From Sulfurimonas indica (GTDB lineage: Bacteria; Campylobacterota; Campylobacteria; Campylobacterales; Sulfurimonadaceae), in NCBI RefSeq assembly GCF_009192995.1, contig NZ_SDID01000007.1, positions 62,001-126,000 of the forward strand: a stretch of 64,000 nt of DNA, given 5' to 3'. Below the pieces are notes generated by a model. The model was not told the DNA's origin. It saw nothing but the letters and a program-made list of their open reading frames with translations, and ran no database searches. Both the position numbers and the translations under genes were made by a program. Below, in pieces: positions 1 to 64,000 of the stretch. Position 1 is the first letter of the stretch. Each line of letters begins with the position of its first letter.

Positions 1-1263
1 CAGATGATGCAAGGTAATTTTGATGAAGAAAAAGCGAAACAGTTTGGCTTACAGAAACAGGCTTTACAACAACTCATCCAACAAGCGTATCTTCTTAATC
101 TTGCGCAGTCGTATGACCTAATGGTCAGTGACCTGGAACTTTTCAAAGTTATAAAATCGCAAAAGGTTTTTTATAAAAACGGTGCTTTTGACAAAGATAC
201 ATACAAACAGGTTCTTTCACAAAACAGAATGACTCCAAAAGAGTATGAAACAGGACTTAGAAGAGAACTGCTTTTACAAAAAACTCTTGCCCTTCTTCCT
301 GTAAAAACTTCAAAAAATGAAGCAAAAATCTTAGATACACTGTTGAACATTGCAGATAAGATTGAATATAAAATACTTTCAGAATCAATGATCAGTGTTG
401 ATACATCAGATGCAAAACTCAAAGCATTCTGGGAGAGTATGAAAAACAACTTTATGACAGATGTAAGTTATGAGATCAACTTTGTCAAACAGTCTCCTGT
501 AGTAAAAGAGTACGATGAAGCTGCCATTACAAAATACTACCAAGCCAACAGAACACACTTTAAAGACAGCGAAGGTAAGATACTTCCACTCAAAGAAGCA
601 AAAGAGGCAGTAATAAAAGAGTTAAATACAAAAGCATCTAAAGATACAGCGCTCAGAACATACATCGCTTTCAAAAAAGGAAAGCTTGATTCATCGATAC
701 AGAAAGAGACACTGACAGTTTCAGCATCCAATAACCCTCTAGGAACAGAGGTACTTGAGAAGATAAAGTCTCTTTCTGCTACAAAACCGTATGCAAAACC
801 TGTTCTTGTTAACGATACTTATTATATAATCGAGTTAGTTAAAACAAACCCTGCAATGCCAAAATCTTTTGAAGCTGCACGTACGGAAGTTTTACCACTC
901 TATCTAAAACAAAAAAGAAAAGAGAAGCTCTTTGAGTTAGCAAACAACTCATTAGCTACATTTAAAGGAAAAACTACCGATTTTATCACTGTTAGTTCAT
1001 TAGATGCGATGAATGGTCTTTCAAAAGCAGAGACAGCAGAGTTTCTTCAGAAGCTTTTTACTTCTGATAAAAAAAGAGCTTTTATAACATTAAAAGATGA
1101 AAAAGTTGTTTTATACAACATTTTGGAACAAAAACTGCTTAATAACAAAAATAGTAATCAAAGTGATGTTATCACTCGATTAAAAAGTACAATGTTTAGT
1201 GAAGGTCTTCTAAAAACCCTCCAAAACAAGTACCAAACTGAGATATTTATCCAAGGACTCTAA
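1..1263 (+). CDS. SurA/PpiD-like periplasmic peptidyl-prolyl isomerase (5' end cut by window)
   Basis: The reading frame is open from base 1 (first codon cag) to the TAA at 1261-1263, so the amino terminus lies outside the window; Campylobacterota homologues begin with one membrane anchor that is missing here. The visible part starts in the SurA_N-like helical region (EEKAKQFGLQKQALQQLIQQ near the start), followed by a parvulin-like middle (about residues 140-290) and a charged helical C-terminal segment. The family is tethered to the inner membrane and helps outer-membrane and secreted proteins fold in the periplasm. It lies directly upstream of ftsA with 1 nt between stop and start, so the genes are probably cotranscribed. 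I did not see a convincing full set of parvulin active-site residues, so it may act mainly as a chaperone. Confidence 0.8.
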   Translation, partial: QMMQGNFDEEKAKQFGLQKQALQQLIQQAYLLNLAQSYDLMVSDLELFKVIKSQKVFYKNGAFDKDTYKQVLSQNRMTPKEYETGLRRELLLQKTLALLPVKTSKNEAKILDTLLNIADKIEYKILSESMISVDTSDAKLKAFWESMKNNFMTDVSYEINFVKQSPVVKEYDEAAITKYYQANRTHFKDSEGKILPLKEAKEAVIKELNTKASKDTALRTYIAFKKGKLDSSIQKETLTVSASNNPLGTEVLEKIKSLSATKPYAKPVLVNDTYYIIELVKTNPAMPKSFEAARTEVLPLYLKQKRKEKLFELANNSLATFKGKTTDFITVSSLDAMNGLSKAETAEFLQKLFTSDKKRAFITLKDEKVVLYNILEQKLLNNKNSNQSDVITRLKSTMFSEGLLKTLQNKYQTEIFIQGL

Positions 1264-1264
1264 A

Positions 1265-2623
1265 TTGAGTAGAACTGTTTTAGCCATTGACATTGGCTCA
1301 ACAAAAATTTGTGCTGTTATCGCTGAGATTGCTAACGATAACACTATCTCCATTACAGGAGCTGGAACAACAAAAGCACAAGGCCTCAAAAAAGGAAGTA
1401 TCACAAATATTGAACTTGCCTCTCGCAGTATTAAAACAGCTGTTGAAGATGCAAAAAGAGTTTCCGGTGCAAATGTTACGAGTGCAATCGTATCAATTTC
1501 GGGAGCCTATACAAAAAGTCTAAACTCTAACGGCATTGTAAATATCCAATCAAAAGAGATATCTTTTGAAGAGATCAAACGTGTTATGCATACATCTCTT
1601 TATAATGCAAATATTCCAAATGAGTATGAAGTACTTCATGCTCTGCCATTTAACTTCAAAGTAGATGATCAGGACTATATCGAAGACCCACTTGGAATGA
1701 ATGCTTCTCGTTTAGAAGTTGAAACACATATCATTACAACACAAAAATCAAATCTTAACAATCTCAAAAAAGCTGTCAAAGGTGCAGGAGTAGAAGTAGA
1801 AAACATAGTGCTTAACTCGTATGCATCAGCTATTGCAACACTTAATGAAGATGAACGCGAACTTGGTGCTGCGGTTATTGACATGGGTGGTAATACTAGC
1901 AATATTGCAATATACTCTGGAAACTCCATTAGATACAATGAGTATCTTGGTGTTGGTTCCAACCATGTCACAAGTGACCTTTCAATGGCACTGCATACAC
2001 CACTCAATGTTGCGGATAAAGTAAAACTGACATACGGCTCACTCCTTACTCCAAGTAATGACTTGATTGAACTGCCTGTAATCGGTGATGAAGAGACAAC
2101 ACACGAAGTCTCTTTGGAAGTTGTTCATAATGTTATCTTTGCAAGAGTGGAAGAGACATTGATGATACTTGCACAGTTTATTGAAAAGAGTGGTTTAAAA
2201 GATCAAATTGGTGCAGGAGTTGTTCTCACCGGTGGCTTTTCAAAAATGGAAGGCATCCGTGACTTGGCAATTGCGACCTTTGGATCTATGCCAGTACGTC
2301 TTGCAAAGCCGCGTGAGATGGATGGACTCTTTGATACACTCAGAGAACCTGAATATGCAAGTGCAATTGGTTTGATTATGTATGCTGCATATCCGTATAC
2401 ACCATATGAGATTGATGTAAACAAACGTGTACGTCATACAAATGAAACACCGACACAAAGTACAACTGTAGATCTTTCTGACACAACAGAAAACCTTACT
2501 ACTCCTCTCGTAAAAGAGGAGAAAGAAGCAAAAATGATCAATCTTGAAGAAGCACAGAGTAAAAAAAGTGATGAAGCAGGAAGCTTAAGCAAATTTTGGA
2601 ATTGGGCAACCCAGTTATTTTAA
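1265..2623 (+). CDS. ftsA: Cell division protein FtsA
   Basis: This is an actin-fold ATPase that anchors FtsZ filaments to the cytoplasmic membrane and recruits later divisome proteins. The phosphate-1 loop is at residues 9-14 (DIGSTK), and phosphate-2 (AVIDMGGNTSN) is near residue 205. An SHS2-type 1C subdomain lies between them. The last residues (SLSKFWNWATQLF) form the amphipathic membrane-targeting helix that FtsA needs, separated from the core by a charged linker (about 395-435). At 452 residues it is slightly longer than E. coli FtsA because of that linker. The start is TTG at 1265, one base after the upstream stop; no better ATG is available that keeps the first strand of the fold. 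ftsZ follows 11 bp downstream. Confidence 0.96.
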   Translation: MSRTVLAIDIGSTKICAVIAEIANDNTISITGAGTTKAQGLKKGSITNIELASRSIKTAVEDAKRVSGANVTSAIVSISGAYTKSLNSNGIVNIQSKEISFEEIKRVMHTSLYNANIPNEYEVLHALPFNFKVDDQDYIEDPLGMNASRLEVETHIITTQKSNLNNLKKAVKGAGVEVENIVLNSYASAIATLNEDERELGAAVIDMGGNTSNIAIYSGNSIRYNEYLGVGSNHVTSDLSMALHTPLNVADKVKLTYGSLLTPSNDLIELPVIGDEETTHEVSLEVVHNVIFARVEETLMILAQFIEKSGLKDQIGAGVVLTGGFSKMEGIRDLAIATFGSMPVRLAKPREMDGLFDTLREPEYASAIGLIMYAAYPYTPYEIDVNKRVRHTNETPTQSTTVDLSDTTENLTTPLVKEEKEAKMINLEEAQSKKSDEAGSLSKFWNWATQLF

Positions 2624-2634
2624 AGGAGTGAAAT

Positions 2635-3747
2635 ATGGAACCGTTTGTAATTGAAGAGACACATAACCCAAGTGGAGCACGAATCATAGCTGTAGGCGTC
2701 GGTGGCGGCGGTGGTAATATGATTGGACATATGATTAACGAAGGTGTCAGTGGCATTGAGATGATGCTTATCAATACTGATGCACAGGTGTTAAGCGAAA
2801 CAAATGCTGCAACAAAGATACAAATCGGTGCAAAGCTTACAAAAGGGCTAGGTGCTGGAATGAAACCAAACATTGGTAAAGATTCTGCATTGGAAAACTA
2901 TGATGATATTCGCTCAGCTCTTGAAGGTGCTGATATTGTCTTTATCTCTGCCGGTCTTGGTGGTGGAACTGGAACAGGGGCTGCTCCTGTTGTTGCTCAA
3001 ATTGCCAAAGAGGTTGGTGCGCTTACAATCTCCATCGTTACAAAACCTTTTATGTTTGAAGGGCGTAAACGTCTTAAACTTGCTGAGAGCGGTTTAGAGG
3101 AGCTTAAAAAAGAGAGTGATTCTATTGTTGTTATTCCAAATGACAAACTCCTTTCAATTATTGACAGAAAACTGGGACTCAAAGAGAGCTTTAAAATCGT
3201 TGACTCTGTTTTAGCGCAAGCAGTAAGTGGAACTTCCGGTGTAATTCTCTCAAGCGGTGAAAATGACATCAACCTTGACTTTGCCGACCTGCAAACTGTA
3301 ATGAGCCATAAAGGTATGGCACTTATGGGCGTTGGTGAGCATGAGGGTGAAAATGCTGCTTATGAAGCAATCAAAGCGGCTATTGAATCACCACTCCTTG
3401 ACAATATGTCCATCAATGGCGCAATGGGTGTACTTGTACACTTTAGTATGCACCCTGACTTTCCCATGATGGAACTCGCAGAAGCTATGGAAGTAGTTCA
3501 TGAGAGTGCACATGATGATGCTGAAGTTATCTGGGGAACATCTACTGATGCTACACTGAATGAGAATTACGTAAAAATCACAATTGTTGCGACAGGTTTT
3601 GAAAAAGATCTGGCAAACAATGAAGATTTTGTAGCAGAAAACCCAGCTCCAAAAGTTGAAAAAATCCGTCCTCGCCTTGTAGTTGGTGGTGACTTAGATA
3701 GTGACTATCTTGACATTCCTGCATATATGAGACAACAACAAGATTAA
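2635..3747 (+). CDS. ftsZ: Cell division GTPase FtsZ
   Basis: This tubulin homologue polymerises into the Z ring at midcell. The sequence shows the N-terminal glycine-rich nucleotide loop (VGVGGGGGNMI), the tubulin signature GGGTGTGAAP at about residues 106-115, the synergy-loop region, and the conserved C-terminal peptide (LDIPAYMRQ) that binds FtsA. Length (370 aa) is normal. A strong ribosome-binding site (aaaggag, 2622-2628) precedes the ATG. The gene follows ftsA at 11 bp in what looks like one transcript, the usual dcw-tail arrangement, although the murein-synthesis genes of the classical dcw cluster are not beside it (murC is 28 kb away). Confidence 0.98.
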   Translation: MEPFVIEETHNPSGARIIAVGVGGGGGNMIGHMINEGVSGIEMMLINTDAQVLSETNAATKIQIGAKLTKGLGAGMKPNIGKDSALENYDDIRSALEGADIVFISAGLGGGTGTGAAPVVAQIAKEVGALTISIVTKPFMFEGRKRLKLAESGLEELKKESDSIVVIPNDKLLSIIDRKLGLKESFKIVDSVLAQAVSGTSGVILSSGENDINLDFADLQTVMSHKGMALMGVGEHEGENAAYEAIKAAIESPLLDNMSINGAMGVLVHFSMHPDFPMMELAEAMEVVHESAHDDAEVIWGTSTDATLNENYVKITIVATGFEKDLANNEDFVAENPAPKVEKIRPRLVVGGDLDSDYLDIPAYMRQQQD

Positions 3748-3749
3748 CC

Positions 3750-4055
3750 TTGTCTGCTTCTTTTGAAAAGATCATGAAGGCCAAATCACTCCTTGGCCTG
3801 CGTGAGAAATCCTCCCTTAAAGAGATTAAAAACAAATACAAAAACCTTATGAAAAAATGGCATCCTGATAAGCATAAGGATAATATTGAAAAAGCTACAA
3901 AGATGAGTGTTAAAATCAATGAAGCCTACAAAACCATCCTTGAGTACACAAGCCACTATGAATACCCTTTTGATGAAGAGAGTATAAAAGCAAAATACCA
4001 GTCACCCTCAGATTGGATGAAAGACAGATTTGGTAATAAAAAAAATATGATTTAA
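3750..4055 (+). CDS. Small J-domain (DnaJ-like) protein
   Basis: This 101-aa protein carries a J-domain in its first 70 residues: helix I/II material is followed by the HPD tripeptide at residues 38-40 (KKWHPDKHKD) and helix III (MSVKINEAYKTILEY). It lacks the Gly/Phe, zinc-finger and C-terminal substrate domains of DnaJ, so it should be a specialised co-chaperone that stimulates a DnaK ATPase. The start is TTG at 3750, 2 bp after the ftsZ stop; an internal ATG at 3774 would still leave the J-domain intact. Coupling to ftsZ suggests co-expression with the division machinery. Its client is unknown. Confidence 0.8.
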   Translation: MSASFEKIMKAKSLLGLREKSSLKEIKNKYKNLMKKWHPDKHKDNIEKATKMSVKINEAYKTILEYTSHYEYPFDEESIKAKYQSPSDWMKDRFGNKKNMI

Positions 4056-4070
4056 TAAATGAAGAAAAAA

Positions 4071-4102
4071 ATTACAAAGAGTATCTTAAAACTCTTTGTA
4101 AT
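4071..4102. terminator. Bidirectional hairpin terminator
   Basis: A perfect 12-bp inverted repeat (ATTACAAAGAGT / ACTCTTTGTAAT, loop 8 nt) lies between the convergent J-domain and TraT genes. For minus-strand transcripts the stem is followed by a run of U (complement of 4065-4070), giving a good intrinsic terminator; on the plus side the tail is only A/T-rich. Confidence 0.8.
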
Positions 4103-4111
4103 ATTAAATAA

Positions 4112-4858
4112 TTAAAATGTTCCTGCGATTGAACGTGCTAATGCTTTTTCAAGCACTGGTTCAGCCTCTGAAAAATCTAAATTCACCTTTTCTGCTGTAG
4201 AAATAATACGAGTTCGGTATGTTTTCCATTTAACTTTACCGCCTTTGATATCTTGTTGTACCTTTGTTGAGCTTCCTTGAGCTAAAGAAGCTTGTTGTGT
4301 TTGTGTAACAATCTCTCCCTCTAATGGTCTTTCACGAATTTGCAAATCTGTTACCATTACATAAAAAGTGTCATCAACAAGGGCATCTCCTAAAAAGCCA
4401 AGTGCTGCACCTGCAAGTGCTACTCCAGCAGTTCCTCTACCACCTGCATTCATTGCATACGCTGCTGTACCACCAGCTAAAGCACCAGTAACAGCTGCCC
4501 CATAACCAGATCCCATAAGTCCCTGAGCTTCCCTTTTATCAGTCTTACTAACCTTTAAAATATTACCTTGAAGCATATATGTAGCTTTTGCAGGATCATT
4601 CGTTATTTTATACCCTTTTGCTTTAAGCTCATTTACAATTGCATCCTTAACATGTACTTCTTTATCTGATGTGTTTCTGATATTAAAATAAATAATTTTT
4701 TTATCTGGACTCACAGGTTCTAAAAATATTGTATCCGACATTTTTGTTTGAACATCTAAATTTCTTTTTTTGATTGCTGTATGCATAGCACTACATCCAC
4801 TAAATCCCATACTCATTAATGCTACTAATGAAACTGTAACAATCCCTTTTCTTAACAT
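4112..4858 (-). CDS. TraT-family outer-membrane lipoprotein
   Basis: This 248-aa protein has a lipoprotein signal ending in the lipobox GFSGC (Cys22). The mature part matches the TraT complement-resistance/surface-exclusion family: an N-terminal KKRNLDVQTKMSDTIFLEP segment, a central Gly/Ala-rich hydrophobic stretch (about residues 117-163) and a C-terminal TRIISTAEKVNLDF segment. TraT proteins form oligomers in the outer membrane. In F plasmids they block mating-pair formation, and chromosomal copies are linked to serum or surface resistance. No conjugation genes are nearby, so a surface-exclusion role is not supported. It is monocistronic, with a ribosome-binding site (aggag) 9 nt before the ATG, a convergent terminator downstream, and a (TA)7 tract in its promoter. 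Confidence 0.88.
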   Translation of the reverse strand: MLRKGIVTVSLVALMSMGFSGCSAMHTAIKKRNLDVQTKMSDTIFLEPVSPDKKIIYFNIRNTSDKEVHVKDAIVNELKAKGYKITNDPAKATYMLQGNILKVSKTDKREAQGLMGSGYGAAVTGALAGGTAAYAMNAGGRGTAGVALAGAALGFLGDALVDDTFYVMVTDLQIRERPLEGEIVTQTQQASLAQGSSTKVQQDIKGGKVKWKTYRTRIISTAEKVNLDFSEAEPVLEKALARSIAGTF

Positions 4859-4892
4859 ATTTTCATACTCCTAATTAAAATTTAGAAAAAAT

Positions 4893-4906
4893 TATATATA
4901 TATATA
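4893..4906. repeat. (TA)7 dinucleotide tract in traT-like promoter
   Basis: Fourteen bases of alternating TA precede the TraT-type gene. Read on the minus strand the tract ends as TATAAT, so it includes or abuts the -10 element. Length change by slipped-strand mispairing could alter promoter strength; seven units is short, so this is only a possibility. Confidence 0.5.
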
Positions 4907-4932
4907 TTAAAAAGAACTGAATTGTATTATTT

Positions 4933-5892
4933 CTACAGCCATACCCCATTTTTCAAATAATATGCCAGTGGATAATAGCTAACAGTCATTACATAAACTG
5001 TATTGTAAAAAAGTGAAATATTAAAATGCTTTCGTAACTCTTCAGCTTTAAAATCTATGATACCAATGACAAAACCAAAAAATGTTCCAACAAAAAGCAC
5101 TATGTATAAAAAATATCCTATATAGTTGTAATCACTCTGTAAAATACAAAATGGACAGTGGTGTGTCGGTTGTTCATAAATGTATGTACCAAAAAATGCA
5201 ATAAGTGTTATCAATGCAATAAGTAAGAACAAAATATTTACAACAGCATAGATATATCTGTTTTTCAGTAAATACAAAAGTACTAAAAGGGCAAAGAGTC
5301 CATAAAAAACTGTCAGTAAAACTCTCGGTGATGCACTCAGTATCTCTGCTAAGTATGTTGCCGAAGTGGTGGAGAAAATTGCCCCACAACAATCCACTAC
5401 ACTGCTTATGTCCATAGCATTGAACATAAAACTCTCTAAAACTATCTCAGATATAAGAAGAAAATAGGCAACACAAAAAAGCAAAAACTTCTGCTTGAGA
5501 TAAGGTTGATGTTCATACTTTATATCCTCATCATTGAGTACTATCCAAAAGGCAAAAACATAAAGGTTGAGTATCTTTAAAAACAGTAGCGGTGTTCCAT
5601 AGCTTGTAGCACTGACAACACCGGCAGCACACATTGCTCCAGGAAGGATATTTGAGATATCATCCAGGGTATAGACAAAAAAGATAAAAAGCGGAATCTT
5701 TACATAAAATATAAACTTGATGATAGTTGCAGAGAGATAGCTCTTTTTTTCCAAAGCGTACTGATAGGAAGTTGTTGCATTTGCATCATACTTCAAAACA
5801 ATTTTTAGAGAGTTAATGAACGCTATTGTCGCAAAAATGACAAAAAGAAGATTTAAAACACTCAACGTAATTATCTCAGGTGTTAAAAACAT
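4933..5892 (-). CDS. Polytopic membrane protein with CPFC motif, NosL/ABC operon
   Basis: I do not recognise a named family. The 319-aa protein is very hydrophobic, with about eight predicted membrane segments. It contains several cysteines close to membrane boundaries: one near residue 84 (GAMCAAG), a CC pair near 167 (VVDCCGA) and a CPFC dithiol near 246-249 (HHCPFCILQ). The CxxC followed by a membrane segment recalls DsbB/VKOR-type thiol oxidoreductases or metal-handling proteins, but this is resemblance only. Its ATG at 5892 shares one base with the stop of the upstream ABC ATPase, so it is the last gene of the operon NosL - permease - ATPase - this protein. A role in periplasmic copper or thiol handling is inferred from that context. 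Confidence 0.6.
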   Translation of the reverse strand: MFLTPEIITLSVLNLLFVIFATIAFINSLKIVLKYDANATTSYQYALEKKSYLSATIIKFIFYVKIPLFIFFVYTLDDISNILPGAMCAAGVVSATSYGTPLLFLKILNLYVFAFWIVLNDEDIKYEHQPYLKQKFLLFCVAYFLLISEIVLESFMFNAMDISSVVDCCGAIFSTTSATYLAEILSASPRVLLTVFYGLFALLVLLYLLKNRYIYAVVNILFLLIALITLIAFFGTYIYEQPTHHCPFCILQSDYNYIGYFLYIVLFVGTFFGFVIGIIDFKAEELRKHFNISLFYNTVYVMTVSYYPLAYYLKNGVWL

Positions 5893-6548
5893 CAGAGTAA
5901 CTTTCCATGTTCAAGATTAATGACTCTGTCAACAAAATCAAGCTCAAAAAAGAGCGGATCATGTGTTGCAACGACAATTGTTCGATTTTTTGACTTTAGC
6001 TCACGCAGTATCTCTATAAACTCACAGGAGAGTTTTTCATCAAGATTAGCTGTTGGTTCATCTGCTAAAATGATTTTTGGGTCATTAATGTTTGCTCTGG
6101 CAATTGCAACACGTTGCTGTTCTCCGCCTGAGAGATTTCTAACCATCAAAGATGATTTATGTGCTATAGAAAACATCTCTAACACTCTCTTTGCTTTTTG
6201 ACGCATAAGCTCACGTGGTAAATTGAGAGGAAAAAGTGGCAAAAGTACATTCTCTTCTACACTTAATTCAGGAATAAGATTATACTTTTGAAATACGATA
6301 CCGATATTGTCCCGTCTGTATGAAGCTGCAAAATGGTCCGGTAGTTTTGATATCTTCTTACCATCAACGATCACTTCACCCATTGTTGGTTTTGAGAGCC
6401 CAGCAATCAAAGATAAAATGGTACTCTTTCCACTTCCACTTACCCCTTTTAAGACAATAAGCTCACCCTCACCAAACTCCAATGAGATATCTTGCAGTGC
6501 TTTGATATTTTTGCCATAGATTTTTGAAACATTTTTTAACTTTATCAT
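5892..6548 (-). CDS. ABC transporter ATP-binding protein (LolD/MacB type)
   Basis: This 218-aa stand-alone nucleotide-binding domain has Walker A GVSGSGKST at residues 35-43, the signature LSGGEQQRV near residue 140, Walker B IILADEPTANLD and the switch histidine in VATHDP. The Q-loop reads VFQKYNLIPEL. Size and motifs fit the LolD/MacB/FtsE class, which powers mechanotransmission or lipoprotein/peptide export rather than solute import. It overlaps the FtsX-type permease by 4 bp, so the two form one transporter. The operon link to NosL suggests that it belongs to a NosL-associated system like NosDFY, but the partner is of FtsX type and no NosD is present. Confidence 0.9.
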   Translation of the reverse strand: MIKLKNVSKIYGKNIKALQDISLEFGEGELIVLKGVSGSGKSTILSLIAGLSKPTMGEVIVDGKKISKLPDHFAASYRRDNIGIVFQKYNLIPELSVEENVLLPLFPLNLPRELMRQKAKRVLEMFSIAHKSSLMVRNLSGGEQQRVAIARANINDPKIILADEPTANLDEKLSCEFIEILRELKSKNRTIVVATHDPLFFELDFVDRVINLEHGKLL

Positions 6549-7720
6549 CGCATGACCTCATCAGCATCGAGTGTTGCAACTCTCCATGAAGGAATCAGTG
6601 TTGCTGCGATATAAACAGGTACAGAGAGTAGAAATATAAGTAGAATATATGATAATTCAATATGTATATTTAATTGAAAGTTATGAATCTCAAGCATATT
6701 TTCATGGGTAAATATTGCACCAAGCAGTGGCGCTTTGAATACAAAAACATAAACAAATGCGATACCTAATCCTAGAGTAAAAGAGAAAAATGAAAGCAGT
6801 GTAGCTTCATAGAATTTTGCGTGCAGTACATCTTCTACGCACCACCCTATCGCTTTTAATATCCCTATCTCACGCTTTTCTTCACTGCTGAGTCCATTTG
6901 CTTTGTCATAAATGATGATGAAAAATGTAAAAAGTGCTATAACAAAGAGTGAGAGAAAAACACCACTGTCATAGTCAAAAAGCTTTTCATACTCTAGCAG
7001 TAGATCATCTTTGGACGTTACTTTTGCATTTGGTAGCAGCAGACGAATCTTTGAGCTTATAAACTCCAACTCATTTTTATTTGCAACACTTAGAGCAATA
7101 TCACTTCCCTCATCTGCACTATATCCAAAAATCTCTCGCAGCGTATCTTTGCTCATTATGATGAGATTTTTTAACTCCACTCTCTCACCTACATCAAAAC
7201 TGGCTTTTATACTGACCTTATGTAAGCTTCCATCAGGCTTTATAAAATTAAAGTACTCTTTATAATAGGCTTGGTTCATGATATCTTGAACATTTTTACT
7301 CACAAGCATTTCTGAGTCACTCAGCTCATACTGTTCTAAAAGCTTTGCGACCACAGGATCATCCTGCATCTCAAAAGCATCAACGCCCAGCAGATAAAAT
7401 GTACTCTCTTTGGGCCTGAAATAATACTTTCCTTGTACTTCTAGTTTTCCTGCTGTAACACCCTCTATCTCTAAAAGCTTATCAAGTACACTTACATCTA
7501 TAGCTGCAGGCATTCCGGCTTTGTAGTTTTGTATGATGATATCACTTTGATTTGCTATACGCTCTTTTAGCTCATAACGCAGAGAACTTGTCACAAAAAA
7601 AAGCGTGGCAAGCAGTGCAACTAAAAGCGTAAATACAGTGACAATAAAGATATTTTTGTTTTTATGCCGTAAAATATAACTGTAGGCGTATTCTAAAAGA
7701 TAGAAGTTTATTTTATTCAT
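6545..7720 (-). CDS. ABC transporter permease, FtsX/MacB family
   Basis: This 391-aa protein has one N-terminal membrane helix (about residues 20-45), a large periplasmic domain (about 50-255) and three C-terminal helices with the FtsX-domain signature EKREIGILKAIGWCVEDVL between the second and third helices. This topology is typical of LolC/E, MacB and FtsX permeases, which couple ATP hydrolysis to periplasmic movements. It overlaps the ATPase gene downstream by 4 bp and the NosL gene upstream by 8 bp, so translation is probably coupled. The substrate is not evident from the sequence. Confidence 0.88.
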   Translation of the reverse strand: MNKINFYLLEYAYSYILRHKNKNIFIVTVFTLLVALLATLFFVTSSLRYELKERIANQSDIIIQNYKAGMPAAIDVSVLDKLLEIEGVTAGKLEVQGKYYFRPKESTFYLLGVDAFEMQDDPVVAKLLEQYELSDSEMLVSKNVQDIMNQAYYKEYFNFIKPDGSLHKVSIKASFDVGERVELKNLIIMSKDTLREIFGYSADEGSDIALSVANKNELEFISSKIRLLLPNAKVTSKDDLLLEYEKLFDYDSGVFLSLFVIALFTFFIIIYDKANGLSSEEKREIGILKAIGWCVEDVLHAKFYEATLLSFFSFTLGLGIAFVYVFVFKAPLLGAIFTHENMLEIHNFQLNIHIELSYILLIFLLSVPVYIAATLIPSWRVATLDADEVMR

Positions 7721-8384
7721 CGAGTTTATGCACCATTGCAGCTGTTACATTATCAAAGCGAACGATTGTTTTGCCCCGATGATCGAACAAAAACTGTTTT
7801 GCACTTTTTTCATTTTTAAATCCTATCAACTCATGCCCCATGGGTCCATATACATCACTTCCTATGACATAGTAAGCATCTTCTGCATCAATGGTCTCTT
7901 GTGTATAGTAAGCTCGTGTATAAATGTTTTTGATACCCTCTTTATGCTTGAAGTAGTATGTAAAGAGATCTTTCATACCATCAAAGTAGAGTTTTTTACC
8001 ATCTTGATACTCTATCATAGAGACCCATCGTGGATACTTATATAAAAACATACCACATATCGGGCATTTCTCTTTCTGTGAAACATTTAAATCAGGGTAT
8101 TTTCTCTCTACTTTTGCTTCTCTTTGTACATCCCATAAGTAAAGAGCCAAAGCTTCTTGATAACTGCTTTTTAAATTTCCACACTCTTTTGTCTCTTTTA
8201 TAGAGTCTAAGAGAGCCTCATAACTTTTAAATGCATTTACATTAAGCTTTGAACATTTCTTTTGAAATATTTTTTTACCCATTGGATATATCTTTTTAGA
8301 TTTCAGTGCATCTGAATAATTTGGATACGCAAAAAGATTGGTAATAAGAATAAAAAAGAGAAACAGAAGTTTAGAGAGCGACAT
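7713..8384 (-). CDS. NosL-family copper-binding accessory protein
   Basis: The protein (223 aa) has a cleavable signal peptide (cut near LFAYPN) and a C-terminal NosL domain starting at CPICGMFLYKYP (about residues 106-117), followed by the W-x-S-M-I and FDGMKDLF segments that contain the conserved methionines. NosL proteins bind Cu(I) through the Cys/Met set and help mature the CuZ site of nitrous oxide reductase. Here the usual lipobox cysteine is not obvious; an N-terminal extra domain of about 80 residues with two cysteines precedes the NosL part. No nosZ lies in the window, so it may deliver copper to another enzyme. It is the first gene of the four-gene minus-strand operon. Confidence 0.85.
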   Translation of the reverse strand: MSLSKLLFLFFILITNLFAYPNYSDALKSKKIYPMGKKIFQKKCSKLNVNAFKSYEALLDSIKETKECGNLKSSYQEALALYLWDVQREAKVERKYPDLNVSQKEKCPICGMFLYKYPRWVSMIEYQDGKKLYFDGMKDLFTYYFKHKEGIKNIYTRAYYTQETIDAEDAYYVIGSDVYGPMGHELIGFKNEKSAKQFLFDHRGKTIVRFDNVTAAMVHKLDE

Positions 8385-8403
8385 TATGCGACCTTACTAT
8401 GAT

Positions 8404-8675
8404 TTAGGGCACATCTAAAAGCCCTAACAACCCTCAGAGAGATAAAACAGAGATGAAGTTGTGAAGAACTTTTTTTGAGCCATAGCCTAAGCTACGGCGA
8501 TGAAAAATTCTTTGCAAGTTCGCTCTGTTTTACCCTCCCTACGGGCATAAGAGAAAAGTCCATACTCTTCGTTAATCTTTTTTAACTTAGCTACAGCTAG
8601 GTCTTCAAAAGATTGCCTTGATTATGAAATTTTTTCTTATGCTGAGGATTGTTAGGGCTTTTAGATGTGCCCTTA
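8404..8675. mobile_element. MITE-like non-autonomous element with 31-bp inverted ends
   Basis: This 332-bp gap between NosL and a DUF4149 gene is almost filled by one element. The ends (8407-8437 and 8642-8672) are 31-bp inverted repeats beginning GGGCACATCTAAAAGCCC with one mismatch, flanked on both sides by TTA (8404-8406, 8673-8675), a 3-bp target duplication. The interior carries two further nested inverted-repeat systems: TAAAACAGAG (8443-8452) with 8523-8532, and CATAAGAGAAAA (8546-8557) with 8630-8641, the latter enclosing AATCTTTT/AAAAGATT. No reading frame spans it. A 3-bp TNA-type duplication is known from some IS5-family elements; family assignment is inference. It may also be transcribed as a structured RNA or act as a terminator. 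Confidence 0.8.
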
Positions 8676-8716
8676 AGATAATATCGAAAAAGAGTTAAAA
8701 AAGTGTTAAGGAGGCA

Positions 8717-9199
8717 CTAATCAATGCGTAGAAGCATCAATCTGCGTATGAAAAGAACAAGAAGCGCAACAGCCAAAAATTTGAAGTCTATCTCACTGGC
8801 AATATGAATATTTGCAAATGTATCACTCTGTGTTGCTTCTTTCCCCATAGACTGCATCGCTAAAATCTTAGGTACATAGACAGCAGCAAACATCAATGAT
8901 GAAAAAAGAGCAGTAACAGCCGCTCCAAATAAAATGGCATCACGCTGTCCACGTTTATACATATAGACCTCATAAAAGGCGATATATCCTGCTAGAAAAT
9001 AGACCCAGTAAGAAAAATTGTGAAATATCTCACCCATAATGATACCCATATTATAATGGTCTATCAGCATGCCTACTAAAATTTTATCACTGTGAAACAC
9101 AACAGGCGCTACAATGGCACCAAGTACCAAAACAGCACCAAAACTTGCAGCAATGACAAGTAGATAACTAAAATCCAAATAAATATTTCTTTTTAACAT
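8717..9199 (-). CDS. DUF4149 membrane protein
   Basis: This 160-aa protein has four predicted membrane helices and conserved DUF4149/TMEM205-like features: an N-terminal GAVLVLGAIVAPVVF helix, an SYWVY segment, YVPKILAMQ and the pre-helix motif HIASEIDFK. The function of the family is unknown. The gene starts 3 bp after the prmC stop in the same direction, so it is probably the last gene of a M48 protease - prmC - DUF4149 unit. The MITE lies 41 bp beyond its stop codon. Confidence 0.8.
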   Translation of the reverse strand: MLKRNIYLDFSYLLVIAASFGAVLVLGAIVAPVVFHSDKILVGMLIDHYNMGIIMGEIFHNFSYWVYFLAGYIAFYEVYMYKRGQRDAILFGAAVTALFSSLMFAAVYVPKILAMQSMGKEATQSDTFANIHIASEIDFKFLAVALLVLFIRRLMLLRID

Positions 9200-9202
9200 A
9201 TG

Positions 9203-10036
9203 CTATACCTTTAGTGTAAAGCCTCTGTCAAATGAAGAGTAGTCCTGATAAAATTCGAGGCTTTTAATTTTTGTGTTCTGTAAATAAGAACGTATTCTAT
9301 CTTGTTGGTCATAACCCATCTCACAGCTAAAAAACTTAATCTTTTGCCTTAAGACTTCATCAAGAAGCTTTTGAATGATTTCGTCACCGATTTGACCACC
9401 AAAAAGAGCATTTTGAGGCTCGTAAGAGAGGTTTGATTCAAGCTCTTCATCCTCTGCAATGTAAGGAGGATTTGATACCAGATAATCAATTTGTTCATCC
9501 ACTGATTCTAGAAGTGAGCCCTCACGCAACTCTATTTGATTTTGCAGACCAAAGTTTTCAATATTTTTCTGAGCAACTGCAAGTGCTTTTGGAGAGATAT
9601 CAACGGCGATTATCTTTGCATTTGGAAGATGTTGCGCAAGCATTATAGAGATGATGCCACTACCAACCCCTACCTCAACAAGTCTGATTGCTGCCTCTTT
9701 GTCCTCGATATTTTTTAAAACCTCATCGATTAAAAGCTCAGTTTCAGGACGTGGAATAAGAGCACCCTCGTCTATATAAAACTGCTGCGAATAAAAACTG
9801 ACACGATTGACGATATACTCAAAAGGCTCATTCCTGCTTCTGCGTGTAATCCAGTCAAAAAAAGTATCATCAAGCTCTATCTCACTCTTTTGATTTGTAA
9901 GCAGCCATAGCTCATCTTTATCAAAATAAGCCATCAAGAGCAGTTGTGCCTCACGTGCGGCTCTTGGAATCCGAGAGACTTGAAGCGTCTGCGTTATCTC
10001 ACGCAATAACGCTTCAACTATATATTTGCGTCGCAT
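9203..10036 (-). CDS. prmC: Peptide chain release factor N5-glutamine methyltransferase
   Basis: PrmC methylates the glutamine of the GGQ motif of release factors RF1/RF2 with S-adenosylmethionine. The sequence shows an N-terminal helical release-factor-binding domain (about residues 1-75), the SAM loop VEVGVGSGIISI near residue 118, acidic VDIS and the catalytic NPPY (VSNPPYIAEDE) near residue 187. Length (277 aa) is normal. The ATG overlaps the end of the upstream M48 protease gene by 19 bp, suggesting translational coupling, and the DUF4149 gene follows after 3 bp. Confidence 0.95.
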   Translation of the reverse strand: MRRKYIVEALLREITQTLQVSRIPRAAREAQLLLMAYFDKDELWLLTNQKSEIELDDTFFDWITRRSRNEPFEYIVNRVSFYSQQFYIDEGALIPRPETELLIDEVLKNIEDKEAAIRLVEVGVGSGIISIMLAQHLPNAKIIAVDISPKALAVAQKNIENFGLQNQIELREGSLLESVDEQIDYLVSNPPYIAEDEELESNLSYEPQNALFGGQIGDEIIQKLLDEVLRQKIKFFSCEMGYDQQDRIRSYLQNTKIKSLEFYQDYSSFDRGFTLKV

Positions 10037-11277
10037 TTACCCGCAAGTCCACTCTCATCTATATATCCAATATCCACACCAAGCTCTTTAAGACGCTCAA
10101 TTACCGGAGGATGCGTATAGTGAAAAAAGATATAGAGCGGATGTGAGAGTGGAAAACTTCTGTTTTCTGTAACGAGTTTCTGCAAAGCATTTGCAAGCTC
10201 AATCGCTCCAGAAGCTCCACCAAGCTCACTGCCCATTCTATCTGCTTCATACTCATTATGTCTGCTGACCACTCCCATAATCGGCATCATGATAAAGCCA
10301 AGAACCGGCATAAAAAGTATTAAAAGTATCATAACAACATACGGCTCTCTTGAGAGTCCCATCTCCATATAAAGTGAGTCAGGTAGATTTCCAAAAATTG
10401 CAAACATTGCAAAGAGCATTCCACCAACTAGAGCTATATTTTTATAAATATCTCCGTGAGCAAAGTGTCCAAGTTCATGTCCAAGTACTGCTAAAAGCTC
10501 TTTTGTTGAGAGCTTCTCTAAAAGTGTATCAAAAAGAACTACTCTTTTTGTTTTACCAAATCCGCCAAAATAAGCATTCAGACGTGCATCACGCTTACTT
10601 GCATCACTGACAAACACACCCGAGCTTACAAAACCTGTTGCATCCATTAGACGCTTTATCTCACTGTCAAGCTCTTCATCTTCAAGCGGTTTGACCTTAT
10701 CAAAGAACATTGCACGAAATGTCGGATAGAGCATATTTATAGCGATAACTACTGCAAATATAAAAAGAAAGCTCCAGAGCCACCAAAGTTCAACATTTGT
10801 CATAATCGCATAGATACCCCATACAACCAAAGAGCCAAAGAGAATCATTGTGACAAAAGATATCACGGTATCTTTTATCCATTGTCCGAGTGTCGATTTG
10901 TTAAAGTCGTACTCTGTATCAATAACAAACTTTTCATAGTAAGAAAACGGCAGTGATATAATGTAGTTGATAACAACAAAACCCATCACAATTACGATAT
11001 TCTTCATCGCTTCATTTTCCAACATAAAAAACTGATGCTCTAAGGCTTTGATACCAACACCCATCCATGCAATAAAGACAAGATAATCTATAAAAGTATT
11101 GACAATTGCAAGTTTCTCTTTTGCAACAGCATAATTACCTGCTTTTAAAAATTCACTTGCTCCTAAGAGAACCGGAGTTTTTCTTTTTGCTATATTGATA
11201 TAACCGATTTGCATCACACTCGTATATATCGAAATAGCGACATAAAGAGTATATATACCTACAATTGTCATTAACAT
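10018..11277 (-). CDS. Ste24-like integral membrane M48 metallopeptidase
   Basis: This 419-aa protein has about seven hydrophobic segments and the zinc motif HELGH (LGHELGHFAHGD, near residue 267), with the third ligand in the downstream NEYEADRMG segment. The layout (N-terminal membrane bundle, catalytic helix, EADR glutamate, and a late motif HPPVIERLKEL) is that of the CAAX prenyl protease 1/Ste24 family. In bacteria, which lack farnesylated CAAX proteins, it probably acts in membrane protein quality control. It precedes prmC with a 19-bp overlap. A 69-aa membrane protein gene lies 12 bp upstream and may be cotranscribed. Confidence 0.9.
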   Translation of the reverse strand: MLMTIVGIYTLYVAISIYTSVMQIGYINIAKRKTPVLLGASEFLKAGNYAVAKEKLAIVNTFIDYLVFIAWMGVGIKALEHQFFMLENEAMKNIVIVMGFVVINYIISLPFSYYEKFVIDTEYDFNKSTLGQWIKDTVISFVTMILFGSLVVWGIYAIMTNVELWWLWSFLFIFAVVIAINMLYPTFRAMFFDKVKPLEDEELDSEIKRLMDATGFVSSGVFVSDASKRDARLNAYFGGFGKTKRVVLFDTLLEKLSTKELLAVLGHELGHFAHGDIYKNIALVGGMLFAMFAIFGNLPDSLYMEMGLSREPYVVMILLILFMPVLGFIMMPIMGVVSRHNEYEADRMGSELGGASGAIELANALQKLVTENRSFPLSHPLYIFFHYTHPPVIERLKELGVDIGYIDESGLAGKCDANI

Positions 11278-11289
11278 CTATCTACCTTT

Positions 11290-11499
11290 TTATTTGACCG
11301 GCATTGTATGTGCACCAAACGGTGCTGTTTCAAACTTCTCTTTTACCGGGATCGTTTCATCTTTTGCATTATAAACTTTTGCTGCAATCGTGTAGCCTAC
11401 ACCAATTAAAAGACCAACTATAATGACTGTCCATACAATCTTCTTTTTTTCACCTTTTAGTGTATCATAATCACTAATACTTTCTAATGTTGGTTCCAT
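11290..11499 (-). CDS. Small single-span membrane protein
   Basis: This is a 69-aa protein of unknown function: a charged N-terminus, one membrane helix (about residues 25-43, VWTVIIVGLLIGVGYTIAAK) and a short polar tail ending FGAHTMPVK. The ATG has an upstream aaggat-type ribosome-binding site. It lies 12 bp upstream of the Ste24-like protease gene on the same strand, so it may be the first gene of that operon. Confidence 0.65.
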   Translation of the reverse strand: MEPTLESISDYDTLKGEKKKIVWTVIIVGLLIGVGYTIAAKVYNAKDETIPVKEKFETAPFGAHTMPVK

Positions 11500-11652
11500 A
11501 ATAATCCTTTAATTATAAAATTTTATACGATAATAGCACAACAGCCTGTAAGAAAAGAGAATGAATCAAAAGTAATCTGACGATTTAAGTCTATTTTTTA
11601 TTTTATTTTATCGTCATTTTCTAAAAGTGCAAGTGTAGAAGTAGGTAAATAC

Positions 11653-11961
11653 CTACTCTACTGGATAATCAAGATAATAATCTACCACTTTCGACTCTAA
11701 GGTCACCTCTTTGATAAGTTCTACTACTTTGAGGTGTTCTGGATGCACGGCATAGGCCTGCAGGTCTTCTTTAGTCTCAAAAGTCGAATAGAGAGAAAGG
11801 TCCATTGCTCTCTCGGACTCATTAAAGTTGATACCGACCTCCATCGTTTTTAAAACATCTATCTTCTCTTCTAACTGCTCAAGTTTATCTTGAACTTTCG
11901 CAATATTTCTTGCTTTGTTTTCCTCTTTGAACTGAAACATTACAATATGTACTACCATCAC
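11653..11961 (-). CDS. Dabb-domain (stress-responsive alpha/beta barrel) protein
   Basis: The 102-aa protein is a single Dabb (dimeric alpha-beta barrel) domain. It starts with VVHIVMFQFKEE, contains the middle EVGINFNESERAMDLSLYSTF strand region and ends HPEHLKVVELIKEV. These proteins form ferredoxin-like dimers; some catalyse ring-opening or cyclisation reactions, but most bacterial members have no known reaction. The start may be ATG at 11961 or the next ATG at 11958, which gives the more usual MVVHIVMF start. The 153-bp spacer to the next upstream minus gene contains a T-rich stretch and small inverted repeats but no gene. Confidence 0.8.
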   Translation of the reverse strand: MMVVHIVMFQFKEENKARNIAKVQDKLEQLEEKIDVLKTMEVGINFNESERAMDLSLYSTFETKEDLQAYAVHPEHLKVVELIKEVTLESKVVDYYLDYPVE

Positions 11962-12024
11962 ACAACCTTAAAAAAATTTCAAAATTTTACCAAGTTTTTC
12001 ATTATACTTGGATAATATAGAGGC

Positions 12025-12240
12025 ATGAAAGAATTATACGGTGTTGGCATTTTATTTTTTTATTTTCTAAAATGGCCTATCTTTTTAGGTTATATCTACC
12101 TGCGTCTAAACGGATATAAAGAGAATTATATTCTTGATGTTCTTTGGCTCTACTCTCTCTTTTTAATACTCAAAGATTTTTATACCTTTTATAAACGAAC
12201 CAAAGAGAAACAAGAGCATCAAGACGATACATCCTCTTAA
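12025..12240 (+). CDS. Small conserved-looking membrane protein
   Basis: This 71-aa protein of unknown function has an N-terminal hydrophobic stretch (about residues 5-26), a second hydrophobic segment (about 36-50) and a very charged tail (KRTKEKQEHQDD). An agagg ribosome-binding site lies 4 bp before the ATG and a TATACT box at 12003-12008. Its stop codon overlaps the stop of the convergent transporter gene within CTCTTAAGAG. Confidence 0.6.
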   Translation: MKELYGVGILFFYFLKWPIFLGYIYLRLNGYKENYILDVLWLYSLFLILKDFYTFYKRTKEKQEHQDDTSS

Positions 12241-13598
12241 GAGAGTATACCGCTCCAGAAAAATTTTGCAATCATTACAATAAAGAATACACCTAAAATA
12301 TTAAGAACTATCCCATACTTTATCATATCCCGTACATTTACAACCCCACTACTCATCGCAATCGCATTTGGCGGGGTTGCGATTGGCAACATAAAGGCAT
12401 ATGACGCACAGATAGCCGCGACCATCATAAAGAGTGTTGTATTGATGCCTGATTGCTCTGCAACAGAGTAGATAACCGGTAGCATAATGGAAATCAGTGC
12501 CGTATTGGAAGTTATCTCTGTGGTAAAGGTTATCAGTAGCGCTATAGTTAAAAGAAGCAGTATCGGAGTGAGTGTCGTCATATCTAACAGATAGGATGCC
12601 AACTCATCTGCAAGTCCTGTTTGTGAAAATGCCTTTGCAATGGAGAAACCCGCACCAAATAAAAACATAATCGCATAAGGGACTTTTTTACTGTCATTGC
12701 TCCACTCTAGAATCTTAAACGGAGGTAAGAACAACAGTAGTCCAAACCCAAGCAGTATCCCACTCTCACTCAAGCCTAATCCATGCCAAAATGGTTTCAT
12801 CGGTGCATTAACAAGTAAAAGAACTATCAGCGAACCGAGTAAAAGAAGTACTTTTTTCTGATTTGCATCAAGAATTTTAGGCTTTACCTCTCTATTTATT
12901 TCAATATCACCAACACCGATACTTAAAAGCAGACTCACACTCACAAGCATCATAAAGACCAGGGGAGCAACCATCCACATCCATTGAAAAAATGGAATAA
13001 GCGCCATATTGTGTTCTTGCATGATACCCAAGAGTATAAGGTTTGGCGGCGTTCCAATAGGTGTGAGTATACCTCCAACACTTGCACCATAGGCAATAGC
13101 CAATGCAAAACGCATCTTCAGTCTTGCATTTTCAGTAATAAATATCGCTATTGTAATAAGCAGCAATGTTGTTGTTGTATTTGAAAGAATTGAGCTTAGC
13201 AACGCAGACGTAAGTGCTAAAGAGAATATCATACCCCTTGGTGTTTCAGGGAAAAATCCTAAAATTTTATCAGCTATAAAAATATGCAGTTTCGTCTTCT
13301 CTACTGCAATAGCAAGTAAAAATCCACCTAAAAACAGATAAATTATAGGATGTGCATAATTTACCGTCGTCATTTTTGTCGTAATAATTCCCAACGCCGG
13401 AAATAAAATGATAGGAAGCAGTGATATCACACCCAGATGCAGGGCTTCATTTGTCCACAAAGTAACCAAAAATGCTATAACACCTAAGAGTCTGCTCTGT
13501 GTTTCATTGAAAATTGTCAAACCGAGAAAATAGATGACAACACCTATAAAAAGCGCTGTTAAAATTTTAAAAAACTCTGATTTATACTCGGTCATCAT
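12237..13598 (-). CDS. DASS/SLC13-family sodium-coupled anion symporter
   Basis: This is a 453-aa transporter with about 12 membrane segments. It shows the two SNT-type substrate motifs of the divalent anion:sodium symporter family: SSILSNTTTTLLL (first repeat) and TSNTALIS (second repeat), with the conserved GTPPNLILLG and ATPPNAIAMSSG re-entrant segments. Members import dicarboxylates such as succinate, malate or fumarate, or sulfate, with Na+. The substrate cannot be fixed from the sequence alone. It is preceded by gpsA 6 bp away on the same strand. Confidence 0.88.
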   Translation of the reverse strand: MMTEYKSEFFKILTALFIGVVIYFLGLTIFNETQSRLLGVIAFLVTLWTNEALHLGVISLLPIILFPALGIITTKMTTVNYAHPIIYLFLGGFLLAIAVEKTKLHIFIADKILGFFPETPRGMIFSLALTSALLSSILSNTTTTLLLITIAIFITENARLKMRFALAIAYGASVGGILTPIGTPPNLILLGIMQEHNMALIPFFQWMWMVAPLVFMMLVSVSLLLSIGVGDIEINREVKPKILDANQKKVLLLLGSLIVLLLVNAPMKPFWHGLGLSESGILLGFGLLLFLPPFKILEWSNDSKKVPYAIMFLFGAGFSIAKAFSQTGLADELASYLLDMTTLTPILLLLTIALLITFTTEITSNTALISIMLPVIYSVAEQSGINTTLFMMVAAICASYAFMLPIATPPNAIAMSSGVVNVRDMIKYGIVLNILGVFFIVMIAKFFWSGILS

Positions 13599-13604
13599 TT
13601 TCCC

Positions 13605-14492
13605 TTAGTTCGTCAGTAGATCTCGTAGAGATTCCTGTGGAGACTTTCCTTCAAGTGTTGCATACACCTCTGTGGCAATAGGCAGGTAGAGACTGTTTTT
13701 TTGCGCAATTTCTCGAAGTGCGTATGCAGTACCGATACCCTCAGCCACTTCACCAAGCTCACGCAGAATATCTTCCTGAGAGAGTCCACGGGCAAGTCCC
13801 AGTCCTACCCGAAAGTTTCTACTCATTGTTGATGATGCTGTGAGAAAAAGGTCTCCTGCACCACTGAGTCCTAAAAAAGTATCTTTTTTTGCTCCATAGA
13901 CAGCACCAAAACGCTCCATCTCTACAAGCCCCCGTGAGATAAGTGCAGCCGCAGCGTTGTTTCCAAGCTCAAGCCCTGAACAAATTCCAGCAGCAATGGC
14001 AATGACATTTTTATAAGCCCCTGAGATCTCTGCACCAACAACATCATTGGATGTATATGTTTTGATAAATAAAGGAAAAAGCTTTGCAAACTCTTCTGCA
14101 AGCTTCTCATTGACAGAACTTACAACTAAAGCCGTAGGGAGTGATTGTATCACTTCTGCTGCAAATGATGGTCCTGAGAGAAAAGCGATATTTTCATCTG
14201 GAACATATTGGCTGTAGATCTCATTTAAAAATCTGCCAGTTTTTGCTTCTATTCCTTTGGATGCAACAAGGATTTTTTGATTGCTAAAAACAAAGTTTTC
14301 CTCCAACCAAGATGCAACTTGCTGTGCAGGTACTGTGATGATAAGATAGTCACACTTGAGAATCTCTTCTAATGAGACAAAGTTCTTTATATCTCTTGGT
14401 GTTCGAGAATTAATAAGAACATCATTCTTCTGTGAGAGTGCAAATGCAAGTGCACTTCCCCATTTACCAGCTCCAATGACTCCAATTGACAT
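13605..14492 (-). CDS. gpsA: NAD(P)H-dependent glycerol-3-phosphate dehydrogenase
   Basis: GpsA reduces dihydroxyacetone phosphate to sn-glycerol-3-phosphate for phospholipid synthesis. The Rossmann motif GVIGAGKWGSALA is at residues 4-16, followed by FLSGPSFAAEV, the catalytic-lysine segment EISGAYKNVIAIAAGI and the C-terminal substrate motif SRNFRVGLGLARG. At 295 aa it is slightly shorter than E. coli GpsA (339), as is common in Campylobacterota. The start overlaps the end of the upstream RCK gene by 29 bp, and it lies 6 bp before the anion transporter, so the region from the K+ channel to this transporter may be one transcript. Confidence 0.95.
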   Translation of the reverse strand: MSIGVIGAGKWGSALAFALSQKNDVLINSRTPRDIKNFVSLEEILKCDYLIITVPAQQVASWLEENFVFSNQKILVASKGIEAKTGRFLNEIYSQYVPDENIAFLSGPSFAAEVIQSLPTALVVSSVNEKLAEEFAKLFPLFIKTYTSNDVVGAEISGAYKNVIAIAAGICSGLELGNNAAAALISRGLVEMERFGAVYGAKKDTFLGLSGAGDLFLTASSTMSRNFRVGLGLARGLSQEDILRELGEVAEGIGTAYALREIAQKNSLYLPIATEVYATLEGKSPQESLRDLLTN

Positions 14493-15183
14493 ATCGTTTA
14501 CTCCCTATTTTCTTTTCAAATTCAGCGATATCGGCTTCATATCCCACAACAACCAATATATCTCCCTCTTGGATAATATGATGTTTGGCCTTTGAAGAGT
14601 AGATAAACTCACTTTTCATATCTTTATGCATAACCGATAGTACTATGATACCATTATAACGTGTCCAATCGATACTTGTTAATTGTTCATCTTTGAAATG
14701 GCTCTCTTTATCGATCTTGATCTGTGCTATTTTCAACTCACTCTCTTCATACAAGATACTATGTAAAATTTTACTCGATATTGGCTTTTCAAGCATATTT
14801 GTAATGATATCCGATGTTGTTTCTACAATAGGAATCACCTTGTTGGCACCTGCCATTTTGAGCTTATTGGCACTCTCATTATTTGAAGCTACTGCGATAA
14901 TTGTCAGATTTTCAAAATTTGCACGTAAGGAGATGGTTAAAAAGATATTTTGGGCATTCTCTTCAAGCAGACAAAACGCCATAGAGTTCTCTATATCTAC
15001 ATCCTTACGAATCTCAAGCCACTCATCACTCAGATCAAAAATCTCAACACGACCATCACTTTTTTCTACATCCTCTTCATGTAAAGAGTATATCTTCACA
15101 TGTTTATACTTATCGACAACATTTGCCATAATCTCATGCGCATACTTGTTATATCCAAAAATCAGTGCTGTTGTCTTAGCCAT
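14464..15183 (-). CDS. Soluble RCK/TrkA-type NAD-binding regulatory protein
   Basis: The protein (239 aa from the chosen start) has an N-terminal TrkA_N Rossmann domain beginning ALIFGYNKYAHEIM and a C-terminal TrkA_C domain (about residues 155-230) ending with the typical GDILVVVGYEADIAEFEKK. It has no membrane segment. The start chosen is ATG at 15183, which has a good aaagg site and overlaps the upstream channel by 8 bp; a longer reading to 15213 would run further into that gene. Overlap with an RCK-containing K+ channel suggests that it is a second regulatory subunit of that channel, sensing nucleotide or ion status. Confidence 0.82.
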   Translation of the reverse strand: MAKTTALIFGYNKYAHEIMANVVDKYKHVKIYSLHEEDVEKSDGRVEIFDLSDEWLEIRKDVDIENSMAFCLLEENAQNIFLTISLRANFENLTIIAVASNNESANKLKMAGANKVIPIVETTSDIITNMLEKPISSKILHSILYEESELKIAQIKIDKESHFKDEQLTSIDWTRYNGIIVLSVMHKDMKSEFIYSSKAKHHIIQEGDILVVVGYEADIAEFEKKIGSKRYVNWSHWSW

Positions 15184-16738
15184 TTCTAACCTTTGTATGC
15201 AGATATTTTTCAAATTCTAAAATAAAAATCTCATACCCGACAACCAAAAGATAATCCCCTACTTCAAGCAGTGTATCATCAATAGGATTGAAAAAGAATC
15301 GGTCATGATCATATTTATAGATTCCTAAAAGAACAACCCGAAACTCTTTGTTTCCAAGGTCACCGACTGTTGGAAAATTATCGACAATACGCTGCGTAAT
15401 ACCAAGCTCGTCAATCTTCACATCGGCATTTTCACTACGCAGTTCATGAATCACCTCAAAGGCGACAGGTTTACCGACAAGCTCTTTTGTAATAAGTCCT
15501 ACAAGCTCCTGAGGATAGACGATTTTATCTATCCCTGCAAAGTCAAGTTTCTTACGATTTGCATCGCTCATAAGTAAAGAGAGAATAAAGACATCTTTGT
15601 TAATAGAGCGGATTGTAAGTGCGGCATATACATTTTCGATATCATCCTCACGCAGACACAAAACTGCTTTGATCTGTTTGTCCATATTGATATTGAGCTT
15701 TTCATAGCTGTCCACTCTTCCTGGATTGTAATGGAGTGCCGTATAGCCATCTTTTTTTGCCATTGCAACACGACTTTGATCATCATCCATAATGATGATT
15801 GAACTACCTCTTGCAGAGAGTTTTCTTGCAACCTCACGTGAGACCTGTTCATATCCACAGATAAGATAGAATTTCTTGAGCTTTGAGACATCTTCAATGG
15901 TCTTTATCTCTCGAATCTCATCAAGTTTTTCTGTAAATGCAGAGACAAAGAGTGATGTTGTAAATGCCAAAACCGCTATACCTGCCATAATGACCAAAGT
16001 GGCAACAAATCTGCCTTCTGTCGTAATAGGGACAATATCTCCATATCCAACAGTTGAGATGGTAACGATCGACCAGTAAAGAGCTTGAAAAAGGGTATTT
16101 ATAGGAGATTCAGGGTTATTTCCCTCCATCACATAGATAAGTACCGAAGAGACAAAAATTACAACCGAAGCAAAAATTCCAAGTGTTAAAAACTCAAACT
16201 TTTTCGTAGCAAGAACAGAAGAGAGTGTCTGAAAACTTTTTGCATATCGAAAGAGTTTAAAAACACGAAAGAGGATGAAAATTCGAAGGAGTCGCAACTC
16301 ATGGAAGAAAGGTAGTATCGCAAACAAGTCGATAATTGCTTTTGGCGATGCCATATAGTTCAGTTTTACTTTTAAGATCTGTTTGAAAGCCTTTGCAAGA
16401 TTGATCTCTCGATGTAAAAAAGTATCATGTTCGGCACGGGCTACAATAATCTTACTGACACTGCTACTCACCCAAAGCCGTAACATATATTCAACAAAAA
16501 ATATAAAAGAGATGATATAGTTGCTAAAGAACATAAGGTAGTCATTCACATGGAACTTTACCTCACGTATAAGGACACCTACACTGATAAAGATAAGTGT
16601 AATCATAAAAATATCTATATATTTTTTATACCTGTTTTTATCATCTTCTAAAATATTATAAAAAAAACGCTTACGCTTCTGATACGATTTTGATGTATCT
16701 AAATAGTAGGCAAAATCAAGTATCCAGCGTTTTAGCAT
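15176..16738 (-). CDS. Voltage-gated-type potassium channel with RCK domains
   Basis: This 520-aa protein has a Kv-like transmembrane part: six predicted helices, an S4-like run (LRLLRIFILFRVFKLFRYAK, about residues 145-165) and the selectivity filter TVGYGD (about 230-236). A cytoplasmic RCK module follows: TrkA_N (FYLICGYEQVSREVARK) and TrkA_C ending LEVGDYLLVVGYE. The long insertion before the pore helices (about residues 75-145) contains the S2-S4 region. K+ efflux or uptake with ligand gating is expected at the inner membrane. It overlaps the separate RCK gene, so the channel may assemble with two different RCK layers. gatB lies 5 bp upstream. Confidence 0.9.
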   Translation of the reverse strand: MLKRWILDFAYYLDTSKSYQKRKRFFYNILEDDKNRYKKYIDIFMITLIFISVGVLIREVKFHVNDYLMFFSNYIISFIFFVEYMLRLWVSSSVSKIIVARAEHDTFLHREINLAKAFKQILKVKLNYMASPKAIIDLFAILPFFHELRLLRIFILFRVFKLFRYAKSFQTLSSVLATKKFEFLTLGIFASVVIFVSSVLIYVMEGNNPESPINTLFQALYWSIVTISTVGYGDIVPITTEGRFVATLVIMAGIAVLAFTTSLFVSAFTEKLDEIREIKTIEDVSKLKKFYLICGYEQVSREVARKLSARGSSIIIMDDDQSRVAMAKKDGYTALHYNPGRVDSYEKLNINMDKQIKAVLCLREDDIENVYAALTIRSINKDVFILSLLMSDANRKKLDFAGIDKIVYPQELVGLITKELVGKPVAFEVIHELRSENADVKIDELGITQRIVDNFPTVGDLGNKEFRVVLLGIYKYDHDRFFFNPIDDTLLEVGDYLLVVGYEIFILEFEKYLHTKVRNG

Positions 16739-16743
16739 TGTTC

Positions 16744-18174
16744 TTAACCTAGCTTAGCTTTGAGTATCTCGTTTACAGCTTGCGGATTTGCACTTCCTTT
16801 TGAAGCTTTCATAACCTGCCCAACAAAGAATCCAAAGAGTTTCTCTTTTCCAGCTTTATACTGCTCTACTTTGTCTTGATTTGCGTTTATTATCTCATCA
16901 CACATCGCTTCAATAGCACCAGTATCTGTAACTTGTTTCAATCCCAGTGTATCAATAGCATCATCAACACTAACTGCTTCATTTTCCATTAGATGATCAA
17001 GAACCTCTTTGGCAGCTTTTCCAGATATTGTCTTATCATCGATACGTTTTACCAAAAAGCCAAGTTTTTTCGCATCTACCGGAGAGTTCATTATATTAAC
17101 ATCACCCTTGAGACGAGCTTGCAGCTCAACTGTAAGCCATGTAGTAGCAGTTTTTGCACTTACACCATCTTCAGCCATCATTGTCTCAAAAAAGTTTGCC
17201 ATCTCTACAGAAGATGTGATAACAGAAGCGTTGTACTGATTCATACCGTACTCAGATACAAAACGCTCTTTTTTCGCATCTGGAAGCTCTGGGATTTTTG
17301 TATATTTTTCCATCATTTCATCAGTAACTTCACATTTAAGAAGGTCAGGTTCTGGGAAGTATCTATAATCAGCAGCTTCCTCTTTTCCACGCATAGAACG
17401 AGTCTCTTGTTTTACCTGATCAAAAAGACGCGTCTCTTGGACTATCTCTTCATCATAGGTACCATCTTCCCATGCTTCAACTTGACGAGACACTTCTACT
17501 TCTATCGCTTTTTGGATGAACTTAAAGGAGTTGATGTTTTTAATCTCAACGCGAGTATAGAGCTTCTCATCACCTTTTGGACGAATTGAGACGTTTACAT
17601 CAACACGGAAACTTCCTTCTTGCATATTTGCATCACCAATGTCAATATAACGGATGATAGAGTGTAGCTTTTTCAGATAAAGAATTGCTTCTTCTGCACT
17701 TCTCAAATCTGGCTCACTTACGATCTCTAAAAGTGGTGTTCCTGCACGATTTAAGTCAACCTTTGAGATATCACCGTCATGAATGTTTTTACCAGCATCG
17801 GCTTCAATATGTGCACGATTTACACGAATAGTCTTGTTTGAGCCATCTTCGAAATCAATTTGAAGTTTTCCATGCTCTACTATTGGTGTATAGAGCTGTG
17901 TTATCTGATATGCAGATGGAGAATCCGGATAGAAGTACGACTTTCTGTCAAAGTATGAAACTCTGTTGATCGTAGCATCCAAAGCCGTTCCAAGCATAAT
18001 AGATTTATGTACAACTTCTTTATTAAGTACCGGAAGTGCACCTGGTAGTGCTAAGCATGTAGGACAGGTATTTGTATTTTGTTTATGATTAAAACTCGTA
18101 GGACACGAGCAAAAAAGTTTTGTTTTTGTATTGAGTTGAACATGGACCTCAAGCCCTATTACGACTTCAAACAT
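16744..18174 (-). CDS. gatB: Asp-tRNA(Asn)/Glu-tRNA(Gln) amidotransferase subunit B
   Basis: GatB is the kinase and tRNA-binding subunit of the GatCAB complex that converts Glu-tRNA(Gln) and Asp-tRNA(Asn) to the amidated forms, needed where GlnRS or AsnRS is absent. The protein starts [19 protein letters not shown], contains the zinc cysteine set (CSCPTSF ... [12 protein letters not shown]), the PSAYQITQ segment, and a C-terminal YqeY/tRNA-binding domain (about residues 325-476). The chosen ATG at 18174 has an aagga site and the family-typical start; an open extension to 18219 is unlikely. A stand-alone protein homologous to the C-terminal domain (YqeY) is encoded at 52122. Confidence 0.96.
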
Positions 18175-18285
18175 AGTTTTCCTTAGATGAAATAAATTAA
18201 ATTTATCTATTTTATCCAATAAATGCTTTAAAATACGTTATTTTCGGCAAGAAGCTTTAAGCTTGGAAAAAACTTCCTTTTGTGA

Positions 18286-18291
18286 TATAAT
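18286..18291 (+). promoter_or_regulatory. -10 box (TATAAT) ahead of riboswitch leader
   Basis: A perfect TATAAT lies 11 nt before the predicted riboswitch. A transcript starting near 18298 would carry the whole aptamer and a leader of about 176 nt before the small secreted protein gene. The remaining spacer towards gatB (18175-18280) holds only A/T-rich sequence. Confidence 0.65.
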
Positions 18292-18301
18292 TATCACATT
18301 G

Positions 18302-18396
18302 ATAAATATAAGAAAAAGCCAACCTTACTGTGAAGTAAGCACGGAAAGTTATGGGTCTTTTATCCAAAAGATCGCCAGACTGCCAAATGTATTTAT
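18302..18396 (+). promoter_or_regulatory. Cyclic di-GMP-I (GEMM-I) riboswitch aptamer
   Basis: The segment has the layout of the GEMM-I aptamer. GCCAACC (18318-18324, consensus GCAAACC) leads into a 6-bp stem CUUACU/AGUAAG capped by a GNRA loop (GUGA). Next come ACGGAAAG (consensus ACGCAAAG), GUUAUGGGUCUUUU with its partner AAAAGAUCGCC (the tetraloop-receptor arm, loop AUCC), then AGACUGCC (consensus GGGUUGCC). The consensus pairing GCC:GGU is replaced here by GUU:GAC, a compensatory change that supports the fold. A closing helix can form between AUAAAUA (18302-18308) and UAUUUAU (18390-18396). Differences are the G for C in ACGGAAAG and an A-rich asymmetric loop below the core. Confidence 0.78.
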
Positions 18397-18410
18397 ATTC
18401 TACATTTTTT
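18385..18410 (+). terminator. Weak intrinsic terminator overlapping aptamer P1
   Basis: AAATGTA (18385-18391) pairs with TACATTT (18401-18407), followed by a run of T. The 5' arm shares bases 18390-18391, and the loop shares 18392-18396, with the strand that closes the riboswitch aptamer, so the two folds exclude each other. This predicts a transcriptional ON switch when ligand stabilises the aptamer. The stem has only two G-C pairs, so its strength is uncertain. Confidence 0.5.
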
Positions 18411-18434
18411 CTATATCTATCATAATTTCACTGT

Positions 18435-18458
18435 AATCAAATATTTGCTTATTTGATT
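18435..18458 (+). promoter_or_regulatory. 9-bp perfect hairpin just upstream of the ribosome-binding site
   Basis: AATCAAATA (18435-18443) and TATTTGATT (18450-18458) form a perfect stem with a 6-nt loop, 5 nt before the ggag site (18464-18467). It could modulate translation or mRNA stability of the riboswitch-controlled gene; no U-tract follows, so it is not a terminator. Confidence 0.5.
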
Positions 18459-18473
18459 GTTATGGAGAAAATT

Positions 18474-18743
18474 ATGAAAACTCTAATCTCAGCAATTTTG
18501 CTTCTGTTTTTATCTACATCGTTATTTTCGGCAGATAATTATAAATTTGATATTTATAATGTTGATGCATACAACAGATCTATTCCTGCCATTTCTCTGG
18601 CTATTACACCAAAAAACAGTAGCGGATTCCAATTTATACTCTCATATGTAAGTACACTCTTTAGCTTTGAAAAGCCGGTTCAAGAGTATACACTTAATGA
18701 TAAGTACACAAATGTGCAAATGAGTCTCAATTTTAGATTTTAA
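18474..18743 (+). CDS. Small secreted protein under predicted c-di-GMP riboswitch
   Basis: I do not recognise the family. The 89-aa product starts at ATG 18474 (ggag site 6 nt upstream), has a clear signal peptide with cleavage expected near LFSA/DNYKF (residue 20), and a mature part of about 69 residues rich in aromatic and polar residues. It ends NVQMSLNFRF: alternating strand-like sequence with a terminal Phe, as seen in small outer-membrane or surface proteins. An in-frame extension to 18453 lacks a ribosome-binding site. It is monocistronic, and its only visible control is the riboswitch leader. A role in surface attachment or matrix is suggested by that control but is not shown. Confidence 0.65.
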   Translation: MKTLISAILLLFLSTSLFSADNYKFDIYNVDAYNRSIPAISLAITPKNSSGFQFILSYVSTLFSFEKPVQEYTLNDKYTNVQMSLNFRF

Positions 18744-18755
18744 ATTGAGCTAAGG

Positions 18756-19019
18756 CTATTTTGTATGTTTTGCGTAGATTTTTTCTAAAAGCTCTGTCTG
18801 CTTTTTTGCCTCTTTAAGTCGTTCTTTATTGACCATAAAAGCATCGAGTGTAAGAATCAAAAAGAGTGCTAGGATAATATAAAGTAGTGTTACAAAAATT
18901 GCCAAAACAGTGCCTAGCATGATAAAAAATTTGAAAGTGATAAGAGCACCAAAGAGCACTATCGCCCATGATGCTCCAAGCAAAAAGCTTATGATTCTCT
19001 CATATATATCTTTTTGCAT
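18756..19019 (-). CDS. Small two-span membrane protein downstream of atpB
   Basis: This 87-aa protein of unknown function has two or three hydrophobic segments (about residues 12-30 and 33-58) followed by a charged helical tail (NKERLKEAKKQTELLEKIYAKH). It starts 10 bp after the atpB stop on the same strand, with an aggag-like site, so it is probably cotranscribed with atpB. It might assist F0 assembly, but only the position suggests this. Confidence 0.65.
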   Translation of the reverse strand: MQKDIYERIISFLLGASWAIVLFGALITFKFFIMLGTVLAIFVTLLYIILALFLILTLDAFMVNKERLKEAKKQTELLEKIYAKHTK

Positions 19020-19029
19020 AAAGGGAGGT

Positions 19030-19704
19030 TTAGTGCTCTTCTACGATGATTGCACCAGCAAGATAAACATAAGTAAGCATCATAAAGATAAATGCCTGTA
19101 AGAATGCACCAAATGTTAAAAGAGCAAATGGGATTAACGGCATCACCCATGGAACAAGCATTAAGATTACTGCCAAGAACATATCATCACCTTTGATATT
19201 ACCAAAAAGACGGAAGCTAAGAGAGATAATACGTGAAAAGTGTGAAACGATTTCAACAGGGAACATTAACCATGCTAACCACCATACAGGCCCTGTAAAG
19301 TGTTTTAAATAGTTGATAATACCGTGTGTTTTGATACCAACAAAGTTATAATAAACAAATACAGAAAGTGCTAAAGTAAGTGTCATATTTAAGTTTGAAG
19401 ACGGTGCTTCAAAACCTGGAACGATACCGATTAAGTTTGCAAAACCAACAAAAAGCCCGATTGTTGCAACTAATGCAAGGTATTTACGAGCATGTAGTTT
19501 ACCCATTACATCTGTACCCATTTGTAAAACACCACCAATGTATGCTTCCATAAGGTTTTGTGTACCTTTTGGTACAAGTTGTAAGTTTGACATAGCAACT
19601 CTTGCTAATACGATTGCAATTAATGCTGCTAGAACCATATGTGTCAGAAAAAGAAAATCATGATTTTCTGAAATCAGTCCGAAAAAAGTAAACATTTCAC
19701 CCAT
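19030..19704 (-). CDS. atpB: F0F1 ATP synthase subunit a
   Basis: Subunit a forms the proton half-channels against the c-ring. The 224-aa protein has five to six membrane helices, the conserved [24 protein letters not shown] segment split across helices, the helix with the essential arginine ([15 protein letters not shown]) and a C-terminal helix [21 protein letters not shown]. It stands alone from the other atp genes, as is usual in Campylobacterota, with only a small membrane protein gene downstream. A ggagc site precedes the ATG. Confidence 0.95.
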
Positions 19705-19775
19705 AGGCTTGCTCCCTTGTCTTTAAAAATTACGGAATTATATTCAAAGTTGCATTAAAATATTATAAGTCTTGC

Positions 19776-19781
19776 TATAAT
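19776..19781 (+). promoter_or_regulatory. Extended -10 promoter (TGCTATAAT)
   Basis: TATAAT preceded by TGC lies 33 nt before the ATG of the haem-domain gene at 19814, divergent from atpB. Predicted transcript start is near 19788. Confidence 0.65.
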
Positions 19782-19813
19782 TAGTAATAAAAATCAGAAA
19801 TTGGAGAAAGAGT

Positions 19814-20395
19814 ATGAAACTAATAAAATCTATTGCACTAGTGAGTTTAACGGCATCACTGCTTATTGCCCAAGGGCAAGGTAAGAAAAAAGATGAAGCG
19901 CTACAGAGTGTAGTAAACACAGGAAAGCAAAGTTCAAAGCTTCTGTTAAAGACACTTGGGTCCAATATGAAAAAAAATATGAAAGCCGGCGGTCCAATGA
20001 AAGCTTTGGATTTTTGTTCACAAGAAGCTTACAACCTGACAGAGAAAGTAAACAAAGAGCTTCCAAAAGGTGTTACAGTAAAACGTATCAGTATGAAGTA
20101 CAGAAATCCTGCAAACAAACCTGAAGCAGATGAAGCAGCTGTTTTAGAAGCACTTGCAAAATTAAAAAATGCCAATGTCATTCTGCCTAAACAGGTAGTC
20201 CAAAAAGTAAGTGCAGATACATACAAATACTACAAACCTTTGGTTATCAATAAAAAAGTATGTCTGAAATGTCATGGTGATATTCAAAATGTTGCATTAA
20301 AACGTGCGATTGAAGAGCGTTACCCAATGGACAAAGCAACACACTATAAAATGGGTGACCTGCGTGGGGCTGTTGTAGTCACTATTAAAAAATAA
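19814..20395 (+). CDS. Periplasmic c-type haem protein, Tll0287-like (DUF3365) domain
   Basis: This 193-aa protein has a signal peptide (cut near LLIAQGQ), a helical part, and a Tll0287-like domain with a single haem c motif CLKCH at residues 150-154 (KKVCLKCHGD). The family-typical C-terminal run YPMDKATHYKMGDLRGA follows. Such proteins serve as small periplasmic redox or sensor haem proteins; in sensor kinases the domain is the extracytoplasmic part, but here it is free. A ggagaaag site precedes the ATG. It is monocistronic, with its own promoter and a shared terminator. Confidence 0.85.
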   Translation: MKLIKSIALVSLTASLLIAQGQGKKKDEALQSVVNTGKQSSKLLLKTLGSNMKKNMKAGGPMKALDFCSQEAYNLTEKVNKELPKGVTVKRISMKYRNPANKPEADEAAVLEALAKLKNANVILPKQVVQKVSADTYKYYKPLVINKKVCLKCHGDIQNVALKRAIEERYPMDKATHYKMGDLRGAVVVTIKK

Positions 20396-20398
20396 GCC

Positions 20399-20420
20399 AA
20401 ACGAGGAGAACTCCTCGTTT
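20399..20420. terminator. Bidirectional hairpin terminator
   Basis: AAACGAGGA (20399-20407) and TCCTCGTTT (20412-20420) form a perfect 9-bp G/C-containing stem with a GAAC loop between convergent genes; it is followed by attttg on the + strand and overlaps the rny stop codon. Confidence 0.8.
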
Positions 20421-21987
20421 ATTTTGCAAACTCTACTGCTCTGCTCTCCCGAATTACATTTACTTTAATTTCACCCGGGTATTGAACTTTTTGTTCTATC
20501 TCTTTTGCTATCTCTTTAGCCATTAAAACCGACTCATCATCATTGACAAGTGTTGCATTGACAAAGACGCGTACCTCACGTCCTGCATTGATGGCATAGG
20601 CCTGACGAACACCGACATGTGCAGAAGCGATATCTTCAATTTCTGTAACACGTTTTAAGAAGCTCTCTAGCACCTCACGGCGTGCTCCCGGACGTGCCGC
20701 AGAGAGAGCATCTGCTGCACACACTGCACCACACTCAACTGAGTGAATCTCTTGCTGTCCATGGTGCGCATAGATTGCATTAATGACGACTTCATCTTCA
20801 TTGTAGCGACGGCATATCTCTGCACCCAAATCTACATGATTTCCATCGACATCATGGGTAAGTGCCTTACCAATATCATGCAGAAGTCCCGCACGTTTTG
20901 CCAAAATCGGATCACCGCCCATTTCAGCAGCCATAATACCAGCCAAGTGAGCCACTTCAAGTGTATGTGCCAGTGCGTTTTGTCCATAAGAAGCACGATA
21001 ACGCAGACGACCAATGAGCTTCATAAGTTCTGGATGCATCACTCCGATATTTAGCTCTGCAACTAGCTCTTCACCCTCTGAGAGAATCTTTGACTCAAAC
21101 TCATCTGAGACCTTCTTAAATATCTCCTCAATACGGGCCGGCTGAATTCTTCCATCTTCTATAAGCAGTTGCAGTGTTTTTGTCGCTATTGCACGACGAT
21201 AGAGATTAAAACTACTCACAAGAATTGCATTTGGCGTATCATCGATGATAATATCAACACCTAAAAGTGTCTCAAGCGCTTTGATATTGCGCCCCTCTTT
21301 ACCGATGATACGACCTTTTAACTCATCATTGTCAAGGTGCACTAAGTTTGTCAGTCTCTCTGCTGCAAACTCTCCTGCATAACGGCTTGTTGCCTGAGCT
21401 AATATGTAGTTTGCTTTTCTCTCAGCCTGCTCTTTTGCCTCATTTTCATAACGTCGTACGATATGTGCTATCTCCGCACGTGATTTCTCTTCTATCGTAT
21501 CAAGCAGCATCTTTTTTGCTTCATCTTGCGTCATTCCTGCACAATGCTCTACTGCATGGAGTGCTTCGTCTATCTTTTGTTCATATTTTTTTTTCAGTGA
21601 AGCAAGGGACTTTTCATTTCTCTCTAAATTTATTTTTTGGGCTTTTAGAGCTTTGAGTTCTAACTGAATCTTTTTTTCTTCATCTTGTTTATAACGCAAA
21701 AAGCTCTGCTCTTTTCGAATCAGCTCATCTTCTCTTTGATGCAGATCCGCTTTTGCTCTGGCTTTTGCAGTGTCAAACTCTTTCTTTGCCTCAAGCTCTA
21801 TCTCACGAGACTTCAGATGTGCACGCTCCAGTAGCGTTTGTGCCTCATTCTCGATCGCTTTTGCTTTTGCCTGAGCCTGTTCAACATAAATGTCAAAATT
21901 AGCACCCGTAATTTTTTTAGAGATGAAAAAGCCTACTACTCCACTGACAGTGGCAATGCCACCGCCTAGTAGTATCTCATTTAACAT
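20419..21987 (-). CDS. rny: Ribonuclease Y
   Basis: RNase Y is a membrane-anchored endoribonuclease that initiates mRNA decay. The 522-aa protein has an N-terminal membrane helix (about residues 5-24), a long charged coiled coil (about 28-170), a KH domain with GKEGRNIKALE (about 220-232) and an HD domain with the metal motif HDIGKALTHDVDG (about 368-380), then the C-terminal RNase Y domain. Length and order are standard. Its stop lies inside the terminator stem shared with the haem protein gene. The 5-formyl-THF cyclo-ligase gene is 3 bp upstream, so the two are one operon. Confidence 0.96.
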   Translation of the reverse strand: MLNEILLGGGIATVSGVVGFFISKKITGANFDIYVEQAQAKAKAIENEAQTLLERAHLKSREIELEAKKEFDTAKARAKADLHQREDELIRKEQSFLRYKQDEEKKIQLELKALKAQKINLERNEKSLASLKKKYEQKIDEALHAVEHCAGMTQDEAKKMLLDTIEEKSRAEIAHIVRRYENEAKEQAERKANYILAQATSRYAGEFAAERLTNLVHLDNDELKGRIIGKEGRNIKALETLLGVDIIIDDTPNAILVSSFNLYRRAIATKTLQLLIEDGRIQPARIEEIFKKVSDEFESKILSEGEELVAELNIGVMHPELMKLIGRLRYRASYGQNALAHTLEVAHLAGIMAAEMGGDPILAKRAGLLHDIGKALTHDVDGNHVDLGAEICRRYNEDEVVINAIYAHHGQQEIHSVECGAVCAADALSAARPGARREVLESFLKRVTEIEDIASAHVGVRQAYAINAGREVRVFVNATLVNDDESVLMAKEIAKEIEQKVQYPGEIKVNVIRESRAVEFAK

Positions 21988-21990
21988 CTT

Positions 21991-22563
21991 TTATTTCCTC
22001 TTTTTTTGCATAGCCCTGTTTTTTATCATCTTTGTTGGTGTAATGAGCAGATCACCGGTGACATCATAAACATCACAAATTTTTTCTTTTGTATGGCAAA
22101 GTTGTGGCTGTATAAAAACAGTATAAGGTCTCTTTTGTAATTTTTCAAAGAAACGGTCATACATTCCTTTTCCAAAACCAATTCTTTGCATGCTACCATC
22201 CACCCCAACAACAGGCACTATGGCAATATCAATTTTTTTAATATCTTTTAATGTATTTCCCGCTTCAAAAACACCAAACTTTTTTTTCTTAAGCGGTAAT
22301 CTAAATGGTACCATTTTAAAACTTTTGCCAACCATAAACGGTATGAAAATATTATGTTTTTTTCTTAATTTTTTCAATGTTTTTATAATATTTGCTTCAC
22401 CTTTCAATGGATAATAGAGAAGAATATCAGCTCTTTTATCATCCTTTAAAATACTCTGCAACTTTTTGTTTAAAAGGTAGTCTCTGTATATTTTATTGTG
22501 ACTGGGTATATTTTTTATTTTTTTAAGACAATTTTTTCTAAATTCGCTTTTTGTAAGAGTCAT
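21991..22563 (-). CDS. 5-formyltetrahydrofolate cyclo-ligase family protein
   Basis: The enzyme converts 5-formyl-THF to 5,10-methenyl-THF with ATP. The 190-aa protein has the N-terminal basic KSEFRKNCLKKI, the DILLYYPLKGEANI strand and the C-terminal nucleotide-binding motif GFGKGMYDRFF (consensus GxGxGYYDR), followed by PVVGVDG-type context upstream. It begins the minus-strand unit with rny and diverges from the tlpA-ftsY unit; the 57-bp spacer contains a + strand TATAAT. Confidence 0.9.
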   Translation of the reverse strand: MTLTKSEFRKNCLKKIKNIPSHNKIYRDYLLNKKLQSILKDDKRADILLYYPLKGEANIIKTLKKLRKKHNIFIPFMVGKSFKMVPFRLPLKKKKFGVFEAGNTLKDIKKIDIAIVPVVGVDGSMQRIGFGKGMYDRFFEKLQKRPYTVFIQPQLCHTKEKICDVYDVTGDLLITPTKMIKNRAMQKKRK

Positions 22564-22579
22564 ATTAAAACTTTATGGA

Positions 22580-22585
22580 TATAAT
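22580..22585 (+). promoter_or_regulatory. -10 box (TATAAT) for tlpA-like/ftsY unit
   Basis: A TATAAT in GGATATAATTTC context sits 36 nt before the ATG at 22621. Confidence 0.6.
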
Positions 22586-22620
22586 TTCAAACATTTTACA
22601 CAAATTAAGGTTAAATTTTC

Positions 22621-23181
22621 ATGTTAAAAATTACACTTCTATCATCTTTACTTGCATTTTCTCTTCTCTTTCAAGCCTGTTCGTCTGATGAAGACAAAGC
22701 AGCAGAAGCAAATGCTCTACTGGCTAAAAATGAAATCGTTCTTACAGCAACAGACAATAGCCAATATGTACTCAAAAAAGTCAATGAAGGCTTCAAACTT
22801 GACAACTCAGATGCAAAGATTCTTATCTTAGACATCTTTGCAACATGGTGTCCGCCATGTCAGGCTGAGGCATCACACCTTACTTCACTGCAAAAGAAGT
22901 ACAAAAATAAGATCAAGATCATTGGTGTAACCATCGAAGACAACATTCAAAATACAAAACTTGAGAGCTTTAAAAGAGATTATGATGCTAACTATACATT
23001 GGTTAACGCTCCAGAGAATAGACGTTTAGTCGATGAGATCGCCGAGAAACTGCAACTTGGAAGCAACTTCGGAATTCCTCTGCTTGTTATCTATAAAGAT
23101 GGTAAACTTGTACACTACTATCAGGGGGCTGTTGAAGAGGAGTTCATCGAGAGTGACATCAAAAGAGCGTTGGAAATATAA
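22621..23181 (+). CDS. TlpA-like thioredoxin-fold lipoprotein
   Basis: This 186-aa protein is exported: the lipobox LLFQAC gives a lipidated Cys20. The redox site WCPPC is at residues 76-80 in a thioredoxin fold (LILDIFATWCPPCQAEAS), and the cis-proline segment FGIPLLVIYKDGK follows near residue 155. TlpA/ResA proteins reduce disulfides in apocytochromes c or Cu-site proteins in the periplasm. Its stop TAA shares a base with the ATG of ftsY, so the two are coupled. A cytochrome-related role fits the several c-type haem proteins in the window. Confidence 0.9.
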   Translation: MLKITLLSSLLAFSLLFQACSSDEDKAAEANALLAKNEIVLTATDNSQYVLKKVNEGFKLDNSDAKILILDIFATWCPPCQAEASHLTSLQKKYKNKIKIIGVTIEDNIQNTKLESFKRDYDANYTLVNAPENRRLVDEIAEKLQLGSNFGIPLLVIYKDGKLVHYYQGAVEEEFIESDIKRALEI

Positions 23182-24062
23182 TGTTTGGATTTATAAAAAA
23201 ATCACTTGGCAAAACTGTTGAGGCTATCAAAACAGTTGCACCAAAAAAGAAAATCACCTTTACAAAAGATGAACTCGAAGATATTTTGCTTGAGGCTGAT
23301 GTAGAGTACGAGCTTGTTGAGATCATCCTGCGTGAGATATACCAAGAAGAGGTAACACGTGAGATACTACGTTCAAAACTCTTGGCAACCCTGCGCTATG
23401 CCGACTATCAAGAGCCGGAGTTCACACCGCCTTTTGTTGAGCTTGTCATAGGTGTTAACGGTGCAGGTAAAACTACAACCATCTCAAAACTCGCTTATAA
23501 GTACAAACAAGAAGGTAAAAGTGTTCTTCTTGGTGCGGGAGACACCTTCCGTGCCGCAGCAATTGAGCAGCTTACACTCTGGGCAAATAAGCTTGACATC
23601 CCAATAGTTGCTTCAAAACAGGGACATGACAGCTCGGCAGTTGCTTATGATGCCATAGACTCTGCCAAAGCAAAAGGCATTAAACATGTCATCATCGACA
23701 CAGCAGGACGTCTCCATACGCAGACAAACCTTGCAAATGAGCTTAAAAAAATAAAACGTATCTGTGATAAAGCGCACGCAGGCGCACCGCACAGAACACT
23801 ACTCATCATTGACGGTACTCAAGGAAACTCTGCTATCACACAGGCAAAAGCCTTTAATGAGATGATAGGCATAGACGGTATCATCATCACAAAACTCGAC
23901 GGCACAGCAAAAGGTGGAAGCATCTTCTCTATCGCCTATGCTTTAGAACTTCCAATACTCTACGTGGGAACAGGAGAACAACCGGAAAATCTTACACCGT
24001 TTAATAAGTTTGAATTTGTTGACGAACTTTTGGATGCACTTTTTGTAGAGGAAGAGAAGTAA
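23181..24062 (+). CDS. ftsY: Signal recognition particle receptor FtsY
   Basis: FtsY is the SRP receptor GTPase that targets nascent membrane proteins to the translocon. The 293-aa protein consists of the helical N domain and the G domain only: G1 GVNGAGKTTTISKLA (about residues 91-105), G2 DTFRAAAIEQL, G3 DTAGR, G4 TKLDG and closing GTGEQPENL. The acidic A domain of E. coli FtsY is missing, as in many small-genome and Campylobacterota versions; membrane contact should come from the short N-terminal helix (FGFIKKSLGKTV). Start codon overlaps the upstream stop. Confidence 0.96.
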   Translation: MFGFIKKSLGKTVEAIKTVAPKKKITFTKDELEDILLEADVEYELVEIILREIYQEEVTREILRSKLLATLRYADYQEPEFTPPFVELVIGVNGAGKTTTISKLAYKYKQEGKSVLLGAGDTFRAAAIEQLTLWANKLDIPIVASKQGHDSSAVAYDAIDSAKAKGIKHVIIDTAGRLHTQTNLANELKKIKRICDKAHAGAPHRTLLIIDGTQGNSAITQAKAFNEMIGIDGIIITKLDGTAKGGSIFSIAYALELPILYVGTGEQPENLTPFNKFEFVDELLDALFVEEEK

Positions 24063-24078
24063 ATTACTTTTTCTCTAA

Positions 24079-24100
24079 TTCCCAAACTCCTGTTTAGGAA
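24079..24100. repeat. REP-like palindrome after ftsY
   Basis: TTCCCAAAC (24079-24087) and GTTTAGGAA (24092-24100) form a 9-bp hairpin with one mismatch around a TCCT loop. It resembles the GTTTGGGAA-type palindromes that bacteria carry as repetitive extragenic elements associated with Y1 (REP-associated) transposases. It could also act in ftsY mRNA stability. From here to 24219 the spacer shows nothing else recognisable. Confidence 0.45.
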
Positions 24101-24219
24101 CTCATCTGCCATCACTCAGCCCTCTTAAAAATATCTATTATTATATGTTCAAGTTTTAAAAATTGACTGAAAAATAATATGACAAAATGCAATATTTTAC
24201 AAAGAGTAATGAAAGATTT

Positions 24220-24225
24220 TATACT
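24220..24225 (+). promoter_or_regulatory. -10 box (TATACT) of the 19-aa toxin-like gene
   Basis: TATACT is 92 nt before the start codon at 24317. A transcript from near 24232 would begin with CTGTCAGTTGG, whose GTCAGTTGG (24234-24242) is perfectly complementary to CCAACTGAC at 24411-24419, so the two mRNA ends can pair. Confidence 0.5.
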
Positions 24226-24316
24226 ATGTTACTGTCAGTTGGCGATTATGTGGTAAAAAGTTGTATTGTGAGGTGAAAGGTGGGACAGGGTCAGCCTTTA
24301 ACACAAAGGAGTAACA

Positions 24317-24376
24317 ATGCGACTTACCCTCGTAATTGTTATAATCTTGCTTCTCTTGGAAGTAAGGTTGTATTAA
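24317..24376 (+). CDS. 19-aa hydrophobic peptide, candidate type I (Ibs-like) toxin
   Basis: The gene has a perfect ribosome-binding site (aaaggag, 6 nt before ATG) and encodes MRLTLVIVIILLLLEVRLY, then TAA. One basic residue, a pure Leu/Ile/Val core of about 11 residues and a terminal Tyr match the pattern of Ibs-type membrane toxins (18-19 aa) of type I toxin-antitoxin loci. The surrounding RNA is unusual: the 5' end can pair with the 3' end, GGGACAG (24282-24288) can pair with CTGTCCC (24406-24412), and the CTCCT of the 3' hairpin is complementary to the ribosome-binding site. An opposing promoter lies just downstream. Expected action is inner-membrane depolarisation; this is inferred from the peptide type. 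It is too short for ordinary gene calling. Confidence 0.6.
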   Translation: MRLTLVIVIILLLLEVRLY

Positions 24377-24383
24377 AAAGCTT

Positions 24384-24405
24384 ATGAGGAGTTCGCGCTC
24401 CTCAT
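24384..24405 (+). terminator. Strong 8-bp hairpin after the toxin-like gene
   Basis: ATGAGGAG (24384-24391) and CTCCTCAT (24398-24405) form a perfect stem with a TTCGCG loop, 7 nt after the stop codon. No T-run follows at once, so it may be a 3' stabilising or regulatory hairpin: its CTCCT arm could instead sequester the AGGAG at 24307-24311. Confidence 0.55.
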
Positions 24406-24423
24406 CTGTCCCAACTGACTCAA

Positions 24424-24429
24424 ATTATA
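24424..24429 (-). promoter_or_regulatory. Extended -10 promoter for a predicted antisense RNA
   Basis: On the minus strand the sequence reads TGTTATAAT, a TGn-extended perfect -10. A transcript starting near 24417 would run antisense through the 3' hairpin, the 19-codon frame and the ribosome-binding site of the toxin-like gene, the geometry of Sib antitoxin RNAs. A second possible minus-strand -10 (TATAAC, 24338-24343) lies inside the reading frame. No strong terminator for the antisense RNA was found, so its 3' end is unknown. Confidence 0.45.
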
Positions 24430-24463
24430 ACATATTTAAAAAAATAGACAAAAAGAAAATATC

Positions 24464-25810
24464 ATGGCAAAGAAAAAAATACTCTTCGAGTGTCAACACT
24501 GCGGGCTCACTACTCCTAAATGGATGGGAAAATGTACTAACTGCGGTGCATGGGACAGTTTTATAGAGCTTAATGAACATCAACAAGAGGTCGTCAAACA
24601 GACCAAATCAACATCAGCCACTTCTGCAAAAGCGATAAGTATCAATGAAGTCATAGAAGAAGAAGTTTTTCGCTTCTCCAGTCTTGACGCAGAACTTGAC
24701 AATGTTTTGGGTGGTGGTATCGTTCCGGGAAGTCTGACACTTATCGGCGGAAGTCCCGGCGTTGGAAAGTCCACCCTGCTTCTAAAGGTCGGATCAAATA
24801 TCGCTTTAAGCGGTAAAGATGTCCTCTATGTTACCGGTGAAGAGTCCACTTCTCAGATAAAACTGCGTGCAAATCGTCTCAAGTCCAACCATGACTCACT
24901 CTATCTTTTAAGCGAGATACGTCTTGAGCAGATTTTGGTAGAACTTGAACATAGAAAATATGACTTTTTAATCATCGACTCCATTCAAACCATCTACTCA
25001 GAGAACATTACTTCTGCTCCGGGCTCTGTCACACAGGTACGCCAAATCACCTTTGAGTTGATGCGTATTGCCAAAGAGAAAGATTTAGCCATCTTTATCA
25101 TCGGACATATTACCAAAGAAGGTTCGATTGCCGGACCGAGAGTGCTTGAACATATGGTTGACACAGTTCTTTATTTTGAAGGAGACTCATCTCAGGAGCT
25201 CCGAATTCTTAGAGGCTTTAAGAACCGTTTTGGAGCAACAAGTGAGATAGGTGTCTTTGAGATGAAACAAGAGGGACTTGTGAGTGCTACAGACATTGAA
25301 TCACGTTTTTTTAACCGAAACTCGCAGCAGAGTGGCTCAGCTCTTACTGTCATTATGGAGGGAAGCCGCCCTATCATACTCGAAGTCCAAGCCCTTGTCT
25401 CTGAATCACACACACCAAACTCAAAACGACAGGCTACCGGATTTGATAATAATCGTCTCAATATGCTCCTAGCCCTTTTAGAGAGAAAACTAGAGATTCC
25501 TCTCTCGGGGTATGATGTCTTTATCAACATCACAGGAGGCATCAAAATCACTGAAACAGCGGCAGATCTAGCCATTCTTGCAGCAATCATTTCAAGCTTT
25601 CGTGACCGTGCAATTTCAAAAGAGACTGTCTTTATCGGAGAAGTCTCACTTGTTGGTGATGTACGTGAGGTCTATGCTCTTGATGCAAGACTCAAAGAGG
25701 CTAAAATGCAAAATATCACAAAGGCACTAGTTGCTAAAAAACCACTGGAGAAAAGCACAATTAAAACATATATAGTCGATGAAGTAACAAAACTCTTAGA
25801 ATGGTATTAA
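24464..25810 (+). CDS. radA: DNA repair protein RadA
   Basis: RadA is a RecA-like, DnaB-type helicase that extends strand exchange in recombination. The 448-aa protein begins with a C4 zinc finger (CQHCG ... CTNCGAW, residues 9-29), then the RecA-like core with Walker A GGSPGVGKST (about 94-103), the RadA-specific KNRFG motif (LRGFKNRFGATSEIGVF, about 250) and a Lon-like C-terminal domain (about 290-440). Length is standard. A possible -10 (TATAAC) lies at 24426-24431, sharing bases with the antisense promoter of the toxin-like locus, so the two may interfere. Confidence 0.96.
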   Translation: MAKKKILFECQHCGLTTPKWMGKCTNCGAWDSFIELNEHQQEVVKQTKSTSATSAKAISINEVIEEEVFRFSSLDAELDNVLGGGIVPGSLTLIGGSPGVGKSTLLLKVGSNIALSGKDVLYVTGEESTSQIKLRANRLKSNHDSLYLLSEIRLEQILVELEHRKYDFLIIDSIQTIYSENITSAPGSVTQVRQITFELMRIAKEKDLAIFIIGHITKEGSIAGPRVLEHMVDTVLYFEGDSSQELRILRGFKNRFGATSEIGVFEMKQEGLVSATDIESRFFNRNSQQSGSALTVIMEGSRPIILEVQALVSESHTPNSKRQATGFDNNRLNMLLALLERKLEIPLSGYDVFINITGGIKITETAADLAILAAIISSFRDRAISKETVFIGEVSLVGDVREVYALDARLKEAKMQNITKALVAKKPLEKSTIKTYIVDEVTKLLEWY

Positions 25811-25848
25811 TTTAATCAATAGTAAGTTGAATTTATCTATATTAGTTG

Positions 25849-25854
25849 TATAAT
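25849..25854 (+). promoter_or_regulatory. -10 box (TATAAT) for 87-aa protein / carbonic anhydrase
   Basis: TATAAT (GTTGTATAATG) lies 29 nt before the ATG at 25884; a gaagg site follows at 25873-25877. Confidence 0.6.
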
Positions 25855-25883
25855 GAAGCAATAAAAATTTTTGAAGGTAAAAA

Positions 25884-26147
25884 ATGATTGATACTGAATT
25901 TAGAAGTGAAGAGAGATTTACAAGGTTGTCTATTGCTTATGATACAGCTGAAGAAAAAGAGTGTGTAAATGAGCACGTTGACTCTATCCTTGCAAAATAT
26001 GTCCGTAAACCTGAAGAGATGTATACAACAAAGGTCTCTAATGGCAAAGAAGTATTAGTTATTGAGTATCATGATGATTGTGGTCGTGAAGCTGGTGATA
26101 TCTTTGAAGATATCATGAAATCTTTAGATATTACGTGTTGTTCATAA
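25884..26147 (+). CDS. Uncharacterised 87-aa acidic protein
   Basis: I do not recognise the family. The protein is soluble, acidic and mixed alpha/beta by eye, with a GKEVLVIEYHDDCGREAGDIFED core and a C-terminal double cysteine (DITCCS). Good ribosome-binding site and its own promoter make it a real gene. It is followed 10 bp later by carbonic anhydrase and is probably cotranscribed with it. The three cysteines may bind metal, but no known motif is present. Confidence 0.6.
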   Translation: MIDTEFRSEERFTRLSIAYDTAEEKECVNEHVDSILAKYVRKPEEMYTTKVSNGKEVLVIEYHDDCGREAGDIFEDIMKSLDITCCS

Positions 26148-26157
26148 AGGTCCTAAA

Positions 26158-26805
26158 GTGAATCTACAAAAATATGCAGCAGGAAACGAACTCTTTAGAA
26201 CATACTTTAAAAAAAACAAAGAGTCTCTTCTTGAACTTGTAAAGAGTGGACAATCCCCAAAAGCTCTTTTTATCGGCTGTTCAGACTCTCGTGTTATCCC
26301 TGACCTGATGCTCCAGACAAATCCGGGAGATCTTTTCGTTCTTAGAAATGTTGGTAATTTTGTGCCACCATACAAGCCCGATGAAGATTTTCATGCCACA
26401 GCATCAGGAATAGAGTATGCAGTAAGCGTTCTAAAGGTTCAAGAGATAATCATCTGCGGGCATACTCACTGTGGAGCATGCAAAGCCCTTTATGAGCCTA
26501 TCGAAGATGCATCACTCATTCATACAAAAAAATGGCTGGAACTTGGTGAAAATGCAAAAAAATCAGCAATTTTAAGTCTTGGAGCTGATGCTGATAAAGA
26601 GGCGCTACTGCGTCTAACAGAAAAGCTCTCGGTAATCAATCAGATAGACAATATTTTAAGTTACCCAAGTGTAAAAACACGTTTTGAAGATGGCTCACTG
26701 CACATTCATGGATGGTGCTATGACATCGAAACAGGTAAAATAGAGTACTATAATGCAGATACTTATGAGTTTTTACCATTAAAAGAGCTAGTTTTACAAG
26801 ATTAG
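26158..26805 (+). CDS. Beta-class carbonic anhydrase
   Basis: The enzyme interconverts CO2 and bicarbonate. The zinc ligands are Cys41, His102 and Cys105, in FIGCSDSRVIPD and CGHTHCGACKAL, with the Asp43-Arg45 dyad present. The 215-aa length fits the beta class (cytoplasmic, no signal peptide). The start is GTG at 26158, which places the conserved helix KYAAGNELFRTYF at the N-terminus. CO2/bicarbonate supply would suit an autotroph using the reductive TCA cycle, as in Sulfurimonas; that link is inference. Confidence 0.93.
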   Translation: MNLQKYAAGNELFRTYFKKNKESLLELVKSGQSPKALFIGCSDSRVIPDLMLQTNPGDLFVLRNVGNFVPPYKPDEDFHATASGIEYAVSVLKVQEIIICGHTHCGACKALYEPIEDASLIHTKKWLELGENAKKSAILSLGADADKEALLRLTEKLSVINQIDNILSYPSVKTRFEDGSLHIHGWCYDIETGKIEYYNADTYEFLPLKELVLQD

Positions 26806-26866
26806 CCTAAATTATTTTTCATAATTTTCGATATACTAACAAAACTATACAATTCAAGGAAGAAAT

Positions 26867-27424
26867 ATGGCTGAAGAAGAGACAACAGAAGAAGAATCTG
26901 CACCCAAAGAGAAAAAATCAAGTAATTTACTGATGATAATTATCATCGTTGTGTTAATTCTTATCATTATAATCGGAGCTGTTGTAGCTGTTTTACTAAT
27001 GAGCGGTGATGATGAGGCAGTTGATGCGACTGCTGCACCACAGGCAAAAGAGAGAACAGTGTCAAAATCTACGACACGAAGTTCAAGCAGTAGTTTTAAC
27101 GAGGTAAGAAAACTTGATGAAATAGGTATACTCTATCCATTAGACACATTTACAGTAAATCTAAAGAGTGATTCTGGAAGAAGATATCTTAAGGCTACAA
27201 TGTCACTTGAACTTGAAGGTGAAGAATTGAGTTTAGAACTTGATGCAAAAGCACCGGTTCTCCGTGATAGAATTATCCGTATACTATCTTCAAAAACACT
27301 CGAAGAGATATCTTCAAAAAAAGGAAAGAAGAAAGTCTCTGAACAGATTATGGATACGCTCAATGCCATGCTTACAGATGGTAGAATAAAAGGTATCTAC
27401 TTTACTGAGTTTGTTATTCAGTAA
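26867..27424 (+). CDS. fliL: Flagellar basal body-associated protein FliL
   Basis: FliL surrounds the stator in the inner membrane and supports torque and stator function. The 185-aa protein has a cytoplasmic acidic/basic N-terminus, one membrane helix (about residues 24-47), a Ser/Thr-rich linker and the periplasmic FliL domain beginning YPLDTFTVNLKSDSGRRYLK, ending IKGIYFTEFVIQ. It has its own TATACT box (26832-26837) and aagga site. It is followed by acpS after 9-12 bp, an arrangement common in Campylobacterota; other flagellar genes are not adjacent. Confidence 0.93.
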   Translation: MAEEETTEEESAPKEKKSSNLLMIIIIVVLILIIIIGAVVAVLLMSGDDEAVDATAAPQAKERTVSKSTTRSSSSSFNEVRKLDEIGILYPLDTFTVNLKSDSGRRYLKATMSLELEGEELSLELDAKAPVLRDRIIRILSSKTLEEISSKKGKKKVSEQIMDTLNAMLTDGRIKGIYFTEFVIQ

Positions 27425-27436
27425 ACAATCGCTTTG

Positions 27437-27814
27437 ATGATAGGAATTGACATAATCAAAACCTCTCGAATGCAAAGCCTTATGGAGCGCTTTGGAGAGA
27501 AAGGTCTCCATAGATTTCTTTCCAAAGATGAGAGAGTTCTTGTCAAAAATGCTAAAAATGCTGCAGGATACTGGGCTGCAAAAGAGGCACTTGCAAAAGC
27601 TATTGGAAGTGGCATCGGAAAAGAGTGTTCCTTTCATGACATTAAAATCTATAAAGATGAAAAAGGTGCTCCAAAAATAGCCCTCTCACGCAAAGTTATT
27701 GAAAAATTTCATATTAGAGATGTTGCACTCTCTATCACCCATGATGGAGAGTATGCTATTGCTGTTGTTACTGTCGAATCTTCATCCTCCGCCGACAAAA
27801 TCAAGGAGTTCTAG
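27437..27814 (+). CDS. acpS: Holo-[acyl-carrier-protein] synthase
   Basis: AcpS transfers 4'-phosphopantetheine from CoA to apo-ACP. The 125-aa protein has the Mg-binding IGIDII motif at its N-terminus and the AAKEALAKAIG motif near residue 56. ATG at 27437 is chosen; a TTG one codon earlier is the alternative. No clear ribosome-binding site is visible, so translation may depend on readthrough from fliL 12 bp upstream. The last 33 bp overlap the convergent thiS gene. Confidence 0.93.
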   Translation: MIGIDIIKTSRMQSLMERFGEKGLHRFLSKDERVLVKNAKNAAGYWAAKEALAKAIGSGIGKECSFHDIKIYKDEKGAPKIALSRKVIEKFHIRDVALSITHDGEYAIAVVTVESSSSADKIKEF

Positions 27815-27982
27815 CTTATCTCCCTCCTGGACAACATAACTCTCCCACACATCCTGTTTTACGATGTTCATATTGACGGCCGCAGCCATAACTTTACCCT
27901 CCAGAGACAACTGTTTAAGTATCTCTTGGAGTGTTATATCTTGTGTAAATTCTCTTGTTTCACCGTTGATTATTACTTTCAT
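27782..27982 (-). CDS. thiS: Sulfur carrier protein ThiS
   Basis: ThiS is a ubiquitin-like protein whose C-terminal glycine is thiocarboxylated to supply sulfur to the thiazole ring of thiamine. The 66-aa protein has the beta-grasp pattern (MKVIINGETREF, AAAVNMNIV, GDKLELLDFVGGG) and ends in Gly-Gly-Gly, one glycine more than the usual GG. It stands alone; thiG and thiF are not in the window. Its end overlaps acpS by 33 bp on the opposite strand. Confidence 0.9.
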   Translation of the reverse strand: MKVIINGETREFTQDITLQEILKQLSLEGKVMAAAVNMNIVKQDVWESYVVQEGDKLELLDFVGGG

Positions 27983-28081
27983 TTAAAAACCTGTTGATTA
28001 ATTTTTAAAATTGTATCACTGTTTCTTGAATATATAATCAATAGTTGATATACTTACCAAAAAACTAAAGAAACATTAAAG

Positions 28082-28810
28082 ATGATACATTCAAAAGAGT
28101 TACTCCACTATACAAAAGAGCTTAGCCTTTTATTTGCAGAAGACCATACAGAGCTGCGAGAAAATACAACAGAGATACTTAATAATTTTTTTCATCATGT
28201 TGATGCCGTATCTGAAGGAAAGGAAGCTCTTGAGCTTTACCAGAAAAATCAATATGATATCGTTTTATCTGACATAAGAATGCCCCTGATGGATGGTATC
28301 GAACTTACAAAGAAGATTTATGAGCTAAATCCAGCACAAAAAATCATCATATTATCTGCTCATGATGAGTCTAAGTATCTTATTCCACTTATCAATATGA
28401 GTGTCGCAAAGTTCATAAAAAAACCCATTGATTACCAAGAGCTTCTTGATGCCCTTTTAAAGGTTTCAAAATCGATAATAAACAAAGAAGAGCCAGAAAA
28501 TATACAGAATAATCTCACTCTTATCGCTTTAAATGCTAACTTTAGTTATGACAGAGAAAACAAACTCCTTATGAATAGTAGAGAAAATGTCTACTTAACA
28601 AAATATGAGATTATTTTTCTTGATCTTTTAACAGGTCAGGTAGGAAAGATATTTTCAAATGAAGAGATTGTCAATTATTATCTCCAACAAAATGAGAACA
28701 TTGACGCTCAAAACATTAGAAAACTTGTCTCGAAACTTCGTAAAAAAGTTCCTCAAGACTCCATAGAAAGTGTCTATGGAGTTGGGTACAGAGTTGTCTC
28801 AGCCTCTTAG
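28082..28810 (+). CDS. OmpR-type response regulator
   Basis: This 242-aa protein has a receiver domain (about residues 12-130) with acidic pair Glu20-Asp21, phosphoacceptor Asp64 (VLSDIRMP), the switch Ser (ILSAHDE) and Lys in FIKKPID. A winged-helix DNA-binding domain follows (about 150-240: LTKYEIIFLDLL and the recognition helix NIRKLVSKLRKK, ending VYGVGYR). No sensor kinase gene is adjacent, so it is an orphan; its targets are unknown. It has its own promoter (candidate TATAAT 28033-28038 or TATACT 28049-28054). It converges with the cytochrome gene, with a 4-bp overlap of the stops. Confidence 0.9.
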   Translation: MIHSKELLHYTKELSLLFAEDHTELRENTTEILNNFFHHVDAVSEGKEALELYQKNQYDIVLSDIRMPLMDGIELTKKIYELNPAQKIIILSAHDESKYLIPLINMSVAKFIKKPIDYQELLDALLKVSKSIINKEEPENIQNNLTLIALNANFSYDRENKLLMNSRENVYLTKYEIIFLDLLTGQVGKIFSNEEIVNYYLQQNENIDAQNIRKLVSKLRKKVPQDSIESVYGVGYRVVSAS

Positions 28811-29319
28811 AGCTTTGAGATATACTCTGCTAAAGCATTGATCTCAGCATCACTGAGTTTTGCAGCCTGACCTTTCATCACTCCTTTCATAGCACCACCG
28901 TATGTACCATCCTGGTAGCCTTTTAATGCAGTAACAACCTGAGAAGTCTGCCAACCTTGAATAATCTGTGATTTTCCAAGTGCTTTTTTCTCACCGTGAG
29001 CTCCATGACAACTCGAACATACTGTAAAAAGTTTTGCTCCATCTACTGCCGGAGTTGCTGTTTCAACTTTAGGAGCTTCTGTTGTTGCAGTAGACACAAC
29101 TTCTTCAACAACACTCTCTTGTGTCTCAGTAGGAGTTGTTTTCTCTTCTGCTACAACTACTTTTTCTTCTGTTGGCGCTGTTTTTTTTTCAACAGCAGTA
29201 ACTTTTTCAACGACCTCTGTTTGTGCAGGTGCTACACTTTTACTCTCTTGCGTGTTTGATTTATTATCACTACATCCCAGTAAAAAAAGTGCTACTGCTA
29301 CAGATAAAATTATTTTCAT
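28807..29319 (-). CDS. Lipid-anchored class I cytochrome c
   Basis: The 170-aa protein has a lipobox (FLLGC, Cys16), then a long low-complexity linker of Thr, Glu, Val, Lys and Ala (about residues 20-90), and a c553-like cytochrome domain with haem motif CSSCH near residue 100 and a Met ligand likely in KGVMKGQ. The C-terminal helix reads LSDAEINALAEYISKL. The linker should allow the haem domain to reach partners while the lipid holds it at the membrane. It probably carries electrons in the periplasm to an oxidase or reductase; the partner is not visible. Confidence 0.88.
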   Translation of the reverse strand: MKIILSVAVALFLLGCSDNKSNTQESKSVAPAQTEVVEKVTAVEKKTAPTEEKVVVAEEKTTPTETQESVVEEVVSTATTEAPKVETATPAVDGAKLFTVCSSCHGAHGEKKALGKSQIIQGWQTSQVVTALKGYQDGTYGGAMKGVMKGQAAKLSDAEINALAEYISKL

Positions 29320-29337
29320 TTTTTCTCCTTATCGATT

Positions 29338-30192
29338 TTAGTTATTGTACAATAATTTTAGTTTATCATTTTCATAAGCAAATATCCATCGTATCAGCCA
29401 TAGCAATATCCAGAGATAAAAAAGAGGAAAAAGCAGTGTTTGAAATACAAAAACAGTGATGAGCGTAATGATGTTATGTGTTGCATCATCAATGCTTTGT
29501 TGCAGAGCATCAAGTTGTTTTGAGATATTGAGACTATCAACGATATTGTTATATTTGTTGTCAAGTGAATGAAAAAATCCACTCTCTTTTTCCGTTTGCA
29601 AAATTGCTTTGTTTCTCGTCTGAATATCTTCAAGCTCTTCTTTGGTCGTTGTAATGACCTGTGTCGCTTCTTGATACTGCTCATCAAGCAAAGCATCATA
29701 CATCAACTGTGAACTGTAAACGAAGATAATTGCACTAAAACGCAGTATTATCAAAAGTGCGAAAAACTTTAAGCTTATACTGAAAAAGAGTCTGTTTTGC
29801 AGCTGTTTCATCCATAAAATTCCAATACTGACAAGAGCACTCACACCCAAAGCAAACTGTAGAAAAACTTTTCCACTCAGTGTCAAAAGAAGTTTTTGCA
29901 CTCCCAAAGATATGGAAGAAAAAAGCATCACCCATGAAAAACGTTCGACCATATCATTAAAAGGATCAAGCACCTCTCCCACACTGAAATTAAACCCAAT
30001 ACCTACAGGAGTCAAAGAGAGTTCGGTACCCTGAATCAGGGAGATAACGGCATTGAGTGCTTTTGCCAGACCAAAAGCTACCATTGCTCTCTCAAACGAA
30101 GCATCCAAAATCTGCATCGCTTCTTTGTCGATCTCTAAGAATAGATTGAAAACAAAAAGAGCTGCGATTATAAGTGTCAGCCAAACTTTCAT
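29338..30192 (-). CDS. Uncharacterised membrane protein with central coiled coil
   Basis: I do not recognise the family. The 284-aa protein has an N-terminal hydrophobic segment (possible signal anchor), about three membrane segments up to residue 175, a charged central helix with coiled-coil character (about 175-235, TTTKEELEDIQTRNK and QLDALQQSIDDATHN) and a last membrane segment ending in IFAYENDKLKLLY. It diverges from the aminotransferase at 30258, with a 65-bp spacer that carries the aminotransferase promoter. The cytochrome gene lies 18 bp downstream on the same strand. Confidence 0.6.
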   Translation of the reverse strand: MKVWLTLIIAALFVFNLFLEIDKEAMQILDASFERAMVAFGLAKALNAVISLIQGTELSLTPVGIGFNFSVGEVLDPFNDMVERFSWVMLFSSISLGVQKLLLTLSGKVFLQFALGVSALVSIGILWMKQLQNRLFFSISLKFFALLIILRFSAIIFVYSSQLMYDALLDEQYQEATQVITTTKEELEDIQTRNKAILQTEKESGFFHSLDNKYNNIVDSLNISKQLDALQQSIDDATHNIITLITVFVFQTLLFPLFYLWILLWLIRWIFAYENDKLKLLYNN

Positions 30193-30226
30193 AAAAACTC
30201 CTAATGGTTAATAAATAGTTTTTCGA

Positions 30227-30232
30227 TATAAT
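30227..30232 (+). promoter_or_regulatory. -10 box (TATAAT) for dapC-murC-mutS2 gene run
   Basis: TATAAT in TTTTCGATATAATTGC context lies 25 nt before the ATG at 30258 and could drive the long + strand run that follows. Confidence 0.6.
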
Positions 30233-30257
30233 TGCATGAAATAAATAAGAGAAAACT

Positions 30258-31397
30258 ATGCATTTTGAACCATATCCATTTGAAAAACTAAATGAACTAC
30301 TAAAAAACATTATACCAAATAAAAACTATGCACCCTCTGTTTTAACAATCGGTGAACCACAGTTTGAAACTCCGGAATTTATCCAAAAAGCGCTACAAAC
30401 AGCCTCTCCACTTCTAAAAAAATACCCAAAGACAACAGGTGAGATAGAGCTGCGTGAGGCAATGCGTAACTTTGTAAAAAGAAGATTCAATGTCACACTC
30501 AGTGATGCTGAGATAATTCCGACGTTCGGTACACGTGAGGTACTTTTCAACTTCCCTCAATTCCTGCTTTTTGACAAAGAAAAAAGCGTGATGGCCTATA
30601 CAAACCCTTTTTATCAGATCTATGAGGGTGCTGCCATTGCAACACGTTCTGAGGTGATTCATCTCAACCTCACACAAGAGAATGACTTCAAACCGCAAAT
30701 CAATGAAGCAGATTTGGCACGCTGTGACCTTGTTATCTTAAACTTTCCAAACAATCCTACAACTGCAACACTCTCACTCGAAGAGTTGGGTGCGTGGGTA
30801 AAACTTGCTCTCAAACATGATTTTGTACTGCTTAATGATGAGTGCTACAGCGAGATCTATACACAAAGCTCTATTCCTTCACTGCTTGAAGCTGCAAAAG
30901 CTGTTGGCAATGAAAACTTTAAAAACATTCTTGTTATCAACTCCATCTCAAAACGCTCATCTGCACCGGGACTTCGTTCGGGCTTCATCGCAGGTGACCA
31001 AGAGATACTAAAAGAGTATATGAAGTATCGTACTTACGTAGGGTGTGCTTCACCTCTGCCTCTGCAACATGCAGCAGCTCTTGCATGGGATGAAGAGTCT
31101 CACGTAGAGAGCTCACGTGAGGTCTATCGTCAAAATTTTGCTATTGCAAAAGAGATTTTGGGAACAGAGATTCCAGAGGCTACATTTTATCTCTGGATAG
31201 ATGTCGGTGATGCACTTGCATTTACACAAAAGCTCTATGAGAAGTACAATGTGAAAGTGCTACCAGGAGAGTTTTTGGCACGTGAAGATGCAAAAGGTCA
31301 AAATCCCGGAGTTGGATACATCCGTATCGCTCTTGTAGAGTCTTCAGAGAAAACAAAAGAAGCATTAATGCACATCAAGGAGTGTTTAGGTGAGTAA
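30258..31397 (+). CDS. Class I/II PLP aminotransferase, probable succinyldiaminopimelate transaminase
   Basis: This fold-type I aminotransferase (379 aa) has the PLP-binding lysine in NSISKRSSAPGLRSG (about residue 233), the NFPNNPTTA loop that binds the cofactor, and NDECYSEIY. The overall sequence (MHFEPYPFEKLNELL start, TIGEPQFETPEFI) resembles the DapC-type enzymes that Campylobacterota use for N-succinyl-L,L-diaminopimelate in lysine and peptidoglycan synthesis. Substrate assignment rests on that resemblance plus the neighbouring murC. The end overlaps the next gene by 8 bp. Confidence 0.8.
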   Translation: MHFEPYPFEKLNELLKNIIPNKNYAPSVLTIGEPQFETPEFIQKALQTASPLLKKYPKTTGEIELREAMRNFVKRRFNVTLSDAEIIPTFGTREVLFNFPQFLLFDKEKSVMAYTNPFYQIYEGAAIATRSEVIHLNLTQENDFKPQINEADLARCDLVILNFPNNPTTATLSLEELGAWVKLALKHDFVLLNDECYSEIYTQSSIPSLLEAAKAVGNENFKNILVINSISKRSSAPGLRSGFIAGDQEILKEYMKYRTYVGCASPLPLQHAAALAWDEESHVESSREVYRQNFAIAKEILGTEIPEATFYLWIDVGDALAFTQKLYEKYNVKVLPGEFLAREDAKGQNPGVGYIRIALVESSEKTKEALMHIKECLGE

Positions 31398-31890
31398 AGA
31401 GACATTGAAAAAGAAAATCTTAGAGGCACAAAAATCAGCAGACATCGCCTCTTTGTACATACTAGAGCAAGAAGTGCATGAACTTTTTGATGAAGAGACA
31501 CTTCACGGATACTATGCAAACATCTTGGACTTAGCGTTGGAAAAGCTGACAGATACACTTGAATCTCACCGCGTGATGGATATGAGTGATGTTCAGGATT
31601 TCGCAACCCTTCGTGCGCTCTATGAGTATGCAATGGAGCACTATAGTGTAGGAAAAGCAAGTGATGCGGCAGCACTCTTTGAAGTACTTGGCGGACTTAG
31701 TCGTGATGAAAAATTCTCAAACGCTATGAAACTCCATCAGAGAGCGGCTTCAGAGAATCTCTCTTTGGACGATTTTCTAGAGAAGATAGCTGACTTACCG
31801 GCAACTGAAAAAGCCGGAACATTTTATGTCAGTTACTTTACAAAAAAGGCACAAGAATTGCTAGACAATAACAAAAGCAAAGAGGGATGA
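31390..31890 (+). CDS. Uncharacterised helical protein between dapC-like and murC
   Basis: This 166-aa soluble, mostly helical protein has no recognised motif. It has heptad-like charged helices (KKKILEAQKSADIASLYILEQ near the start) and TPR-like spacing of small and aromatic residues in the middle (LRALYEYAMEHYSVGKASDA). The start is GTG at 31390, overlapping the upstream gene by 8 bp; the stop overlaps the possible murC start. Translational coupling on both sides suggests a conserved place in this cell-wall run, but no function can be given. Confidence 0.65.
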   Translation: MSKETLKKKILEAQKSADIASLYILEQEVHELFDEETLHGYYANILDLALEKLTDTLESHRVMDMSDVQDFATLRALYEYAMEHYSVGKASDAAALFEVLGGLSRDEKFSNAMKLHQRAASENLSLDDFLEKIADLPATEKAGTFYVSYFTKKAQELLDNNKSKEG

Positions 31891-31895
31891 ACAGT

Positions 31896-33209
31896 ATGAA
31901 GATTCATTTTATCGGCATCGGTGGTATAGGTATTTCAGGACTTGCACAGTATATGCAACACAAAGGGCATCAAGTAAGTGGTTCTGACATTAAAGATACA
32001 CTTATCACCAAAAAACTTCGTGCACTTGATATTGATATAACCATCCCTCACGCAAGCTCTGCAATAACAAACCAGGATCTGGTCGTTCACTCTGCCATCA
32101 TACGCCCTGACAATCCTGAAATAGTTGCAGCAAAAGAAAAAGGCATCGAAGTCTTAGCTCGCCGTGAAGCTCTGCTAAAAATCTTAGATGACCAAAAGGT
32201 TTATTCTATTGCCGGTGCACACGGAAAAAGTACAACAACAGCAATTCTTGCTTCCATTATGAATGGTTCAGCCATCATCGGAGCAGAGTCCAAAGCATTT
32301 GGCTCCAATGTTCATTATGATGATACAACAGATGTCATGATATTTGAAGCCGATGAGAGTGACGGAAGTTTTTTAAACTCTAACCCATACTGTGCCATTG
32401 TCATCAATGCAGAGCCTGAACATATGGAGTACTATGACTATAACTATGAGCGTTTTTATGACTCATACAAAACATTTATAAAATCAGCAAAATGTCGTGT
32501 GCTCAATGCTGAAGATCCATTCTTAGCAACACTCATCGATGAAGTGGATGCTAAGTGGCTCTACCCCTCAAAAGATATTTATGACATTGAGTATGTACTC
32601 ATCAACAACGAGCCACACACTCGCTTTAAGTTTCGTGACCTTGGAAGCTTTGATGTTTGGGGATTTGGAAAGCATATCGCATTAGATGCAGCTTTGGCAA
32701 TCCTTGCAGCATCAGATTCTATGGATATTGAAGATATTCGCAGAAAACTCCTTACATTTAAAGGAATTAAAAAGCGTTTTGATATTGTGGGACTAGAAGA
32801 CAAGAGTGTTATCATCGATGATTACGGACATCACCCTACTGAGATTAAAGCTACTTTTGAATCAGTAAAAGAGTATGCACAGCTTAAAGGTTTTGACAAG
32901 ATCACTGCTATCTGGCAGCCGCATAAGTACTCACGTACGATTGATAATCTTGATGAGTTTATCAAATGTTTTGAGGGTGCTGATGAGCTTATCATCCTCC
33001 CTGTCTGGGCAGCGAGTGAAGCTCCACGTGAGATTGACTTTGAAAAGAAATTTAAAAACTACAATCTAACAATGGCAGACTCTATCAAACGAGCCAACAA
33101 TACTATTACCGTGGTAAAAGACAAAAAAGAGCTTGAAACGCTTGATAAAGGTCTTATCATCGGTTTTGGTGCGGGTGATATAACCTATCAGATCAGAGGT
33201 GTCAATTAA
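31896..33209 (+). CDS. murC: UDP-N-acetylmuramate--L-alanine ligase
   Basis: MurC adds L-alanine to UDP-MurNAc with ATP in the cytoplasm. The protein shows the N-terminal GIGGIGISGLAQYM Rossmann motif, the P-loop GAHGKSTTTA (about residue 108), the central EADESDGSF and a C-terminal domain with DDYGHHPTEIKATF. Length (437 aa) is a little shorter than in E. coli. ATG at 31896 is preferred (agaggg site 10 nt upstream); ATG at 31887 would be too close to that site. The next gene starts at the base after its stop. Confidence 0.94.
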   Translation: MKIHFIGIGGIGISGLAQYMQHKGHQVSGSDIKDTLITKKLRALDIDITIPHASSAITNQDLVVHSAIIRPDNPEIVAAKEKGIEVLARREALLKILDDQKVYSIAGAHGKSTTTAILASIMNGSAIIGAESKAFGSNVHYDDTTDVMIFEADESDGSFLNSNPYCAIVINAEPEHMEYYDYNYERFYDSYKTFIKSAKCRVLNAEDPFLATLIDEVDAKWLYPSKDIYDIEYVLINNEPHTRFKFRDLGSFDVWGFGKHIALDAALAILAASDSMDIEDIRRKLLTFKGIKKRFDIVGLEDKSVIIDDYGHHPTEIKATFESVKEYAQLKGFDKITAIWQPHKYSRTIDNLDEFIKCFEGADELIILPVWAASEAPREIDFEKKFKNYNLTMADSIKRANNTITVVKDKKELETLDKGLIIGFGAGDITYQIRGVN

Positions 33210-33539
33210 GTGGGCTATATTTACGGACTCATCATTGTAGGGATATTCTTCCTTGCAATGCACTACTTTACAGAACTCACTACAAGACAGAAGCTCTCTG
33301 TGGCACTTACTTTTACTCTGACAATCATGGCAGCTATTGCTTATAACAACTACAAAAAGAAACAGCGAGAGAAAATGCTTGAAGTCGTTGTAAAATATGA
33401 ACAGGGAAAGACCATCCATTGCGGCAATAGGGATATAAACAGCTCAACTTACTCTCTTAGCATTGGCACCTACACTTTTATAGGAAAGAAAAATACTCCG
33501 CACTATGCAGAGATGATTGATGCTTTCACATGTCAGTAG
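33210..33539 (+). CDS. Small membrane-anchored protein between murC and mutS2
   Basis: The 109-aa protein has two hydrophobic segments (about residues 3-18 and 31-46), then a basic stretch (NNYKKKQREK) and a C-terminal soluble part with two cysteines (KTIHCGN and FTCQ). It starts with GTG directly after the murC stop and overlaps the start of mutS2 by 10 bp. Function unknown; position suggests constant co-expression. Confidence 0.6.
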   Translation: MGYIYGLIIVGIFFLAMHYFTELTTRQKLSVALTFTLTIMAAIAYNNYKKKQREKMLEVVVKYEQGKTIHCGNRDINSSTYSLSIGTYTFIGKKNTPHYAEMIDAFTCQ

Positions 33540-35752
33540 ATACAAAGTCCAATAAAATAACAAAGTTGATCCATCAGCTTGACCTGCAAAACCACATTGC
33601 AGAGTTTGAGAGTTTTTTCTCACGCAAACATACCCTCTACATTGAAGGCGATCAAGAACTTCACTTTCGCTACATTACAGCACTTGACAAGCTTGAATTT
33701 AAAGCACCGCCAAAAATTGCTGACTTTACAGAGATAAAACTCCATCTTAAAAAGCATGGTGTGTTGAACTTTGATCAGATATTTGAGATAGTCAAAATTG
33801 TCAGATATTTTCGCTACTTTCAAAAACGTGAGCTTGACGGACTTATCGGTGAGTGGATGAAGAAGTTTGTCGTACCTGCAAGCTTTTTTGAGATAGAGAA
33901 GTACTTCACAACCGAAGGAAAATTTGAAGAGAATCTTGATGAGACACTCTTTGGACTCTCACAGCGAATAAAAGAGTACAAAAATGAGATGAGTGGAGCA
34001 CTCAAACGTATGATGAACAGCTCCAAACTTGTCGGCTATCTCGTCGATACACAGATTCACTACATCAACAATGAAGAGTGTCTGCTTGTTCGAGGTGGTT
34101 TTAATCATGTACTCAAAGGTGCTGTTATTGGGCGTTCAAGCGGAGGCTTTTTCTACGTGGCACCGGATAATATCTTAAAAACAAAAGAGAAGATCCGCTA
34201 CATAGAACAAGAGCGTGAGGCAATATTTTACACCTATGCAAAAGAGTTCTCACAAAAACTTACAGAGTTGCTTCCTTTTATAAATTTTATAGACAAAGAG
34301 TTTACCAAGTTTGACAACTATCAGGCACGTGTACTGTTTGCTAAGAGTAAAAACCTTGAACTCTTAAAGAGTCAAAAAGATTCCAAAATACTCTTGCAGG
34401 AATTCATTCACCCTGCTCTACACCATGCAAAACCCATCAGTGTTGATTTTTCAAAAAATATACTAATGATAACAGGTGTCAATGCCGGTGGTAAGACAAT
34501 GCTTCTAAAATCCATTCTAGCAGCTGCATTTATGGCAAAGTACATCATACCGATGAAACTCAATGCAGCAAAATCTCACATCGGAAACTTCAAAGCGATT
34601 GAAGCCATCATCGATGATCCGCAAAATGTCAAAAATGACATCTCTACATTTGCGGGACGTATGCAGCAGTTCGCTCATCTCTTTAGCTATAAAAATGCAC
34701 TTATCGGTGTCGATGAGATAGAACTCGGGACTGATTCTGACGAAGCTGCGGCTCTTTTTAAGGTCATCTTGGATGATTTGATAAAACGGGGACACAAAGT
34801 CGTAGTTACAACCCACCACAAACGTCTTGCCGCACTTATGGCTGACCGTGACGATGTGGAACTGATGGCGGCCATCTATGATGAAGAAAATCGCCGTCCT
34901 ACCTATGAGTTTATGCAAGGTATCATCGGTAAGAGTTATGCTTTTGAAACAGCCTCACGCTATGGAATAGCAAACAATCTTGTCAATGAAGCAAAAAAAG
35001 TCTATGGTGATAACTCCCAAAAGCTCTCCATGCTTATAGAACGAGGAAGTCAGCTAGAGCGCGAGCTAAAACATAAACATCAAGAAGCAGATAAAAAACT
35101 AGAAGAGCTTCGTAAAAAAGAGCAATCTTTAAAAGAGCAAAAAGAGCAATTGAACCAAGAGCTGCAAAAACAAAAAGCACAACTCAAACAAGAGTATGAA
35201 CTTGCTATCAATGAAGCGAAAAAAGCAGCACGTGAGGGTGATACAAAAGCCATTCACCGTGCCATGAACAAAGCAAAAAAACAGCTTCCAAAAGAGGAAA
35301 AAGAACTCATCAAACGGGATGTTTCCTTTAAAGTCGGCGATGAAGTAAAATACCACTCACAAAGTGGTGTCATTGTCGCTATGAAAGGCAAAAATGAGGC
35401 TATCGTTGAAGTAAACGGTATGAAAGTTCGTGTTCAAACAAAACATCTCAAACCAACTAAAATCATCAAACAAAAGCCACGTACCGATGTCAATCTTAAT
35501 GTCACGAAAAAAGCAGGTCTCAAATGCGACTTGCATGGAATGCGAGCTGAGGAAGCAACAGAAACACTTGATAAGTTCTTAAATGATGCACTTATCAACG
35601 GTTGGGATGAAGTGCTTATCTATCATGGTATAGGTACAGGTAAACTCTCCTATGCTGTCAAAGAGTTTCTAAAACAGCATCCTCGCGTCAAAAGCTTTGA
35701 AGATGCACCGCAACATATGGGTGGATTTGGTGCAAAAGTGGTACATCTCTAG
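33530..35752 (+). CDS. mutS2: Endonuclease MutS2
   Basis: MutS2 suppresses homologous recombination or rescues collided ribosomes, depending on species. The 740-aa protein lacks the MutS mismatch-binding domains and has the core/clamp helices, the ATPase with Walker A GVNAGGKTM (about residues 316-324), ST-motif region and LIGVDEIELGTDSDEAA. A long coiled coil (about 500-580), a KOW-like segment (KVGDEVKYHSQSGV) and a C-terminal Smr nuclease domain follow (about 664-740, CDLHGMRAEEA, YHGIGTGKL). ATG at 33530 overlaps the previous gene by 10 bp. A second MutS homologue (MutS7 type) lies at 52569; no MutS1-MutL pair is present here. Confidence 0.95.
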   Translation: MSVDTKSNKITKLIHQLDLQNHIAEFESFFSRKHTLYIEGDQELHFRYITALDKLEFKAPPKIADFTEIKLHLKKHGVLNFDQIFEIVKIVRYFRYFQKRELDGLIGEWMKKFVVPASFFEIEKYFTTEGKFEENLDETLFGLSQRIKEYKNEMSGALKRMMNSSKLVGYLVDTQIHYINNEECLLVRGGFNHVLKGAVIGRSSGGFFYVAPDNILKTKEKIRYIEQEREAIFYTYAKEFSQKLTELLPFINFIDKEFTKFDNYQARVLFAKSKNLELLKSQKDSKILLQEFIHPALHHAKPISVDFSKNILMITGVNAGGKTMLLKSILAAAFMAKYIIPMKLNAAKSHIGNFKAIEAIIDDPQNVKNDISTFAGRMQQFAHLFSYKNALIGVDEIELGTDSDEAAALFKVILDDLIKRGHKVVVTTHHKRLAALMADRDDVELMAAIYDEENRRPTYEFMQGIIGKSYAFETASRYGIANNLVNEAKKVYGDNSQKLSMLIERGSQLERELKHKHQEADKKLEELRKKEQSLKEQKEQLNQELQKQKAQLKQEYELAINEAKKAAREGDTKAIHRAMNKAKKQLPKEEKELIKRDVSFKVGDEVKYHSQSGVIVAMKGKNEAIVEVNGMKVRVQTKHLKPTKIIKQKPRTDVNLNVTKKAGLKCDLHGMRAEEATETLDKFLNDALINGWDEVLIYHGIGTGKLSYAVKEFLKQHPRVKSFEDAPQHMGGFGAKVVHL

Positions 35753-35754
35753 TG

Positions 35755-36450
35755 ATGCAAAAAGTTCTCACACAGGCAGATATCATTGCCGATGAAAAAG
35801 ATTTTGTACTTTTTTACAAGCCTGCAGGTATGAACTTTCACTGTGAAGACGGTGAGCAAGGTTTTGTTGTTTTAGCCCAAGAACTTTTGAGCACAAATGA
35901 GCTTTACAGCGTGCATAGACTAGATAAAATGACCTCAGGACTTATTTTACTTACTAAATCAAGTGAGTCTGCCAACAAATTTGCCACAATGTTTGAAGAG
36001 CGAAAGATAGAAAAGTTTTATCTTGCCATTTCTACGCGTAAACCAAAGAAAAAGCAGGGATGGATAAAAGCTGATATGGTACCCTCACGCAGAGGAAGTT
36101 ATAAACTGTTACAGACAAAGAACAATCCTGCCATAACACAGTTTCTCTCGACTTCCACCCGTCCAAATGAACGTCTTTTTCTTATTAAGCCACATACAGG
36201 TAAAACACATCAAATTCGTGTGGCACTTAAAAGTATCGGTGCTCCAGTTGCAGGAGATATCCGCTACGCAGATGCTACTGTTGCAAAAAAAGAAGAACGT
36301 GGCTATCTACATGCCTATGGATTGCATTTTACTTTTGAGAATAAAGAGTATAGTTATATTGTAGCTCCACGTGAGGGAGAACGATTTTGCACGAATGATC
36401 TGCGTGAGATACTCCAGGAAAAATATCAAAAACCATGGGGGCTCTTCTGA
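35755..36450 (+). CDS. RluA-family pseudouridine synthase
   Basis: The enzyme isomerises uridine to pseudouridine in rRNA or tRNA. The catalytic Asp is in HRLDKMTSGLILL (about residue 55), followed by KFYLAIS and the conserved PHTGKTHQIRVAL motif. It has 231 aa and no S4 domain, so it resembles the short TruC/RluA-like group; the target uridine is not predictable. ATG at 35755 is preferred over the overlapping GTG at 35752. Its stop overlaps the start of the next gene. Confidence 0.88.
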   Translation: MQKVLTQADIIADEKDFVLFYKPAGMNFHCEDGEQGFVVLAQELLSTNELYSVHRLDKMTSGLILLTKSSESANKFATMFEERKIEKFYLAISTRKPKKKQGWIKADMVPSRRGSYKLLQTKNNPAITQFLSTSTRPNERLFLIKPHTGKTHQIRVALKSIGAPVAGDIRYADATVAKKEERGYLHAYGLHFTFENKEYSYIVAPREGERFCTNDLREILQEKYQKPWGLF

Positions 36451-37643
36451 TGGCACAAAAAGTAGCAATAATCGGTGGAGGGGCGAGCGGTCTTTTTTGT
36501 GCAATTCTTTGTGCAGAAGCAGGATGTGAAGTAAGTCTGTTTGAACAAAACAACAAACTTGCCAAAAAGATTTTAGTCTCAGGGAACGGCCGCTGTAATA
36601 TAAGCAATCAAAATCTCTCAGCTGCAGACTACTTTGGACAAAATCCTGACTTTGTCAATTATGCACTCAACTCTTTTGGATTTAACCATTTTAAAAAATA
36701 TATAGAATCGATGGGACTGCTTTTAGATAGCAAAACTGATGGAAGAGTCTACCCACTGAGTAATGAAGCAAAGAGTGTAGCACGTATCTTTGAAGAGCGT
36801 ACTCGTGAGCTGGGCGTTATCATTCACCTCAATGCAAAGATCAACTCTGTAAAAGAGTTTCTTAACAAATATGATGCAGTAGTTGTAGCTACCGGCTCAC
36901 GAGCTGCAAGTCACCTTGGAGGGTGCAGTGACGGAGAAGCATTCGCTCAAGAGTTTGGACACAACATCATTCCGGCCTATCCATCTTTGGTTCAGTTAGA
37001 AATAGACTCCAAAATAGTACATAAAATGGCAGGAGCAAAAGTAGATGGTGAAGTGACACTCTTTATAAACCACCAAAAAGAGCTAACAACAAGTGGTGAT
37101 ATTCTTTTTACAAACTACGGCGTATCAGGTTTTGCCATACTTGACATCTCACAAGGTGCGAGTGAAGCACTTTTAGAGTTTTCGCATGTAAGTATAGCAC
37201 TAAACCTCCTGCCAAACTTTACTATGCAAAAACTCTCTGCACACATCATAAATGTAGCAAAAAAACATCCTGCTTTTAGGCTCTTAGATATCTTAACAGG
37301 CCTGCTTCCAATAAAAATAGTGACAAATCTGCTTGATTACTTACAACTTTCTCACGCAATAAAAGGAGCAGAACTTACACCAAAACTTGCTAAAAAAATA
37401 GCAAACACCATACTAAACTGGCGCTTTGAAGTAGAAGATACCCACGGCTTTCGTCATGCAGAAGTAAGCGGTGGTGGCATAGATGTCAGTGAGATAAATC
37501 CAAAAACATATGAGTCACTTAAGCAAAAAAACCTCTACTTTACGGGAGAGGTTTTAGACATTGTCGGACGACGTGGAGGCTATAACTTTGCCTTTGCCTG
37601 GAGTTCTGCTTATTTGGCTGCACAGGATATTATAAAAAACTAA
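36450..37643 (+). CDS. HI0933/YhiN-family FAD-dependent flavoprotein
   Basis: This 397-aa flavoprotein begins with the FAD dinucleotide-binding motif VAIIGGGASGLFCAI and has the family-specific segments KILVSGNGRCNISN, a VVATGSRAASHLG strand and the C-terminal ETYESLKQKNLYFTGEV-like region with DIVGRRGGYNFAFAWSSAY. The reaction is unknown for the family, although sequences suggest an NAD(P)H-linked oxidoreductase. ATG at 36450 shares a base with the upstream stop (TGATG); an ATG at 36435 is upstream of the first strand and less likely. Confidence 0.88.
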   Translation: MAQKVAIIGGGASGLFCAILCAEAGCEVSLFEQNNKLAKKILVSGNGRCNISNQNLSAADYFGQNPDFVNYALNSFGFNHFKKYIESMGLLLDSKTDGRVYPLSNEAKSVARIFEERTRELGVIIHLNAKINSVKEFLNKYDAVVVATGSRAASHLGGCSDGEAFAQEFGHNIIPAYPSLVQLEIDSKIVHKMAGAKVDGEVTLFINHQKELTTSGDILFTNYGVSGFAILDISQGASEALLEFSHVSIALNLLPNFTMQKLSAHIINVAKKHPAFRLLDILTGLLPIKIVTNLLDYLQLSHAIKGAELTPKLAKKIANTILNWRFEVEDTHGFRHAEVSGGGIDVSEINPKTYESLKQKNLYFTGEVLDIVGRRGGYNFAFAWSSAYLAAQDIIKN

Positions 37644-37660
37644 TCTGCTTCTGCTATAAT

Positions 37661-37719
37661 AGACTTCTTGCATAACTCCTATAAAGTGTTGAGACATATA
37701 GGAGTTATGCTAGAAGTCT
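37661..37719. repeat. 59-bp near-perfect palindrome (possible mini-element or terminator)
   Basis: Arms of 23 bp (37661-37683, starting AGACTTCTTGCATAACTCC, and 37697-37719) pair with one mismatch around a 13-nt loop. AAT occurs on both outer sides (37658-37660, 37720-37722), which could be a 3-bp target duplication. A TGCTATAAT box (37652-37660) abuts the left arm, so a transcript from it would start inside the palindrome. It lies between the flavoprotein and lemA. It may be a terminator, but the length is unusual and fits a palindromic mini-element. Confidence 0.6.
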
Positions 37720-37744
37720 AATAAAAACAGATAAAAGGCACAAT

Positions 37745-38302
37745 ATGTCAACATCCTTGATCATAGTAATTGTAATAGCGATCATCCTTGTTTTGATGTA
37801 CAACTCTTTAGTTGCAAAGAAAAATCAGGTAGATAATATTTTTGCAAGTGTCGATACACAGTTAAAGAAGCGTTATAACCTCATCCCAAATCTTGTTGCT
37901 TCGGTATCAAAGTATATGGAGCATGAAAAATCTCTTTTAGAAGAGGTTACAAAGCTTAGAAGTGAAGCAAATAAACCAAATCTCTCTGATAAACAAAAAA
38001 TTGACCTTGATGCTAAGACCACAAAAACACTGGGCTCTATAATGATAGCAGTAGAGAACTATCCTGATTTAAAAGCAAATGAAAACGTGATGCATCTGCA
38101 ACGCTCTTTAAATGAAGTAGAAGAGCAGATCGCTGCAGCTCGTCGTGCTTACAATCAGGCTGTGACAGATTACAACAATGCTTTGGAGATGATACCAACA
38201 AATTTTATGGCTTCAATAATGGGCTACAAAGCAAAAGATGTCTTTGTTATCAGTAAAAATGAACGAAAAAATGTAAATGTAAGTGAACTTTTTGCTAAAT
38301 AA
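37745..38302 (+). CDS. LemA-family membrane protein
   Basis: This 185-aa protein has one N-terminal membrane helix (about residues 4-22) and the conserved LemA helical bundle beginning LVAKKNQVDNIFASVDTQLKKR with NLIPNLVASVSKY and the QRSLNEVEEQIAAARRAYN stretch. The bulk is expected outside or in the periplasm; function is unresolved. It is the first gene of a tight run (LemA, DUF3137, YtfJ-like, EI24), with 3 to 5 bp gaps or overlaps. Confidence 0.9.
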   Translation: MSTSLIIVIVIAIILVLMYNSLVAKKNQVDNIFASVDTQLKKRYNLIPNLVASVSKYMEHEKSLLEEVTKLRSEANKPNLSDKQKIDLDAKTTKTLGSIMIAVENYPDLKANENVMHLQRSLNEVEEQIAAARRAYNQAVTDYNNALEMIPTNFMASIMGYKAKDVFVISKNERKNVNVSELFAK

Positions 38303-38307
38303 TTTTT

Positions 38308-39267
38308 ATGAAAACTATCAGTGAGCTTACAGACTTTTACTATAAAACACTCTACCCTGTCTTAGAGGAGCTAGAGAAAGAGAGAGAAGCCGTTAAAAGC
38401 AAAGTGATAAAGATAGGAATCTTTTATACACTCATTGTTTTTGGTATCGTCTTTTCTATCTTTAAATATCTGGAGTTTGAAGCTTTTGTCTATATAGCTA
38501 TCTTTTATATTGCAGGATGGGCATGGATATACAAGTTTCTTATAAGTGATTATGCAAGTGACTTTAAACAAAAGATCATCGCTCCACTTATCAAAGAGAT
38601 AGATGAAAACTTAGACTATCTTCCGGACCTTCATATTCCTCTTTCAAACTTCAACCGTTCAAAACTCTTTACAAGCCGCCCAGACAGAGTGAGTGGAAAT
38701 GATTATGTACGAGGAAAAATCGACAACATCGATATCGCTTTTTCAGATTTTCATGCAGAAAAAAAGCATAAAGGTTCAAAAGGCAGAGAATCATGGGAGA
38801 AAATATTTAAAGGGCTTTTTATCGTCTCTGATTTTCATAAAAAATTTCATGGACAGACCGTTATACTCCCTGATAGTGCACAGTCTCTCTTGGGAGACCT
38901 CATCGGCGGCTGGCTACAGGCAAATAACTTCTCACGCGATGAGCTCATTAAAATGGACAATGTTGATTTTGAAAAAGAGTTCGTTGTCTATGGAACAGAT
39001 CAGGTAGAAGCCAGATATATCCTCACGCATACGCTTATGCAAAAACTTCTCAATTATAAAAAGAAAACAAAACAGCCAATATATGTCTCTTTTGTAGGTG
39101 GAAAAATCTACATGGCCATAGAGTATAATGATGATATGTTTGAGCCATCTGTTTTTCATTCACTATTAAACTATAAAATAGCAATGGAGTATGTTTCAAC
39201 ACTGCATCTCGTGATTGGAATCGTTGAAGAGTTAAAACTCAATCAAAAACTATGGAGTAAAGTATGA
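38308..39267 (+). CDS. DUF3137 membrane protein
   Basis: The 319-aa protein has an N-terminal helical segment, two membrane helices (about residues 30-46 and 50-68) and a soluble C-terminal region with the DUF3137 pattern (FSDFHAEKK, KIFKGLFIVSDFHKKFHG, ALMEYVS-like end). DUF3137 genes often sit beside lemA in bacteria; the function of the pair is unknown. It starts 5 bp after lemA and overlaps the YtfJ-like gene by 4 bp. Confidence 0.82.
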   Translation: MKTISELTDFYYKTLYPVLEELEKEREAVKSKVIKIGIFYTLIVFGIVFSIFKYLEFEAFVYIAIFYIAGWAWIYKFLISDYASDFKQKIIAPLIKEIDENLDYLPDLHIPLSNFNRSKLFTSRPDRVSGNDYVRGKIDNIDIAFSDFHAEKKHKGSKGRESWEKIFKGLFIVSDFHKKFHGQTVILPDSAQSLLGDLIGGWLQANNFSRDELIKMDNVDFEKEFVVYGTDQVEARYILTHTLMQKLLNYKKKTKQPIYVSFVGGKIYMAIEYNDDMFEPSVFHSLLNYKIAMEYVSTLHLVIGIVEELKLNQKLWSKV

Positions 39268-39785
39268 AAATAAAAATGGGAATAGTAGCGCTCTTAGCTA
39301 CACTGAATCTTTTTGCAGTTACGGTTGGTGAAAAACCTAAAGAAGTAAGCATTTCAGGTGAGAATGGTGGACTCGTTAAAGATGGTGCTGCTTGGAGTTC
39401 ATCTATGCTTAAAGAGAATGTCTATGTAATGTTTTATGTTGATCCTGATGAAAAAGATGTAAATGAACATTTCACGCAGGCGTTGAAGAAAAAAGAGTAT
39501 AGAAAAAAAGGTGCATACGGAAGTATCGCTATTATCAACTTAGCTGCAACATGGAAACCAAACTTTGTTATCGAGTCTATACTCAAAGGTAAACAAGAAG
39601 AGTTTCCTGACACTATCTATGTAAAAGATAAAAACAAAGTCTTAGTTGGAGAGTGGGAACTTGGTGATGATGCTTCCAATGTCCTCATTTTTGATAAAAA
39701 CGGAAAACTCCTTTTTTATAAATCTGGTAAAATGAGCGAAGATGATATACAAAAAGCATTTACTCTCATTGAGGAAAACCTATAG
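39264..39785 (+). CDS. YtfJ-family periplasmic protein
   Basis: The 173-aa protein has a signal peptide (cut near LFAVTVG) and a thioredoxin-like YtfJ domain: VYVMFYVDPDEKDVNEHF, AIINLAATWKPNFVIESIL and the closing NVLIFDKNGKLLFYKSGK. No CxxC is present, so it is not a classical disulfide enzyme. Function unknown. It overlaps the DUF3137 gene by 4 bp and is followed by the EI24 gene at once. Confidence 0.82.
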   Translation: MKIKMGIVALLATLNLFAVTVGEKPKEVSISGENGGLVKDGAAWSSSMLKENVYVMFYVDPDEKDVNEHFTQALKKKEYRKKGAYGSIAIINLAATWKPNFVIESILKGKQEEFPDTIYVKDKNKVLVGEWELGDDASNVLIFDKNGKLLFYKSGKMSEDDIQKAFTLIEENL

Positions 39786-40571
39786 ATGAATGATGAAACA
39801 GGAATTTTAAAAAAAAGTATTCAAGATCTTTTTACTGCAAAGATGTTGCAGTACTCTATACTCCCTTTTGTTATCAGTATGATAGTACTTTATATCCTCT
39901 TTTTCATAGTAGCGGGTATCGGGCTTGAGCAACTTGGAACATTGGAAGTAAACTCTACACAAACTACCATTGAAAATGGCATCCCTCACACAGATAGTTT
40001 TACAGCCACACTTGAAGGTACGGCTATTATCAAATTTTTAATGAGCTCTGCACTTACCTCATGGATAGCTACATTTTTAGTCTATACCATTGGTGGCTTT
40101 ATGACACTTTATCTCTCCATCTTTGTTGCAGTGATTGTTATCGGATTTTTAACGCATATGATCTTAAAAGAGATTCAGATGCGTCATTATCAGGATGTAG
40201 AAATGATAGGACACTCCAATGCCATTGAGGGTCTCTTTTTAGCAATGAAATGGATTTTTGTAATGATCATTCTCTTTTTAGTGATGATACCGCTCTACTT
40301 CATTCCCTTCATCAATGTTATCGCCTTTAATCTACCACTTTACTACTTCTTCCATAAGATGATGACTTATGATGTAAGTTCTAGTATCTGTACAAAAGAG
40401 GAAGACATGAAGATTCGCTTTTTTTATGAAAGTACACTCAGACTTAAAACTTTGGGGCTCTATCTGCTCTCACTTATCCCGTTCGTTATATTTTTTGCTT
40501 CGGTTTTTTATGTTATCTATCTCGGACACAGTTACTTTATAACAGTGAGACAGTTAAGAAATGAGGCTTAG
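39786..40571 (+). CDS. EI24/CysZ-like membrane protein
   Basis: The 261-aa protein has about four to five membrane segments and EI24-domain features (LFTAKMLQYSILPFVISM start, MIPLYFIPFINVIAFNLPLYYFFHKMMTYD). The family includes the sulfate transporter CysZ, but many members in Campylobacterota are uncharacterised, so sulfate uptake is only one option. It closes the lemA run and converges with the helicase gene, with a 4-bp overlap of stops. Confidence 0.78.
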   Translation: MNDETGILKKSIQDLFTAKMLQYSILPFVISMIVLYILFFIVAGIGLEQLGTLEVNSTQTTIENGIPHTDSFTATLEGTAIIKFLMSSALTSWIATFLVYTIGGFMTLYLSIFVAVIVIGFLTHMILKEIQMRHYQDVEMIGHSNAIEGLFLAMKWIFVMIILFLVMIPLYFIPFINVIAFNLPLYYFFHKMMTYDVSSSICTKEEDMKIRFFYESTLRLKTLGLYLLSLIPFVIFFASVFYVIYLGHSYFITVRQLRNEA

Positions 40572-42646
40572 TCCTCCTCTTTCTCTTCCTTCATAACAAG
40601 CGCTCGATAGTTTTCATCTTTTGCAACCAAGCCGGCTTCATAAAGAAACTGACTTGGTAGAAAGTTCTGTTTTTTAATTTTGTCATACTTTGCATAGCTT
40701 AGATAAAGTATATCTTTTGCACGCGTAACTGCTACATAAAAGAGACGTCTCTCTTCATCAAGACTGCCACCTCGCTGCATCAGCTTCCTATTTGGAAAAC
40801 GACCATCCATTAAATCCACTACATAGACCTCTTTATACTCCAAACCTTTACTTGCATGCACGCTTAAAAGGTTCACTCCTTCACCCTGCGTGAGGTCAGA
40901 TGAGCCCAGTATCATCGCATTTAAAAACCTGTCATGCTCAGAGTAAGGTTTCGCCAAGTCCTGCAGTAGAAGCATCTTACGTGAGATACGTACCATCGAC
41001 TCCTCTTTTTGCTTCTCATCAATACTTCCGTCTTTAAGAGTTGCTCTTTTTGTGGAGAGATACTCACTGATGTATTTAAAAAGCTCAGAATCTGCAATCT
41101 TACGTACGATTGTTCGGGGCTGTTTAATGCCCTTTAAATCACGAAAAAGCAGATAGAAATTATGTAAAAAAGTTGCTGACTCTTTTGTGAGCTTCGGATG
41201 CTTGAGGATTGGATTTTTCATAAATTTTGATTCAAATCCAAGCTTTGCATACTTCCCTACTGCACCGAGTTCTAAAAAGTCATCAAAGAGACCGAGCTGA
41301 TGGTTGAGCTTACGCTTCTCAAAAGGATTTTTCTGTGATTCATCAGGTGCATACAAGCCATAAAACATACTGCCGTGCCCTAAAGATTTCAGAGCGATGT
41401 AAAGCTCTTTTGCCATCGCAGACCCAATGCCACGTGCAAATTCAAAAAGATGAATGAAAGCCATCATATCAGACTCATTGACAAGCAGTGTATACAGATC
41501 AAGGACAGCTTTTACCTCACGTGAATCAAAAAAGCTCGTTCCACCTTTGCGCTTACAGTTGATACCAAGCTCACGCAGTCCTACTTCTATACCATCCGCA
41601 GAGGAGTTATTACGAAAAATAACAGCTATCTCCTCACGTGGTGTAGCAGTTTGTGAGATCTTGTCCGCTACACCGTGATACTGGTCAAAAAGCTCATCGA
41701 ATGCCAGAAGTTTTGGAAGCTCGGCATCATAGTTTCTAGTAACTTCTAGTTTTTTCGGATAAATTCTCTCATTTATCTCTATAACCTTATTTGCCAGAGA
41801 CAAAATTGGCATCGTTGAACGGTAGTTCTTTGTCAAAGTATGAACAACTGCATCAGGATATTTTTTCGTAAATGAACCAATGATCGTGATATCTGCACCA
41901 TTAAAAGCATAGATACTCTGGTCATAATCTCCAACACAAAAAAGTGATGGTGGATTCATCGCATCGATAAGTGTGCCTTGGAGCGCATTGGTATCTTGGT
42001 ACTCATCAACAAGTACCTCTTTGTAGCCGAGTTCTGCCTCTTTGGCCATCTTTCGAAACTCCAAAAGCAGGTCATTGAAGTTTAAAAAACCATACTCTTT
42101 TTTTAAAGCTTCAAACTCATCGACCACATCGGCATATATCATTGCAAAGAGCTCATGCTCAGGATAGTTTTCAACAAGCCAAGACTCAAAATGTTTCTCT
42201 AACTCTGTGTTTTGATAGTAGGAGTAAAGATCATACAGATAGTTACCTCCATAGGGCTGAACATCTGCATCTATGTGCATAAAAGATCGCTTTTCAAATA
42301 CAGAACGAAAGAGCGTTTTAAGTTCACGTTGCTGTTTGAGTACAACTCGTTTATCGCGTTTTTTAAGCCATCGGTAACTTACAGCATGAAAAGTTCCCGC
42401 ATCTATTCTCTTAGCTACATCTGCACCAAAATACTCTGCTACACGAGCAACCATTTCAGCGGCAGCCTTGTTGGTAAAGGTCAGCAGAAGTATCTCTTGC
42501 GGGGCTATACCGGAGTTTAAAAGATAGGCTATCCTACCTACTATGGTAGAAGTCTTTCCAGTTCCGGCAGAAGCGATAATAAGGTTTTGATTGGACGAGG
42601 AAGTAGCAGCTGCATACTGCTCTTCATTTAAACGCGATAATGGCAT
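40568..42646 (-). CDS. UvrD/PcrA-like superfamily 1 DNA helicase
   Basis: A 692-aa 3'-5' helicase of the UvrD/Rep group. Motif I is SAGTGKTSTIVGRIAYLL (about residues 26-43), motif Ia LTFTNKAAAEMV, motif II DEYQDTNALQ, motif III GDYDQSIYAFNGA, motif IV YRST, motif V SVHASKGLEYKEVYV and motif VI RRLFYVAVTRAK. It acts in nucleotide excision repair or removal of blocked proteins from DNA. Length is close to UvrD/PcrA (about 720). It is monocistronic on the minus strand, with a 117-bp divergent spacer to the GGDEF gene that shows nothing but A/T-rich promoter-like sequence. Confidence 0.95.
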   Translation of the reverse strand: MPLSRLNEEQYAAATSSSNQNLIIASAGTGKTSTIVGRIAYLLNSGIAPQEILLLTFTNKAAAEMVARVAEYFGADVAKRIDAGTFHAVSYRWLKKRDKRVVLKQQRELKTLFRSVFEKRSFMHIDADVQPYGGNYLYDLYSYYQNTELEKHFESWLVENYPEHELFAMIYADVVDEFEALKKEYGFLNFNDLLLEFRKMAKEAELGYKEVLVDEYQDTNALQGTLIDAMNPPSLFCVGDYDQSIYAFNGADITIIGSFTKKYPDAVVHTLTKNYRSTMPILSLANKVIEINERIYPKKLEVTRNYDAELPKLLAFDELFDQYHGVADKISQTATPREEIAVIFRNNSSADGIEVGLRELGINCKRKGGTSFFDSREVKAVLDLYTLLVNESDMMAFIHLFEFARGIGSAMAKELYIALKSLGHGSMFYGLYAPDESQKNPFEKRKLNHQLGLFDDFLELGAVGKYAKLGFESKFMKNPILKHPKLTKESATFLHNFYLLFRDLKGIKQPRTIVRKIADSELFKYISEYLSTKRATLKDGSIDEKQKEESMVRISRKMLLLQDLAKPYSEHDRFLNAMILGSSDLTQGEGVNLLSVHASKGLEYKEVYVVDLMDGRFPNRKLMQRGGSLDEERRLFYVAVTRAKDILYLSYAKYDKIKKQNFLPSQFLYEAGLVAKDENYRALVMKEEKEED

Positions 42647-42763
42647 GGCGGAATTATACCTTGTAACTATTAAAGTGTGCTAATTATATTTATTAACAAC
42701 CAATATAACATCCATTTAATAGTAAAGATGTTAGAATGTCCTCAAATATTATTTGGAGTACTT

Positions 42764-43588
42764 GTGAAAATGCAAAACAGTGAAAATCTCTTGCAGATTG
42801 TAACAAATGATACTAGAGACAGTATCTTAAATATGGATATTGTCACACCAAGTATCTATGCTTCCGTATTTTCAAAGTATGCAGATGATCATGATCTGTC
42901 CTTAGAAAATGAAGATGAGATTTCACGCGAAATTTTACAAAAAGAGTGTTCCTTTTTAACAGAATTACAATCACAAACAAGTAAAAATGCCAACATACTC
43001 AGTGAAACGACAACCAAAGCCATCACTGCTATGCGAGACAAAAATGAAACACTGCTTCAAGATGTCCTCAAAGAGACAGAGGCACTTCGTCAAGAAGTAG
43101 AAAAACTTAAAGAGTCTGTATATCGAGATGAACTGACACATACTTATAATCGAAAATGGCTTCATGACAACTATATAGATGATGAGAAAAGATTTACAAA
43201 AAACGGTCTGCTTGCTATTATAGATCTAAACTACTTTAAACTCATCAATGATACCTATGGCCATATCATAGGTGATAAAGTTCTCATCTTTATGGCAAAC
43301 CACTTAAAAAGTATTGAAAGAGATATCGTTCGTTACGGAGGAGATGAATTTATCATCTTATTTCCAGAAAGTACTCATGAAAATCTTGCAACAAAACGTC
43401 TGCATAAGACAAGAGAGAGTATTCTTGCCAAAAAATTAAAAGCACATGAAGAGATGTTTACACTGAGCTTTTCTTTCGGTCTAGCAAGCTTTCAGCAAAA
43501 CGACTCCTTAGCAGAAATCATCGAAAATGCAGATAAAAATATGTACAATGATAAAGTAAAGATCAAAAGTAGAATTACAGGTATATAG
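42764..43588 (+). CDS. Diguanylate cyclase (GGDEF domain)
   Basis: The protein (about 275 aa) has an N-terminal helical region without a recognised sensor domain (about residues 1-125, coiled coil NETLLQDVLKETEALRQEVEKL) and a complete GGDEF domain: DELTHTYNRKWL, DLNYFKLINDTYGH, and the active-site motif RYGGDEFIILFPE. Catalytic residues look intact, so it should make c-di-GMP from GTP. No RxxD inhibitory site precedes the motif (the residues are SIERD), so product inhibition is not expected. GTG at 42764 has a ggag site 5 nt upstream; ATG at 42770 is an alternative. The reading could extend to 42677 but lacks a site there. Soluble, no membrane segment. Confidence 0.9.
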   Translation: MKMQNSENLLQIVTNDTRDSILNMDIVTPSIYASVFSKYADDHDLSLENEDEISREILQKECSFLTELQSQTSKNANILSETTTKAITAMRDKNETLLQDVLKETEALRQEVEKLKESVYRDELTHTYNRKWLHDNYIDDEKRFTKNGLLAIIDLNYFKLINDTYGHIIGDKVLIFMANHLKSIERDIVRYGGDEFIILFPESTHENLATKRLHKTRESILAKKLKAHEEMFTLSFSFGLASFQQNDSLAEIIENADKNMYNDKVKIKSRITGI

Positions 43589-43630
43589 ACAACCTCTGAA
43601 TACATAAGCAAATCCTCACCTATATTTGGA

Positions 43631-43636
43631 TATAAT
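43631..43636 (+). promoter_or_regulatory. -10 box (TATAAT) for valS
   Basis: TATAATCGCG (GGATATAATCG context) lies 35 nt before the valS ATG at 43671; a taagg site follows. Confidence 0.6.
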
Positions 43637-43670
43637 CGCGAAATTTAATAGATTTTAAGGCGATAATATT

Positions 43671-46298
43671 ATGTCAGAAAACAAGTACAATCCACAAGAG
43701 ACAGAATACAAATACTACAAGATTTGGGAAGAGCGCAAATACTTTGAAGTAGATGGCAACAAAAACATCCAAGAAGAAGATAAACACTTCGCAATTATGA
43801 TGCCACCTCCAAATGTGACAGGGCGCCTTCATATCGGTCATGCACTCACATTTACACTCCAAGATATCATCACTCGTTACAAACGTATGGATGGATTCAA
43901 GACACTCTGGCAACCAGGAACTGACCATGCCGGAATCGCAACACAAAACGTAGTTGAAAAACAGCTCCTAGCAGAAGGAACAACAAAAGAGGAGATAGGC
44001 CGTGAAGCTTTCTTAGAACGTGCTTGGAAATGGAAAGCAGAATCTGCCGGTATCATGACAGAACAGCTCCGTAAAATGGGTGTATCTCCTGCATGGGAAA
44101 GAGAGCGCTTTACAATGGATGAAGGACTGCAAAAGTCTGTGCGTGAGGCATTCGTTCATCTTTACAATGAAGGTTTGATCGTTCGTGGAAACTACATGGT
44201 CAACTGGTGTACACATGATGGTGCACTCTCTGATATCGAGGTAGAACACGAAGAAGAAGATGGAAAGTTTTACCACATCAAGTACCCATTTGCTGATGGA
44301 AGCGGTTTTGTTGAAGTCGCAACAACTCGTCCAGAGACATATTTTGGAGATACTGCTGTTATGGTTCATCCTGATGATGAGCGCTACATTGATATCATCG
44401 GAAAAGAGATAAAACTTCCACTTTTAGAGAGAAAAGTAAAAATCATCGCCGATACTCACGTAGATATGGAGTTCGGAACAGGTGTGGTAAAAGTAACACC
44501 TGCTCATGACCAGAATGACTACGAAGTTGGAAAACGTCATGACCTTGAGTTTATCACTGTTTTTGATGAAAAAGGAATTCTTAACGATTATGCAGGAGAG
44601 TTTAAAGGTTTAGAGCGTTTAGAAGCGCGTGATATTATCGTAAAACGCCTTGAAGAAGAAGGTTTTATTGTAAAAATCGAAGACCATAAACACCAGGTAG
44701 GACACTGTTACAGATGTAAAAACGTAGTTGAGCCTTACATCTCAAAACAGTGGTTCGTACGTAAAGAGGTAGCAGATAAGTCCATCGAAAAAACAAATGC
44801 AGGTGAAGCAAAATTCTTCCCACCACACTGGATAAACTCTTACAACTCTTGGATGGGTGAACTTCGTGACTGGTGTATCTCACGCCAACTTTGGTGGGGA
44901 CATCAGATTCCTGTATTTTACTGCGATGATTGTGGACATGAGTTTGCTTCTACTGAAGAACACCCGGCAGCTTGTCCAAAATGTGCCTCTAAAAATTTCC
45001 ATCAGGACCCTGATGTACTTGATACTTGGTTTAGCTCTGCACTCTGGCCATTTTCAACTCTTGGTTGGGGGAATGGTGATGTCGAGATGGACAAACTTTT
45101 CAAATCAGAAGATATGAAAGAGTTCTATCCGAATGCACTTCTTATTACCGGTTTTGACATTCTTTTCTTCTGGGTAGCACGTATGATGATGATGGGTGAG
45201 CACTTCATTGGTGAACTACCGTTTAAAGATATCTATCTGCACGCACTTGTACGTGATGAGCATGGTCAAAAGATGAGTAAGTCAAAAGGTAACGTTATCG
45301 ATCCACTTGATATGGTTAATAAATACTCTGCAGATATTTTACGCTTTACTCTGGCAATCTCTGCTGCACAAGGGCGTGATATCAGAATGAGCGAGGAGAA
45401 ACTCCAACTCAACCGTAACTTTACGAACAAGCTCTACAATGCAGCAAAATATCTGCAGATGAATGTAGAGACTTTCCCTGATATGGCAGGATTTTGTGTT
45501 GAGAGTGATTTAGGTCGCTATATGATGAGCCGCTTGAACCTAGCAACAAAAGAGGTACGTGCCTATCTTGATGAGTATAAATTCAATGATGCAGCCCTTA
45601 CGATGTACAGATTTTTATGGAACGAGTTTTGTGACTGGGGAATCGAACTCTCTAAAGCAGACAAAGGTGCTGTAGTAGAACTTGGTGCTATCTTTAAAGA
45701 AGCAATGAAACTACTCCACCCTTTTATGCCGTTTATCACAGAGCATCTTTACCATCAACTCAGTGGAACTAGCCTTGAAGATGGTGAGTCCATTATGATT
45801 CAAAAATTCCCTCATAAAACAAAACAGCGTAAAGAAGAAGCAAAATTTGAAATTATCATGGATGCTATTGTCTCAATCCGCCGTGCAAAAGTACTTGTTG
45901 ATATGGCAAACCAAAAAATCGAGAAAGCTTTTGTGAAGATTGATGGTATATCTGACAAAGATAAAGCAATGATGACACCGTTTATCGCAAAACTTGCAAA
46001 AGTAGAAAACCTGGAGTTTACAGAAGAAAAAATCGAAAATGCGGTCAGTGACATCGCAGACAAATGTGAGACTTTCATCCCTACTGACTCAATTGATCTG
46101 ACACCTATCATCAACAAACTTACAAAACAGGCTGAAAAACTCCAAAAAGAGATAGGAAAACTAAATGGCATGCTTAATAATGAGCGTTTCGTAGCCAATG
46201 CTCCTGCAGATGTACTCGAGAAAAATCGTGAAGCACTTGCAGAAGCCCAAGCGAAAAGAGAAAAAGTTTTAGAGCAGCTTAGCTCTCTAAAGGCATAA
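43671..46298 (+). CDS. valS: Valyl-tRNA synthetase
   Basis: Class I synthetase, 875 aa. The HIGH signature is GRLHIGHALT (about residues 51-60) and KMSKS is GQKMSKSKGN (about 533-542). The editing CP1 domain (about 180-380) contains TTRPETYFGDTAV, and a zinc-type CxxC pair occurs in CDDCGHEF and CPKCASKN. A C-terminal coiled-coil arm (about 800-875) ends EALAEAQAKREKVLEQLSS. Length matches bacterial ValRS. The next gene begins one base after its stop. Confidence 0.97.
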   Translation: MSENKYNPQETEYKYYKIWEERKYFEVDGNKNIQEEDKHFAIMMPPPNVTGRLHIGHALTFTLQDIITRYKRMDGFKTLWQPGTDHAGIATQNVVEKQLLAEGTTKEEIGREAFLERAWKWKAESAGIMTEQLRKMGVSPAWERERFTMDEGLQKSVREAFVHLYNEGLIVRGNYMVNWCTHDGALSDIEVEHEEEDGKFYHIKYPFADGSGFVEVATTRPETYFGDTAVMVHPDDERYIDIIGKEIKLPLLERKVKIIADTHVDMEFGTGVVKVTPAHDQNDYEVGKRHDLEFITVFDEKGILNDYAGEFKGLERLEARDIIVKRLEEEGFIVKIEDHKHQVGHCYRCKNVVEPYISKQWFVRKEVADKSIEKTNAGEAKFFPPHWINSYNSWMGELRDWCISRQLWWGHQIPVFYCDDCGHEFASTEEHPAACPKCASKNFHQDPDVLDTWFSSALWPFSTLGWGNGDVEMDKLFKSEDMKEFYPNALLITGFDILFFWVARMMMMGEHFIGELPFKDIYLHALVRDEHGQKMSKSKGNVIDPLDMVNKYSADILRFTLAISAAQGRDIRMSEEKLQLNRNFTNKLYNAAKYLQMNVETFPDMAGFCVESDLGRYMMSRLNLATKEVRAYLDEYKFNDAALTMYRFLWNEFCDWGIELSKADKGAVVELGAIFKEAMKLLHPFMPFITEHLYHQLSGTSLEDGESIMIQKFPHKTKQRKEEAKFEIIMDAIVSIRRAKVLVDMANQKIEKAFVKIDGISDKDKAMMTPFIAKLAKVENLEFTEEKIENAVSDIADKCETFIPTDSIDLTPIINKLTKQAEKLQKEIGKLNGMLNNERFVANAPADVLEKNREALAEAQAKREKVLEQLSSLKA

Positions 46299-46299
46299 T

Positions 46300-47838
46300 T
46301 TGTTTGATATAAGAAAATATACATCACCAAATATCAAAAATGATATTCTCTCTGGGCTTGTCGTTGCCGTTGCACTTGTACCAGAAGCTATTGCTTTTAG
46401 TTTCATCGCAGAAGTAAGCCCTATTGTCGGGCTTTATACTGCTTTTATCTTAGGTCTTATCACTGCACTGATCGGTGGAAAACCGGGTATGATTAGTGGT
46501 GCGACGGGAAGTGTTGCTGTTGTTATCATTGGTCTTGTTATTGAAGCAAACAACCTTCTAAAAGGCCAAGGCTACACCGGAGATGAACTCTATATACATA
46601 TACTCAATTATGTCCTGCTTGCTACTATCATTGCAGGTCTTATTCAAGTACTTTTTGGAGTTTTCAAACTTGGAAAATTCATTCGTCTTGTACCGCAACC
46701 GGCACTTTATGGTTTTGTGAACGGACTGGCTATTGTTATTGCCATGGCACAGTTTAAATTTTTTGAGGGACAAAGCTGGATAATGTATGCCATAGTAATT
46801 ATTACTATGCTCATCATGTATATACTTCCAAAATTCACAAAAGCAGTACCATCTGGTCTTGTTGCCATTGTACTTATCTCCCTTGTAGTATATTTTGCAG
46901 GTATTGATACGCTTACAGTTGGTGATTTGGCAGATCTGAGTCAGTTTAAAGGACAGCTGCCGCACCTCATCATTCCAGATACTCTCTTTAGTCTTGATGC
47001 TATCATTATGGTGCTCCCATATGCTGTTATTATGGCGCTTGTCGGGCTTATTGAGTCCCTGCTTACTTTGGCTGTTCTTGATGAGATGAGCGGTACACGG
47101 GGCAGTGGGAACCAAGAGTGTATCGCTCTTGGATGTGGAAATATCGCAAGTGGTTTCTTCGGTGGTATGGCAGGTTGTGCAATGATTGGACAATCTATCA
47201 TCAATTACACTTCTGGTGGACTTGGACGTCTCTCTTCATTTACTGCAGCGGTCGGTCTTCTCATTTTGGTAGTCTCACTTACAGATGTTCTCAATGCCAT
47301 TCCTGTAGGTGTTCTTGTTGGAATCATGTTTATGGTGAGTATCGGGACATTTGAGTGGTCGAGTTTTTCACATCTCAAGCATATGCCACGTGCTGACGTT
47401 TTTGTCATGGTAGTTGTGACCATCATTACCGTTGTTGAAGATTTGGCGGTAGCTGTGATTGCCGGAGTTATCATCTCTGCTCTTGTTTTTGCTTGGAGAC
47501 ATGCACGTATCTGGGCAAAGACTCACGTAGAAGCAGACGGAACAAAGGTTTATGAGCTAGAAGGTCCGCTCTTTTTTGGAAGCGCTACAACATTTTCAGA
47601 TAATTTTGACATTAAAAATGACCCTCCTAAAGTGGTTATTGATTTTAAAAATGCTCGTGTTCTAGACTTTTCAGGCGTTGAAGCGATTGATGCCCTTGTA
47701 AAAAAATATGAAGATACAGGGAAAAACCTTCTGTTGCGCCACTTAAGCAGAGATTGTAAAGCTATCATGAAAAAAGCAGGACCACACTGTACCTATGAAG
47801 AGGATGATCCAACATACAAGGTTGCATTTAACTATTAG
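46300..47838 (+). CDS. SulP-family anion transporter with STAS domain
   Basis: This 512-aa SLC26/SulP protein has about 12 membrane segments beginning LSGLVVAVALVPEAIAFSFIA, the KPGMISGATGSVAVVI segment and a C-terminal STAS domain (about 430-512) with VIDFKNARVLDFSGVEAIDAL, including the DFSG Asp-Phe-Ser. SulP proteins carry sulfate, bicarbonate or dicarboxylates across the inner membrane; the substrate is not decided by the sequence. The start is TTG at 46300, 1 bp after the valS stop, so it may depend on coupling with valS. Confidence 0.9.
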   Translation: MFDIRKYTSPNIKNDILSGLVVAVALVPEAIAFSFIAEVSPIVGLYTAFILGLITALIGGKPGMISGATGSVAVVIIGLVIEANNLLKGQGYTGDELYIHILNYVLLATIIAGLIQVLFGVFKLGKFIRLVPQPALYGFVNGLAIVIAMAQFKFFEGQSWIMYAIVIITMLIMYILPKFTKAVPSGLVAIVLISLVVYFAGIDTLTVGDLADLSQFKGQLPHLIIPDTLFSLDAIIMVLPYAVIMALVGLIESLLTLAVLDEMSGTRGSGNQECIALGCGNIASGFFGGMAGCAMIGQSIINYTSGGLGRLSSFTAAVGLLILVVSLTDVLNAIPVGVLVGIMFMVSIGTFEWSSFSHLKHMPRADVFVMVVVTIITVVEDLAVAVIAGVIISALVFAWRHARIWAKTHVEADGTKVYELEGPLFFGSATTFSDNFDIKNDPPKVVIDFKNARVLDFSGVEAIDALVKKYEDTGKNLLLRHLSRDCKAIMKKAGPHCTYEEDDPTYKVAFNY

Positions 47839-47847
47839 GAGGGAGTC

Positions 47848-48627
47848 ATGCATAAAAAAGTATACAACTTAGTCGAGTCACCAAAATTTAAAAACTTTAT
47901 TCTCTTAGTTATCCTTTTAAATGGTATAACGATGGGAATAGAAACCTATCCCAGCATCCACGAACATATTAAAGATGAACTCTATCTTTTTGATACTGTT
48001 GTCATCACTATTTTTATCATAGAGATAGGCTTACGCATCTATGCACACAGAGTCTCGTTTTTTAAGGACGGTTGGAGCCTCTTTGATCTAAGTATTGTCC
48101 TTGTTTCAATGTTCCCAGCAAATTCTGTTTTTGAGATTTTTAGGATCTTAAGAATTTTCAGACTTTTGCGTGTTATTACAATCGTTCCCCAAATGCGAAA
48201 AATTGTTATGGCGCTTGCAAGTGTTATCCCCGGTATGGCCTCTATTGCAGGACTGATGTCCATACTCTTTTATATTGCAGCTGTTATGTCGACACAACTC
48301 TTTGGAGATCGTTTCCCTGACTGGTTTGGCTCTCTTGGAAGCTCACTCTATACACTCTTTCAAATTATGACATTAGAATCATGGTCTATGGGTATTGCAC
48401 GTCCTATTATGGAGATATATCCTCACGCATGGCTCTTTTTTGTTCCATTTATCTTTATAGTTACATTTATCATGATTAACTTGATTGTTGCCGTAGTTGT
48501 TGATGCTATGAATCATCTCAGTGAGAATCAGGAAGCACAAGTAGAGGTAGTTGCAAAAGATGAGATAAAAGAGTTACACAATGAGATAAAAGAGCTCAAA
48601 GAACTCCTCCTTGAGAGTAAAAAGTAG
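47848..48627 (+). CDS. Bacterial voltage-gated sodium channel (BacNav)
   Basis: The 259-aa protein is a single-domain six-helix channel that forms homotetramers. The voltage sensor S4 reads [20 protein letters not shown] (arginines every third residue), and the selectivity filter TLESWSM (about residues 175-181) is identical in its key residues to that of NavAb from Arcobacter butzleri and NaChBac. The S6 segment [20 protein letters not shown] is followed by a C-terminal coiled coil (about 220-259, [17 protein letters not shown]), typical of the assembly helix. It should admit Na+ on depolarisation, and in bacteria is linked to motility and pH homeostasis. An aggaggg site precedes the ATG. 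It follows the SulP gene by 9 bp. Confidence 0.95.
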
Positions 48628-48633
48628 TATCTT

Positions 48634-49877
48634 TTACTTTATACTCTCTTTTGGCTCTCCTATAAAGTAGCCTTGGGCATAGTCAATACCCATCTCTTTT
48701 ACTTTATTGAGCACTACTTCATTATGAATATACTCAGCAATGATTTTAATGCCTCTTCGTTTACAAAAGTGCACTATTGTCTCAACAATCAGCTCACTCT
48801 TTTCATTTTCAATAATATCTTTAATAAATATCCCATCAATTTTCAAATAATCAGGATTGAGTTCTAACAGACGTGAGAAGTTAGAGTTTTCAACTCCAAA
48901 ATCATCAAGTGCGATCTTAAAGCCTTTTTTTCTTAAAGAGTTGATCTGTTCAAGCATATTAGACTCTGTAAGTGTCACAATATCTTCAAGTAGCTCCAGT
49001 ACAACACGAGAAGGGTCAATATTATACTTTTTTACATTAAGGAGTAAAAACTCTTCCAAATACCCCAAGTTGATATCATTTGATGTGATGTTAATGGAAA
49101 ACTCATAGTCTGTATCACTAAAAACACGAAAAGCATTTGTTACTATTCGCCGTGTAATCAAAGAGAGTGTCCCGGTCATCTTACACGCTTCCATAAAACG
49201 GATAGGCGATACCAAACCTCCGTCATCATCTATTCTTGCTAAACACTCAAATTTTTCTATCTCTCCACTGTGTAGATTTTTTATAGGTTGAAAAAAACCA
49301 AGTAGTTTCTCTTCTTCTATCGCACTGCGTATCTTATTGATCCAGTAGATGTTCTCTTGTTGTTTCTTTGCATATTCTGATTTGGTTTCAAAGATTTTGT
49401 AAGAGCTTTTTTTATAAAGACGTGCTTCATGTACTGCAGCGGCTGCATGATTGAGTGTGATGATACCATTACCCATCGCAACACCGATGGTTACAGAAAT
49501 TTTTACGATGATATTATCGTGTTCAAGTTCGATTTCTGTTTGATTGAAAAATGAAATGATGGATTCAGAAAAATCTTTTAACTCACGAAAGTTAAAAAAA
49601 TCATTGACAATAAATACAAATTATCTCCATCGAAACGGAAAAGTTTTGCATTCTTTGGTTTTAGAAGCTGTAATCTTTTTGCAAGTTCAGTAAGTATCTC
49701 ATCCCCTACGACATATCCGTAGGCATTGTTTATGTTGTTAAAGTTATCTATATTTACAACAAAGATATTAAGTCGGCTGTGCAGTTTGATATACTCTAAA
49801 AGTGCAAAACGGTTAGGCAAACCACTTAACTGGTCTGTATAATAGTCCCACTCTTTTTTCTCTAAAGTAAATTCCAT
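48634..49877 (-). pseudogene. GGDEF-EAL protein gene broken by a 1-nt frameshift
   Basis: Two frames together make one protein. The 5' frame (49877 down to 49578) encodes DQLSGLPNR and the GGDEF-domain start up to RFDGDNLYLLS. The 3' frame (from about 49620 to 48634) continues with IVNDFFNFRELKDFSES and a complete EAL domain. Restoring one T after GATAATTT (near 49619-49621) gives GDNFVFIVND in a continuous frame of about 415 codons. The GGDEF site is degenerate (FDGDN). The EAL domain keeps its catalytic set (FECLARI, NITSND, LELLED, LDDFG, LKIDG, AEYIHNE, QGYF), so it would be a phosphodiesterase if intact. It may be a true pseudogene or a base-call error in an A/T tract. It lies 3' to 3' with the sodium channel gene. 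Confidence 0.75.
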
Positions 49878-49925
49878 ATCTATCCTAATAATATAAAATA
49901 AAATAATAAATATTATATCTTATTT

Positions 49926-51380
49926 TTATTTATAGGTTCTTAATTTGATAAAAGACTCCGGTTCTATATTTTTATACTTTGGCATCTCCTGACCGATATT
50001 AGCATTTACGTACGTTGGATCAGCCAATACATACCTACGTCTGTTATACCTTACGGAGTCCCCTTCTAAGGGGATATAGAGTGCTGTACTCATATGGTCG
50101 CTATATTTTACACCAATAACTCTCACACCAAAAAGTTTTCTTATCAAGTAAGAAAAAAGTATAGCTCTGTCTTCACAATCTGATGCATTATAGACAAGTG
50201 TCTCCTCTGCAAACATCACTTTTTCATGTCCAAACTGTTCATTATCTCGCTCATACTTAAAAGCTTTTTGTACAAAACGAAGCACAATGTTCATCGCCTC
50301 ACTTATCTTTTTACCATCTGTATATTTTTTGATATCTTCTGCCAAATCTCTGTAGGTTTCATGCTCCATCGGTGCATTAAAGTAGACTCTGTAATCCACC
50401 TGTGGGTATGTATTCATAAAGTCTAAAATGTTTTCATTGTACTTATATGATGCTTCGTAAACTTTACCATAATCTTGAAAAGAGATACGTTTAGAAACAT
50501 TTTGTTTTTTAAAAAGAGGGAGTGTTTTGAGCCTAAAATCTATCGGTTTGTCAGCTTGAGGATACTCCTGTTCATAGGTATAGATACGCTCGATATTTTG
50601 TTGATTGTACTTTGAGATGATGTAATAGTACTTATCATCAAAACTGTAACGAGGTGTTGCATAGATTGTATCTTTGGAGTAGTGCAGCAGGTATATACTT
50701 TGACTTTCACTCAGAGCTATCTTTACATTATATGAAAGCTTGTTAAGTAAAAACCATTTGTAAATCTTTGCCTCATTTTGTTCTGTGTAAATATGTTGTG
50801 AAAGTTTTGAGATTAAAAGGTACAGGGCCCAGTCATTTAGTTGCAGTGTGTCTCTGTAGTTTTCTATCTCGCTAAGTGTTGTATTGTAGTTACTAGAGGC
50901 CAATATACTAAAAAAGTTCGATATCCCTGCCTGATTTTGTGGATAAAACTTTGCTTTTTTGATGTTTTTGTCAAAACTAAAAGCGACTTCAGAACCAAAA
51001 AAGTAAAAATTGATATCTTTTTTTATCTCTTTTTTTGGCTGCGTCGCTTTTTTTATCTTTTCTTTTTCTGGCAACTGAATCTTGACTGCAGGTCCAACTT
51101 CTGGAGCTTTTTGTTCCTCTTTCGGCCTTATTGATTTTGGTTTTGGCTCTGTATACATCGGAGGTGTGATGTATGCCTTATACTCTTTCCACTGTGCTTT
51201 TAAGTAAGCATTAAAAGCATTGTCCCTTTCATCTTTATACTCTGTGTATGCAGCTGACTGTACTCTTTTAAAGTCAGCAAAACTCTCGGCAAAGAGACCA
51301 TTTGCCCAGAGTAAAATAAAAAGGCTAAAAAGGCCAAACGGATTGAATAAGTTTCGTTCCCCATCCCTGTTTTGTTGCAC
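49926..51380 (-). CDS. Transglutaminase-like exported protein downstream of flgH
   Basis: The protein has a signal-peptide-like segment (FGLFSLFILLWANGLFAES), a charged Pro/Lys-rich linker and a C-terminal transglutaminase-like cysteine protease fold: Cys in NASDCEDRAILFSYLIRK, His in YSDHMSTALYI and Asp in YVLADPTYVN, an intact C-H-D triad. Substrate and reaction are unknown; such proteins act as proteases or cross-linkers in the cell envelope. The start is uncertain: an open frame runs up to 51422, inside flgH, but GTG at 51380 has a ggag site 9 nt upstream and is preferred; the flgH overlap is then 56 bp. Position directly after flgH suggests translational coupling and perhaps a role at the flagellum. 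Confidence 0.7.
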   Translation of the reverse strand: MQQNRDGERNLFNPFGLFSLFILLWANGLFAESFADFKRVQSAAYTEYKDERDNAFNAYLKAQWKEYKAYITPPMYTEPKPKSIRPKEEQKAPEVGPAVKIQLPEKEKIKKATQPKKEIKKDINFYFFGSEVAFSFDKNIKKAKFYPQNQAGISNFFSILASSNYNTTLSEIENYRDTLQLNDWALYLLISKLSQHIYTEQNEAKIYKWFLLNKLSYNVKIALSESQSIYLLHYSKDTIYATPRYSFDDKYYYIISKYNQQNIERIYTYEQEYPQADKPIDFRLKTLPLFKKQNVSKRISFQDYGKVYEASYKYNENILDFMNTYPQVDYRVYFNAPMEHETYRDLAEDIKKYTDGKKISEAMNIVLRFVQKAFKYERDNEQFGHEKVMFAEETLVYNASDCEDRAILFSYLIRKLFGVRVIGVKYSDHMSTALYIPLEGDSVRYNRRRYVLADPTYVNANIGQEMPKYKNIEPESFIKLRTYK

Positions 51381-52050
51381 GGTCCATATCTCCCTCAGTT
51401 TTATAAAGAATCTTCGCATCACTTATCTGTGTAGAGTTTATTTTATTATACTGGTCGATATCATACGGACGGATAACCCCACTTATTTGGATGATCTGTT
51501 TTTGATCATCCACAAGTATCTCACGTGTACCAGATATAAAATAGTTTCCATTTTGAAGTACTTTTACTATTCTAGCAGAAATTGTTGTCGTAAAGCTAGC
51601 ATCTTTTGTAGCACTACCCTGCCCTTTATAGGTATTGTCAGATTTTGTTTTAAAACCGATATCACTGTAGCCATTGACTTTTGTTATGGCATCATTGACA
51701 TTTCCGTTTGCAGCACCGGCAGAGGAGAAGATACCTCCACCAAGATTTGACTCATCACTCTCACTTAACTGCTTTGTACCCGTGTTCGAACTTTTTGCAG
51801 TCTCTGAGATAACAACGGTAACAATATCATTAACATGCATTGCTTTATGATCTGAAAAAAGAGGATTATCCCCTTTTCCAAAAAGACTGCCTGTTGAAGC
51901 AAAATCCTGTTTCTCTTCACGTGCTGGCATCTGCTCAACATAAGCCGGTGGTTCAAAATTGATCTCAGGGTCTGTTAGTTTTGCTGTACATCCGGAAAAA
52001 AAGTAAGCCATCACTACAACAGATAAGGGAATAGTTAATTTTTTTTGCAT
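51325..52050 (-). CDS. flgH: Flagellar L-ring protein FlgH
   Basis: FlgH is an outer-membrane lipoprotein that forms the L ring around the flagellar rod. The 241-aa protein has a lipobox (YFFSGC, Cys21), the region SLFGKGDNPLFSDHKAMHVNDIVTVVISE and the C-terminal motif FISGTREILVDDQKQIIQISGVIRPYDI split over the last 60 residues, ending SVWPF. A sigma-54 promoter stands upstream. It is far from other flagellar rod/ring genes, as is typical in this phylum. Confidence 0.94.
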   Translation of the reverse strand: MQKKLTIPLSVVVMAYFFSGCTAKLTDPEINFEPPAYVEQMPAREEKQDFASTGSLFGKGDNPLFSDHKAMHVNDIVTVVISETAKSSNTGTKQLSESDESNLGGGIFSSAGAANGNVNDAITKVNGYSDIGFKTKSDNTYKGQGSATKDASFTTTISARIVKVLQNGNYFISGTREILVDDQKQIIQISGVIRPYDIDQYNKINSTQISDAKILYKTEGDMDRATKQGWGTKLIQSVWPF

Positions 52051-52077
52051 TAAATCTCTTTAATATCTATATTTGTG

Positions 52078-52083
52078 TATAAT
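52078..52083 (+). promoter_or_regulatory. -10 box (TATAAT) for yqeY
   Basis: TGTGTATAAT is found 39 nt before the ATG at 52122. It lies back to back with, and nearly overlaps, the flgH sigma-54 promoter. Confidence 0.6.
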
Positions 52084-52085
52084 TC

Positions 52086-52102
52086 TAGCAATTTCAGTTC
52101 CA
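52086..52102 (-). promoter_or_regulatory. Sigma-54 promoter for flgH
   Basis: On the minus strand the sequence reads TGGAACTGAAATTGCTA, with GG and GC exactly 10 nt apart (-24/-12 element). Predicted start is near 52077, 27 nt before the flgH ATG. This agrees with RpoN control of middle flagellar genes in Campylobacterota. Confidence 0.8.
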
Positions 52103-52121
52103 CATATAAGGATAATATATC

Positions 52122-52565
52122 ATGAGTTTACGCGAACAAATAAATACAGATGTCAAAGAGGCAATGAAAGCCAAAGATACTAAAAAAAGAGATGCACTTC
52201 GTCTGCTTACATCAGCATTTAAGCAAATTGAAGTTGATGAGAGAAAAGAGCTCACAGATGACGATGTTATCAAAATTATCCAGACACAGATAAAACGCAG
52301 AAATGATGCAGCTAACCAATACAAAGAGGCTGGCCGTGAGGATCTGATGCAAATAGAACTTGAGGAGATTGCTTACTATGAGCCTTATCTTCCTGCTCAG
52401 CTTAGTGACGATGAACTCTGTACAGCTATCACAAAGATAATAGCTGAAGTTGGAGTAACAAGTATGAAAGAGATGGGAAAAGTAATGGGAGCAGCCAACA
52501 AAGCGCTTGCTGGTCAAGCTGACGGTAAACGTGTCAGCGAATGTGTGAAGAAGTCACTCTCTTAA
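52122..52565 (+). CDS. YqeY/GatB-C-terminal-domain protein
   Basis: The 147-aa protein is a stand-alone YqeY domain, homologous to the tRNA-binding tail of GatB: LREQINTDVKEAMKAKDTKKRDALRLL, IQTQIKRRNDAANQY, YLPAQLSDDEL and GMGKVMGAANKALAGQADG-like segments. It is helical, soluble, and thought to bind tRNA; exact role unknown. It diverges from flgH and converges with the MutS7 gene, 3 bp between stops. Confidence 0.9.
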   Translation: MSLREQINTDVKEAMKAKDTKKRDALRLLTSAFKQIEVDERKELTDDDVIKIIQTQIKRRNDAANQYKEAGREDLMQIELEEIAYYEPYLPAQLSDDELCTAITKIIAEVGVTSMKEMGKVMGAANKALAGQADGKRVSECVKKSLS

Positions 52566-52568
52566 ATT

Positions 52569-55500
52569 CTACCAATCATCCAAGACGAAGCCTTTTGGCT
52601 CGTCATCTTCTATCTTTTTTACTTCCACGTTTTTATTTATCTCAGGCTCTTGTACTTTTTTAGGTTCAGGCTTCGCCATCTGCTCTTCAAACTGTAACTC
52701 TAAACCTTTACTTGTCATGATAAAACCGTTTACATGGAGTTTTCCATCATGAATCTGCTTATGGTGTTCCTTACAGAGTGGTACAAGGTTATGTTTATTG
52801 TCTTTATGAAAATGTCCGATAAATCCTGCTTTATCTGCCAAAGACTGATGTGAGATATGATGCACATCCTCTGCAACAGCACCACAGACAATACACTTAG
52901 TTACATACAACTCTTTGTTGTATTTTGATTTTTTCTTCTTCACAAGTAACTCTAACTCATCAAAATCATTGGCTAGACGTTTTCTGATGGTATTTGCTGT
53001 CTCTAAAAATTCACTGTCCATATGCAGTGATTTTGCAAATTCCAATCCATAGATACTACTTCCACTTCCAGCCTGTAGCACACGATTAAAGATGAGCTTA
53101 TCTGCTTCCTCATCATACTCTACACTCAAGTGTAAATCCACTACATTATTTAAACGCGTGATTTCCGGCATTGTTGAGAGTTGATGCAGGTGTGTTGCAA
53201 ACAAAAAGAGACAACGTACATTTGAGAGCTTTTGAATGGCACTTGCAACAATAGCAACACCCGAAAGTGTTTCAGTACCATGACTTATCTCATCACCCAA
53301 AACCAAAGAACGGACACTTGAACGGTTAAATATGTTTTTGAGCTCTAACATCTCCACAGCAAAGGTTGAAAGCCCCTTTGCAAGGTTATCTTTAGATACT
53401 ATACGGGTAAAAAGTGAATCAAAGATAGAGAACTTCATCACAGCTGCACTTACAAAAAAACCGGACTGCGCCATAAGAACGGCTATACCGATACTCTTCA
53501 TCAATGAGCTTTTTCCACTCGAGTTAATCCCATACAAGAGTACACCGTTAATATCATGTCCGTCATGGACACGTACATCAAGCATCACTGTTGTCGGATG
53601 CGGTAGGTCAAGGTAGTCACGGTTTCCCATAACGATGTCATTTGGCACATAGATACCACCACGTTCTTGCACCTCAATGAGCGGATGACGCAGCTGCATA
53701 ATCTGCATAAAGTTCTCATCCTCTTTGGCTTCAACTATCATCGGTCGGGAGTGCTTATGCTCCTGCGCTATCTTTGAAGAGCTCACACCGACATCCAAGT
53801 CTGCAACATAGGCAATGACACGTTCAAAAAGAAGTGAATAACGTCGCTCAAAAAGATTTTGAAGTTGAATATAACGCTCTTTTACAAGCGTAACGATCTT
53901 GCGACGATTTTTCATGATTCTGTCAGAGAGCTCATCCGTAAAAGTAGAGGTAATTTTTACGGAATTTGTCAGCTTTTTGACAACAAACTTGGAGAACTCT
54001 TCATTTTTTTTAAATGCACTCTCAATGAATGAAAAACGGTTTTTACTTAAAGAGATATAGTAACCCTCTTTTTCCAAAAGTCCTAAAGAGACAACCTTTG
54101 CACTGCTGCTTGCCCCTGCATCTTCAAGCATTACCTCTATCTTTTTCATAATATCTTCAAATGCAACAAGCATAACACTGTTCTCTTTTACAAGTGTGTC
54201 TATACTTTCATCCACACCACTCATCAAGAAGTTCTCATCAACTGTAGCATTCGTAAACCTGCGTGAGACATCCAAATCGATGCTCTTTTCTATCTCACGC
54301 AGAAACTCATCTAGCTCACTCTCATGAAAAGGTGTACGCTGAATCTTATGTTTCTTTACATATTGCATCAACTCTTTAACACTCACCATTGAGTCATAGA
54401 GATGATTCATCTCAAAAGGATGCAGGCGTGCTAGGGAGAGTCTGCGTGAGAGACGTTCCATATCATAGATTCCTCGCATCATCTCATCAAGATAACGCAC
54501 GTGAGAGTTTACCTTCTCTATCAAATTATAACGACGTTCAAGCTCCTCTTTGTCCATAATCGGATTAAGCAGTCTCTCTTTTAAAAGACGACGCCCTATG
54601 GCAGTTGAGCTTTTATCAAGCATCTTGAGCAGTGTAAACTCTTTGCGGTCTTTTGAGATGATACCCATCTGCTCTAAGGCATTGTTGCCAAGATACATAA
54701 AACGGCGGTTGTCAATGATGCGCGGCATTGCCATCTTTTGAACGATGTGGTAATCATGTTCTATTACAAAGTTAATGAGAATCGCTAAAGACTCCGTAAT
54801 CATAGGATTGCGTTCTAAATCCAAATGTTCTATCGGAGAGAGAAGAGATTGAATCTGATAGACCTCTTTAAAAAGTTCGTTTTGAAAGTCGATTTTTGGT
54901 CTTTGATTATTGACTGAATAATGATAGTGTTCAGGAATTTCAAGGTACTGCATCACATGCTTTTGGTTATCAATCCCATCCAAAAATGTCATCACTACTT
55001 CACTCGTTCTGTAGACATTGAAAAGATTAAAAACCTCATCAAGTGCATAAGCCGGATCTTCACTTGTTCCGTGTGTCTCATAGAGCCATGTTTTTCCCGT
55101 TGTCACATCAATAGCCGAGTAGCCTACAGTATAGATATCACGAAACTTATCTACTAAAATTGAGACAATGTAGTTGTCATCATTATCTACTATATGGTCA
55201 AAGTTCGTTCCAGGAGAGACAATTTGTGCGATATAACGGCTGATTTTTGGAGGATTACCTTTTTGCTTGACAACAATAACCGTATATTTTTGCTCTGCTA
55301 TAAGACGATTAAGATAGCGCTCAAAACTAACAGCGGGTACACCAGCTAAGAGTGGATTTTTATCAGAGTTTTCTACAATGTTTTTATTTTTCTTTGTCAG
55401 TTGAATATTTAAAAGTTCAGCTATCTCTTTTGCTTTTCCAACCTGTTCATCATCATTATTTACTTCATAAACTTCAAAAAAAGTTCCAATTTCCATAAAT

Positions 55501-55613
55501 ACTACAGTATCAGCGCCGTATTTGTCTTCAAAATGACGCTGCAAATCAAAATAGATTTGTGTTAATAACTTATCTTTATTATTTAATAATTTTTCTACTT
55601 CAGATGAACGCAT
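52569..55613 (-). CDS. MutS7-type DNA mismatch protein fused to an HNH endonuclease
   Basis: The 1014-aa protein begins with a MutS N-terminal mismatch-binding domain (FMEIGTFFEVYEVN resembles the MutS FxE element), then the connector, clamp/lever helices and ATPase with Walker A GINSSGKSS (about residues 694-702) and LGDEISHGTETLSG. After the ATPase it carries an HNH nuclease (about residues 903-960: CIVCG, DVHHIS, HNLVPLCKEHHKQIH), which standard MutS1 lacks. This architecture matches MutS7, known from octocoral mitochondria (mtMutS), some giant viruses and Campylobacterota. It would combine mismatch recognition with its own nicking activity, bypassing MutL/MutH. The gene is monocistronic, and convergent with yqeY. 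Confidence 0.85.
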   Translation of the reverse strand: MRSSEVEKLLNNKDKLLTQIYFDLQRHFEDKYGADTVVFMEIGTFFEVYEVNNDDEQVGKAKEIAELLNIQLTKKNKNIVENSDKNPLLAGVPAVSFERYLNRLIAEQKYTVIVVKQKGNPPKISRYIAQIVSPGTNFDHIVDNDDNYIVSILVDKFRDIYTVGYSAIDVTTGKTWLYETHGTSEDPAYALDEVFNLFNVYRTSEVVMTFLDGIDNQKHVMQYLEIPEHYHYSVNNQRPKIDFQNELFKEVYQIQSLLSPIEHLDLERNPMITESLAILINFVIEHDYHIVQKMAMPRIIDNRRFMYLGNNALEQMGIISKDRKEFTLLKMLDKSSTAIGRRLLKERLLNPIMDKEELERRYNLIEKVNSHVRYLDEMMRGIYDMERLSRRLSLARLHPFEMNHLYDSMVSVKELMQYVKKHKIQRTPFHESELDEFLREIEKSIDLDVSRRFTNATVDENFLMSGVDESIDTLVKENSVMLVAFEDIMKKIEVMLEDAGASSSAKVVSLGLLEKEGYYISLSKNRFSFIESAFKKNEEFSKFVVKKLTNSVKITSTFTDELSDRIMKNRRKIVTLVKERYIQLQNLFERRYSLLFERVIAYVADLDVGVSSSKIAQEHKHSRPMIVEAKEDENFMQIMQLRHPLIEVQERGGIYVPNDIVMGNRDYLDLPHPTTVMLDVRVHDGHDINGVLLYGINSSGKSSLMKSIGIAVLMAQSGFFVSAAVMKFSIFDSLFTRIVSKDNLAKGLSTFAVEMLELKNIFNRSSVRSLVLGDEISHGTETLSGVAIVASAIQKLSNVRCLFLFATHLHQLSTMPEITRLNNVVDLHLSVEYDEEADKLIFNRVLQAGSGSSIYGLEFAKSLHMDSEFLETANTIRKRLANDFDELELLVKKKKSKYNKELYVTKCIVCGAVAEDVHHISHQSLADKAGFIGHFHKDNKHNLVPLCKEHHKQIHDGKLHVNGFIMTSKGLELQFEEQMAKPEPKKVQEPEINKNVEVKKIEDDEPKGFVLDDW

Positions 55614-55731
55614 ATCTCTCTTTGCTATTTCTTGTAATATCTTTGTGATTATATCATAAGAAACTACTTACTATTTTCTCACTTTTTCATTATTTTACCG
55701 ATTTTATAGAATATTTCGGATATTTATTTGT

Positions 55732-55737
55732 TATAAT
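55732..55737 (+). promoter_or_regulatory. -10 box (TATAAT) for type I secretion operon
   Basis: TTGTTATAATC lies 44 nt before the ATG at 55781. The rest of the 167-bp spacer to the mutS7 gene is A/T-rich with no other feature seen. Confidence 0.65.
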
Positions 55738-55780
55738 CATTCATTTGAATTATCACACAATAACGTATTAAAGGTTTTCT

Positions 55781-57088
55781 ATGTTAAAAATCACTATACA
55801 TCTTTTTCTTCTGACTTCTATAACATTCGCACAAACACTCAAAGAGAGTCTGGAAGAGATTTTGCACACAAATCCTATTATTCAGGAACGACTTCAAAAT
55901 TATAATGCAACAAAACAGGATATTACTTCAGCAAAATCCGGCTACTATCCAAAACTTGACATTAAACTTGGCACTGGAGAAGAAAAAATAGTACATGATT
56001 ATGCAACAACAGACTACTCTGTATACAAAAGTTCTCTTAACTATACACACAATATTTTTAACGGCTTTGGCACAACATCTTTAGTTGATTCTCAAGAATA
56101 CAGAACTGCTGCAGCAGCATATAGCTATATAGAAAAAGTAAACAATACTTCTATTGAGTTGGTCAACACCTATCTCGAAGTAGTTAAGAATCAAGAACTT
56201 TTAGGAACAGCTGAGGAAAATGTGCAAATTGATCAAGAAATATTTAACAGAGTAAAAAAACTCTATAAAGCAGGACTCACTACACTCTCTGAAGTAAAAA
56301 AAATAGAATCATCTCTGGCACTTGCAAAGTCAAATCTCGTCGTTCAGGAAAACTCACTTTTAAATGCTTTATATAACTTTGAAAAAGTACTTGGTCACCC
56401 TGCCACAGTAACTGCGATGCAAAGGCCAAATATAGATAAAACAATTTTACCAAAAACACTAAATGAAGCAATCGATTTTTCACTCAAACACAATCCTTCA
56501 CTTATGGCAAATGAGTACAATATTAAGGCAGCACAGGCGACAAGCAGAGAAAATAAAGCAAAATATTATCCAAAAATAGACTTGGAAGCTTCACAAGAAT
56601 ACAACAACAATGTAAGTGGTACAGAAGGAAAGGATAATGAGTTTCGTGCAATGGCTTATATTTCCTACAATCTTTTTAATGGTTTTAATGATCAAGCATC
56701 TATAGAGAAAAGTTACGCAAAAATTCAACAAGAGATTGCAAATAAAAATGATACCAAACGCAAAATTCACCAAAGTTTAAAGATTGCTTGGGCAGCACAG
56801 ACAAAACTCAAAAAACAGCTACTACACCTTCAAGAATATAAAAATTTTTCATATAAAACACTCGTTCTCTACTCAAAAGAGTATGATTTGGGACGCCGTT
56901 CTTTGCTTGATCTTCTCTCCACACAAAATGACTTTATCCGCTCAAAAGCACAAATTATTACTACGGAGTTTGGCATTTTATATGCACAATACAAAATTCT
57001 TGATACAATGGGTATACTTGTCAGTTCTATTATAAATGACAATACAATCATTTATTCCAATGTCAATCTAAAATCAGGAAAGAAATAG
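55781..57088 (+). CDS. TolC-family outer-membrane channel of type I secretion
   Basis: This 435-aa protein has a signal peptide (cut near SITFAQT) and two repeats of the OEP/TolC fold: ESLEEILHTNPIIQERLQN opens the first, AIDFSLKHNPSLMANEYNIKAA the second, with YNLFNGFND-type barrel segments and long helices. Trimeric TolC forms the barrel and periplasmic tunnel that lets the exporter reach the medium. It begins a four-gene operon (TolC, ABC exporter, HlyD, LuxR-type) that faces a large RTX gene, its probable substrate. Confidence 0.92.
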   Translation: MLKITIHLFLLTSITFAQTLKESLEEILHTNPIIQERLQNYNATKQDITSAKSGYYPKLDIKLGTGEEKIVHDYATTDYSVYKSSLNYTHNIFNGFGTTSLVDSQEYRTAAAAYSYIEKVNNTSIELVNTYLEVVKNQELLGTAEENVQIDQEIFNRVKKLYKAGLTTLSEVKKIESSLALAKSNLVVQENSLLNALYNFEKVLGHPATVTAMQRPNIDKTILPKTLNEAIDFSLKHNPSLMANEYNIKAAQATSRENKAKYYPKIDLEASQEYNNNVSGTEGKDNEFRAMAYISYNLFNGFNDQASIEKSYAKIQQEIANKNDTKRKIHQSLKIAWAAQTKLKKQLLHLQEYKNFSYKTLVLYSKEYDLGRRSLLDLLSTQNDFIRSKAQIITTEFGILYAQYKILDTMGILVSSIINDNTIIYSNVNLKSGKK

Positions 57089-57089
57089 A

Positions 57090-59255
57090 ATGCTTATTAC
57101 CAATGCTGACAATTTACGTATGGATGCTCTTTTAGATTCACTTGTACTCTTTACAAAAAAATATCATAAACCATTTTCCGCAGATGCGCTCACTGCTGGT
57201 CTCCCTATAGAACCAGGAGCAGAAGCACCTGAACTCTTTTCTATCAATAATGCAAAAGGACTTTTTTCCCGTGCCGCAGCTCGTGCCGGACTAAAATCTT
57301 CTCTTATCCAACGTCCTTTGGCACAGATTTCAAATCTGCAGCTTCCAATGATAATTTTACTCTCCAATCAGGGTGCTTGCATCTTGGACAGATTTAGTGA
57401 AGATAGAACACAAGCAAAGATAATTATGCCTGCAGAAGAGCCTATCGAGCAGTGGGTTGATGTTGAAGACTTAGAAGATGAATACATTGGCTATGGCTTT
57501 ATGATAAAAAAAATCTTTGATGCTCAGAATGAAGAACACAAAACACTCCACACACATGCCAAACACTGGTTTTGGGACACACTAAAACTTTCAACCGGCA
57601 TCTATAAAGATGTTCTCTATGCCTCTTTGCTTATCAACCTTTTTGTCCTTGCCTCACCTCTTTTTACAATGAATGTATATGACAGAGTTGTTCCAAACAA
57701 TGCCATTGAAACACTTTGGGTATTTGCTATAGGTGTTGTAATTATTTATGTTATTGACACTTTTGCTAAATTTTCACGGACATATCTTTTAGAGATTGCC
57801 GCAAAAAAGAGTGACATTATTATGTCTTCGATCATTTTTGAAAAAGTACTCTCACTTAAAATGTCACACATTCCACCATCAGTCGGCTCTTTCGCCAACA
57901 GCATAAAAGAGTTTGATAGTATTCGTAGCTTTTTAACAAATGCAACAATGGCAGCTGTAATTGATCTGCCTTTTGCTGTTATCTTTTTAGCTGTTATTGC
58001 CTATATCGGTGGCACTATTGTTCTAATTCCTATAGTAACTATTATACTAATTTTGCTATATGCATTTTTTATTAAAAACCCTCTGCGTGAGAGTATAGAA
58101 TCCACACATGAAGCGGCCTCGAAAAAAAGCTCTATTTTAATAGAATCTCTTCATAACCTTGAAACACTCAAAAGTCTTGGTGCACTCAACCAAACACAAT
58201 GGAAATGGGAAGAAGCAACAGGAGAGATTGCTTCAAAAAGTCTCAAATCCCATCTCCTCTCAGCCTCTATTCCAACAATTACTCAGCTCTTAATCCAACT
58301 TAACACCGTTATGATTATTGTCTATGGTGTCTATAGGATTCAGGACTTTGAACTCTCCATGGGGGGACTTATTGCCATTGTCATCCTTACAGGACGAACA
58401 CTTGCTCCTATGGGTCAGGTTGCCGGGTTGATCACCAATTTTCAGGATGCCAAAACCTCCTATGAAATGCTTAACGAAATCATCTCAAAACCAAGTGAAA
58501 GACCGGAGGGAAAACAGTTTCTGGAAAAACCTGCATTTAGTGGACATATTGAGTTTCGAAATGTTACATTTACCTATCCGCAAACAACTGTTCCTGCTTT
58601 GAAAAATGTCAGTTTTATTATTCATCAACATGAACATGTTGCCATAATCGGTCGTATAGGCTCAGGAAAGAGTACCATCGAAAAACTTATTTTGGGACTC
58701 TATGAACCAGATTCTGGACAGATACTCATAGATGGTATAGATATTGCCCAGATAGACCCTGCAGACCTACGTAAAAACATCGGTTATCTTTCCCAAGATG
58801 TTATGCTTTTTCGAGGAACAGTTAAAGAAAACATCCTATTCAAAGCTTCTCACGCAAGTGATGGAGCAATGCTGCGTGCTTCAAAAATAAGCGGTACGGA
58901 TGAGTTTATACAAAAGCATCCAAAAGGGTATGAAATGCCTGTAGGTGAACGTGGTCAAGGGCTCTCAGGAGGTCAGCGTCAAAGTATAGGTGTCGCTCGT
59001 GCCTTTTTACTTGATGCTCCTATCATCCTAATGGATGAACCAAGTAATGCAATGGATCAAGTCACCGAAGCAAAACTTCTTAAGAATTTACAAAATGCAC
59101 TTAAAGATAAAACAGCAATCATAGTAACACAAAAAATGACTCTATTAAAAATAGTAGATAGAGTCATTGTCATGAATGAAGGTCGACTCTTTATTGATGC
59201 ACCAAAAGAAGATGCACTTAAACAACTCCAAGGTGGAGGTAAAAATGAAGCCTAA
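57090..59255 (+). CDS. Type I secretion ABC exporter (LapB/HlyB type)
   Basis: The 721-aa protein has an N-terminal C39-like domain without the catalytic cysteine (about residues 1-135, DALLDSLVLFTKKYHKPFSA), so it docks rather than cleaves its substrate, as in HlyB and LapB. Membrane helices follow (about 165-460), then the ATPase: Walker A GRIGSGKST (about 525-533), signature LSGGQRQSIGVARA, Walker B IILMDEPSNAMD, and VTQKM in place of the usual switch-His segment. The His in the H-loop seems replaced by Gln-Lys (IVTQKM), a feature also seen in LapB-type exporters. It starts 1 bp after tolC. Transport of the RTX protein encoded opposite is inferred. Confidence 0.92.
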   Translation: MLITNADNLRMDALLDSLVLFTKKYHKPFSADALTAGLPIEPGAEAPELFSINNAKGLFSRAAARAGLKSSLIQRPLAQISNLQLPMIILLSNQGACILDRFSEDRTQAKIIMPAEEPIEQWVDVEDLEDEYIGYGFMIKKIFDAQNEEHKTLHTHAKHWFWDTLKLSTGIYKDVLYASLLINLFVLASPLFTMNVYDRVVPNNAIETLWVFAIGVVIIYVIDTFAKFSRTYLLEIAAKKSDIIMSSIIFEKVLSLKMSHIPPSVGSFANSIKEFDSIRSFLTNATMAAVIDLPFAVIFLAVIAYIGGTIVLIPIVTIILILLYAFFIKNPLRESIESTHEAASKKSSILIESLHNLETLKSLGALNQTQWKWEEATGEIASKSLKSHLLSASIPTITQLLIQLNTVMIIVYGVYRIQDFELSMGGLIAIVILTGRTLAPMGQVAGLITNFQDAKTSYEMLNEIISKPSERPEGKQFLEKPAFSGHIEFRNVTFTYPQTTVPALKNVSFIIHQHEHVAIIGRIGSGKSTIEKLILGLYEPDSGQILIDGIDIAQIDPADLRKNIGYLSQDVMLFRGTVKENILFKASHASDGAMLRASKISGTDEFIQKHPKGYEMPVGERGQGLSGGQRQSIGVARAFLLDAPIILMDEPSNAMDQVTEAKLLKNLQNALKDKTAIIVTQKMTLLKIVDRVIVMNEGRLFIDAPKEDALKQLQGGGKNEA

Positions 59256-60582
59256 TAATCAACGGGAATATACAGAAAAAGAGTTCGAATTTATGAACTC
59301 TCTTAGTGCAGCGATTCTTGAAAAATCTCCAAAAAGGATGAGTCGTATTCTAAAACTATGGCTTATAACAATTCTTATTTTTATTATTTGGGCATCATTT
59401 GCAGAAATTGATGAAATCACACGAGGCAATGGAAAAGTTATTCCCTATGGACAAAACCAGATTATTCAAAATCTTGAGGGTGGAATTGTTGAAGCTATTT
59501 TGGTCAATGAAGGAGATAGAGTCAAGAAGGGTGAAGTGCTCCTCAAAATAAAAAACCTTAAAAATATTTCAACAAGCCAGACAAATCAAATGACATATAA
59601 TGAACTCTTCGCAAAAAGTCTTCGTCTTAAAGCAGAAGCCAATGAAACTCCCTTTAAATCTATACAAACCAAAGATAAAAAACTCCAAAAACAGATTAAA
59701 CTAGCACAAAAACTCTACAACTCAGACATATTGGAATTTAAAGCTCAAGACAACACAATAGTGCAACAAATTGAACAACGTAAACAAGAACTCAGAGAGG
59801 CAAAAGCAAAAATAAAATCTCTAAAAAAATCATTAACTTATGTAACAGAAGAGATAGCAATGACAGAGCCAATGGTAAAAGAAGGAGTCAAATCAAAAAT
59901 TGATTTTCTCAAACTTAAACGTGAAGCAAATGGTATCAAAAATGATATAGAAGCAACAAAACTCTCATTACCACGACTATGGTCAATAATCAAAGAGTAT
60001 AGAAATAAACGAATAGAAGCTAAAGAGAAATTTATCAAAACAGCCAAAGAGGAACTTAACAAGACACTCGCAGAAATTGCACGCCTAAAAACACAACAAA
60101 TTGCTTATAATGACCAAGTAAACCGTACTATGGTAACATCACCGGTTGATGGAATTGTTCAAAAATTGTTTGTCCATACAATCGGTGGTGTTGTCAAACC
60201 AGGGGCTGATTTAATTGAAATAGTTCCTGTCAATAAAAAACTCTATCTTGAAATTAAAATCAAACCTAGAGATATCGCTTTTATCCATCCAGGAGCAGAA
60301 GCAATGGTAAAAATCTCCGCATATGATTTTGCAATTCATGGAGGCCTTAAAGGAAAAGTAGTTAATATTTCACCTGACACCATTACAGATGAGGAAGGAA
60401 ATACCTTTTATCTTATAAATATCAAAACGGAAAAAAATTATCTCGGTTCACCAGAACATCCACTTAACATTATTCCGGGGATGACAGCGAGTGTAGATAT
60501 AGTTACAGGAAAGAAAACAGTTATGCAGTACATCCTAAAACCAATTCTTAAATCAAAACAGTATGTTTTTTCGGAGCGATAA
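59245..60582 (+). CDS. HlyD-family membrane fusion protein
   Basis: This 445-aa adaptor links the ABC exporter with TolC. It has a cytoplasmic N-terminus, one membrane helix (about residues 33-51, ITILIFIIWASFAEIDEITRG), a biotinyl-lipoyl half-motif (IQNLEGGIVEAILVNEGDRVKKG), a long coiled-coil hairpin (about 140-290) and the second lipoyl half plus barrel (VTSPVDGIVQKLFVHTIGG, NIIPGMTASVDIVTGK). ATG at 59245 has a ggagg site 5 nt upstream; the frame is open further upstream within the exporter gene, but without a start site. It overlaps the exporter by 11 bp. Confidence 0.93.
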   Translation: MKPNNQREYTEKEFEFMNSLSAAILEKSPKRMSRILKLWLITILIFIIWASFAEIDEITRGNGKVIPYGQNQIIQNLEGGIVEAILVNEGDRVKKGEVLLKIKNLKNISTSQTNQMTYNELFAKSLRLKAEANETPFKSIQTKDKKLQKQIKLAQKLYNSDILEFKAQDNTIVQQIEQRKQELREAKAKIKSLKKSLTYVTEEIAMTEPMVKEGVKSKIDFLKLKREANGIKNDIEATKLSLPRLWSIIKEYRNKRIEAKEKFIKTAKEELNKTLAEIARLKTQQIAYNDQVNRTMVTSPVDGIVQKLFVHTIGGVVKPGADLIEIVPVNKKLYLEIKIKPRDIAFIHPGAEAMVKISAYDFAIHGGLKGKVVNISPDTITDEEGNTFYLINIKTEKNYLGSPEHPLNIIPGMTASVDIVTGKKTVMQYILKPILKSKQYVFSER

Positions 60583-60583
60583 G

Positions 60584-61192
60584 ATGAATATTATACTTTT
60601 CAGTCAGGATGAAAACTTTATTACAGAGTGGCAAGAAAAATTACACAACAAAAAAATCTCATCCGCCTATGATTATGACTCTTTGGTTAATATTACACAA
60701 AACAATTTAAACACATATATCATACTCTCAGATTTCGATACTGTAGCAAGCGAGATAAATACTGTAATTGCATCTGCAAAACTACCGAAGTATCTTGCCA
60801 TTGTGGAAAAAGTTCCAGAGATAGCAACAGGGAAAATGCTCATTTCTCATGGTATTAAAGCCTATGGAAATAGCCGTATGCTTAAAATCCATGCTAACGC
60901 CATGATAGAAGCAGTACAAAACAACAAGATTTGGACCTACCCTGAACTTACAGCAGCACTTGCAGCAAGAGGCGGACGTATCGCAATTTCAGATGATGCA
61001 AGAGCCATGATAGAACACAGACTCACACAAAAGGAGAGTGAGGTTATCTACCTCATTTTAAATGGCTTGACAAACAGTGCCATTGCACAGAAGCTTAATA
61101 TTTCACTCCGGACAGTAAAAGCACATATCAGTGCAATTTTTACAAAATTACATGTCAACGACAGGATTTCTTTGGTTTTACTCTTAAAATAG
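60584..61192 (+). CDS. LuxR-type helix-turn-helix regulator in secretion operon
   Basis: The 202-aa protein has a receiver-like or degenerate N-terminal half (NIILFSQDENFITEWQEKL; no clear phosphoacceptor Asp set) and a LuxR/FixJ DNA-binding domain at the C-terminus (LTQKESEVIYLILNGLTNSAIAQKLNISLRTVKAHISAIF split over two helices). It starts 1 bp after hlyD (ggag site). As the last gene of the operon it probably controls the operon and the facing RTX gene; the signal is unknown. Reading from 60563 would overlap hlyD and lacks a ribosome-binding site. Confidence 0.85.
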   Translation: MNIILFSQDENFITEWQEKLHNKKISSAYDYDSLVNITQNNLNTYIILSDFDTVASEINTVIASAKLPKYLAIVEKVPEIATGKMLISHGIKAYGNSRMLKIHANAMIEAVQNNKIWTYPELTAALAARGGRIAISDDARAMIEHRLTQKESEVIYLILNGLTNSAIAQKLNISLRTVKAHISAIFTKLHVNDRISLVLLLK

Positions 61193-61211
61193 AGCTCTCT
61201 CAAGCTCTATT
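61188..61211. terminator. Hairpin overlapping both stop codons
   Basis: AATAGAGCT (61188-61196) and AGCTCTATT (61203-61211) form a perfect 9-bp stem with a 6-nt loop. It covers the stops of the LuxR-type gene and of the RTX gene, and can serve both strands; the minus side has TTTTA after the stem. Confidence 0.6.
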
Positions 61212-64000
61212 AACTCTGGTCTACATGTACATCTGTATTAATTTCTAATGTTACTGAAGAACCATCATCAGCAACCCCGGTATACTCTTGATATTCGGCT
61301 CCCATCTCAGAATCAGTTTTAAAATCACCAAGCGTCCAATCTCCTTCTTCATGAAGAATAACCGTATCATCGTTATCCCCATCTATACGAAGCAGATTGC
61401 TCTCGTCTGTTATCTCTAGCACATCATTAACACCAAGCTCTATCTCTTGCATACCACTGCCAAGATTAATTTGATTTATATCTTGCATAGTATCTAAATG
61501 TGCTAAATCAATATTCATATTACCATCATCAAACGACAATACACTCATTGCATCACCACTATTAGTTTCTGTAGAAGTGACACTTGACATTATGCTATTT
61601 AGGTCATCTTTCGATATCTCACTATCAGACACCATAGTCACACTAGCATCACCATCAGTATCAATACTAACAGTAGCACTGTTATTTTCTATAGTTATCT
61701 CATTACCATCACTATCTTGGAGAGTAACACCATCTGGTAAATTATCTAACGTAATATCACTTAATACTTCACTACCATCTGTATCAGTTAAACCAGCACT
61801 TAAACTTATAGGGTATTCGTATGTTGTAGTAGTAGCATCTGCTGTAACAGTAGCATCACTACCACCAAACTCTATATGTTCAATATTTTTAAGAGTTGTA
61901 GTCTCATTTGAAGCAATATTTGTATATCTGTCTCCATCTACACTCCACTCACTTGCATCACCTTTAAAGACTACAGTATCATCACCTTTTCCACCATCAA
62001 TAATATCAAATCCACTACCTACAGTCATAGTATCATCACCACTTCCTGCATCTATTTCAGTCCATCCAGTAGCAGCCTTTCCTATATTTAAACTATCATT
62101 GCCATCACCTAATTTCACTTTATCATAGTTATCTCCAGCAACTACAGTATCATCACCTTTACCAGCATCTATACCTGCCCAAGCATTATTTGCATCTCCT
62201 ACTGTTGCAGTATCGTTACCATCACCTAAGTCTAGGTTCTGCACACCATCACCCGCTACTAAAGTATCATCACCTGCATCCATTTTAATTTTATCAAACT
62301 GATTACCGGCAACCACTGTATCATCACCCTTACCGGCATCTATACTTGCATAGCCATTTCCAGCATCTCCAAAAGTAGCACTATCATTGCCGCTTCCCAA
62401 ATCTGCTTTTGTTACACCATCACCTGCTTGGACTTTATCTGCACCATCACCAGTTTTTACTTTATCCCAGCCATCACCCAAAGTAACACTGTCATCGCCT
62501 TTACCCATGTCTACTTTAGCATAACCAGCACCAGCGTCACCTGCTTTTAGATTATCATTACCATCACCGGTATCTATTTTTTCACTACCAGAACCTACTG
62601 TAATATTATCAGCACCGCTTCCACTTTTAATCTCATTCCAATTATCACCAGCTTTTATAGTATCATCACCTTTGCCGGTATCAATTTTTGTGTATCCTGC
62701 TGCCGCATCACCTATCTCCAAACTATCATTACCATCACGCAAGTCCACTTTATCGTAGTTATCCCCGGCAACTATATTATCATCACCTCCATTACCCCTA
62801 ACTTCATCCCAAGTTCCACTTCCTTCACCTAAGTTGGTAGCACCACTTATATCTGGAGTCAATGGTACTTGTACATCTGAACTACCAGAACCTTCATGAA
62901 CTACTACATCACCTATACTCATTTCAAGTGTTGGCGCTGATGCTATTGTATCTGGTTCATCACTTCCAGTTACATTAACGGTTACTTGTGCTGTTGATTC
63001 TCCACCATTTCCATCACTTACTGTATAGCTAAATGTTACATCACTAGCTTCACCGTCATTCATTTGTTGCATATAGCTACTTGGTGTAAACTCTACTTGC
63101 CCATCACTATTAACAGTTGCAGTTCCTAAAGTATTTCCATCATTATCTGTGATAGTTGTACTTTGACCATTTGTTACATCTTGACCTTCTATTTGAGTGA
63201 TAGCCAGAGTGTCACCATCTACATCTGTATCGTTTGATAGAACATCTATGGTAATTGCTGTATCTTCATCTGTTACAAGTGGATTTTCTCCAGCTGGTGT
63301 TGTGATAAGTGTTCCGTTATCTATCATAGTTTGCAACATATCTTCCATAGTTGCATCACCATTTCTAATAGCATTGAGGCTATCTTTCATATCACCATCA
63401 GTAAATTGTACTGTTTGTGTCTGTCCATCTATAGTAAACTCAAGTCCCGGACCTCTCCAGTCAATTCCAACTGCACTTACATGACTTGCTAATTCTGAAG
63501 CTATCTCACTGCTTGAACCTGTAAGGTTGAGAGATGATACAATCTCACTAATATCAAGTTTATCCTCTCCTGCTGTAAAGCTGACTACCTGATCAGTGCT
63601 TCCAAAGTTGTCATTTGTAAGCACTACTGTATCTGCACCTTGCCCATCAAGTCTAAGGATATCATTACCTGCACCACCTACAAGTACATCATCACCATCA
63701 TCACTTTGGTCTCCATATGTATGTCCACCCCATAGTGTATCATTTCCATCACCACCATATAGTGTATCATTGCCGGCATCACCAACTAAACTATCATCTC
63801 CACCATAACCATACTCAAGATCATTGCCCTCTTGTCCTCGAACATAGTCTCTGCCATCATCACTGCCACCAGTATGACCATAGATTACATCATCACCATC
63901 TCTTGCGTATGTGTCATGATCAGTATCGTCTAGCTGAATAACATCATCATTTACCCAGCCATCATTATTTGCACCAATATTACTTGTCTCTTCAAGCCCT
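61210..64000 (-). CDS. Large RTX-type secreted protein/adhesin (5' end beyond window)
   Basis: The frame is open from base 64000 to the TAA at 61210-61212, at least 929 codons, without a start; a GTG at 63624 is internal. Near the window end it has nonapeptide RTX repeats (GGDGNDTL, VGGAGNDIL), then a linker, a bacterial cadherin/VCBS-like domain (EDTAITIDVLSNDTDVDGD ... FSYTVSDGNGG), a tract of exact 57-residue repeats rich in GDD/GND (62080-62709) and a C-terminal domain with another Asp-rich repeat region. RTX motifs bind Ca2+ outside the cell, and the C-terminus should carry the type I signal. It faces the secretion operon and is its likely substrate. A role in adhesion or biofilm fits the domains but is inferred. 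Confidence 0.88.
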   Translation of the reverse strand, partial: GLEETSNIGANNDGWVNDDVIQLDDTDHDTYARDGDDVIYGHTGGSDDGRDYVRGQEGNDLEYGYGGDDSLVGDAGNDTLYGGDGNDTLWGGHTYGDQSDDGDDVLVGGAGNDILRLDGQGADTVVLTNDNFGSTDQVVSFTAGEDKLDISEIVSSLNLTGSSSEIASELASHVSAVGIDWRGPGLEFTIDGQTQTVQFTDGDMKDSLNAIRNGDATMEDMLQTMIDNGTLITTPAGENPLVTDEDTAITIDVLSNDTDVDGDTLAITQIEGQDVTNGQSTTITDNDGNTLGTATVNSDGQVEFTPSSYMQQMNDGEASDVTFSYTVSDGNGGESTAQVTVNVTGSDEPDTIASAPTLEMSIGDVVVHEGSGSSDVQVPLTPDISGATNLGEGSGTWDEVRGNGGDDNIVAGDNYDKVDLRDGNDSLEIGDAAAGYTKIDTGKGDDTIKAGDNWNEIKSGSGADNITVGSGSEKIDTGDGNDNLKAGDAGAGYAKVDMGKGDDSVTLGDGWDKVKTGDGADKVQAGDGVTKADLGSGNDSATFGDAGNGYASIDAGKGDDTVVAGNQFDKIKMDAGDDTLVAGDGVQNLDLGDGNDTATVGDANNAWAGIDAGKGDDTVVAGDNYDKVKLGDGNDSLNIGKAATGWTEIDAGSGDDTMTVGSGFDIIDGGKGDDTVVFKGDASEWSVDGDRYTNIASNETTTLKNIEHIEFGGSDATVTADATTTTYEYPISLSAGLTDTDGSEVLSDITLDNLPDGVTLQDSDGNEITIENNSATVSIDTDGDASVTMVSDSEISKDDLNSIMSSVTSTETNSGDAMSVLSFDDGNMNIDLAHLDTMQDINQINLGSGMQEIELGVNDVLEITDESNLLRIDGDNDDTVILHEEGDWTLGDFKTDSEMGAEYQEYTGVADDGSSVTLEINTDVHVDQS
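62080..62709 (-). repeat. 171-bp (57-codon) tandem repeat inside the RTX gene
   Basis: Three complete units start at 62709, 62538 and 62367, exactly 171 bp apart, and a shortened fourth starts at 62196. Each unit begins GDAxxGYxxIDxGKGDD and is built from turns of about 21, 18 and 18 residues. DNA divergence between units is visible but the period is exact, so unit number may vary between strains. Confidence 0.85.

Follow-up and report, generated by a model that had tools for sequence, protein, structure and literature searches.

The 5' untranslated region of a gene for a small exported protein of Sulfurimonas contains a c-di-GMP-I (GEMM-I) aptamer. Its ligand contacts are canonical and it is linked to the small gene. 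Our preferred reading, to which we assign a probability of about one in two, is a canonical c-di-GMP-I riboswitch that acts at translation, with a slight and uncertain lean towards OFF.

Identity of the aptamer and its surroundings

The window, that is the whole stretch of 64,000 nucleotides (64 kb) analysed, was compared with all Rfam families by cmscan. RF01051 (c-di-GMP-I/GEMM-I) gave the only match above cut-off, on the forward strand at 18308-18387, with 60.5 bits (gathering score 35 bits) and E = 2.4e-9. The alignment spanned the full model (1-87), with standard pairs at all consensus pairs. A single GEMM-I copy was found in the 2.09-Mb genome. An earlier note on this DNA had listed GEMM-I core elements and proposed a check by covariance model. 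Indeed, all these elements are present and the score, obtained on the whole window, lies well above threshold; the GUU:GAC pairing that it described is present too. The same note remarked that ACGGAAAG differs from the usual sequence. The departure is not an oddity, since a paired change compensates it: C21:G46 replaces G21:C46 (GCC...CGG vs GGC...GCC). The swapped pair is common to the relatives examined, except for single changes at one of its positions in two of them (L010 and L018), and is seen in many Proteobacteria. An exact-pattern scan on CGGAAAG matched Methylomonas, Thiomicrorhabdus, Desulfobacterota and others. Within P3, the consensus CUAA...AuG bases of the tetraloop-receptor region are deleted. 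The tetraloop of the GNRA hairpin is GUGA. P1 is interrupted beside the core, with AAG opposite CAA. Altogether, the aptamer is a genuine, ordinary member of GEMM-I.

The aptamer sits upstream of an open reading frame and is accompanied by a promoter-like site (Table 1). In most relatives, a TATAAT-like -10 element is found upstream of the leader at a similar distance. The span singled out previously, 18286-18473, agrees with these landmarks, beginning at the -10 box and ending one base before the ATG.

Table 1. Position of the features in the window (all on the + strand) and basis of each assignment.
Feature	Position	Strand	Basis or remark
Promoter-like TTGGAA, 17 nt, TATAAT (-10 at 18286-18291)	18263..18291	+	10/12 consensus positions
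5' leader GATAAATATAAGAAAAAG	18301..18318	+	can pair with either 18388-18396 (P1) or strip 18405-18421
Best P1 closing helix, AUAAAUAUA (18302-18310) with UGUAUUUAU (18388-18396)	18302..18396	+	folding
c-di-GMP-I (GEMM-I) aptamer	18308..18387	+	cmscan, alignment; G20 = 18318, A47 = 18345, C92 = 18383
CTTACT-GTGA-AGTAAG hairpin, GNRA tetraloop	18324..18339	+	model alignment
P3 stem, AGTT/GACT and TGGGTC/GATCGCCA	18347..18381	+	model alignment
Weak AAATGTA/TACATTT hairpin and T run (terminator of the earlier note)	18385..18410	+	-2.5 kcal/mol
Conserved pyrimidine strip TTTTTTCTATATCTATCATAATTT	18405..18428	+	three possible partners: leader (B), Shine-Dalgarno (S), start codon (Z)
Hairpin GTAATCAAATA/TATTTGATTGT between strip and ribosome-binding site	18433..18460	+	z = -3.3, p = 0.004
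Ribosome-binding site and start, ATGGAGAAAATTATGA; GGAG 18464-18467, ATG 18474-18476	18462..18477	+	sequence
Open reading frame of the 89-aa exported protein	18474..18743	+	signal peptide, hydrophobic alternation, C-terminal ...SLNFRF

The small exported protein and its linkage to the switch

The regulated gene proposed earlier, coding for an 89-aa exported protein, was confirmed as an open reading frame with a signal peptide. The protein matched no Pfam family above cut-off, and its structure was poorly predicted (mean pLDDT 54). Its C-terminus (NFRF/NYKF-like) resembles outer-membrane beta-signals, and judging from these sequence features it is probably an envelope protein. A search of 228 genomes from the family detected relatives in 26, and every convincing match belonged to the genus. 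These proteins measure 84-100 aa and evolve fast, identity decreasing to 16%. One of them (L191, genome G538) carries an in-frame duplication of about 30 residues. Homology to a 129-aa exported protein located behind GEMM-I in L006 and L019 was also considered and rejected (hhalign probability 2.6%).

Twenty genomes have an intact small-protein gene, and GEMM-I lies in front of it in 19 of them; the locus of G017 is divided between two contigs, so that its join was inferred from identical sequence. The remaining genome, G535, has the intact gene without the switch. Three others show decay: a decayed aptamer ahead of a gene with two stops (G003), a deletion that fuses fragments of aptamer and gene (G010), and a remnant of the gene from which the aptamer is gone (G575). 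The switch and the small-protein gene are retained or lost together.

Control at translation or at termination

Downstream of the aptamer, a strip made up of UUUUCUUUAUCUAUCA and a subsequent UAAUUU or AAAUUU is nearly invariant in 20 relatives. So is the leader GAUAAAUA, in relatives whose small proteins are as little as 16% identical; its part GATAAATA is invariant in the 20 syntenic relatives. The strip was examined for pairing with three partners, in the true register and with the strip slid along it. Pairing with the leader was found in 96% of cells (slid, at most 83%), with the Shine-Dalgarno in 90% (at most 82%) and with the start codon in 92% (at most 63%). Compensatory changes were detected in the latter two. 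One pair of the Shine-Dalgarno pairing goes from UA to UG to CG, and the start-codon helix, where such changes are clearest, shows double changes at two of its pairs (L022/L184 and L188). The leader-strip helix shows no covariation, both of its strands being nearly invariant. Duplex energies of strip and Shine-Dalgarno gave no clear gain over shuffled strips in most sequences, and complementarity comes cheap because the sequence is AT-rich. Most relatives also form a hairpin between the strip and the Shine-Dalgarno, with differing sequences. Taken together, the conserved pairings of the strip and this hairpin therefore favour control at translation.

A switch of this kind could work as follows. 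Binding of c-di-GMP would close P1 between the leader and its downstream strand. Without ligand, the leader would instead pair with the pyrimidine strip. In the bound RNA, the strip would be freed and could reach the Shine-Dalgarno to pair with it, or the start codon could be held by CAUAAUUU, which adjoins the strip. Access of the ribosome would thereby fall at high c-di-GMP, making this a translational switch.

The direction of the switch was assessed by folding, the bound model having the core forced and the leader-strip pairing penalised. For 19 of 20 sequences, the bound model made the ribosome-binding site costlier to open (8.4 kcal/mol on average, vs 4.6), with no difference in L186. 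With a shuffled strip the difference was 2.3 kcal/mol, compared to 3.9 for the real one, so much of the effect is procedural. The start-codon helix is compatible with both the bound and the ligand-free state. Within the translational model, we give OFF at high c-di-GMP only a small edge over ON, approximately 55:45.

The opposite direction, translational ON, would have the bound RNA free the ribosome-binding site, since the ligand-free leader-strip helix would stack on the start-codon helix and stabilise it. These two helices do coexist in the ligand-free minimum-energy folds of several relatives, and it is the start-codon helix that carries the clearest compensatory changes. However, the opening cost was computed to be higher in the bound model in nearly all sequences, albeit with a modest excess over the control. 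We regard this direction as rather doubtful.

Transcriptional control, which the earlier note had predicted in the form of an ON switch, appears somewhat less likely still. The ligand-free AAAUGUA/UACAUUU hairpin and U run would terminate transcription, and the ligand-stabilised P1 would take UGUA of the 5' arm, so that transcription continues. The pieces of this arrangement exist: inverted-repeat arms (18385-18391 and 18401-18407) and a T run (18405-18410), overlapping the 3' strand of the best P1 (18388-18396). An equivalent arrangement is present in about ten relatives, the hairpin having seven pairs in 9 of the 20 syntenic ones and five pairs in one more. Moreover, a relative of GEMM-I, the Geobacter pilM switch, is an ON switch acting through a terminator (PMC9262584). 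However, the hairpin in the window is very weak, with a single G-C pair and -2.5 kcal/mol on folding, and it was not recognised by the terminator scan. The remaining syntenic relatives, about half of the 20, have C-rich or unrelated sequence in its place and yet keep the rest of the platform. Terminator-like hairpins taken as yardsticks elsewhere on the same contig are stronger, with 8-10 pairs and GC-containing stems. Two such hairpins, with T-rich tails, lie in the window at 20398-20421 (10 pairs) and 24384-24405 (8 pairs). An intrinsic-terminator platform was rejected on the grounds of its weakness and its absence from half of the relatives. Of the earlier proposal, the inverted repeat and its overlap with the closing helix are borne out; the terminator and the ON switch built on it are not supported. 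The evidence speaks more for a translational platform, whose folding model tilts weakly towards OFF.

Finally, it is most improbable that the aptamer is an inactive relic: the pair of switch and gene can be dispensed with, as its decay in three relatives shows, but the aptamer scores 60.5 bits with standard pairs throughout and all ligand contacts kept, and the platform is conserved in 20 relatives.

Distribution, ligand and comparison with known switches

The host had been placed in the Campylobacterota, which is borne out by its genus, Sulfurimonas. GEMM-I had been called familiar from Clostridia, Vibrio and delta-proteobacteria. Campylobacterota are not an unusual host either, the family being widespread there: 43 of 397 Campylobacterota genomes had a match (42 above cut-off), spread over 13 of 68 genera, and one genus of the same order (g60) carries as many as ten copies per genome. 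Tandem pairs of GEMM-I aptamers were observed in this genus (G269:C1:356375-356583 and G434:C1:96505-96724). Other genes lie behind GEMM-I elsewhere. L009, L012 and L015 precede lipoproteins with a CxxCH motif, whose first 260 residues have no Pfam match (L009 scanned); at the chromosomal place of the small-protein gene, adjoining gatB, L015 has this different gene. L007, L010, L013 and L018 precede a conserved protein of >450 aa, for which a scan of the first 260 residues in L007 gave no Pfam match either. L023 and L029 precede proteins that begin with a domain for nitrate/nitrite sensing (NIT), as scanned in L023.

The genome (about 2.1 Mb) contains 41 GGDEF and about 25 EAL domain matches, and no PilZ match was found in the whole of it. 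Nor was a c-di-GMP-II riboswitch matched in the genome, by a search that was also without match in control genomes. The literature searched yielded no paper dealing with c-di-GMP riboswitches of Sulfurimonas or Sulfurovum. The switch would tie c-di-GMP to a small orphan protein, probably of the envelope, in Sulfurimonas, and could give access at the RNA level to c-di-GMP signalling in this group. A broader picture is speculative and, taken as a whole, unlikely: one strip would choose among three partners, namely the mRNA 5' end, the Shine-Dalgarno and the start codon. The translational switch built on it would be among the few direct readouts of c-di-GMP in a genome rich in GGDEF and with no detected PilZ, and would be devoted to a small outer-membrane-like protein that evolves fast.

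In the Vc2 structure, the bases meeting the ligand are G20, A47 and C92 (Vc2 numbering), and all three are canonical in the window (Table 1). c-di-GMP is therefore the predicted ligand, and a preference for cGAMP is not predicted because G20 is kept. The cGAMP-selective GEMM-Ib switches of Geobacter share the aptamer architecture but carry A at position 20, where the window has G (18318); membership of this class was rejected on that basis. The position equivalent to G20 is a selectivity factor between cyclic dinucleotides (PMC9262584). Membership of c-di-GMP-I-GGC (RF03167) was likewise rejected, at 56.4 bits for a cut-off of 59. The overall fold is the same, but at position 47 the window has A (18345) where that family's consensus has G; three relatives exceed this cut-off. 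The closest likeness is to the RF01051 switches Vc2 of Vibrio and Cd1 of Clostridioides, and extends to the whole aptamer, the GNRA hairpin and the three ligand contacts, whereas the window differs from them by its C21:G46 pair, the deleted receptor region and the interrupted P1.
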